From Aeromicrobium sp. (lineage in GTDB: Bacteria; Actinomycetota; Actinomycetes; Propionibacteriales; Nocardioidaceae): 38,335 bases of DNA. The DNA lies in contig NZ_JACMOM010000249.1 in NCBI RefSeq assembly GCF_014378035.1, forward strand, positions 1 to 38,335. The letters are read 5' to 3'. This document shows, one piece after another, positions 1 to 38,335 of this stretch; position 1 is the stretch's first letter; each line of letters begins with the position of its first letter. A program made the translations under genes and the position numbers. The notes under the pieces were generated by a model. That model saw only the letters and a list, made by a program, of their open reading frames with translations. It was not told where the DNA came from and made no database searches.

Positions 1-180
1 ACGGGGATGCACCTGGCCATCGGCATCTTCATGGGGATCCTGTACTTCTCGCTGGTGATGATCGCGGTCGACATGATCCTGATCAGTGATCGGTCGTGGA
101 TCCGGGCCGCCGAGTGGATTCGCGGCCGCCGTGGCGGGGCTGAATCGGAATCTGATCCCTCTTCGCCAATTGTGATTTAA
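1..180 (+). CDS. HTTM-type membrane protein, C-terminal end (partial)
   Basis: The reading frame is open from the first base and ends at TAA (178-180), giving the last 59 residues of a membrane protein. It holds a hydrophobic helix beginning MHLAIGIFMGILYFSLVMIA, then a short basic and serine-rich cytoplasmic tail. The pattern His, hydrophobic, Met-Gly, Phe-Ser, Met-Ile-Ala is typical of the last helix of HTTM proteins (vitamin K-dependent gamma-carboxylase-like / SdpB-like). It can be laid over the end of the complete HTTM protein at 2991-4130 (shared ..SL..IAV...FI/V.D..W), so the two are probably paralogues. Only the end is visible, so the assignment is tentative. The stop codon lies inside the operator-like palindrome of the next gene. 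Confidence 0.6.
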   Translation, partial: TGMHLAIGIFMGILYFSLVMIAVDMILISDRSWIRAAEWIRGRRGGAESESDPSSPIVI

Positions 181-187
181 GTCACAA
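170..187. promoter_or_regulatory. GlxR/CRP-type operator
   Basis: TTGTGATTTAAGTCACAA is an inverted repeat with perfect 6-bp arms. Its core, TGTGATTTAAGTCACA, exactly fits TGTGANNTANNTCACA, the consensus for cAMP-responsive GlxR/CRP regulators of actinobacteria. It overlaps the stop codon of the upstream gene. A TAGCGT box at 194-199 with about 17 bp upstream spacing would place this operator over the -35 region. That suggests repression if that promoter is used, or activation from a distance if a downstream promoter is used. Confidence 0.7.
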
Positions 188-333
188 TAAAGTTAGCGTC
201 ATAACTCGAGTTCGGTCACTTCGTTACTAAGAATGTGATTCGATTGTCGCTCGGCAAACTTCCTCGTGAATAACTTTACGTTGCGATCCGTGCGTTAACT
301 TCCAATAAAAATGAAATCAAGGAGCCATCCTCG
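188..333 (+). promoter_or_regulatory. AT-rich promoter and leader of the surface-protein gene
   Basis: This gap is markedly AT-richer than the rest of the window. Possible -10 boxes are TAGCGT (194-199), TAACTT (271-276) and TAACTT (296-301); I cannot choose between them. A further TGTGA half-site lies at 234-238. A good Shine-Dalgarno sequence, AAGGAG (319-324), precedes the ATG at 334 and fixes that start. This gene is therefore leadered, unlike many others in the window. Confidence 0.5.
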
Positions 334-2142
334 ATGAGTAAGCTTGCCAAGAATTCCCTGGCAGTAGGCCTGGCGACACTGATCGCCACAGCCGGACTGT
401 CATTCTCAGCCAACGCGGCGGTCGACACCAAATCCCACGCCTCCGCACGGTTCGTCACCGGCACGCTCGGAACAACCTCGCTCGACGACGTCGTCAAGCT
501 TGAGGGCACCAAGGCGTCCAACCCGGCCAACGACCCCGAGGACACCTCGGACCAGCTCAACGACGACAACGGTCCCAACGCGAACCCGCTTAGCGTCACG
601 GTGCTGAAGGCCATCCCGATCAACTTCCCAGGCGGGATCGACTTCAACCTGGCCGATATTCTCAGCCCGGGTGCAGGCACGGCCGCGGCCAACCAGTACA
701 GCAGGGCCGGGTCGACGAGCACGGCCGACGCGTACTCCGGCGCCGTTGCCGACACCGGCGCCATCCTGAACCCCGACAACACGACTTTCCCGTCGAACGC
801 CACGCTCTCCCTCACAGGTGGCCAGCTCGACATGGCGAACCTCACCTCGTTCAAGTTGACGACCGGCGCGCCCGCCGGCTCGGCCCGCCTCTCCGGCGGC
901 GAAGCGGTCCGTGACTACCAGATCGGCACCGTCAAGCTCGACCTCGGAGTGCCGCTGCTCGCCGACATCACCAAAGACATCGACGGCGCCGTCAACACGG
1001 GCCGCGGCAACATCAACGACGTCAGCCTCTCGCTCGACGACGTGTGCCCGTTGGTCGGCGACACCCTTAATGTCAGTCTCGCAACTCTGAAGGCGCTCCC
1101 GGTCGTCGGGCCGCTGATCGAGGCGATCGATCTGGCCACACGGCTTCCGGCCGACCTGAACCTGTGCAAGCTTCCCGACGCTCTCCCGACGGAGCTGCAG
1201 AACCAGCTCAAGAACGTCGTCGAGCTCAACGCCACGGGCCTCGGCACCGTCAACAGCGGCCTCACCAACTTCACCAAAGACGGAGTCACCGTCAACTTCG
1301 CCACCGGCAAGGTCACGATCGACCTGGAGAAGGTCCTGGAAGCCAGCGACCCGAGCCTCAACATCGACGAGCTCGGCCCGAACACCGACCTCGTGAAATT
1401 CCTCGCCGATGATCTCATCGCCGGCAAGGTAAAAACCACTCTGAAATCGGCTTTCGCCGACATCATCAAGCAGGTCACCGACAATGTCGGTGTCGAGGTC
1501 AAGGTGGGTGGCAACGTCGTCATCCCGAAGGTCGACATCTCCGGTCTGACGGCACCGCTGCAGACCGCTGTCGACGGACTGTCGACCGCGCTCGACGCGA
1601 TCGGCACGCCGATCGACGAGGCCTTGGCCACCCTCACGACGAACCTCCAGGAGCTCCTGGCCCTCACGGCTAACGTGCAGCCCGATAAGGGTGTCAGCAC
1701 CGGCTCCGGGCCAGCGACAACGGTCGACCCGGCAGTGCTGGGCAAGGACTACTCAGTCGCCGCGCTTAAGATCGCGGTCGCTCGCGGTAACCTGGCCAGC
1801 GTCAAGCTTGCCGACGCACTGGTCGGGCTCGATGCTGCCGATGTTGCCGACGACAACCAGTCCGACACACAGGCCGACGCGGGCACGCAGGCCGACACGG
1901 ATACGCAGGCCGATACACAATCCGACACGGACGCGCAGGCCGACAACGGCGACGTGGCAGCTGACACCTCCGACGCCGATGCCGTTGCGGACTCGGACTC
2001 GCAGGCTGACGCCGACGTGACGACGACGCTCCCGAGCACGGGTGCACCGAACCTGATGCCGTTCTGGATCCTTGGTCTCGCGCTGCTGCTCTTCGGTGGT
2101 GCCGTCCTGGTCAACGAGAGGCGTCGACTCGGCAAGATCTAG
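334..2142 (+). CDS. Sortase-anchored surface protein, choice-of-anchor G family
   Basis: This 602-residue secreted protein begins with a signal peptide: KLAKN, a hydrophobic core, and probable cleavage after SANA at about residue 29. The mature start (VDTKSHASARFVTGTLGTTS) and the long beta/alternating region rich in Asp, Asn, Leu and Thr resemble choice-of-anchor G proteins, a family defined by sharing one body with different C-terminal anchors. The anchor here is a sortase signal: LPSTG at 566-570, one transmembrane helix (about 574-593) and a basic tail ending RRRLGKI. Just before it, residues 506-561 form an acidic Asp/Gln/Thr repeat that may act as a wall-spanning stalk. No sortase gene is visible. 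It lies between two HTTM genes and next to a DUF5819 gene, which suggests a joint role in export or modification of surface proteins. Its ligand or function is unknown. Confidence 0.85.
   Translation: MSKLAKNSLAVGLATLIATAGLSFSANAAVDTKSHASARFVTGTLGTTSLDDVVKLEGTKASNPANDPEDTSDQLNDDNGPNANPLSVTVLKAIPINFPGGIDFNLADILSPGAGTAAANQYSRAGSTSTADAYSGAVADTGAILNPDNTTFPSNATLSLTGGQLDMANLTSFKLTTGAPAGSARLSGGEAVRDYQIGTVKLDLGVPLLADITKDIDGAVNTGRGNINDVSLSLDDVCPLVGDTLNVSLATLKALPVVGPLIEAIDLATRLPADLNLCKLPDALPTELQNQLKNVVELNATGLGTVNSGLTNFTKDGVTVNFATGKVTIDLEKVLEASDPSLNIDELGPNTDLVKFLADDLIAGKVKTTLKSAFADIIKQVTDNVGVEVKVGGNVVIPKVDISGLTAPLQTAVDGLSTALDAIGTPIDEALATLTTNLQELLALTANVQPDKGVSTGSGPATTVDPAVLGKDYSVAALKIAVARGNLASVKLADALVGLDAADVADDNQSDTQADAGTQADTDTQADTQSDTDAQADNGDVAADTSDADAVADSDSQADADVTTTLPSTGAPNLMPFWILGLALLLFGGAVLVNERRRLGKI
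1849..2016 (+). repeat. Low-complexity TQAD/SDTQAD coding repeat
   Basis: This stretch encodes residues 506-561 of the surface protein. It repeats short units such as TQADTDTQAD and SDTDAQAD, built from Asp, Gln, Thr, Ala and Ser with no basic residues. At DNA level the unit is roughly ACGCAGGCCGACAC with drift. It is likely to vary in length between strains by replication slippage. Confidence 0.8.
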
Positions 2143-2151
2143 TCGGTACAC

Positions 2152-2189
2152 CACGACTGCCGGTCGCCCCCTGGCGCCCGGCAGTCGTG
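2152..2189 (+). terminator. Hairpin terminator without U-tract
   Basis: The arms CACGACTGCCGG (2152-2163) and CCGGCAGTCGTG (2178-2189) pair perfectly over 12 bp. The 14-nt loop has a possible inner GCC/GGC stem. The hairpin starts 9 bp after the surface-protein stop codon. No T-run follows, as is common in actinobacterial terminators. It would separate the surface-protein transcript from the DUF5819-HTTM pair. Confidence 0.65.
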
Positions 2190-2236
2190 CGTCCGGCCCT
2201 CAGAGACCGCCCCGACCAGCGCTTCGGAAGGAGAGC

Positions 2237-2989
2237 ATGACGGTTGAGCCACACGACTCCGCGTCGCCGCAGACGTGGCAGAAGTGGGTCATCACGGGAT
2301 TCGGGGTCCTCGCCGTGGCACATGCGGCGCTGCTGATGCTGTGGCTCGCGCCGTCGAGCCCCATACGCAGCTCGGTCGGCAGCACCAATCTCGCTTCGTA
2401 CGTCGACCCCTACTTCCAGCAGAGCAACGACACCGTGGGTCTCGGCGCCCAGTACGTTGATGAGTCGTTCAGCATCCGGGCCTACGTCCGGCATGACGTG
2501 AAGGCAAAGCCGACCCTGACGAAGTGGCTTGATGTGACGATGACCGAGGACCGGTCGTCCGGTCGCGACCCCGACCCGGCTCGGGTGCACCTGATCGCGC
2601 GGCGTCTGGCCGCCAACCTCAACCTCGCGATGTTCGGCCTCGAGCCCGCCCAGCGCAAGTTTGTGCGCAAGATCGCCGCTGACGACACGACCAGCGACGT
2701 ACGGGTCCGACTGGAGAGCGCAGGCAAGAGCCAGCAGACGACACGCACGTTTCAGGCGTACGACCAGATGGCCACACAGTTTGCGTCGCTCTACGCCCGC
2801 TCGGCCTTCAAGAGCGACGTGCTCCAGGTGCAGTTCCGGGTCGGTCGGCGCACCGTGCCGCCCTACGCCCAGCGCGATTCGAAGATTCTGACCGATGTCC
2901 CCTTCCTGTTCTTCGACTTCGGCTGGCGCCCGGCATTCCGCGGCTCGGTCGAAGCGCGCACTGCCTTCGACTCCTACGTGAAAAAATGA
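2237..2989 (+). CDS. DUF5819 family membrane-anchored protein
   Basis: This 250-residue protein has one N-terminal transmembrane helix (about residues 15-37, VITGFGVLAVAHAALLMLWL) followed by an extracytoplasmic domain that ends in aromatic-rich VPFLFFDFGWRP. This layout and sequence match DUF5819 proteins. ATG 2237 is chosen because GGAAGGAG (2226-2233) sits just upstream; an open frame continues further 5' but has no such site. One base separates its stop from the HTTM gene, so the two are almost certainly co-translated. DUF5819 and HTTM genes commonly pair in actinobacteria. The pair resembles SdpA/SdpB, which are needed to make an active SdpC toxin in Bacillus, but that parallel is an inference. 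Biochemical function is unknown. Confidence 0.8.
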   Translation: MTVEPHDSASPQTWQKWVITGFGVLAVAHAALLMLWLAPSSPIRSSVGSTNLASYVDPYFQQSNDTVGLGAQYVDESFSIRAYVRHDVKAKPTLTKWLDVTMTEDRSSGRDPDPARVHLIARRLAANLNLAMFGLEPAQRKFVRKIAADDTTSDVRVRLESAGKSQQTTRTFQAYDQMATQFASLYARSAFKSDVLQVQFRVGRRTVPPYAQRDSKILTDVPFLFFDFGWRPAFRGSVEARTAFDSYVKK

Positions 2990-2990
2990 C

Positions 2991-4130
2991 ATGGCGGCAA
3001 AGACCCCCGCGAGGGAAATCCTGCCGAGGCCGGTCCGGATGAGGCGGGTCATGGAGAGCCTCAGCGGTTCCACAGCCCAGGCCCGGAGGTGGCTGGACTC
3101 GTGGGCGTTCGGCCGCAAGCACGCCCTTCGTGGCGCGGCTGCCTGCCGGATCGCCACCGGACTGTCGGTGCTGGGGTTGTTGCTGTCGAACCTTAGCTCC
3201 CGCGACTTGTGGGTGGGGCAGGCATCAATCTGGGCCGAGCCCGCACGGGTTATCAGCCGGTTTCCCGAACTCGCTCTTCTCAAGGGGGTGAGCGGAGACA
3301 TCCTGACCCTGGTCTACGTGGTGACCATGCTGGCGGCGCTAGCCTTCGTTGGGGGTTGGCACACCAAGGCGGCCAACGTCATCACGTTCGTGGGGTTTAT
3401 CGCGATTGTCGGTCAGAACCCCGTGGTCGGCGCGCAGAGCGACAATCTCGTCCGCCTCACGCTGCTCTGGATGCTGATGATGCGAACCGCTGAGCACTGG
3501 TCGCTCGACTGTCGTCGCCGTGCACACACCACCGAGGACGATCGCGAGTCGCGAGCCCGGGAAGACGATGTGCTGCCGGTCTGGCTCTCGACGGGCCTTC
3601 ACAACATCGGGCTCTTCAGCCTGGCGACGCAGGCGATCCTCACCTACATGGCCGGTGGCCTCGACAAGATCTCCCAGAGCGAGTGGCGGCACGGGACGGC
3701 GCTGTACTACACGATGCAGCTGCCCGAGTACCGCCCGTTCCCCGGGCTGTCCGACCTTCTGAGCCAGAACAGAGTGGTGCTGGCCAGCCTGACGTACGCC
3801 GTGCTGCTGGTACAGCTGTTCTTCGGGCCGTTGCTGCTCAACCCGGTCACCCGCCGCCTCGTGCTGGCCCTGGCGGTGGCGGTCAGCGTCTTCTTCGCCG
3901 TGGTGTTCGCGCTGCCCTGGAGCTCGCTCGCCACGATCGCGGTCACGAGCCTCTTCGTCGCCGACACCACGTGGCAGCGCATCGAGACAGGCGTGCTGCG
4001 GGGGGCTCGGCCGGCCGGCGACTGGATCGTCGACCGGGGCTATGCCATCGCTGACAAGGTCGATGACGCGCGTTACCGTTTTGTGCTGCCGGTCATCGAC
4101 CGGGTACGCGAGACGTTCTCCAGGCGCTGA
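2991..4130 (+). CDS. HTTM domain membrane protein (SdpB-like)
   Basis: This 379-residue polytopic protein has about seven hydrophobic segments, including CRIATGLSVLGLLLSNL, TLVYVVTMLAALAFVGG, NVITFVGFIAIVG and LVLALAVAVSVFFAVVFAL. The loop motif QAILTYMAGGLDKISQSEW followed by ALYYTMQLPEYR is typical of HTTM (horizontally transferred transmembrane) proteins, which are related to the membrane part of vitamin K-dependent gamma-carboxylase and to SdpB. It starts 1 bp after the DUF5819 stop and lacks its own clear ribosome site, so translation is probably coupled. It may act in maturation or modification of a secreted peptide or protein. The last helix lacks the His seen in the truncated paralogue at 1-180, which may mean divergence of function. 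Confidence 0.8.
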   Translation: MAAKTPAREILPRPVRMRRVMESLSGSTAQARRWLDSWAFGRKHALRGAAACRIATGLSVLGLLLSNLSSRDLWVGQASIWAEPARVISRFPELALLKGVSGDILTLVYVVTMLAALAFVGGWHTKAANVITFVGFIAIVGQNPVVGAQSDNLVRLTLLWMLMMRTAEHWSLDCRRRAHTTEDDRESRAREDDVLPVWLSTGLHNIGLFSLATQAILTYMAGGLDKISQSEWRHGTALYYTMQLPEYRPFPGLSDLLSQNRVVLASLTYAVLLVQLFFGPLLLNPVTRRLVLALAVAVSVFFAVVFALPWSSLATIAVTSLFVADTTWQRIETGVLRGARPAGDWIVDRGYAIADKVDDARYRFVLPVIDRVRETFSRR

Positions 4131-4149
4131 CCCGAGGTGGCGTGCCGTG

Positions 4150-5382
4150 TCACAGCAGGCTGGTGGACAGGCGACGTCCCGACAGCACCAGAGCGATGAC
4201 CGGCACCGTGAGCACGGCAGCAGCAGCATTGAGGGTGCCGAACCCGCTGGCCGCGACGACGACTCCCGCGAGCAGGCCACCCATGGCGCCGGCGAGATTC
4301 ATCGTCAGGTCCGAGAAGCCCTGCACGACCGGCCGGACGTCGTGGTTCAACGAGGCAGTGAGCATGGCGGCGCCCGCGATGACCGAGGCCGACCAGCCGA
4401 TGCCCAGCAGCGTCAGGCCGATCGTGATCTGCAGGTCGGAATCGCCCGACGTACCGGCCACCAGGACGGCGAGCAGCAGGATGGACTGTCCGAGCAGGAT
4501 GGTGCGATCGGAGCCCCAGGCGTCGCTGAGCCAGCCCATGACTGGGGAGAGGGCGAACATCCCGGCGATGTGCAGGCTGATGGTCAACCCGATCAGCTCG
4601 AGCGCCGCGCCGTGGTCCTGCATGTGCACCGGGGTGAGCGTCATGACCGAGACCATGACGGCGTGGGATGACGCGATGGCGTAGACCGCGGTCAGCGTGC
4701 ACCCGCGCATGTGTGGCAGAGCGGCCCGGATGCCACGAGCCCTCGGAGCCGCACCGGCGACGCGAACGAGGGGGTCGGGTCGGAGGAGGGCGAACGTCAG
4801 CACTCCGGCGATGCCGAAGCCTGCCGCGGAGAACATCATTGGTCCGGCGAGGTCGGGCACTCCGACCGTTCGGGCGAACGAGGCACCCGGGCCGGTGAGG
4901 TTGGGGCCGATCACCGCACCGATCGTGGTGGACCAGACCACGAGCGAGAGGGCGCGGCCGATCTGTCGGGGATCAGCTCTGTCGACGGCCGCGAACCGTG
5001 ACTGCAGGTTGGCGGCAGTGCTGGCGCCGAACAGCAGCAGACCGAGAAGGATGATCGTGAGGGACTCGGTGTCGGCCCCCACCACCGTCACGGCGGCGCC
5101 TGCCGCGCCACTGAGCCAGCCGAGTGTCAACGCGGGTCGGCGGCCGGCGCGTGCAGCGAGGGACGACAGCGGGATCGTGAACACCGCCGCACCGAGCGTA
5201 AGCATGACCACGGCCATGCCGGCCCACCCCGAGGAGCCGGTGACGTCCTTGATCAACAGCGAGCCGACCGCGATGCCGGCGCCGTTGCCGATGCCACCGA
5301 CGACCTGGACGAGCGCGAGGACCATCACGACACGACGCTGGACAGACCCGCCGATGGCGACGGGGGTGGAGATCTCGGTCAC
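4150..5382 (-). CDS. MFS transporter
   Basis: This 410-residue protein has a pattern of about twelve hydrophobic helices with a central cytoplasmic loop (ALLRPDPLVRVAGAAPRARG). The loop after the second helix carries SLAARAGRRPALTLG, a variant of the MFS signature between helices 2 and 3. The GTG start is supported by TAGATT (5394-5389 on the minus strand) exactly 6 nt upstream, which suggests a leaderless message. It follows the M13 peptidase gene by 17 bp, so it may also be reached by read-through. It converges on the HTTM gene with only 19 bp between stops. Substrate is unknown; drug or metabolite export is possible. Confidence 0.85.
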   Translation of the reverse strand: MTEISTPVAIGGSVQRRVVMVLALVQVVGGIGNGAGIAVGSLLIKDVTGSSGWAGMAVVMLTLGAAVFTIPLSSLAARAGRRPALTLGWLSGAAGAAVTVVGADTESLTIILLGLLLFGASTAANLQSRFAAVDRADPRQIGRALSLVVWSTTIGAVIGPNLTGPGASFARTVGVPDLAGPMMFSAAGFGIAGVLTFALLRPDPLVRVAGAAPRARGIRAALPHMRGCTLTAVYAIASSHAVMVSVMTLTPVHMQDHGAALELIGLTISLHIAGMFALSPVMGWLSDAWGSDRTILLGQSILLLAVLVAGTSGDSDLQITIGLTLLGIGWSASVIAGAAMLTASLNHDVRPVVQGFSDLTMNLAGAMGGLLAGVVVAASGFGTLNAAAAVLTVPVIALVLSGRRLSTSLL

Positions 5383-5388
5383 CCGAGC

Positions 5389-5394
5389 AATCTA
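5389..5394 (-). promoter_or_regulatory. -10 box for leaderless MFS transporter gene
   Basis: TAGATT on the minus strand lies 6 nt before the GTG at 5382, the usual spacing for an actinobacterial transcript that begins at its start codon. It lies just past the TAG stop of the M13 gene. Confidence 0.5.
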
Positions 5395-5399
5395 CCGAA

Positions 5400-7358
5400 C
5401 TACCAGATGGAGACCCGGTCGGCCGGATCGAGCCACAGGGCATCGTCCGTGCCGACCGAGAACGCCTCGTAGAAGGCGTCGATGTTGCGCACGACCTGGT
5501 TGCAGCGGAACTCCGGCGGGGAGTGCGGGTCGACCGTGAGGCGGCGTACCGTCTCGGCGGGGCGCACCTTGCCCTGCCAGGCCTGCGCCCACGAGACGAA
5601 GAAGCGCTGGTCAGGGGTCAGGTCGTCGATCGATGTCGCCTCGGGCTCGGTGAGGCGGAACGCCCGGTAGGCAATGCCGAGCCCCCCGAGGTCGCCGATG
5701 TTCTCGCCGATCGTCAGGGAGCCGTTGACGGTGCGGTCGTCTGCGCCGTCAGGGGAGAGGGTGTCGTACTGCGCGACGAGCGCCGAGGTGAGCTTTTCGA
5801 AGGAGTCGCGGTCGTCGTCGGTCCACCAGTTGCTGAGGGCACCGGTTCCGTCGTACTGCGAGCCCTGGTCGTCGAAGCCGTGGCCGATCTCGTGGCCGAT
5901 GACAGCTCCGATCGCCCCGTAGTTGACGGCATCGTCGGCGTCGGCGTGGAAGAACGGAGGCTGCAGAATTGCCGCGGGGAACACGATCTCGTTCATCGTC
6001 GGGTTGTAGTAGGCGTTGACGGTCTGCGGCGTCATGTACCACTCGTCGCGGTCGATGGGTGCGCCGATCTTGGCCAGCTCGCGATCGGTGGCGACGGCCA
6101 AGGCGCGCCGGGCGTTGCCCAGCAGGTCGTCGGGGGCGGTCTCGAGCGCGCTGTAGTCGCGGAAGGTCTCGGGGTGGCCGATCTTGGGGTTGAAGGTGTC
6201 GAGCTTGTCGTGCGCCCGCTTCTTGGTCTCGTCGCTCATCCAGGGCAGGGCGGAGATGCTCTCGCGGTAGGCCTCGAGCAGGTTGCCGATGAGCTCACCC
6301 ATGCGCTCCTTCGAGGCGGGCGGGAACTCGGTGCGGACGTAGATCTGGCCGACTGCCTCGCCCATCGCACCCTCGACGAAGCCGACGCCACGCTTCCAAC
6401 GCGGACGGAGCTCGTCGGTGCCGCTGAGGGTGCGGCCGTAGAACTCGAAGCTGGCGTTGACGAACGGCGAGGAGAGGTAGGGCGAGGCGCTGTGCACAAC
6501 TTGCCAGCGCAGCCAGTCCTTCCAGGCGTCGAGCTCGCCGGGCGAGTCCTGCGCGGCGACGAGCAGAGTCTGGAGTCCTTCGAGGAACGAGGGCTGCGAC
6601 ACGACGACGTCGGCCAGGACCGGCGCCGGCACCCGGGCGCCGCTGGACCACGACGTCCAGTCGAACGCCGGGAGAAGCGCTCGGAGCCCGTCGATCGTGA
6701 GGGGGTTGTAGGTCTTCTGCGCATCACGGCAGGCGACCCGGTCCCAGTGGAACGTGGCGATGCGCGTCTCGAGGTCCATGATGCGTTGCGCCCGACCCGC
6801 GGCGGCGTCGAGGCCGGCGAGCCCCAGCATCGTGGTGATGTGGTCGACGTAGGCCTTGCGGATCGTGGCGGACTCGTCGTCGCGGTAGTAGGACTCGTCG
6901 GGCAGCCCGATGCCCCCCTGGCTGAGGTGGGTGACGTAGCGGTCGGGGTTGCCGCGGTCGGGAGCGATGTACATGCCGAAGATGCTGCCGACGCCCTGGC
7001 GGTCGAGGATGCCGAGAGTCTCGACAAGACCGGCGACGTCGGTCACCGCGTCGACCAGTGCGAGCTCGGTCTCGAGCGGCTGCGCACCGAGGGCCTCGAT
7101 GCGGTCCTCGTCCATGAAGCTCGCGTAGAGGTCAGCGATCTTGCGCTGCTCGTCGTCGTCGGGGGACTGCCCGGCGGACTCGATGATCTCGCGCACCTTG
7201 GCCTCGGCCTCGTCGACGAGGACGACGAAAGAGCCGGCTGTGGCTCGGTCGGGCTTGATCTCGGTCTCACGCAGCCATGGCCCGTTGACGTGCCTGAAGA
7301 GGTCGTCCTGGACGCGGATCGTGGTGTCGAACTGGGTCATGTCGATGCCGTTGGTCAC
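5400..7358 (-). CDS. M13 (neprilysin/PepO-type) zinc metallopeptidase
   Basis: This 652-residue enzyme has the full M13 layout: an N-terminal alpha-helical domain beginning QDDLFRHVNGPWL, then the catalytic domain. The zinc site HEIGH has its ligands at H489 and H493 and catalytic E490, and GENIGDLGG supplies the third ligand, E552. Upstream NAYYNPTMNEIVFPA is the conserved substrate-binding strand. The C-terminal motif VRNIDAFYEAF and a final tryptophan (SIW) match family members. There is no signal peptide or membrane anchor, so it is likely a cytoplasmic oligopeptidase. The GTG start at 7358 is favoured over ATG 7340 because TAGCCT lies 6 nt before it. It is divergent from the flavoreductase gene. 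Confidence 0.95.
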   Translation of the reverse strand: MTNGIDMTQFDTTIRVQDDLFRHVNGPWLRETEIKPDRATAGSFVVLVDEAEAKVREIIESAGQSPDDDEQRKIADLYASFMDEDRIEALGAQPLETELALVDAVTDVAGLVETLGILDRQGVGSIFGMYIAPDRGNPDRYVTHLSQGGIGLPDESYYRDDESATIRKAYVDHITTMLGLAGLDAAAGRAQRIMDLETRIATFHWDRVACRDAQKTYNPLTIDGLRALLPAFDWTSWSSGARVPAPVLADVVVSQPSFLEGLQTLLVAAQDSPGELDAWKDWLRWQVVHSASPYLSSPFVNASFEFYGRTLSGTDELRPRWKRGVGFVEGAMGEAVGQIYVRTEFPPASKERMGELIGNLLEAYRESISALPWMSDETKKRAHDKLDTFNPKIGHPETFRDYSALETAPDDLLGNARRALAVATDRELAKIGAPIDRDEWYMTPQTVNAYYNPTMNEIVFPAAILQPPFFHADADDAVNYGAIGAVIGHEIGHGFDDQGSQYDGTGALSNWWTDDDRDSFEKLTSALVAQYDTLSPDGADDRTVNGSLTIGENIGDLGGLGIAYRAFRLTEPEATSIDDLTPDQRFFVSWAQAWQGKVRPAETVRRLTVDPHSPPEFRCNQVVRNIDAFYEAFSVGTDDALWLDPADRVSIW

Positions 7359-7363
7359 GCACG

Positions 7364-7370
7364 TAGGCTA
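7364..7370. promoter_or_regulatory. Overlapping bidirectional -10 boxes
   Basis: TAGGCTA reads as TAGGCT (7364-7369) on the plus strand, 7 nt before GTG 7377. It reads as TAGCCT (7370-7365) on the minus strand, 6 nt before GTG 7358. The two start codons are 18 bp apart with no room for leaders, so both genes would be leaderless and their promoters would compete for one site. Confidence 0.65.
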
Positions 7371-7376
7371 CACATC

Positions 7377-8249
7377 GTGAGCAAGAGCCTGCCAGCCCGA
7401 ATGACCGTCATCCGCACCGAGCAACTGGCTCCTGCGATGCGTCGGGTGGTCTTCGGAGGAGTCGGTTTCGCCGATTTCCTGACGCGTCACGTCGAGCTGA
7501 ACGACCGCGCTCCGGGCGGTGCCTTCACCGACGAGTACGTCAAGCTCGTCTTCCTTGCCGATGGCTTCGAGTACCCCGAGCCGCTCGATCTCGACCTGGT
7601 CAAGGACACCATGCCGAAGGAGGCGTGGCCGGTCCTCCGCACCTACACGATTCGCTGGGTCGACCCCCACGCAGAGGAGGTCGCGATCGACTTCGTGGTG
7701 CACGGCACCGACGCGCACGACGGGCCCGGCGTGGCAGGGCCGTGGGCCGCGAACGCCCAACCTGGCGTCGTGCTGCACCTGCGTGGGCCCAGCGGCGCCT
7801 ATGCGCCCGATCCGAACGCCGACTGGCTCCTGTTCGTCGGCGACGAGGCCGGCCTCCCGGCGATCGCGGCCTCGCTCGAGGCGCTCGCACCCACTGACCG
7901 GGCTGTCGCGTTCATCGAGGTCGACGGTCGGGCCGACGAGATCGAGCTGACGACCGTCGCCGACCTCGAGGTGCACTGGCTGCACCGGGGTGACGCCGAG
8001 CCCGGCTCGACGACGCTGCTCGACGATGCTCTTCGCCGTTGGGACTGGAGGAACGGACGCGTGCAGGCATTCATCCACGGCGAGTCGGCGCTTCTCAAGA
8101 CCGTCCGACCACACGTGCTCGATGACCGCGGAGTGGCCCGGGTCGACGTCTCGGTGTCTGCCTACTGGCGGCGTGGCGCCACGGAGGAGGGTTTCCGGGT
8201 CTGGAAGGCCGAGCAGTACGACCCCGTCATGCGACCGGGGGCATCCTGA
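7377..8249 (+). CDS. Siderophore-interacting protein (FAD-dependent ferric reductase)
   Basis: This 290-residue protein contains an N-terminal FAD-binding barrel with RTYTIR (flavin contact) and a C-terminal NAD(P)H-binding-like domain that starts WLLFVGDEAGLPAIAA. It ends in the SIP signature VSAYWRRGATEEGFRVWK. Family members such as ViuB/YqjH reduce ferric siderophores in the cytoplasm to release iron. GTG 7377 is chosen because TAGGCT lies 7 nt upstream; the frame stays open far upstream only because it runs antisense through the peptidase gene. No siderophore genes or DtxR/Fur-type site are evident nearby, so it would serve iron uptake systems encoded elsewhere. Confidence 0.92.
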   Translation: MSKSLPARMTVIRTEQLAPAMRRVVFGGVGFADFLTRHVELNDRAPGGAFTDEYVKLVFLADGFEYPEPLDLDLVKDTMPKEAWPVLRTYTIRWVDPHAEEVAIDFVVHGTDAHDGPGVAGPWAANAQPGVVLHLRGPSGAYAPDPNADWLLFVGDEAGLPAIAASLEALAPTDRAVAFIEVDGRADEIELTTVADLEVHWLHRGDAEPGSTTLLDDALRRWDWRNGRVQAFIHGESALLKTVRPHVLDDRGVARVDVSVSAYWRRGATEEGFRVWKAEQYDPVMRPGAS

Positions 8250-8263
8250 GGGTGCGCGGCCGG

Positions 8264-8269
8264 TAACCT
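8264..8269 (+). promoter_or_regulatory. -10 box for leaderless cytidylyltransferase/SDR gene
   Basis: TAACCT lies 6 nt before GTG 8276. This makes the bifunctional enzyme gene the first gene of its own transcript rather than a continuation of the preceding one. Confidence 0.55.
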
Positions 8270-8275
8270 CATCGG

Positions 8276-9700
8276 GTGACTGAACTGCGCAACGTGGCCG
8301 TCATCCTCGCCGGTGGCACCGGGACGAGGGTCGGTATGGCCATCCCCAAACAGCTCATCAAGATCGCCGGCAAGACCATCATCGAGCACACCATCGCCGC
8401 CTTCGAGGCGTCATCGCTCGTCGATGAGATCGTGATCCTCATGGCGCCGGGGCACCTCGACCCCGTGCGGGCCATCGTGCAGAACGGCGGCTACGACAAG
8501 GTGACCCAGATCGTCGAGGGCGGTCAGACGCGCAACGAGTCGACGAGTCGCGCCCTCGAGGCGCTGGGCACGCAGGAGTGCAACGTCCTGTTCCACGACG
8601 CGGTGCGTCCGCTCGTGTCGCAGACCATCATCAGCGACGTCGTGTCGGCCCTGGCCACCCACGAGGCCGTCGACACCGCGATCCCGTCGGCCGACACGAT
8701 CGTGCGGGTCCACGACACGCCCGCCGGGGTCACCGAGACGATCGAGGATGTATTGCCCCGGCACCTCCTGCGGCGGGGGCAGACCCCGCAGGCGTTCCGG
8801 CTGTCCGTGATCCGCGAGGCCTACGGGCTGGCCTGGAAGGACCCGGGGTTCACCGCGACCGACGACTGCACCGTGGTGCTCCGCTATCTGCCAGAGGTGC
8901 CGATTGCCGTGGTGCCGGGGCACGAGCGCAACATGAAGGTCACCGAGCCGATCGACGTCTACATCGCCGACAAGCTCTTCCAGCTGCACTCCGCCGACAC
9001 CCCCGCGCAGCTCACCGACGAGCAGTACCGCGAGGCGCTCGCCGGCAAGACCATGGTGGTGTTCGGCGGGTCGTACGGCATCGGTGGCGACATCGCCGAC
9101 CTCGCCCGCGGGTTCGGCGCGACGGTTCACTCGTTCTCGCGGTCCTCGACCAACACCCACGTCGACAGACGTCCCGACATCGCGGCCGCGGCGTCGCTGG
9201 TGCTCAAGGAGACCGACACCGTCGACTTCGTGGTCAACACTGCTGGGGTGCTCCCGATCTCCGAGCTGGCCGAGACGTCGGAGGAGACCATCTTCGCGGC
9301 GACCGAGATCAACTATCTCGCGCCGATCTTCATCGCGCAGGAGTTCTACCCGCACCTGGCGGCGTCGGGTGGCTCGCTGCTGCTGTTCACGTCGTCGTCC
9401 TACACCCGCGGTCGCAAGGGCTACTCGTTGTACTCCTCCGCGAAGGCTGCGGTGGTGAACCTGACCCAGGCGCTCGCCGACGAGTGGTCGGGCGAGGTGC
9501 GGGTCAACTGCGTCAACCCCGAGCGCACCAGCACCCCGATGCGCACCAAGGCGTTCGGCGAGGAGCCCGACGGCACGCTCCTCAGCTCGATGGAGGTCGC
9601 CCGGCAGTCGCTCGACGTCCTGCTCGCCAACCAGACCGGGCACATCATCGACATCCGTCGTGAGGGCGGCCCGGCTGCCACGGGTGGCGGGTCGTCGTGA
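8276..9700 (+). CDS. Bifunctional cytidylyltransferase / SDR reductase (CDP-ribitol synthesis, Bcs1/TarIJ-like)
   Basis: This 474-residue protein is a two-domain fusion. Residues 1-235 are an IspD/TarI-type cytidylyltransferase (AVILAGGTGTRVGMAIPKQ, FHDAVRPLVS, RRGQTPQAFR). Residues 255-470 are a short-chain dehydrogenase with the cofactor loop GGSYGIGGD (from 264) and catalytic YSSAK (Y386, K390). The Haemophilus influenzae capsule enzyme Acs1/Bcs1 has this same domain order. It reduces ribulose-5-phosphate and activates the product as CDP-ribitol, so CDP-ribitol is the expected product. A plain IspD role in isoprenoid synthesis is less likely because of the fusion and the glycopolymer context. 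It overlaps the next gene by GTGA. Confidence 0.85.
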   Translation: MTELRNVAVILAGGTGTRVGMAIPKQLIKIAGKTIIEHTIAAFEASSLVDEIVILMAPGHLDPVRAIVQNGGYDKVTQIVEGGQTRNESTSRALEALGTQECNVLFHDAVRPLVSQTIISDVVSALATHEAVDTAIPSADTIVRVHDTPAGVTETIEDVLPRHLLRRGQTPQAFRLSVIREAYGLAWKDPGFTATDDCTVVLRYLPEVPIAVVPGHERNMKVTEPIDVYIADKLFQLHSADTPAQLTDEQYREALAGKTMVVFGGSYGIGGDIADLARGFGATVHSFSRSSTNTHVDRRPDIAAAASLVLKETDTVDFVVNTAGVLPISELAETSEETIFAATEINYLAPIFIAQEFYPHLAASGGSLLLFTSSSYTRGRKGYSLYSSAKAAVVNLTQALADEWSGEVRVNCVNPERTSTPMRTKAFGEEPDGTLLSSMEVARQSLDVLLANQTGHIIDIRREGGPAATGGGSS

Positions 9701-10062
9701 AGGCCCTCATCAACGTCCTGCTCGTGATCGTGGTGGTGGTGTTCATCGCCGTCGTCGTGTTCCTGATCAGAACCTCGGGGTCCGATGACAAGACGGCGCA
9801 GGCCGAGCCGACGGACAAGCCCATCGTGTACATGGGGACCGGGGGAGTGGTCGACAACATCGAGCGTCGCCTCGAGGCCCGGACGGGACGCGACCTCCGG
9901 ATCAAGTGCCCCGAGAAGGTCGATGAGGCCATCGGCACGACGTTCCGTTGCAGCGTCCGCTACGCGGGTCTTGACGACATCATCTCGAAGGCGGCTGTCA
10001 AGATCGACGGCCCCGGCGGCGAGTTCAGGTGGAAGTCCGAGTCGGTCGTCAAGGCTCCCTGA
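9697..10062 (+). CDS. DUF4333 family single-pass membrane protein
   Basis: This 121-residue protein has one N-terminal membrane helix (residues 3-24, rich in Val and Ile). A small extracytoplasmic domain contains two cysteines in LRIKCPEKV and TTFRCSVRY, which probably form a disulfide. The CP...G..F.C.V pattern is typical of DUF4333 domains, common in actinobacterial envelopes and of unknown function. The GTG start overlaps the stop of the preceding gene (GTGA), so the two are translationally coupled and this protein probably belongs to the glycopolymer pathway. A palindromic element begins 25 bp after its stop. Confidence 0.75.
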   Translation: MKALINVLLVIVVVVFIAVVVFLIRTSGSDDKTAQAEPTDKPIVYMGTGGVVDNIERRLEARTGRDLRIKCPEKVDEAIGTTFRCSVRYAGLDDIISKAAVKIDGPGGEFRWKSESVVKAP

Positions 10063-10087
10063 CCTCCCTCGCCCGCCCCAGCCGTCC

Positions 10088-10152
10088 GCGCTGGCAGTGA
10101 CGCTCTTGTGGCGACACGCCGGTCGTGGCCACAAGAGCGTCACTGCCAGCGG
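10088..10152. repeat. Palindromic repeat element, copy 1
   Basis: The arms at 10089-10112 and 10128-10151 pair perfectly over 24 bp around the 15-nt loop GACACGCCGGTCGTG. A second copy in the same orientation lies at 15110-15175; over a 64-bp core the copies agree at 56 positions. The right arm supplies the stop codon and last residues (LRSRWQ) of the DUF6716 gene on the minus strand. It sits at a convergent gene junction, so it could work as a bidirectional terminator, but it has no T-run and its conserved loop suggests a dispersed REP-like element. Confidence 0.85.
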
Positions 10153-11426
10153 GAGCGCAGGCGGCGGACCGGGACAGTCACGGCGGGTGGGAGGAGAAGG
10201 GCCGCACCGTAAGCGGCTGTGCCGACGAGCGCGCCGTGGCGCCGCACGCGCCGCGACCATGCCCGCGACATCCATCGCGGCGTGTCGTCGACCGTGGCGA
10301 GGCCGAGCTCGAGTGCGCTACGGAAGTAAGGGCTCTCCCACACCTCGTGCGACGGTCGAACCCCAGAAGCCAGGAGGGCCTCGACGCGATCGACGATGGT
10401 CTCGTTCGCTGGTCGGTCACGGCCTCCAAAGTAGCCCCCGTGCCAGTCGGCGTCGGGCGAACCGATGTCGTCATCGATGATCTGGTCGAAGGTGCGCAGC
10501 AGCCCGCTGTCGAGGAAGACGTGGTTTCCGTAGCGTTCGTTCACCCCGAGGTCGAGGACGAGCGCGACCCGGCAGCCGTGGTCGATCGCCTCCAGGCATG
10601 CCGTGGACGACATCGTCAGCAGCAGGTCGACATCGGGCAGTGCCTGCGCGATGGGTGAGTAGTCGATGCGGAAGTTGTCCGGCACGTCCTCGTCTGCCAC
10701 CAGGTCGGCCGGGTGGTGCGCCATCCGGTGGAAGGTGTCCTCGCCAGGCCGGTGCCGGGGCTTGAGGACGACGTCACGGTCAGGATGTGCGCGGGCATAG
10801 GCGATGAGTCGGCGGTAGACGTGACGTCTCTCGACGGGGGAGGCCGGCACGGTGGGTTGGTCGGCGAAGAGCACCGACGTGATGGGGCCGGTGCGCGCGG
10901 GGCTTGGAGTTCCGGACAGGAACGGCAGCCCGCTCAGCACGAGGTTGTCCATCGGCAGCCCGAGCGTTGCCCCGACCGTGCGGAAGTAGGCGAGGTCGTG
11001 CGCGGAGTTGACGGCGACGACATCTGTGCCGGCCCGGTCGAGATACCCCGCGGTGATCTTCTCGATGATGATGCCGACCCACCCCGACACGAGAATCGGC
11101 CCGGGCTCCGGATCGGGCCCGTGTCGTCGTGGCGACGCGAGGGCGACCTCGATCGTGAGCCGTCGCGTCATCGGCCCGGACAGCGCGCAGACCACGACCC
11201 CGGACGCGACCGCCTCGGACACCAGGTCGGGCCACGACACGTAGTGGACGAACTCGAAGCCTGCGTCGTGGATCTGCTCGGTCGACAGTGCCGAACGGGT
11301 GTGGGGCACGACGACGCGGCAGGCGAAACCACGTGCCTCCAGCTCGTCGCGGATCCCGGCGCACCACTTCAGCTGCGAATCGAAGGCGGCGACGAGCAGG
11401 GCGGTCCGTCGGGGAGGAGGTGACAC
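10140..11426 (-). CDS. DUF6716 putative glycosyltransferase (paralogue 1)
   Basis: This 428-residue protein looks like a GT-B glycosyltransferase. The N-terminal half starts with a short strand and helix (TALLVAAFDSQLKW). The C-terminal half has VVLKPRHRPGEDTFH and MSSTACLEAIDHGCRVALV, motifs recalling the nucleotide-binding half of CDP-glycerol and capsule transferases. It matches the protein encoded at 13854-15284 at several points (VPAS..ERR.., ARAHP..-VV.K.R.R.GE, SSTA.LEAI, SGLL.T), so the two are paralogues. They flank the CMP-sugar genes, so CMP-nonulosonate is a plausible donor. This is inference; no acceptor or donor is proven. TACGGT lies 6 nt before the GTG, so the message is probably leaderless. 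The extreme C-terminus comes from the palindromic repeat. Confidence 0.75.
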   Translation of the reverse strand: MSPPPRRTALLVAAFDSQLKWCAGIRDELEARGFACRVVVPHTRSALSTEQIHDAGFEFVHYVSWPDLVSEAVASGVVVCALSGPMTRRLTIEVALASPRRHGPDPEPGPILVSGWVGIIIEKITAGYLDRAGTDVVAVNSAHDLAYFRTVGATLGLPMDNLVLSGLPFLSGTPSPARTGPITSVLFADQPTVPASPVERRHVYRRLIAYARAHPDRDVVLKPRHRPGEDTFHRMAHHPADLVADEDVPDNFRIDYSPIAQALPDVDLLLTMSSTACLEAIDHGCRVALVLDLGVNERYGNHVFLDSGLLRTFDQIIDDDIGSPDADWHGGYFGGRDRPANETIVDRVEALLASGVRPSHEVWESPYFRSALELGLATVDDTPRWMSRAWSRRVRRHGALVGTAAYGAALLLPPAVTVPVRRLRSRWQ

Positions 11427-11432
11427 TCGCGC

Positions 11433-11438
11433 ACCGTA
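11433..11438 (-). promoter_or_regulatory. -10 box for leaderless DUF6716 gene
   Basis: TACGGT on the minus strand is followed by 6 nt and then GTG 11426, the leaderless spacing seen repeatedly in this window. Confidence 0.5.
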
Positions 11439-11608
11439 TCTGTCCCAGGGCCGCCCAGCCGGCGAGGAGCGGATCGTTCACGAGCTGTTGGTCGACGGTT
11501 GCGGGGTTGGTCGGTTCCGGTGCGCCCAGCGGCGCGGCAGCCCCGGCAGGACCCGGGACGTTCGTGCCCCCGGGTGCTGGCGTTCATGCCGATGACGTGC
11601 GTCCTTCC

Positions 11609-11651
11609 TAGCGTTCATGGGGAAGTCATCGAGCCTGACCGAGGGAGCGCT
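11609..11651 (+). promoter_or_regulatory. Promoter and ribosome site of the nonulosonate operon
   Basis: In the 225-bp gap between divergent genes I find TAGCGT (11609-11614) as a possible -10. It would give a leader of about 30 nt with the ribosome site GAGGGAG (11641-11647) before GTG 11652. No convincing -35 or operator is visible in the rest of the gap. Confidence 0.4.
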
Positions 11652-12923
11652 GTGAGCCAGGATGTCGTCACCACCGGCACGCCCGTCGTGCTGCCGCGCC
11701 CGGCAGCCGTGTGCGCCGTCATTCCGGCCCGCGGGGGCTCCAAGGGTGTGCGGCGCAAGAATCTCCGTCTCCTCGGGGGCGAGCCGCTGGTGGCGCGCGC
11801 CGTTCAGGCGCTGTTGGCCAGCGACACCGTCGACACGGTCTTCGTGACGACCGACGACAGCGAGATCGCGACGGCCTCCCGTGCCGCAGGGGCTTACGTC
11901 ATCGACAGACCGGCAGAGCTCGCCGGAGATCTCGCGTCCTCGGAGTCTGCTCTGCTGCACGCCCTTGGCGCGATCGCCTCGATGGGTGGGCTGCCGGACG
12001 TGACGGTGTTCGCGCAGGCCACCAGCCCGTTCCTGCGGTCGGCCGACATCGATCGCGCCGTCGCCATGGTCGTCGACGACACGTGCGACGTCGCGTTCAG
12101 CGTCGTGCCGTCGGACGTACATCTGTGGCGGGTCGGCGCCGACGGCCCCGAGGGCGTCAACCACGACGCGCTCGTCAGGCAGCGTCGGCAGGATCGTGCG
12201 CCCGGGTGGACGGAGACGGGAGCGTTCTACGCCATGCGTACGAGCGGCTTCATGGAGCACGGGCACAGGTTCTTCGGTCGGCTGCGGCTCGTCGACGTCG
12301 ACCCGTCCGGGGCGCTCGAGATCGACACTGAGCACGACCTGCGACTTGCCGAGCTGATGCAGGCCCACCGGCTATGGGACGTCGACCGGACCACGGCGTC
12401 GGGCGGGACGCCGTCGCCGATCGACGCTCGCGCCGTCGTGACTGATTTCGACGGCGTGCACACCGACGACCGGGTCATCGTCGACCAGCACGGCATCGAG
12501 TCCGTCATGGTCAACCGGTCCGACGGCATGGGCGTCGCCCAGCTGCGTCGCGCTGGCATCCCCTTCTTGATCCTGTCGACCGAGACCAACGCCGTGGTGC
12601 GCGCCCGCGCCGCCAAGCTGGGGGTCGACGTCGTGGACGGCTGCGCCGACAAGCTCGCGGCGCTCATCGAGTGGGCCCGGGAGAAGGACGTGTTGCTGCG
12701 TGACATCGCCTACCTCGGCAACGACGTCAACGACGTCGCCTGCCTCCGGGCCGTCGGTTGGCCCGTGGCCGTTGCCGGCGCCCATCCCGATGCTCACAGG
12801 GCATCCACGATCGTGCTTCGCCGCCACGGTGGCGACGGAGCCGTCCGCGAGCTCGCTGACCGCGTGCTCGCCGGGTTCGACGCACGAGTGACCACTCCGC
12901 CACGACGAAAGGCACGACCATGA
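11652..12923 (+). CDS. Acylneuraminate-type cytidylyltransferase fused to HAD phosphatase
   Basis: This 423-residue protein has an N-terminal CMP-sugar synthetase domain (VIPARGGSKGVRRKN from about residue 23, QATSPFLRSADID, TGAFYAMR). Residues from about 260 form a KdsC-like HAD phosphatase with all four motifs: DFDG (D265, D267), LSTETN, the lysine in CADKLAAL, and GNDVND from 356. Vertebrate CMP-sialate synthetases also carry an HAD domain. Here the catalytic residues look intact, so one protein could both dephosphorylate a nonulosonate-9-phosphate and activate it with CTP. GTG 11652 is chosen for its ribosome site and because homology begins soon after; ATG 11586 is an in-frame alternative. 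It overlaps the synthase gene by ATGA. Confidence 0.85.
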   Translation: MSQDVVTTGTPVVLPRPAAVCAVIPARGGSKGVRRKNLRLLGGEPLVARAVQALLASDTVDTVFVTTDDSEIATASRAAGAYVIDRPAELAGDLASSESALLHALGAIASMGGLPDVTVFAQATSPFLRSADIDRAVAMVVDDTCDVAFSVVPSDVHLWRVGADGPEGVNHDALVRQRRQDRAPGWTETGAFYAMRTSGFMEHGHRFFGRLRLVDVDPSGALEIDTEHDLRLAELMQAHRLWDVDRTTASGGTPSPIDARAVVTDFDGVHTDDRVIVDQHGIESVMVNRSDGMGVAQLRRAGIPFLILSTETNAVVRARAAKLGVDVVDGCADKLAALIEWAREKDVLLRDIAYLGNDVNDVACLRAVGWPVAVAGAHPDAHRASTIVLRRHGGDGAVRELADRVLAGFDARVTTPPRRKARP

Positions 12924-13813
12924 GCAAATGGGTACAGATCGGCGACGAGATCGTTGGAGCAGGGCGTCCCACGTACGTCATCGGTGAGATCGGCATCAAC
13001 CACAACGGCGACGTCGCCGTGGCCAAGAAGCTCATCGACGTGGCTGCCCTGGCGGGCGCACAGGCAGTCAAGTTCCAGAAGCGGACGCCGGCGATCTCGA
13101 CGCCGTCGGACATGAAGAACACCCGTCGCGAGACGCCATGGGGGGAGATGAGCTATCTCGAGTACCGCTACAAGGTGGAGCTCGAGCGTGAGCAGTACGC
13201 CGAGATCGCTGCCCACGCGCTGACGCAGGGCGTCGACTGGTTCGCGTCGCCGTGGGACGTGCCGTCGGTGGAGTTCCTGGAGGAGATGGGCGTCTCGACG
13301 CACAAGGTCGCCTCGGCCTCCGTCACTGACATCCCGCTCCTGCGGGCGATGGCCGCGACGGGCAAGCCGATCATCCTCTCGACGGGGATGAGCACGATCG
13401 AGCAGATCGACCGTGCCATCGAGGTGCACGGAACGAACAACCTGGTGATCCTGCACGCGACCTCGACCTATCCGCTCCCTCCCGAGGAGGCCAACCTGCA
13501 CATGATCCCGGTGCTCTCCGCCCGCTACCGCGTGCCGGTCGGATACTCGGGTCACGAACGGGGTCTGCAGATCTCGGTCGCCGCGGTGACCCTCGGGGCG
13601 ACTGCGGTCGAGCGCCACATCACCCTCGACCGGTCGATGTGGGGGTCCGACCAGGCAGCGAGCCTCGAGCCGCACGGCTTCATGAGCCTCGTGCGCGACA
13701 TCCGGGTCATCGAGAAGGCCTTGGGTGACGGCGTCAAGCGGGTCATGCCGGGCGAGTTCGCCCAGATGAAGCGGCTGCGCCGCGAGCCCGACAGCACGGT
13801 GCTGTCGCTGTGA
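12920..13813 (+). CDS. NeuB-type nonulosonate synthase lacking the SAF domain
   Basis: This 297-residue TIM-barrel enzyme carries the NeuB motifs GEIGINHNGD (22-31), VKFQKR (50-55), ASPWDVPSVEFL, the conserved HATSTYPLPPEE and the metal-site region VGYSGHERG. NeuB enzymes condense PEP with a six-carbon sugar (ManNAc, ManNAc-6-P, Man-6-P or bacillosamine-derived sugars) into a nine-carbon acid. Typical members are about 340-350 residues and end in an SAF (antifreeze-like) domain that covers the neighbouring active site. Here the protein stops right after the barrel, at MKRLRREPDSTVLSL. The start overlaps the preceding stop (ATGA), with AAAGG upstream. The sugar made cannot be told from sequence; Kdn, Neu5Ac and others are possible. 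Confidence 0.88.
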   Translation: MSKWVQIGDEIVGAGRPTYVIGEIGINHNGDVAVAKKLIDVAALAGAQAVKFQKRTPAISTPSDMKNTRRETPWGEMSYLEYRYKVELEREQYAEIAAHALTQGVDWFASPWDVPSVEFLEEMGVSTHKVASASVTDIPLLRAMAATGKPIILSTGMSTIEQIDRAIEVHGTNNLVILHATSTYPLPPEEANLHMIPVLSARYRVPVGYSGHERGLQISVAAVTLGATAVERHITLDRSMWGSDQAASLEPHGFMSLVRDIRVIEKALGDGVKRVMPGEFAQMKRLRREPDSTVLSL

Positions 13814-13830
13814 GCTGGCGCAGGAGGGGG

Positions 13831-13857
13831 ATGGGAATGTCGGGAGCCGCGAGGTGA
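13831..13857 (+). CDS. Possible 8-codon leader peptide coupling the synthase and DUF6716 genes
   Basis: The strongest ribosome site in this gap, AGGAGGGGG (13822-13830), does not serve the DUF6716 start. It directly precedes ATG 13831, which opens MGMSGAAR and stops at TGA 13855-13857. That stop overlaps GTG 13854 as GTGA. Ribosomes ending the peptide could restart on the DUF6716 gene. The spacing from the purine run to ATG is short, so actual use is uncertain. Confidence 0.35.
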   Translation: MGMSGAAR

Positions 13858-15109
13858 CCGAGACCCCCAGGGTGCTGCTGGTCACCGACTCGGACTCCTA
13901 CGTCAAGTGGGGTGCGGCCTTGGCCAACCAGCTCCCAAAGGACTGGACGGTTCACCTCGTGCTTGCGCGCGGGAATGCCGAGCCGAGCCCGAGGCAGCTG
14001 TCCGAGGCGCTCGACGGGACGCGCTTCGACGCCGACGGGGTTCCGCGTGTCGGGCTGCGGCAGCTGCGTTCCCTGCTCGACGAGTGGCGGCCGGACGTGT
14101 TGGTCGCCGCCACCCGCGGGCCGGCCGTGCAGGCGATGGTCAGCCTGATCCCCAACGCCTCGGATCGGCCGGTGGTGGTCAGCGGGTTGGCGGGCATCTC
14201 GGTGCCCGTCATCGGGTACGGGCTCGGGTTCCGTCGCGCCGTCGACGTCTTCGTGGTGCACAGCAGGCGCGAGCTGCGGGAGTTCGCGCAGGCGAGCATC
14301 GAGCGTGGCATCCCCCACACATACGGGCTGGCGACCCTGCCGTTCCTTGCGTCGGCGCCGCGGCCTGCCGAGCCTGACTCGATGCGCAGCGTCATGGTGG
14401 AGGTGCCGGTCCGCAACCGCATCGTGTTCGCAGGTCAGGCCATGGTCCCGGCTTCCCGGCGTGAACGCCTCTGGCTGCTGCGTCAGCTGATCGAGACGGC
14501 TCGTGCCCACCCGGCGCTCGAGGTCGTCATCAAGGTGCGCGCCCGCGAGGGTGAGCCGCAGACCCATGTGGAGCACTACTCGTACGAACGACTTCTGGTC
14601 GGCCTGTTGTCGGCGGGCGAGCACATCCCTGCCAACCTCGTCGTCGAGAGCGGAGCGATGAGCAGGCACCTCCGGCGCGCAGTGGGGCTCGTGACCGTCA
14701 GCTCCACGGCACTGCTCGAGGCGATCGATGAGGGCATCCCGGCCCTCGCGCTCACCGACTTCGGCGTCGGTGCCGACCAGATCAACATCGTGCTGATGGG
14801 CAGCGGGCTGCTGGGCACCGCGCGCGACCTGGTGGACGCCGAGTTCCGTCACCCCGAGCCGTCTTGGCTGGACGACAACTACTTCCACGACTCGTCGGCC
14901 AACTCCTGGCTCGCCCGCGTGGAGGGCCTGCTGGCACTGCGGAGAACGACCGGGATGCCGGCCTACCCCGAGCTGAAAAACACCTCGATGAACCGTGTGC
15001 GCGCCATGCTCTTGCGCAAATTCGCCTTCGTCCCAGAGCAGGGAACCCGACGCGAGGTCGTGGAGTCACGGCTGCTGGCGGTGGGCCTGTGGGTCAATCG
15101 TCACCGTGG

Positions 15110-15175
15110 CGCGCTGGGAGTGACGTTCTTGAGGCGACGCGCCGGTTATGGCCGCAAGAGCGTCACTCCCAGCGC
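15110..15175. repeat. Palindromic repeat element, copy 2
   Basis: The arms 15111-15135 and 15151-15175 pair over 25 positions, with one G-T wobble and one mismatch, around the 15-nt loop GACGCGCCGGTTATG. Relative to copy 1, the C-G pair in the arm (GGCAG/CTGCC) is changed to G-C (GGGAG/CTCCC), a compensatory change that keeps the stem. It has the same orientation as copy 1 and again lies where two genes converge. It is translated as part of the DUF6716 frame. Confidence 0.85.
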
Positions 15176-15189
15176 GGGCGGGACGGAAG

Positions 15190-18561
<3,372 letters not shown>

Positions 18562-18567
18562 CAGCCA

Positions 18568-18573
18568 ACCCTA
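18568..18573 (-). promoter_or_regulatory. -10 box for leaderless GT2-glf operon
   Basis: TAGGGT on the minus strand is followed by 6 nt and GTG 18561. It lies in the 98-bp gap after the larger phosphotransferase gene, which otherwise shows no strong hairpin. Confidence 0.55.
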
Positions 18574-18659
18574 TCGTGCGGGAGAAGCCTGTTCAGCCGT
18601 CGTCGCCGATGTCGGTGCCGATCCTCCCGCAGCCGCGGGGTGGACTGTGCACCGACCAA

Positions 18660-20486
18660 TCACTGCTGCGGCTCGACCTCGACCTCGTCGTCGGTGGGTT
18701 CGGGGGCGTAGGAGATGCCGCGGTAGCCAGACCGCTCGGCGTCCGACCTGGCGATGAAGGCGTCGATCGTGGCTTCGAACGACTCGAGTGTGCGTTGCTC
18801 CGGCGGCCCGAGCAGGTAGGTCGCCAGCTTCGCGCGGGCGGCAGCGGCGCCGTCGGCGGACCTGCTGGTGACGACGTCGATGAAGTCAGTGATGCCGCGG
18901 CCGTCGCGGCCCAGCGTGATGCCGGCGCTGGTCGAGGGATACTCCTCGCGGAAGGCGTCGTCGTGGAGATCGGTGTGGTTGAAGACCGCGTAGGGCTTCT
19001 CACTGGCGAGGAAGTCGCTGACGACGCTGGAGACGTCCGTGATGAGCGCCGACGACCGGTTGAACCACTCGTTGATCGAACCACCCTTGATGACGCGGTG
19101 GTCGATGCCGGTGAGAACCGCGGCGTCGTCGAGGAGGCTGGCGATGCGAATCAGCACGGTGCGGTACTTGGCATCGCGCTGTCCCGTGAACGGGTGGGCC
19201 TTGAAGACCACACGCACCGGCGGGTCGGACGCGAGCAGCGCCTCCACGATCTTCATCCCGAGCGCCGAGACCGATGAGTACTCCTGGTCGTGGTTGACCC
19301 CCTCCCACGTGGGTGCGTAGAGCACGGTCGGGACGGACTCCCCGCCGAGAAGCGGTTCTGCAGTGATGCCGTGGACCTGTGGACGGCCGACGTAGCGGTA
19401 CTGGTCCTCGTGCACGCCAAGACCTGAGCGGCGATAGCGGTCTGCGCCTGCCTCGCCGGCGACCCAGAGCTCGTCGTAGGCGCGGGAGAAGGGATTGTTG
19501 GACGCGCTCTTGTCGCTGTCGCCGTGCCCGATGAAGGCGCTCATGAGGGTCGGGAGCCGCAGCAGGTGGATGTTGTTGCCTGTGTTGGAGGGGTAGAGCG
19601 CGATGCGCGCCGACGAGAAGTCGAGCATCATGAGCTCGCCGGGATCCATGAGCTCGAGGGACGGGATCGTCGTCGACCCCATCTTCGCGAACAGCGGGTG
19701 GTCGCGCAGGATGATGAAGACCCGGCGGTCCAGGAACTGCAGGCTCTCCAGCCAGGTGTTGATCTGATAGTTCGCCGTCGCAGGTCCGCTGAGGTGCACG
19801 ACGACCTCGGGCTGGTATTCGTCGAGAAAATCTTGGATCTCGCGCAGCGGGCCGGTGAAGCCGGTCTTCCGCTTCTGCTGGCGCATGCGCCACGACGATC
19901 GCACGTCGGGGATCGTCACGAGCAGGAGCAGCGTGACGGCCGCGACCCCCGCGAGCGCGATGGCGATCGAGGGCGCACCGAGCAGCGCGGGCGCCAGGAC
20001 GAGGAGCTGGGTCAGCGCGACCTCGGCGATGCGACGGGGCGGATCCTGATGGATGCGGGGTGAGCCCGGAATGTTGCGAGTCTCCATCGCCTTCAGCGGT
20101 CCGACCAGGCGGTACTCCTCGTGCAGTGCGCGGGCGCACAGCACCATGGCGTAGCCGACGGCGAAGAACACGAAGGCACGTACGGCCCAGTCGCTGTCGA
20201 GCTGGTCGCTGGCGAGGAGCCCGACCACCACTCGCAACGTGAAGCGCATGGGCATGCCGAACGATGCCTGGGCGAGCAGCTCCGAAGCCTTCGACGTCCG
20301 GTTCTCGAAGACGACCTCCCCGGCGACCGACACCAGCAACAGGACCAAGGCGCCGATCTCGAAGCCGAGGACGGCGCAGAGGAGGGCGAGAAAGAGCGAG
20401 CCGACCGTCATGGCGAGGCCCGGCAGCTCCTCGGTGCGGCCCAATCTTTGGGTGGCCGCCTGAGCAGCTCGAACGGGCGAGACCAT
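18660..20486 (-). CDS. Membrane-anchored CDP-glycerol/ribitol phosphotransferase family protein
   Basis: This 608-residue protein joins an N-terminal membrane region of about five to six helices (for instance LFLALLCAVLGFEIGALVLL and LLLLVTIPDV) to a C-terminal phosphotransferase domain. The domain has FIGHGDSDKSASNN, VLYAPTWEGVN, VFKAHPFTG and LITDVSSVVSDFLASEKPY. It shares these motifs with the 403-residue protein at 15190, so the two are distant paralogues that may act in sequence as primer/priming and chain-extending enzymes. The C-terminus is acidic (PTDDEVEVEPQQ). ATG 20486 is preferred over GTG 20492 because TAATTT is 7 nt before the ATG. It is divergent from the symporter gene. Confidence 0.8.
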   Translation of the reverse strand: MVSPVRAAQAATQRLGRTEELPGLAMTVGSLFLALLCAVLGFEIGALVLLLVSVAGEVVFENRTSKASELLAQASFGMPMRFTLRVVVGLLASDQLDSDWAVRAFVFFAVGYAMVLCARALHEEYRLVGPLKAMETRNIPGSPRIHQDPPRRIAEVALTQLLVLAPALLGAPSIAIALAGVAAVTLLLLVTIPDVRSSWRMRQQKRKTGFTGPLREIQDFLDEYQPEVVVHLSGPATANYQINTWLESLQFLDRRVFIILRDHPLFAKMGSTTIPSLELMDPGELMMLDFSSARIALYPSNTGNNIHLLRLPTLMSAFIGHGDSDKSASNNPFSRAYDELWVAGEAGADRYRRSGLGVHEDQYRYVGRPQVHGITAEPLLGGESVPTVLYAPTWEGVNHDQEYSSVSALGMKIVEALLASDPPVRVVFKAHPFTGQRDAKYRTVLIRIASLLDDAAVLTGIDHRVIKGGSINEWFNRSSALITDVSSVVSDFLASEKPYAVFNHTDLHDDAFREEYPSTSAGITLGRDGRGITDFIDVVTSRSADGAAAARAKLATYLLGPPEQRTLESFEATIDAFIARSDAERSGYRGISYAPEPTDDEVEVEPQQ

Positions 20487-20493
20487 GGCCACG

Positions 20494-20499
20494 AAATTA
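20494..20499 (-). promoter_or_regulatory. -10 box for leaderless phosphotransferase gene
   Basis: TAATTT (minus strand, within GATAATTT) lies 7 nt before ATG 20486 and only 1 nt before GTG 20492, which decides the start in favour of the ATG. Confidence 0.5.
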
Positions 20500-20620
20500 T
20501 CACGCCGGGCACGTCGTCACCCTGCGATGACGTCGTGGCGTGCTGCGCCAGAGGAAGCGGACTGTACCCACCTCGATCGCCTTCACCGACCCACCGGATG
20601 CAATTTTCCTCGACCGGGAG

Positions 20621-20626
20621 TAGCGT
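20621..20626 (+). promoter_or_regulatory. Possible -10 box of the symporter gene
   Basis: TAGCGT lies about 50 bp before ATG 20677 in the 190-bp divergent gap. It would give a leader of about 44 nt. A -35 is not clear. The rest of the gap shows no operator that I can support. Confidence 0.35.
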
Positions 20627-20676
20627 GCCGTCGGAGCCGCCAGGGGAGCGGCGTCGACCTGCGAATCGGGGCCACC

Positions 20677-22374
20677 ATGATCCACACCGCCGACGGCACC
20701 TTCCGCCTCGACGCCAACGCGTTCGACTACATGATCGTCGCTCTGTACTTCGTCGTCGTGATCGGCATCGGGGTTCTGGCCAGGCGCCAGGTGTCGACAA
20801 GTCTGGACTTCTTCCTCTCCGGGCGGTCTCTTCCGGCCTGGGTGACGGGCCTCGCGTTCATCTCGGCCAACCTCGGCGCTGTCGAGATCATGGGCATGTC
20901 GGCCAACGGCGCACAGTTCGGCGTCGCGACGTTCCACTACTTCTGGATCGGCGCAGTGCCGGCGATGTTGTTCCTCGGCATCGTGATGATGCCGTTCTAC
21001 TACGGTTCCGGTGTTCGCAGCGTGCCCGAGTTCATGCGGCGACGCTTCGGCACAGGGGCCCACCTGGTCAACGCGATCAGCTTCGCCATCGCGCAGCTGC
21101 TGATCGCCGGCATCAACCTCTACCTGTTGGCGACGATCGTGAACCGGTTGCTGGGGCTGCCGCTGTTCGTGTCACTCGTCGCAGCGGCCATCATCGTGCT
21201 CAGCTACATCACCCTCGGCGGTCTGTCGGCGGCGATCTACAACGAGGTGCTCCAATTCTTCGTGATCGTCGCGGCGCTGCTTCCGCTGACCCTGATCGCG
21301 CTGCACAAGGTTGGTGGCTGGCAGGGCATCAAGGACAGGGTCCAGCCCAGCAGCGAGCAGCTCTCATCGTGGCCGGGCACCGACCTGACCGGGATCGAGA
21401 ATCCGGTGCTCTCGGTCATCGGGCTTGTCTTCGGCCTCGGCTTCGTCCTGTCGTTCGGCTACTGGACGACCAACTTCGTCGAGGTGCAACGAGCCATGGC
21501 GTCCGAGTCGCTGTCCTCAGCCAGGCGGGCGCCGATCCTCGGCGCCTTTCCGAAGATGTTCATCCCGTTCATCGTCATCATCCCCGGCATCATCGCGGCG
21601 ATCGTCGTCCCGGAGATCACCAACCTGAAGTCCGGCAGCGGTGACACGAACGGTGCGACGTACAACGATGCGATCCTGCTCCTGATGCGCGACCTGCTGC
21701 CCAACGGCATGCTCGGCGTCGCGATCGCGGGGCTCCTGGCCTCGTTCATGGCGGGCATGGCGGCCAACATCTCGGCGTTCAACACGGTCTTCAGCTACGA
21801 CATCTGGCAGCAGTACATCCGTAAGGACAAGCCAGACAGCTACTACACGTTCGTCGGACGTCTCGCCACGGTGGGTGCCACGGTCATCGCGATCGGTACG
21901 GCCTACTTCGCCGCCAACTACGACAACCTGATGAACTACCTCCAGACCCTCTTCGGATTCTTCAACGCACCGCTGTTCGCGACGTTCATCCTCGGAATGT
22001 TCTGGAAGCGGATGTCCGCCTCGGCCGGCTGGATCGGGCTCGTGTCGGGCACCTTTGCTGCCATCGCCGTGGCCTACCTCAGCGAGGACGCGTTCGGCAG
22101 CTTCAGCGTCGGGGTCCTCAGCCTTAGGGGCCAGGGGGCGAGCTTCGCCGCGGCTGGAGCGGCATTCATCGTCGACATCGCGGTGAGCGTGGCCGTCACG
22201 ATGTTCACGAAGCCCAGGGTCGAGAAGGAGCTCGTCGGACTCGTCTACTCCTTGACGCCCAAGTCGACACGGGTCGACCCGAACGAGGCGTCTCTGCCGT
22301 GGTGGCAGTCGCCCACCAAGCTCGCGGGCATCGGGCTCGTCCTCGTCATCCTCCTCAACCTGCTGTTCCGATAG
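20677..22374 (+). CDS. Sodium:solute symporter (SSS/SLC5 family)
   Basis: This 565-residue membrane protein has about thirteen helices and SSS hallmarks: GVLARRQVSTSLDFFLSGRS after helix 1, an unwound helix region with FISANLGAVEIMGMSANGA, and FSYDIWQQYIRKDKPD in the position of the family signature. ATG 20677 is chosen because the first helix begins shortly after and the region upstream is coding-poor. Substrate is unknown; family members carry sugars, carboxylates, amino acids or sialic acids. The nearby nonulosonate genes tempt one to guess sialate, but the symporter lies outside that block, so I leave it open. The small membrane gene 9 bp downstream is probably its partner. Confidence 0.88.
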   Translation: MIHTADGTFRLDANAFDYMIVALYFVVVIGIGVLARRQVSTSLDFFLSGRSLPAWVTGLAFISANLGAVEIMGMSANGAQFGVATFHYFWIGAVPAMLFLGIVMMPFYYGSGVRSVPEFMRRRFGTGAHLVNAISFAIAQLLIAGINLYLLATIVNRLLGLPLFVSLVAAAIIVLSYITLGGLSAAIYNEVLQFFVIVAALLPLTLIALHKVGGWQGIKDRVQPSSEQLSSWPGTDLTGIENPVLSVIGLVFGLGFVLSFGYWTTNFVEVQRAMASESLSSARRAPILGAFPKMFIPFIVIIPGIIAAIVVPEITNLKSGSGDTNGATYNDAILLLMRDLLPNGMLGVAIAGLLASFMAGMAANISAFNTVFSYDIWQQYIRKDKPDSYYTFVGRLATVGATVIAIGTAYFAANYDNLMNYLQTLFGFFNAPLFATFILGMFWKRMSASAGWIGLVSGTFAAIAVAYLSEDAFGSFSVGVLSLRGQGASFAAAGAAFIVDIAVSVAVTMFTKPRVEKELVGLVYSLTPKSTRVDPNEASLPWWQSPTKLAGIGLVLVILLNLLFR

Positions 22375-22383
22375 GGGCTTCGC

Positions 22384-22665
22384 ATGACAGACAAGACACC
22401 CGAGACGGACAAGACACCTGACGACACGACACCCAAGAAGAAGGCCGGGGCGCTCGACATCAGGTTCGTCATTGCCGGGCTTCTCGGCGCCTACGGCATC
22501 ATCCTGACCCTGCTGGGCCTGTTCAACGCCAGCAAGGAGGAGCTTGCCCGCGGTGACGGCTACAACGTCAACCTGTATGGCGGGATCGGCATGATCGTCG
22601 TGGCACTGCTCTTCGCGGCGTGGGCCCGATGGCGTCCGCTGATCGTCCCCGACCACAAGGACTAG
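22384..22665 (+). CDS. Small two-helix membrane protein, probable symporter partner
   Basis: This 93-residue protein has a hydrophilic N-terminus with the repeated PETDKTPDDTTPKKK stretch and two membrane helices (about 27-47, FVIAGLLGAYGIILTLLGLF; about 63-83, LYGGIGMIVVALLFAAW). GGGG (22374-22377) overlaps the symporter stop and serves as ribosome site. I do not recognise a named family with certainty. Position and size suggest an accessory subunit of the symporter, comparable to the small partners of some SSS and related carriers. Confidence 0.65.
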   Translation: MTDKTPETDKTPDDTTPKKKAGALDIRFVIAGLLGAYGIILTLLGLFNASKEELARGDGYNVNLYGGIGMIVVALLFAAWARWRPLIVPDHKD

Positions 22666-22712
22666 GCGCCTGCCGCGCCGCTCGCCTGGTGGGGAGGTGG
22701 GCGGGGCACCGG

Positions 22713-22718
22713 TAACAT
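22713..22718 (+). promoter_or_regulatory. -10 box for leaderless leuS
   Basis: TAACAT is followed by 7 nt and GTG 22726. A leaderless start leaves no room for a T-box or other leader control of leuS. Confidence 0.6.
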
Positions 22719-22725
22719 CTGCGCA

Positions 22726-25578
22726 GTGAGCACGCCTGAACAAGCCCCGGTCTCCCATCGCTACACCAGCACCCTCGCGGGCGACATCGAGAGCCGCTGG
22801 CAGGACCGCTGGGACGCAGAAGGAACCTTCGAGGCGCCCAACCCCGTCGGTGACCTCGCGGGCGATGTCACCGGTGACAAGTACTTCATCATGGACATGT
22901 TCCCGTACCCCTCTGGCGCGGGTCTGCACGTCGGTCACCCGCTCGGATACATCGCCACGGACGTCGTCGGACGCTACCGCCGCATGTGCGGTGACAACGT
23001 CCTGCACGCCCTCGGCTACGACGCGTTCGGTCTCCCCGCGGAAATTCACGCCGTGCAGACCGGCGAGCACCCTCGGACCAACACCCTCGCCAACATCGCC
23101 AACATGCGCCGCCAGCTGCGCCGGCTCGGGTTGGCGCACGACCCGCGACGCAGCTTCGCCACGATCGATCCCGACTTCGTCCGCTGGACCCAGTGGATCT
23201 TCATCCAGATCTTCGAGGCCTGGTACGACGAGGACGCGGGCCGAGCGCGGCCCATCAGCGAGCTGCGTGCCGAGTACGAGTCGGGGGAGCGCACGGCTCC
23301 CGATGGCGCGGCCTGGGCAGACCTCGCGCCTCTCGAGCGGCGCATCCTGATCGACTCGCGCCGCCTCGCCTACATCGACGAGTCGCCGGTCAACTGGTGC
23401 CCCGGCCTCGGCACGGTGTTGTCCAACGAGGAGGTCACCGCCGATGGCCGCAGCGAGCGCGGCAACTTCCCGGTGTTCACCCGCAGCCTGCGCCAGTGGA
23501 AGATGCGCATCACTGCCTATTCGGACCGCCTGATCGACGACCTCGATCGGGTCGACTGGCCTGAGTCGGTCCGCAGCATGCAGCGCAACTGGATCGGCCG
23601 ATCACACGGGGCACGGGTCAGCTTCCGGGTCGACGGTGTCGCGGCGCCGATCGACGTCTTCACGACGCGGCCCGACACGCTCTTCGGTGCCACCTACGCC
23701 GTGCTGGCCCCCGAGCACGCGCTGGTCGACGTGCTCACGACCGACGAGTGGCCGGGCGGCACGCCCCGCCTGTGGACCAATGGCGTGGACAACCCGGTCG
23801 AGGCCGTTGCGGCCTACCGGGCGATGGCTGCGGCCAAGACCGACCTCGAGCGGCAGGAGAACCGCGACAAGACCGGCGTCTTCACCGGCTCGTTCGCGAC
23901 CAACCCCGTCAACGGGGCCTCCATCCCGGTGTTCATCGCCGACTACGTCCTCACGGGGTACGGCACCGGCGCGATCATGGCCGTTCCGGCGCAGGACGAG
24001 CGCGACCACGAGTTCGCCGAGGCGTACGGGCTGCCGATCATCCGAACGGTGCAGCCGCCGGAAGGGTTCGACGGTGGAGCGTGGACCGGCGACGGTGCGG
24101 CCATCAACTCGTCCAACGCGGACGTGTACGAGGCAGGCATCAGCCTCGACGGCCTCAGCATTGAGGAGGCCAAGGCCGCGATCATCAGCTGGCTACAGCT
24201 CAACGGCGCCGGCGAGGGTACGACGACCTACCGGCTCCGCGACTGGCTCTTCAGCCGGCAGCGCTACTGGGGCGAGCCGTTTCCGATCGTCTACGACGAG
24301 GCCGACCAGCCGATCGCGGTGCCCGACTCGATGCTCCCTGTCGAGCTGCCGGAGGTGCCCGACTACCTGCCCAAGACCTTCGAGCCCGACGACGTTGACA
24401 GCGAGCCCGAACCCCCGCTGGCACGCGTCCCCGAGTGGGTCAACGTCGAGCTCGACCTCGGCCACGGCCTCCGGTCGTACCGGCGCGAGACCAACACGAT
24501 GCCCAACTGGGCCGGCTCCTCGTGGTACGAGCTGCGCTACGCCGACCCGCACAACGCCGATGCGCTCGTCGACCCCGAGAACGAGCGTTACTGGCTGGGT
24601 CCGCGCAAGCCCGGCGAGACAGGTGGAGTCGACCTCTATGTGGGTGGGGTCGAGCACGCCGTGCTGCATCTCCTCTACGCCCGGTTCTGGCACAAGGTCC
24701 TGTTCGACCTCGGCCACGTGTCAAGCGAGGAGCCGTTCCACCGCCTCCTCAACCAGGGCTACATCCAGGCCGACGCGTTCCAGGACTCCCGTGGGGTCTA
24801 TGTCCCGGCGGACGAGGTCGAGGAGCGCGTCGACGACGCGGGCACCTCAAGCTGGTGGTTCGAGGACCAGCCCGTCACACGTGAGTACGGAAAGATGGGC
24901 AAGAGCCCCAAGAACGTCGTCACGCCTGACGACATGTACGAGGCATATGGCGCCGACACGTTCCGGGTCTACGAGATGTCGATGGGCCCGCTCGACATGT
25001 CCAGGCCGTGGGAGACCCGCGCCGTCGTGGGATCGCAACGGTTCCTGCAGCGCGTGTGGCGGCTGCTGGTCGACGAGGACTCCGGTGAGCTCGCGGTCGA
25101 CGAGGCCGAGCTCGACGCAACAACCCTCCACGTCCTGAACGTCACGATCGACGGCGTGCGGGGCGACATGGAGCACCTGCGCTTCAACACCGCCGTGGCG
25201 AAGCTGATCGAGCTGACCAACCACCTCACCAAGGCGGGCGTGCGCAGCCGAGCCGCCGTCGAGCCGCTCGTGCTGATGCTGGCACCGCTGGCTCCGCACA
25301 TCGCCGAGGAGCTGTGGTCGCGGCTCGGGCACCCTGACTCGTTGACCCGCGAGCCCTTCCCGGAGGCCGATCCGACCCACCTCGTGTCGGTCTCGGTGAC
25401 GTGCGTCGTGCAGGTGCTCGGCAAGGTGCGGGGCAAGATCGAGGTCAGCCCCGACATCTCCGACGATGACCTCACGGCGCTCGCTCTCGCCGAGCCGAAC
25501 GTGGTGAGGACGATCGACGGTCGGGATATCCGCAAGGTCATCGTCCGAGCGCCCAAGCTCGTCAGCATCGTGGTGTGA
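22726..25578 (+). CDS. leuS: Leucyl-tRNA synthetase
   Basis: This 950-residue class I synthetase charges tRNA-Leu. It has the HIGH motif as HVGH (68-71) in [18 protein letters not shown] and the KMSKS motif as KMGKS (723-727). The editing domain contains the threonine-rich [12 protein letters not shown] and [20 protein letters not shown], which hydrolyses wrongly charged tRNA. The C-terminal domain ends in [11 protein letters not shown] and a short tail. Length is at the long end for bacteria but usual for actinobacteria. The GTG start is supported by the leaderless spacing. Confidence 0.98.
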
Positions 25579-25595
25579 CGCCCACCACAGCCGGA

Positions 25596-25601
25596 TAGGG
25601 T
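25596..25601 (+). promoter_or_regulatory. -10 box for leaderless degV-family gene
   Basis: TAGGGT lies 7 nt before ATG 25609 but only 1 nt before the in-frame GTG 25603, so the ATG is the better start. Confidence 0.55.
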
Positions 25602-25608
25602 CGTGACC

Positions 25609-26466
25609 ATGACAGCCGCTTCCTCCGTCGCCATCGTCACAGACTCGACGTCGTCGCTCTCACCGGAGGATGCCGCACGCGAAGGCATCACGGTCGTGCC
25701 TTTGCAGGTCATCATCGGCGCCGACGTCTACACCGAGGGCGTCGACGTCACCGCAGACATGATTGCCGACGCGCTTGCCTCCTTCGTCCCGGTCAACACG
25801 TCACGTCCCACCCCGGACGACTTCCTCAAGGTCTACGAACGGCTTGCCGCGGAGGGGGCCACGGCGATCGTCTCGGTCCACCTCAGCGCCAAGATGTCGG
25901 GCACCCTGGACTCGGCTGTGCTGGCCTCGAAGCAGTCGTCGGTGCCCGTGACGTGCATCGACTCCACCCAGGTCGGCATCGCGACAGGCTTCGCCGCCGG
26001 ACGGGCAGCCGAGGCCCGGGATTCCGGTGACGACGTGATGTCCATCGCGGAGGCGGCCCGCCGCGCCGGCGAGTCGTCGACAGCACTGCTCTACGTCGAC
26101 ACCCTCGAGTATCTGAGGCGGGGCGGACGCGTGGGAGCCGCAGCCGCGCTGATCGGCTCCGCCCTGGCGGTCAAGCCGATCCTGACGATCACCGACGGCC
26201 TGGTCGTGCCGCTCGAGCGCGTGCGCACCCAGGCGAAGGCGCTGGCGAGGGTCGAGGCGCTCGCCGTCGAGCGAGCCGGCTCGTGCGCCGACGGCTTTCA
26301 GATCGGGGTTCAGCACCTTGCCAGCCCGACGATCGCTGCGGCGGTCGCCGGGCGCCTCGCTGCCGCGCTCGGCCTCGAGTCGATCCCCGTCGACGAGGTC
26401 GGTGCGTCGATCGGCGCCCATGTCGGCCCCGGCATGATCTCGGTGACTATCACGCCCCGCTGCTGA
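25609..26466 (+). CDS. DegV family fatty-acid-binding protein
   Basis: This 285-residue protein belongs to the DegV/FakB family, which binds a fatty acid for phosphorylation by FakA or for other lipid handling. It begins SVAIVTDSTSSLSPEDA and continues VTVVPLQVIIG-like and VNTSRPTPDDFLKVYE. Then come VSVHLSAKMSGTLDSA and YVDTLEYLRRGGRVGAAAAL, the two lipid-site regions. The C-terminal domain closes with GASIGAHVGPGMISV. No FakA gene is visible. It stands between leuS and the competence genes, the common order in this group. Confidence 0.93.
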   Translation: MTAASSVAIVTDSTSSLSPEDAAREGITVVPLQVIIGADVYTEGVDVTADMIADALASFVPVNTSRPTPDDFLKVYERLAAEGATAIVSVHLSAKMSGTLDSAVLASKQSSVPVTCIDSTQVGIATGFAAGRAAEARDSGDDVMSIAEAARRAGESSTALLYVDTLEYLRRGGRVGAAAALIGSALAVKPILTITDGLVVPLERVRTQAKALARVEALAVERAGSCADGFQIGVQHLASPTIAAAVAGRLAAALGLESIPVDEVGASIGAHVGPGMISVTITPRC

Positions 26467-26582
26467 CATCGCCGGACGGCTCCCGGCCCTGACACAGCAG
26501 CCCGGGTTTTCCACGACTGCTGCAAGCCCCGCTCCTGTCCACAGCGGCCGCGTCACGACCCGCGTCGACGGGAACCGGTGCC

Positions 26583-26588
26583 TAGCGT
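26583..26588 (+). promoter_or_regulatory. -10 box for leaderless comEA
   Basis: TAGCGT is followed by 6 nt and GTG 26595. The remaining part of the 128-bp gap after degV contains no obvious hairpin. Confidence 0.55.
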
Positions 26589-26594
26589 CGGTGT

Positions 26595-27404
26595 GTGAGA
26601 ACTCCGCGACCTGCCCAGCCCGAGGAGACCCGCGCAGACATAGCGCGGCGCAGGCTCGCCCTGCTCGTGGCCTCGTTCGACGCCACCCTCCCGCCGGTGT
26701 CCGAGGACCGACCCGAACGGTCCAGACCCGAGCGGCAGAGGGTCGAGGTCCCGCACGTCCGGGTCCTGGCAACGGTCAGCGTCGCCGCAGCGGTGCTCCT
26801 GGTGTGGTGGCTGCTCTCCGGTCGTCCCGAGGCCAGCGATCCGGTCGCGCCCCTCGCCTTCGGCCAGACCTCGGCGCCGTCCATGTCTCAGTCCACTGCG
26901 CCGTCGTCCGGGACGTCGGGTGCGACGCCCTCGACGTCCGCGACCGAGCAGCTGGTCATCGACGTCATCGGCAAGGTGCGCAAGCCCGGCATCGTCAGCG
27001 TGCCCAAGGGGTCGCGCGTGTACCAAGCCATCGAGGCGGCCGGCGGGCCCAGAGGTCGGGTCGACACCGCGTCACTGAACATGGCCCGAGTGCTGTCCGA
27101 CGGCGAGCAGATCCTGGTCGGGCTCGAGCCCGCAGAGGTGCCCGGCCTGCCGTCCGGTGCCGCGGCCGGCGCCGGCGGCGGCAACGGAGCCGGTCCGGCC
27201 TCTGGCGTCGGCGCCAAGGTCAATCTCAACACCGCCACGGCCGAGCAGCTCGACACCCTGCCCGGGGTGGGGCCGGTGACGGCGAAGTCGATCCTGGACT
27301 GGCGTGAGAAGAATGGCCGCTTCGGCGCGGTCGACGACCTGCTTGATGTCAAGGGCATCGGTGATGCGACGTTGGCAGAGCTTCGCGACCTCGTCATCGT
27401 CTGA
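26595..27404 (+). CDS. comEA: ComEA family DNA-binding competence protein
   Basis: This 269-residue protein has a cytoplasmic N-terminus, a membrane helix (about residues 56-75, VLATVSVAAAVLLVWWLL), a Ser/Thr-rich linker, an SLBB domain (LVIDVIGKVRKPGIVSVPKG) and a Gly/Ala linker. It ends in tandem helix-hairpin-helix motifs (VNLNTATAEQLDTLPGVGP, then FGAVDDLLDVKGIG). ComEA binds incoming double-stranded DNA outside the membrane and passes it to ComEC. The stop overlaps the comEC start as TGATG, so the two are coupled. Whether this organism is naturally competent is not known. Confidence 0.95.
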   Translation: MRTPRPAQPEETRADIARRRLALLVASFDATLPPVSEDRPERSRPERQRVEVPHVRVLATVSVAAAVLLVWWLLSGRPEASDPVAPLAFGQTSAPSMSQSTAPSSGTSGATPSTSATEQLVIDVIGKVRKPGIVSVPKGSRVYQAIEAAGGPRGRVDTASLNMARVLSDGEQILVGLEPAEVPGLPSGAAAGAGGGNGAGPASGVGAKVNLNTATAEQLDTLPGVGPVTAKSILDWREKNGRFGAVDDLLDVKGIGDATLAELRDLVIV

Positions 27405-29638
27405 TGCACGACCTGCGGCTGGTGCCGCCGGCACTCATCTGCTGGGGCGCAGCAGCCTGGTTGGTCGCGAGCGGCTCACGGATCGCCCTGGTCGTCTCCG
27501 TGGCGGCCGTCGTCGTCGCCGCAGCCGTGCTCCGGTGGTCGCCACCCCGCGCTCTGCCGATCGTGCTCGTGACGGTCTGCCTCGCGGCCGTCGCTGCGTC
27601 ATGCGCCTGGCGGCTCACCGTCGTCGAGCACTCCCCGCTGACCGACCTGGCCGCCCACCACCGACTGGCCACGCTGGAGGTTGAGGTCCGGCGCGATGCC
27701 CGGACCTTCACGCATCACGGTCAGCAATCGGTCGTGGTGCAGGTGCTCGTGAGGCGCGCCGTCACGCGTGCCACCGATGTGCGGGTGCGCGACCGTGCCA
27801 CGGCATTCCTCGACGGACCCGCCGACGGTCTCGTCGTCGGCCGGCGGCTGGTCCTGCTCGGCCGCCTGGCGCCCTCGGACTCCTCCGACGAGGCAGCAGT
27901 GATCGATGTCGTGCGGCGCGGTCCGGCCGACCGGGCGAGCTGGTGGTGGGAGGCCTCGGAGCACGTGCGCGAAGGCGTTCGCCGCTCGGTGTCGACAGTG
28001 CGTCCGGAGCCGCGGGCCCTGGTTCCGGCCCTCGTCGACGGTGACGACACCGGCGTGAGCGACGAGGTGGAAGAGGACTTCCGGCGAAGCGGGCTCACCC
28101 ACCTCATGGCGGTGTCGGGCACCAACCTCACGATCGTGCTGGCCGTGGTCATGGTGGTGGCACGCGCAGCCGGCGTCCGTCGCCGTGGTCTGTTCCTCGT
28201 CGGGATGGTGTCGATCGTCGCTTTCGTCCTGCTGGCCCGGCCGGACCCGAGTGTCGTGCGCGCCGCCGCGATGGGCGCGGTCGGCATCGCTGCCCTCGGG
28301 TTCGGTACCCGCGGCGGCGTCCGTGCTCTCGCCATCGCTGTCATCGCGCTGGTCTTCCTCGATCCGTGGCTGGCTCGGTCGGCAGGATTCATCCTGTCGG
28401 TGTGCGCGACGGCGGGCATCCTGCTGCTCGCTCCGGTCGTTGCTCGTCCGCTCATGACCTGGATGCCCCGCTGGTGCGCGCTCGCCGTCGCGGTGCCCCT
28501 CGCAGCGCAGCTCGTGTGTACGCCAGTCATCGCCGCGATCTCCGGCCAGGTGTCCCTCGTGTCGGTCGTCGCCAACCTGCTCGCCGGGCCGGCGGTGGCT
28601 CCGGCCACCGTGGCAGGGCTGCTGGGAGGGTTCGTGGCCCTGGTATCGGTACCGCTCAGCCACGTTCCGGGGGTCGCGGCGGGTGGGTGCGCGAGCTGGA
28701 TCCTGGCCGTGGGACATCGCTCGGCGTCCCTCGACGCGGCCTCGCTGGAGTGGCACGCGCCGTGGCAGGCGCTGCTGGTGGTGGTGCCGCTCCTCACCTG
28801 GGCGATCGTCCGCATCGCGCCCCGCCCGGCTGTCTTCGTGGGGCTCTCCGTCGGGTTGCTCGTGGGCGTCTGGCGACCACCGCAGACAGGCTGGCCCCCT
28901 CCCGGCTGGGCCATGGTGGCCTGCGCGGTGGGTCAGGGCGATGCCACCGTCCTGGCTGCCGGCGGCGGGTCGGCCGTCGTGATAGATGCCGGTCCCGATC
29001 CAGCCCTGGTCAGTCGCTGTCTTGACCGCCTCGACGTCCGTCGGGTGCGCCTGATGGTCTTCACCCACGCGCACGCCGACCACGTCGACGGGTGGCCCGG
29101 AGTTCGCGACGGACGACGCGTCGACCAGATCCTGGTCGGTACGACGGGAGGGCCGGGTGAGTCCGCGATCCCGCGGCACGTCGCCTCGCCCGGCGAGACG
29201 TTCAGGGTCGGCAACGTCAGCGCGCGGGTGCTGTGGCCCCACGACACGGGGTCGATGAGGGTCACCCCCGCCGACGGCTCGTCGACCAACGATGCGAGCG
29301 TCGTGCTGGCCGCCGAGGTCCGGGGCGTGCGCCTGATGCTGGCGGGTGACATCGAGCCCGATGCCCAGGACCGACTGCTGCGTGAGCATCCCGACCTGGC
29401 CGCCGACGTTCTCAAGATGCCGCACCACGGGAGCGCGCGACAGTCTGAGCAGTTCTTCGCCGCGGTGGGAGCCCGGCTCGCCACGGTCAGTGCCGGAGCC
29501 GACAACGAATACGGGCATCCGGCCGCGGCGGCACTGTCCTTGATGCGTGCGCAGGGCACCAGGTGGTGGCGCACCGACACCGACGGCGACATCGCCATCG
29601 TGCAGCGCGAAGGACGTCTTGTCGTGGTGACCCGTTGA
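27404..29638 (+). CDS. comEC: ComEC/Rec2 DNA-uptake channel
   Basis: This 744-residue protein has three parts. The first is an N-terminal DUF4131/OB-like region with two helices. The second is the central competence domain of many helices, starting around VEEDFRRSGLTHLMAVSGTN. The third is a C-terminal metallo-beta-lactamase-like domain with FTHAHADHVDGW (metal ligands), MLAGDIEPDAQ and KMPHHGSARQS. ComEC carries single-stranded DNA across the membrane, and the C-terminal domain is proposed to degrade the other strand. All metal-site motifs look intact. Its ATG overlaps the comEA stop. Confidence 0.95.
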   Translation: MHDLRLVPPALICWGAAAWLVASGSRIALVVSVAAVVVAAAVLRWSPPRALPIVLVTVCLAAVAASCAWRLTVVEHSPLTDLAAHHRLATLEVEVRRDARTFTHHGQQSVVVQVLVRRAVTRATDVRVRDRATAFLDGPADGLVVGRRLVLLGRLAPSDSSDEAAVIDVVRRGPADRASWWWEASEHVREGVRRSVSTVRPEPRALVPALVDGDDTGVSDEVEEDFRRSGLTHLMAVSGTNLTIVLAVVMVVARAAGVRRRGLFLVGMVSIVAFVLLARPDPSVVRAAAMGAVGIAALGFGTRGGVRALAIAVIALVFLDPWLARSAGFILSVCATAGILLLAPVVARPLMTWMPRWCALAVAVPLAAQLVCTPVIAAISGQVSLVSVVANLLAGPAVAPATVAGLLGGFVALVSVPLSHVPGVAAGGCASWILAVGHRSASLDAASLEWHAPWQALLVVVPLLTWAIVRIAPRPAVFVGLSVGLLVGVWRPPQTGWPPPGWAMVACAVGQGDATVLAAGGGSAVVIDAGPDPALVSRCLDRLDVRRVRLMVFTHAHADHVDGWPGVRDGRRVDQILVGTTGGPGESAIPRHVASPGETFRVGNVSARVLWPHDTGSMRVTPADGSSTNDASVVLAAEVRGVRLMLAGDIEPDAQDRLLREHPDLAADVLKMPHHGSARQSEQFFAAVGARLATVSAGADNEYGHPAAAALSLMRAQGTRWWRTDTDGDIAIVQREGRLVVVTR

Positions 29639-29639
29639 C

Positions 29640-29645
29640 TAGGCT
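29640..29645 (+). promoter_or_regulatory. -10 box for leaderless holA
   Basis: TAGGCT begins 2 nt after the comEC stop codon and lies 6 nt before GTG 29652. Confidence 0.55.
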
Positions 29646-29651
29646 GGGGGC

Positions 29652-30623
29652 GTGGCCACGGCATTCGGCAAGATCCTGCTCATCACCGGCAACGCCGAGT
29701 TCCTCGCCGACCGCACCCGCGCCCGTGCTGTCGCCGCCGTCACAGCCGAGCACCCCGAGTGCGAGGTGGCCGAGGCGAGCGCAACCGGCATGCAGACCGG
29801 CGAGCTCGCGGGGCTGACGAGTCCCTCGCTGTTCAGCGATGTCAGTGCGCTGGTCCTCACCGAGCTCCAGGATCTCCCCGAAGCCGCCCAGGGCGAGCTG
29901 CTCGCCTACGCGGCCAACCCGTCGCCCGATGTCACCGTCGTGCTGGTGCACGGTGGTGGCAACAAGGGCAAGGGCCTGCTCGACAAGCTGCGCAAGACCG
30001 ACTGTGTCAGTGAGATCAAGGTCGAGCAGCCCAAGTACGAGCGTGACTTCGCCCGGTGGGTCTACACCGAGGTCCGCGACCTCGGCTCACGCATCGACGA
30101 GGTGGCGGCAACCCTGCTCGTCGCCTCCGTCGGACAAGACCTCAGGGCCCTCGGTGGGGCAGCCGACCAGCTGGTGTCGACCCTCGACCACGGGAGCGAG
30201 ATCACGGTCGAGCACGTGCGCCAGTACTTCGGCGGACGCGCCGACGTCCGCGGCTACGAGATCGCCAACGCCGCAATCGACGGCAACATCAATGTCGCCC
30301 TCGAGCAGGCGCGGTGGGCCGAGACCGCCAAGGTGGCGCCGGTGCTCATCACCAGTGCGTTCGCCACGGGATTGCGCGCCCTCGCCAAGCTGTCGTCGGC
30401 ACCCACGGGCCTTCGTGATGCCGACCTCGCCTCCACTGTCGGGGTGCCCCCCTTCCGGTTGCGCTCGATGCGTCAGCAGCTCCAGTGGTGGGAGCCCGGT
30501 GCGCTGGCCCGGGCGCTCGACGTCGTGGCGCGCGCAGATCTGGCCGTCAAGGGCGGGTCTGCGGACCCCGCCTTCGCGGTCGAGCGAATGGTGCTCCAGG
30601 TTGCGGCCCAACGGCGTCGCTGA
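29652..30623 (+). CDS. holA: DNA polymerase III subunit delta
   Basis: This 323-residue protein is the delta subunit of the clamp loader, which opens the sliding clamp. It starts ATAFGKILLITGNAEFLADR, has the acidic strand LVLTELQDLPEAAQGELLAY and VVLVHGGGNKGKGLLDKLRK in the N-terminal AAA-like fold, then LGGAADQLVSTLD and the helical collar domain ending VERMVLQVAAQRRR. The order comEC-holA-rpsT is conserved in actinobacteria. The stop overlaps the next start as TGATG. Confidence 0.94.
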   Translation: MATAFGKILLITGNAEFLADRTRARAVAAVTAEHPECEVAEASATGMQTGELAGLTSPSLFSDVSALVLTELQDLPEAAQGELLAYAANPSPDVTVVLVHGGGNKGKGLLDKLRKTDCVSEIKVEQPKYERDFARWVYTEVRDLGSRIDEVAATLLVASVGQDLRALGGAADQLVSTLDHGSEITVEHVRQYFGGRADVRGYEIANAAIDGNINVALEQARWAETAKVAPVLITSAFATGLRALAKLSSAPTGLRDADLASTVGVPPFRLRSMRQQLQWWEPGALARALDVVARADLAVKGGSADPAFAVERMVLQVAAQRRR

Positions 30624-31816
30624 TGACCAGAGCCGTCACCTCGGTCGGACCGCAGGTCCGCACGGGTGGGCGCGTCGACGCCATCGACCTCGCGCGAGGT
30701 GTCGCCCTGCTCGCGATGATGCTGGTGCACGTGGGGCCACACTGGCTTGACGGCGGGCCGCCAGTCGGGTCCATCGTCGCGAGTGGGCGGGCCGCACCGC
30801 TGTTCGCACTCGTGGCGGGCGTCGCGCTCGCGCTCATCCACGACCGTGAGCCCGGGGGCGCCGGATCAACCCGCGCCACCGCGATCCGTGCCGTCCTGCT
30901 GGTGGCCCTCGGCCTGTCGCTGGGCTCCCTGCACGACATGCCCATCCTGGTCATCTTGCCGTCCTACGGGGTGATGATCGTCGCGGCGCTGCCGTTCCGG
31001 CGGCTGTCCACGCGTGCCGTGCTGATCCTCGCTGGGGCCTGGGCCGTCGTCGTCCCGGTGCTGCTCCTGGCTGCCCAGCGGCAGCACTCGCCGGTCTTCG
31101 CCGAGCAGGCCGAGCTCTCCGACCTGGAGCACCCGGGAGGCCTTGTCATGGAGCTCCTGGTGTGGGGCCCCTACCCCGCGGCGGTGTGGTTCGCCTACGT
31201 GCTTGCGGGCCTCGGGCTCGGACGGCTCGACCTTCGTTCGGCGGTCGTCGCCCGGCGCATGGTGCTCGTCGGCGCGGCGCTCGTGACGGTCACGCTGGCC
31301 ACCGGCTGGGCCGCGATCTCCCTGGGGACGTTCGGCGACGACGGCCGCGACGGTTGGCACCTGCTGTTCCGTGTCGACGGTTACCCCTACGAGCTGCCAA
31401 TGTGGAACGACCTGTTGATCGTCGGCGAGCACACGTCACGACCGCTCAACGTCCTCGGAGCCATGGGGTCGTCCGTCCTGATCGTGGGTGCCTGCGCGCT
31501 GGTGTCGACGGCCCGCATCCCGGGGGCATGGTTCGTCCTCGCGCCGGTGCGTGCTGCGGGGGCCATGACGTTGTCGCTCTACACGATCCACGTGCTGTGG
31601 TCGTGGCGGCTGCGGGTCACGTCCGACGAGCTCGCCGCTGGCCTGCCTCCGGTGGGCGGCTACGACGACTGGCTCCTGCAGGTCGTCGTCCTGTGCGCGG
31701 CCGCGGTGCTTTGGCGACGTTTCCTTGGACGGGGCCCGCTGGAGTCGGCCGTGCGGCGCCTCTCAGTGTGGGGGAGCGGTCGCTCGTCCCGCACCGCCTC
31801 CCGGGGTCTCGTGTGA
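30623..31816 (+). CDS. DUF1624/DUF418-like acyltransferase-type membrane protein
   Basis: This 397-residue membrane protein has about ten helices. The start RVDAIDLARGVALLAMMLVH, with a His in the first helix, and RAAPLFALVAGVALAL resemble the heparan-alpha-glucosaminide N-acetyltransferase-like/DUF418 group, which moves acyl groups across membranes. MTLSLYTIHVLWSW near the end fits this. ATG 30623 overlaps the holA stop (TGATG), so it is coupled to holA. It sits between holA and rpsT, which are usually adjacent in this group, so it may be a lineage-specific insertion. Substrate unknown. Confidence 0.75.
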   Translation: MTRAVTSVGPQVRTGGRVDAIDLARGVALLAMMLVHVGPHWLDGGPPVGSIVASGRAAPLFALVAGVALALIHDREPGGAGSTRATAIRAVLLVALGLSLGSLHDMPILVILPSYGVMIVAALPFRRLSTRAVLILAGAWAVVVPVLLLAAQRQHSPVFAEQAELSDLEHPGGLVMELLVWGPYPAAVWFAYVLAGLGLGRLDLRSAVVARRMVLVGAALVTVTLATGWAAISLGTFGDDGRDGWHLLFRVDGYPYELPMWNDLLIVGEHTSRPLNVLGAMGSSVLIVGACALVSTARIPGAWFVLAPVRAAGAMTLSLYTIHVLWSWRLRVTSDELAAGLPPVGGYDDWLLQVVVLCAAAVLWRRFLGRGPLESAVRRLSVWGSGRSSRTASRGLV

Positions 31817-31850
31817 GGGTCTGACCGCCGCGGGGCACGAAGAGCGCATG

Positions 31851-31874
31851 AAAAAAGCGCCCCGCAGGGCGCTT
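31851..31874 (-). terminator. Rho-independent terminator of rpsT
   Basis: On the minus strand AAGCGCCC and GGGCGCTT pair perfectly over 8 bp around a TGCG loop and are followed by a run of six T (31856-31851, including the last two stem bases). It lies 40 bp past the rpsT stop. On the plus strand only a mixed CTTCTTC tail follows, so it is weaker for the opposing gene. Confidence 0.9.
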
Positions 31875-31914
31875 CTTCACTGTTCGGCATGACCGAACGC
31901 GACCGACGTCTACG

Positions 31915-32175
31915 TCAGAGTGACGCGGCCTTCTTGGCGATGGCCGACTTGCGGTTCGCCGCCTGGTTCTTGTGGATGACCTTCTTCGAGGCAGCTTTGT
32001 CGAGCTTCCTGGTGGCTTCGCCCGCGAGCACCTTGGCCTCGTCGGCGTTGCCGGCGTCAGCAGCCTCGGTGAAGCGACGGACTGCCGTCCGAAGGGCGGA
32101 ACGCACGGACTTGTTGCGCTCACGCGCGAGCTCGTTCTGTCGGTTGCGCTTGATCTGCGACTTGATATTCGCCAC
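31915..32175 (-). CDS. rpsT: 30S ribosomal protein S20 (bS20)
   Basis: This 86-residue basic protein binds 16S rRNA in the body of the small subunit. It starts [20 protein letters not shown] and ends [20 protein letters not shown], both classic S20 segments, and is of normal length. The GTG start has only a weak AGG upstream (minus strand, ACAGG about 9 nt before). It is divergent from lepA and is followed by a strong terminator, so it is monocistronic. Confidence 0.97.
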
Positions 32176-32226
32176 GGGGCAAACCTGTTTCTCTCGAGTG
32201 GATCAGTGGTACGAAAAGTGTGAGGA

Positions 32227-32254
32227 CGTGCTGAGCACGCAGTCGCCAACCCTA
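32227..32254 (-). promoter_or_regulatory. rpsT promoter -10 and leader hairpin
   Basis: TAGGGT on the minus strand (32254-32249) is a likely -10 and gives a leader of about 65 nt. Near the expected RNA start lies a short palindrome, CGTGCTgAGCACG on the plus strand (32227-32239), with 6-bp arms. It could form a hairpin at the RNA 5' end, which might stabilise the message or take part in S20 feedback. This is only a suggestion. Confidence 0.35.
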
Positions 32255-32365
32255 CCAGCCACCGGCCCGGCCCCTCAAATCGACGGGGCACCGGACGGTC
32301 GTGCCACCACCGTTCACGAGCGGGGTGGCGCGAGTGCAGCCGGGGTGATGGGAGAATGATCCATC

Positions 32366-34222
32366 ATGAGCGCCAACTCCAGCGACGTACCCCAGCCGGG
32401 GGCCACCGATCCCCAGATCCTACGCAACTTCTGCATCATCGCGCACATCGATCACGGCAAGTCGACGCTGGCCGACCGCATGCTGCAGCACACGGGTGTC
32501 GTGGACGGCCGCGACATGCGCGCGCAGTACCTCGACCGGATGGACATCGAGCGCGAGCGCGGCATCACGATCAAGAGCCAGGCAGTCCGCATGCCGTTCA
32601 CGAAGTCCAGCGGCGACGACGCCGGCACGGTCTACGTGCTCAACATGATCGACACCCCGGGCCACGTCGACTTCACGTACGAGGTCAGCCGCAGCCTCGA
32701 AGCCTGCGAGGGCGCGGTCCTGCTGGTCGACGCGGCCCAGGGCATCGAGGCCCAAACGCTCGCCAACCTCTACCTCGCCATCGACGCCGACCTCGACATC
32801 ATCCCGGTGCTCAACAAGATCGACCTGCCCGGAGCCCAGCCGGACAAGTACGCCGCAGAGATCGCCGGCATCATCGGCGGCGACCCCGATGAGGTGCTGA
32901 GGGTCTCGGCGAAGACTGGCCAGGGCGTCGAGGAGCTGCTCAATCTCATCGTCGATGAGATCCCGGCCCCGAAGGGCGACCCCGACGCCCCGCCGCGCGC
33001 GCTGATCTTCGACTCCGTCTACGACACCTACCGCGGTGTCGTCACCTACGTCCGGGTCTTCGACGGCTCGTTGAGCCACCGCGACAAGATCAAGATGATG
33101 TCGACAGGCGCGGTGCACGAGATGCTCGAGGTCGGCGTCATCTCGCCCGATCCGGTCAAGTCCAAGGAGCTCGGAGTCGGCGAGGTCGGCTACCTCATCA
33201 CCGGCGTCAAGGAGGTCCGGCAGTCGCGAGTCGGTGACACCGTGACGTCCAGCATTCGTGGTGCGACCGAGCCCCTCGGCGGCTACAAGACCCCCAACCC
33301 CATGGTCTTCGCGGGTCTCTACCCCATGGACGGCGACGACTACCCGACGCTTCGCGACGCACTCGAGAAGCTCCAGCTCAACGACGCGGCCCTCGTCTAC
33401 GAGCCGGAGTCGTCCGGCGCTCTGGGCTTCGGCTTCCGCATCGGCTTCCTCGGGCTGCTGCACCTCGAGATCGTGCGAGAACGCCTTGAGCGCGAGTTCA
33501 ACCTCGAGCTCATCTCGACGGCGCCCAACGTCGTCTACCGCGTTGACATGGAAGACGGCACGGAGCACATCGTCACCAACCCCAGCGAGTACCCCGAGGG
33601 CAAGATCAACCAGGTCTTCGAGCCCGTCGTCCGCGCCACGGTGCTGACCCCGACCGACTACATCGGCACGATCATGGAGCTGTGCCAGGGTCGCCGGGGC
33701 CAGCTGATCGGCATGGACTACCTCTCCGAGGACCGGGTCGAGATCAAGTACACGCTGCCCATGGGCGAGATCATGTTCGACTTCTTCGACGCACTCAAGA
33801 GCCGCACGAAGGGCTACGCGTCGCTCGACTACGAGCCCACCGGTGAGCAGGCTTCCGACCTCGTCAAGGTCGACGTGCTGCTGCAGGGTGAGATCGTCGA
33901 CGCGTTCAGCGCGATCGTGCACCGCGACAACTCCTACTCCTACGGCGTCTCGTTGGCGTCCAAACTCAAGGAGCTCATCCCGCGCCAGCAGTTTGAGGTG
34001 CCGATCCAGGCCGCCATCGGCGCCCGCGTCATCGCACGCGAGAACATCCGCGCCATCCGCAAGGACGTCCTCGCCAAGTGCTACGGCGGCGACATCTCAC
34101 GCAAGCGCAAGCTGTTGGAAAAGCAGAAGGAGGGCAAGAAGCGCATGAAGATGGTGGGTCGCGTCGAGGTCCCCCAGGAAGCCTTCATCGCAGCCCTCTC
34201 AACCGGTGACATCGACAACTGA
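32366..34222 (+). CDS. lepA: Elongation factor 4 (back-translocating GTPase LepA)
   Basis: This 618-residue translational GTPase has the G motifs [31 protein letters not shown] and [10 protein letters not shown]. It then has domain 2, the EF-G-like domains ([30 protein letters not shown]), and the LepA-specific C-terminal domain ([24 protein letters not shown]). LepA acts on stalled or back-slipped ribosomes and in 30S assembly. ATG 32366 is preceded by GGGAG (32350-32354). It is divergent from rpsT. Confidence 0.98.
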
Positions 34223-34313
34223 CCTCCGCCACACCCACGGCCGGCGAGAGAGGCAGGATCGGGGCCGCTGGAGCAGCCGCAAACCCTCATCCTCGGTCCA
34301 GCACGGCGCTGAG

Positions 34314-34319
34314 TAGGGT
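34314..34319 (+). promoter_or_regulatory. -10 box for leaderless MOSC gene
   Basis: TAGGGT is followed by 6 nt and ATG 34326. The 103-bp gap after lepA has no clear T-run terminator. Confidence 0.55.
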
Positions 34320-34325
34320 CGCGGC

Positions 34326-34955
34326 ATGGCACTGGTCGAGTCGGTCAACATCGGGCACACCGTCGACGTGCCGTGGGGTCAGCTCCGTCGCAGCGCCATC
34401 GACAAGCGGCCGGCGCAAGGGCCGGTCCACGTCAGCCGGCTCGGGGTCGGCGGCGACGAGATCGCCGACCTCCAGCACCACGGCGGCCCGATCCAGGCGG
34501 TCTCGGCGTACGCCCGTGAGGATCTCGATACCTGGGAGCTGATCCTGGGCCGCACGCTGCGGGCCGGCCAGTTCGGCGAGAACCTCACGACCCAGGGCAT
34601 CGACCTCAATGCGTCCCGGGCGGGGGACCGGTGGCGCATCGGCGGTGCGCTGCTCGAGCTGTCGGGAGTACGCATCCCGTGCTCGGTGTTCCAGGGCTTC
34701 CTGGACGAGAAGCAGTGGGTCAGGCGTTTCACCCAGCAGGGCATGCCGGGACCCTACTTTCGGGTCGTCGAGCCGGGCGACATCCGGGCCGGCGACGAGA
34801 TCGAGATCGTCGAGCGCCGCGACCACGAGGTGACCGTAGAGCTGGTGTTCCGGGCACTGACGACCGAGCGGCACCTGGTGCCGCAGCTCGCCGTCGAACC
34901 CAGGCTGACGGCCTTCGTCGAGCGCCGGTTGGGTGTGCGTCGCAGCGACCGCTGA
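34326..34955 (+). CDS. MOSC domain protein (YiiM-like)
   Basis: This 209-residue protein is almost entirely one MOSC domain. It has SAIDKRPAQGPVHVSRLGV near the start, DLQHHGGPIQAVSAYAREDLD, GQFGENLTTQGIDL and the conserved cysteine in LSGVRIPCSVFQGF, the likely molybdenum cofactor/sulfur site. YiiM-type proteins reduce N-hydroxylated bases in other bacteria. The expected histidines and cysteine are present. No molybdopterin genes are adjacent, so it stands alone between lepA and the ligase gene. Confidence 0.9.
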   Translation: MALVESVNIGHTVDVPWGQLRRSAIDKRPAQGPVHVSRLGVGGDEIADLQHHGGPIQAVSAYAREDLDTWELILGRTLRAGQFGENLTTQGIDLNASRAGDRWRIGGALLELSGVRIPCSVFQGFLDEKQWVRRFTQQGMPGPYFRVVEPGDIRAGDEIEIVERRDHEVTVELVFRALTTERHLVPQLAVEPRLTAFVERRLGVRRSDR

Positions 34956-34963
34956 AGTGACCT

Positions 34964-35003
34964 GTCAGTAAGTTAGGGTGATCCGCATTACAGACCGTCA
35001 GTA
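34964..35003 (+). promoter_or_regulatory. fadD-type ligase promoter with GTCAGTA direct repeats
   Basis: TAGGGT (34974-34979) is a likely -10, giving a leader of about 40 nt. GTCAGTA occurs at 34964-34970 and again at 34997-35003, exactly 33 bp apart, about three helical turns, one on each side of the -10 and probable start. This spacing could suit a regulator such as a TetR-family fatty-acid repressor, but no known operator is recognised. Confidence 0.35.
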
Positions 35004-35024
35004 TGCCGTCGCGAAGGACTCCAC

Positions 35025-36860
<1,836 letters not shown>

Positions 36861-36881
36861 GACCAGTACCAGCGAGGTCAC

Positions 36882-36887
36882 TACACT
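36882..36887 (+). promoter_or_regulatory. -10 box for leaderless hemW
   Basis: TACACT directly abuts the in-frame GTG 36888 and lies 6 nt before GTG 36894. The usual spacing supports the latter as start. Confidence 0.55.
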
Positions 36888-36893
36888 GTGGCA

Positions 36894-38126
36894 GTGCCAC
36901 TGACCGAACGACCGCCCGTCCACGTGGAGGGGCGGTCGTTCGGCGTCCCGGCTGTGCCCGAAGCCCGGCCGCTGGGCATCTACGTGCACGTGCCGTTCTG
37001 CTCGGTGCGCTGTGGCTACTGCGACTTCAACACCTACACGGCCGACGAGCTGGGCGAAGGTGCGACGCGGGCCTCGTACGCCGACACCGCGATGCGGGAG
37101 ATCGAGCAGGCGGGTCTGTCGTTGGCGGGGCGGCCTCCTGCGGAGACCGTCTTCTTCGGTGGCGGCACTCCCACCCAGCTGCCGTCAGCCGATCTCGTCC
37201 GCATGCTCGACACCGTGCGGAACGCCATCGGGCTGACCGATGACGTCGAGGTCACGACGGAGGCCAACCCGGACAGCGTCACGCCCGACTCGCTGGCGAC
37301 GCTGCGGGCGGGCGGCTTCACCCGCATCTCGTTCGGCGTGCAGTCGGCCGTGCCGCACGTGCTGGCGACCCTCGACCGGACGCATGACCCGGCGGGCGTG
37401 CCGCAGGCCGTCCGATGGGCTCGGGAAGCCGGCTACGAGCAGGTCAGCGTCGACCTGATCTACGGCACGCCGGGGGAGTCGATGATCGACTGGCAGACCA
37501 GCATCGACCAGGCCATCGAGCTGCAACCCGACCACATCAGTGCCTACGCCCTCATCGTCGAGCAGGGCACGGCCTTCGCCCGCAAGGTCAGGCGCGGCGA
37601 GGTCGTCATGCCCGACGACGACGAGACTGCCGACAAGTACGTGCTGGCCGACGACACCTTCTCGCGGGCGGGACTGCATTGGTACGAGCTGTCGAACTGG
37701 GCGCGCGACGAGGCGGCGCAGTGCCGGCACAACGTCCTCTACTGGCGAAGTGCCGACTGGTGGGGAGTTGGCCCGGGAGCACATTCACACGTACGTCGTG
37801 AGTCTGATTCCGTTGAGTCAGCGGGGGTTGCGGAGCGCTGGTGGAACGTCAAGCACCCGGCCGCCTACGCGCAACGCCTCGCGGCCGGCGAGTCGCCACG
37901 GCACGACGGCGAGACCATCGACGCCGCCACGGCGACTGTCGAGCGCATCATGCTCCAGACGCGCCTGCGTGCGGGCCTCGATCGCGACGCTCTGAGTGAC
38001 GTGGCGAGCGCGGCTGTGCCGGGGCTCGTCGCCCGTGGGCTGATTGACGAGGTGGCCGACCGGCTGGTGCTGACGCAGGCTGGGCGCCTGCTGGCGGACG
38101 CCGTCGTGCGCGAGCTGACCGACTGA
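36894..38126 (+). CDS. hemW: Radical SAM heme chaperone HemW
   Basis: This 410-residue protein is a radical SAM enzyme of the HemN/HemW family. The iron-sulfur cluster cysteines are C36, C40 and C43 in FCSVRCGYCDF, followed by FFGGGTPTQLP and TTEANPDSVT, then ISFGVQSAVPHVLATLDRTH. It has the HNxxYW element (RHNVLYWRSADWWGVGPGAHS) linked to heme binding in HemW. True oxygen-independent coproporphyrinogen dehydrogenases have extra N-terminal residues that are missing here, so a heme chaperone role is preferred. The gene is adjacent to a DUF3097 gene, as in many actinobacteria. Confidence 0.94.
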   Translation: MPLTERPPVHVEGRSFGVPAVPEARPLGIYVHVPFCSVRCGYCDFNTYTADELGEGATRASYADTAMREIEQAGLSLAGRPPAETVFFGGGTPTQLPSADLVRMLDTVRNAIGLTDDVEVTTEANPDSVTPDSLATLRAGGFTRISFGVQSAVPHVLATLDRTHDPAGVPQAVRWAREAGYEQVSVDLIYGTPGESMIDWQTSIDQAIELQPDHISAYALIVEQGTAFARKVRRGEVVMPDDDETADKYVLADDTFSRAGLHWYELSNWARDEAAQCRHNVLYWRSADWWGVGPGAHSHVRRESDSVESAGVAERWWNVKHPAAYAQRLAAGESPRHDGETIDAATATVERIMLQTRLRAGLDRDALSDVASAAVPGLVARGLIDEVADRLVLTQAGRLLADAVVRELTD

Positions 38127-38153
38127 CTTCTCGATCTACGGTGGAGACGAGGG

Positions 38154-38335
38154 TCAGTGCTGTGCGGTCACGAAGTCGATGAGCTCCTCGACCCGGCCGA
38201 GAAATTGTGGCTCGAGGTCGGCGTAGGAGTCGACCCGGCCGAGGATGTGCTTCCAGGCGCGGGCGATGTCGGCCTGGTCGGCGTGCGGCCAGCCGAGCGA
38301 CTCACAGATTCCGTACTTCCACTCGGTGCCGCGGG
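38154..38335 (-). CDS. DUF3097-like protein, C-terminal end (partial)
   Basis: The frame on the minus strand is open to the window edge and ends at TGA (38156-38154), giving the last 59 residues. It contains YGICESLGWPHADQADIARA, WKHILGRVDSYADLEPQF and RVEELIDFVTAQH. This resembles the end of DUF3097 proteins, which commonly neighbour hemW in actinobacteria. Function is unknown. The two genes converge with 27 bp between stops. Confidence 0.65.
   Translation of the reverse strand, partial: RGTEWKYGICESLGWPHADQADIARAWKHILGRVDSYADLEPQFLGRVEELIDFVTAQH

Follow-up and report, generated by a model that had tools for sequence, protein, structure and literature searches.

In the 38,335-nt stretch of Aeromicrobium sp. 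DNA analyzed here (hereafter the window), two independent things probably meet: a four-gene nonulosonate module that is present in some genomes of the genus and absent from others, and two copies of a dispersed family of REP-like hairpins that stand at gene ends. The original prediction had joined the two, reading the genes as a cassette that could be gained or lost through the palindromes on either side of it.

The nonulosonate block and its presence across Aeromicrobium

The conserved left flank of the variable site is an IspD-like cytidylyltransferase-SDR fusion (8276..9700, + strand; Pfam IspD 5.4e-49, adh_short 4.6e-26). By resemblance it appears to be of the CDP-ribitol type, with scores under cut-off for both TIGR00453 and the ribitol-5-P cytidylyltransferase model, and near full-length matches with at least 78% identity were found in 28 of 49 genus genomes, the window's own genome counted. 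A 121-aa ORF lacking a Pfam match follows (9697..10062, +); its 3′ end faces the first palindrome, and its homologs adjoin the IspD-SDR gene in six relatives (G145, G142, G128, G132, G155, and G144). The block opens with a DUF6716 putative glycosyltransferase, DUF6716a (10140..11426, -; PF20471, 5.8e-78). It continues with a CMP-nonulosonate synthetase fused to a KDN-9-phosphatase-like HAD (11652..12923, +; Pfam CTP_transf_3, 8e-20), which matched NCBIfam NF058599 KDN-9-P phosphatase (1.2e-29) and PseF (1.4e-31), both under cut-off, and the PDB entries 3mmz (2.7e-42) and 3e81 (5.7e-25). The third gene encodes a short (297 aa) NeuB-family nonulosonate synthase in which no second domain was matched (12920..13813, +; Pfam NeuB 6e-80; NeuB_NnaB 2.2e-80, under cut-off; PDB 6ncs 5.8e-45), and the fourth a further DUF6716 putative glycosyltransferase, DUF6716b (13854..15284, +; PF20471, 2.3e-127). 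The conserved right flank is a CDP-glycerol/ribitol-type phosphotransferase gene, Glyphos_transf (15190..16440, -; PF04464, 8.6e-13).

The synthase, 9-phosphatase, and CMP synthetase of a Kdn/nonulosonate pathway all have family matches in the block, none of which reached an NCBIfam equivalog cut-off, and the predicted product is most likely an activated nonulosonic acid, Kdn or a near relative. NeuB would condense, the fused enzyme would dephosphorylate and CMP-activate, and the DUF6716 proteins would transfer the sugar. DUF6716 was named in no paper found by our literature search. The window's DUF6716b is nearer to the copy of G118, which lies at another locus (0.72), than to copies at the same locus (0.56-0.60). 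The block recalls the teichulosonic acid (Kdn) genes SCO4873-SCO4882 of Streptomyces coelicolor, which excerpts of two papers (PMC13011467, PMC11481543) likewise place with an actinobacterial wall glycopolymer that includes a nonulosonic acid; it differs in being a four-gene module within a teichoic acid-type locus, and the likeness is drawn at the level of the polymer rather than gene by gene.

Eighteen of the 49 Aeromicrobium genomes carry the block, seven of them at the window's locus. In four relatives (G145, G142, G128, and G103) it separates an LRV_2 gene from a PAP2 gene, two genes that are directly adjacent in three others (G132, G126, and G063). Filled and empty sites were compared at the base level, and in the four genomes examined the longest exact direct repeat between the block edges measured 9-10 nt. 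On a tree built from the flanking genes, several inner branches of which are weakly supported, carriers of the block are scattered, and about four or five changes fit this tree as either gains or losses, by reading rather than by formal count. Trees of the block genes match the flank tree in part only: the NeuB tree groups G118 with G048 and G140, and the DUF6716b tree puts G118 beside the window's copy. These observations support the four genes as a presence/absence module and bear out their predicted exchangeability at a wall-polymer locus. Set among wall teichoic acid-type genes, the block could be retained, lost, or exchanged, with ordinary homologous recombination in the shared flanks as the simplest route.

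Palindromes at the edges of the block

A 71-nt repeat occurs twice on the same strand, at 10087-10157 and 15110-15180, with 86% identity between the copies, confirming the predicted pair, one at the 3′ end of each outer gene. The copies match best over a core of 63 bp (10089-10151 and 15112-15174, the stem of copy 2 reaching from 15110 to 15176), within a base of the 64 bp first given. With model R1, copies 1 and 2 scored 90.3 and 87.7 bits, respectively, as members of the model, which was built with both included. Folded as + strand RNA, copy 1 gave -60.4 kcal/mol (z -9.6) and copy 2 gave -53.9 kcal/mol (z -8.3); the - strands gave z values of -10.1 and -7.8, and in each of the four folds 0 of 200 shuffles was as good. 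Both copies have the same orientation, since the asymmetric loop GCGAC(A/G)CGCCG (GCGACACGCCG in copy 1) is on the + strand in both. All four exact half-sites of the element in the window are inside these two copies, and a DNA-uptake-type repeat with many single half-sites was rejected. By our own gene calls, both copies lie at convergent junctions, two of the four in the window. The genes do not sit exactly between them as had been described: the block is flanked by both copies, but element 1 contains the stop codon of DUF6716a (10140-10142), and the DUF6716b frame runs through element 2 to overlap the next gene by 95 bp. The likeness of DUF6716b to its relatives stops at about residue 419, where the element starts, and the run-on of ~57 extra residues was unmatched in the ten relatives aligned.

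Gain or loss of the block by recombination between the two palindromes would be in keeping with direct repeats of this likeness on both sides of it and with its scattered presence on the flank tree. The gene order expected after excision also exists: G144 has IspD-SDR, the small ORF, and Glyphos_transf in succession, and in G136 IspD-SDR adjoins Glyphos_transf. The junctions of both genomes lack the element, however, so that the block-less relatives looked for were found and the single element predicted to remain in them was not; no excision product with one element and no block was seen in the relatives. A cassette bounded by direct repeats should also show them at the edges of other carriers, but the block edges showed no match to the element above 35 bits at any of the 17 other loci (the contig of one, L033, ends inside the first gene, with that edge out of view). 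The four relatives with the block between LRV_2 and PAP2 have its edges beside that other gene pair, and these too are free of palindromes. Moreover, homologous recombination works poorly on a repeat this short and imperfect. We therefore regard this route as highly improbable.

The distribution of the element is independent of the block. At E <= 0.01, among the candidates scored per genome, element matches were found in 12 of the 18 genomes with the block and in 21 of the remaining 31, the latter including G106, where the sole NeuB match is at 32%. The block-bearing genomes with no such match were G048, G080, G097, G103, G142, and G151. The counter-case of four genes common to all relatives in the absence of palindromes holds halfway, as relatives do have the block without palindromes, but not all relatives have it; nor is the element at most convergent junctions, of which it occupies few. 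Taken as a whole, the palindromes are not supported as a means or a mark of exchange, and are neither the boundary nor the vehicle of the block.

A dispersed family of gene-end hairpins

The search for further copies proved fruitful: the element is found at 26 more places in the window's genome, i.e., at 28 places in 4.23 Mb. Random placement of 26-28 places yields at least one pair within 5.1 kb in 55-61% of placements, so a pair 5 kb apart is unsurprising by itself. Three such pairs are present (contigs C87, C2, and C128), which random placement gives in 4-6% and which provides a slight hint of clustering. Of 85 copies listed from eight genomes, 79 were examined for placement relative to genes after exclusion of six at locus edges or seen twice, and one more at an edge left 78. 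These comprised 37 convergent, 37 tandem, and 4 divergent positions, compared with 62, 144, and 66, respectively, among 272 background gene pairs taken from 18 loci near the block with our own gene calls (Fisher p 5e-5 and 8e-5). The distance from core to gene 3′ end fell between -15 and +25 bp in 59 of 74 cases (median 10 bp), and in tandem pairs the element was closer to the upstream stop in 33 of 37. Copies of the window's own genome were looser, with 9 convergent, 10 tandem, and 3 divergent among 22 away from edges.

The best reading of the element is a REP-like, bidirectional 3′-end hairpin, its function being inferred. Situated a few bases past stop codons and often between convergent genes, it would form a hairpin of at least 20 bp in a transcript arriving from either side, most likely stopping transcription without a U-tract or protecting the mRNA 3′ end. 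At orthologous sites copies are retained, with coordinated changes in their two arms. The GC hairpin followed by a T run that marks an intrinsic U-tract terminator was not seen, as a scan of 9700-15700 for loops of 3-8 gave 0 sites and no T run occurs in the 15 bases after either hairpin on either strand. Actinobacteria also possess U-tract-less terminators, long GC-rich hairpins right after the stop codon that are symmetric at convergent junctions, and the elements resemble these in each respect. They differ from ordinary terminators in that stem and loop sequences are kept across copies, which terminators do not need. Rfam families gave sub-threshold matches only (mir-34, 34.5 bits vs. a cut-off of 53.4).

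Excerpts of PMC3733652 describe GTAG- and CGTC-tagged REPs as dispersed palindromes next to gene 3′ ends, less than 20 bp away for convergent genes, that lie mainly between convergent and co-directional genes and often supply the stop codon, with some families species-specific and the CGTC type likewise without a dedicated transposase. The present copies agree in location, 74 of 78 being convergent or tandem. They differ in size, with a 63-bp core and an often longer stem vs. 20-40 bp in the REPs so described, and in having an apical loop of ~19 nt with a decamer instead of an unpaired GTAG/CGTC tag; by eye, the feet of 18 aligned copies were C-rich and variable, and CGTC was inside the stem. 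"Actinobacteria" occurs nowhere in the main text of that paper. The Y1/RAYT transposase, PF01797, was found in 0 of 49 genus genomes and in 5 of 14 control genomes, and a RAYT-driven REP was rejected.

Stem covariation, lineage-specific stems, and the loop decamer

The two arms of the element covary. Double changes were present at 11 of 25 pairs vs. 6.1 after shuffling, which reached that count in 1 of 500 trials, and the covariation score was 0.158 vs. 0.089 in shuffles (0 of 500) and at most 0.064 with one arm slid, although the covariation tool warns that related sequences can score above shuffles even when unstructured. Template-switch correction of imperfect palindromes would be another possible source of matched arms. 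Compared arm to arm, 52.8 of 82 copies had their nearest neighbor in the same genome vs. 13.7 expected, and mean stem identity with arms aligned from both ends was 0.75-0.91 within and 0.63-0.87 between genomes. These stem comparisons are biased, that of G115 above all, because the copies compared were the highest-ranked matches to a model derived chiefly from copies in the window's genome; stems that depart from this model would escape it, and two G140 hairpins scored only 33 and 27 bits. Common stems occur in G109, G112, G118, and G144, and the stems are lineage-specific rather than strictly genome-specific. Orthologous sites in these four genomes and G115 retain the element, with six sites common to species. 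At three of the six the stem differs in both arms, and at one the G109 stem is unlike that of both G118 and the more distant G144. Lineage-specific stems together with at least one switched-stem site suggest copying or conversion between copies.

The excess of same-genome neighbors and the switched G109 stem could likewise be produced by REP/MITE-like miniature mobile elements that some enzyme moves or copies in trans and that are tolerated at gene ends. The same explanation would accommodate species without a match, e.g., G103 and G142, and elements that supply a stop codon (in four copies the overlap with a gene end is exactly 12 bp) or a run-on tail. It is rather unlikely in view of the lack of PF01797 in the genus and the six sites that different species have in common. 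In addition, a blastn search of 50,697 phage and 72,556 plasmid records with copy 1 gave no match at E <= 0.01, and carriage by phages or plasmids was rejected. Sites acting as DNA (protein binding, cruciform, or replication-related) rather than as RNA hairpins would suit the near-perfect palindromy and a loop sequence kept in most copies. They would also suit the 6 of 28 own-genome places at most 250 bp from a contig end, where ~5% is expected, although two pairs among the six probably represent one copy each, present on two contigs. A transcribed role better fits the link to gene 3′ ends and the avoidance of divergent gaps, making DNA-level sites improbable.

REP-like hairpins of this family usually carry CGACACGCCG in the loop. 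The decamer is weakly enriched, exact 11-mer counts in ten genomes being 153 vs. 104 for the reversed control. Among 30 sampled occurrences (three from each of the ten), five were in hairpins with a stem score of at least 14, including 2 of 3 in G109, 2 of 3 in G132, 1 of 3 in G083, and 0 of 3 in G140. By the same score, 0 of 18 were in hairpins in the six genomes without R1 matches, leaving a stem-independent decamer family there unsupported. Decamer-bearing matches across the class are not independent evidence, because R1, the model that retrieved them, has the decamer in its consensus. Judging by title and the opening of the abstract, none of the papers listed by the literature searches describes the element; the decamer letters or strings overlapping them occur in a PCR primer in an excerpt of PMC3409199. 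Tentatively, the elements may represent a hitherto undescribed class of actinomycete gene-end palindromes, defined by the apical decamer and by lineage-specific, co-changing stems. Such a class might spread or convert inside genomes without a RAYT-type enzyme and swap stems between subfamilies at kept sites, its decamer recognized by a putative trans-acting factor.

These results caution that gene-end palindromes can mimic the boundaries of a cassette. The exact filled and empty sites offer a natural experiment on the turnover of a wall-sugar module at one locus. If the hairpin class is confirmed, it would constitute a REP-like system without the usual transposase, in which the spread and arm matching of such repeats could be tested.

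Two palindromic copies beside the block

Repeat comparison placed the two palindromic elements that flank the four-gene block (a minus-strand DUF6716 gene, CMP-synthetase-HAD, NeuB and DUF6716b) at 10087-10157 (copy 1) and 15110-15180 (copy 2), in the same orientation and with 86% identity, so that the palindromes described in the original prediction were confirmed with small corrections. Each copy gave a very stable hairpin on both strands (z -7.8 to -10.1; 0 of 200 shuffles as stable), and both lie at convergent junctions, of which the window has four in our own gene calls. The minus-strand DUF6716 gene stops inside copy 1, where a TGA belonging to the element itself serves as stop codon, hence a 12-bp overlap with the gene end. 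The DUF6716b frame runs through copy 2 and into the following gene, ending at 15284, while its likeness to ten relatives stops at about residue 419, where copy 2 begins. This coincidence suggests that copy 2 landed at, or took the place of, the native 3′ end of the gene. Shorter near-perfect hairpins of other sequence were seen at 2152-2189, just 3′ of a gene ending at 2142, and at 36904-36943, overlapping the start of a gene called at 36924.

The block as a unit and its predicted product

NeuB was found at ≥75% identity in 18 of 49 genus genomes, a denominator inferred from the genome handles on the reading that all were in the sample, and the other three block genes lie beside it in every carrier (18/18), the first being cut by a contig end in genome G151. 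The block sits between IspD-SDR and Glyphos_transf in seven genomes, window included, and between LRV_2 and PAP2 genes in G145, G142, G128, and G103; the latter two genes are adjacent, with a clean junction, in G132, G126, and G063. In G118 the block is at another locus, and DUF6716b of the window (13854-15108) is closer to that copy (0.72) than to same-locus copies (0.56-0.60), hinting at gene-level exchange. Among the matches listed, the best named relatives of the NeuB protein were Aeromicrobium contigs. A survey outside the genus confirmed at least 586 stretches encoding NeuB relatives; 80 of these, two of them from Aeromicrobium, comprised 63 with CMP-synthetase and DUF6716, 15 with the synthetase only and 2 with neither, matches being counted within the retrieved stretch.

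The block encodes a short NeuB, a fusion of CMP-synthetase and Kdn-9-phosphatase-like HAD domains and two DUF6716 putative transferases, a set consistent with a predicted route to CMP-Kdn or a related sugar. The exact sugar is not fixed because the block enzymes did not reach curated family cut-offs. The nearest known polymer found for the putative product is the wall teichulosonic acid of Streptomyces, which contains Kdn (PMC11481543, PMC13011467).

Locus variation and the distribution of the palindromes

Conservation of IspD-SDR and Glyphos_transf extends over much of the genus, and the interval between them, taken from the positions of their matches per genome, is <25 bp in G136, G163, and G147, ~0.5 kb in G144, 2.4 kb in G130, 3.7 kb in G126 and G063, 4.7 kb in G132, 5.1-5.5 kb in G048 and the window, 6.3 kb in G109, G112, G115, and G118, 8-12 kb in G140, G128, G145, G142, and G103, and >30 kb in G134, G056, G037, G077, and G088. 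Four relatives (regions L054, L055, L057, L058) carry an alternative set at this locus, in the order patatin-like, beta-propeller, ECF sigma factor, PAP2-type gene and the gene after PAP2. LRV_2, PAP2 and the gene after PAP2 are absent at the window's locus; the best own-genome matches to the last (41% and 32% identity) are both on contig C396, where the two distant relatives occupy 878-2281 and 4901-6292 and an element copy (669-751) lies near the end of one of them. A further DUF6716 gene, 43-45% identical to DUF6716b, occurs just upstream of IspD-SDR in G048 (L030:3904-5157) and G140 (L031:3910-5142).

A covariance model of the element (R1), built from 18 copies and searched at E ≤ 0.01, matched at least 33 of the 49 genus genomes, namely 12 of 18 block-bearing genomes vs. 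21 of 31 others. Six genomes had the block but no match at this threshold (G048, G080, G097, G103, G142, G151), although stricter filters applied and at most 93 candidates were scored, and a genome with few or no hits may still contain the element. Around other blocks, 17 regions were scanned, and none had a match above 35 bits at the block edges. The nearest were two weak matches (33.2 and 27.0 bits) 3′ of DUF6716b in G140, hairpins with the element's loop decamer on a wholly different stem (L031:11753-11838 and L031:12253-12333), on either side of a 103-aa ORF right after DUF6716b; another weak candidate was seen in G142 (E 0.39). The junctions expected after block removal were seen in G144 and G136 and contain no element; G109, G112, G115, and G118 carry a copy at the window's locus between the patatin-like and beta-propeller genes. 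The palindromes are distributed independently of the block. Of the proposed palindrome-bracketed cassette, the genes hold as a unit, whereas the role given to the palindromes is unsupported.

A REP-like palindrome family at gene 3′ ends

The window's own genome has 28 element places, probably 26 distinct, since two contig-end pairs look like the same copy. Six places lie ≤250 bp from a contig end (C304, C147, C130, C276, C207, C49), these pairs included, and the elements may therefore break assemblies. We collected 85 copies from eight genomes, mostly top-scoring, and 79 entered the placement count. Between two called genes lay 78 copies (37 convergent, 37 co-directional, 4 divergent); the median distance from the element core to a gene 3′ end was 10 bp, and the exact 12-bp overlap with a gene end recurred in four copies.

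Most copies retain the loop decamer CGACACGCCG; the second subfamily of the own genome does not. A stem score ≥12 accompanied 5 of 16 decamer occurrences in genus loci vs. 0 of 1174 permuted decamers, and 2 of 34 vs. 4 of 2707 in 80 named loci. One of those two hits, the Root495 record, is the same locus as G140, leaving Microbacterium oleivorans as the only hit from another genus. Among nine loci compared, four from outside Aeromicrobium (L218, L219, L220, L222) have the decamer but a different stem, and TGACG is retained in three of them; these were found with R1 and are not independent evidence for the decamer, and the L216 stretch compared is not its R1 match.

Covariation between the arms exceeds the shuffled expectation. 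When arms were aligned from both ends in 82 of the 85 copies (three duplicates or contig-end-cut copies excluded), 52.8 of 82 copies had their nearest neighbor within their own genome vs. 13.7 expected; stems are common to G109, G112, G118, and G144, and more distinct in the other four genomes. Six orthologous-site groups were recognized among 33 copies from five genomes, and in three the stem differs through coordinated changes in both arms. At one site G118 and the more distant G144 agree in their stem, from which that of G109 differs. Matched arms within one site could be explained by template-switch correction of imperfect palindromes, but stems common to several sites could not. Copying or conversion between element copies is suggested by the lineage specificity of the stems and by the stem switch at an old site. 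The usual REP transposase (Y1/RAYT type, PF01797) was not found in any of the 49 genus genomes.

The hairpins sit at the expected ends of transcripts arriving from either side, and the element probably serves in termination without a U-tract or in protection of mRNA ends. We regard a 3′-end function as the likeliest role, followed by ongoing mobility; the two are compatible. As a REP-like family, the palindromes merit a study of their own.
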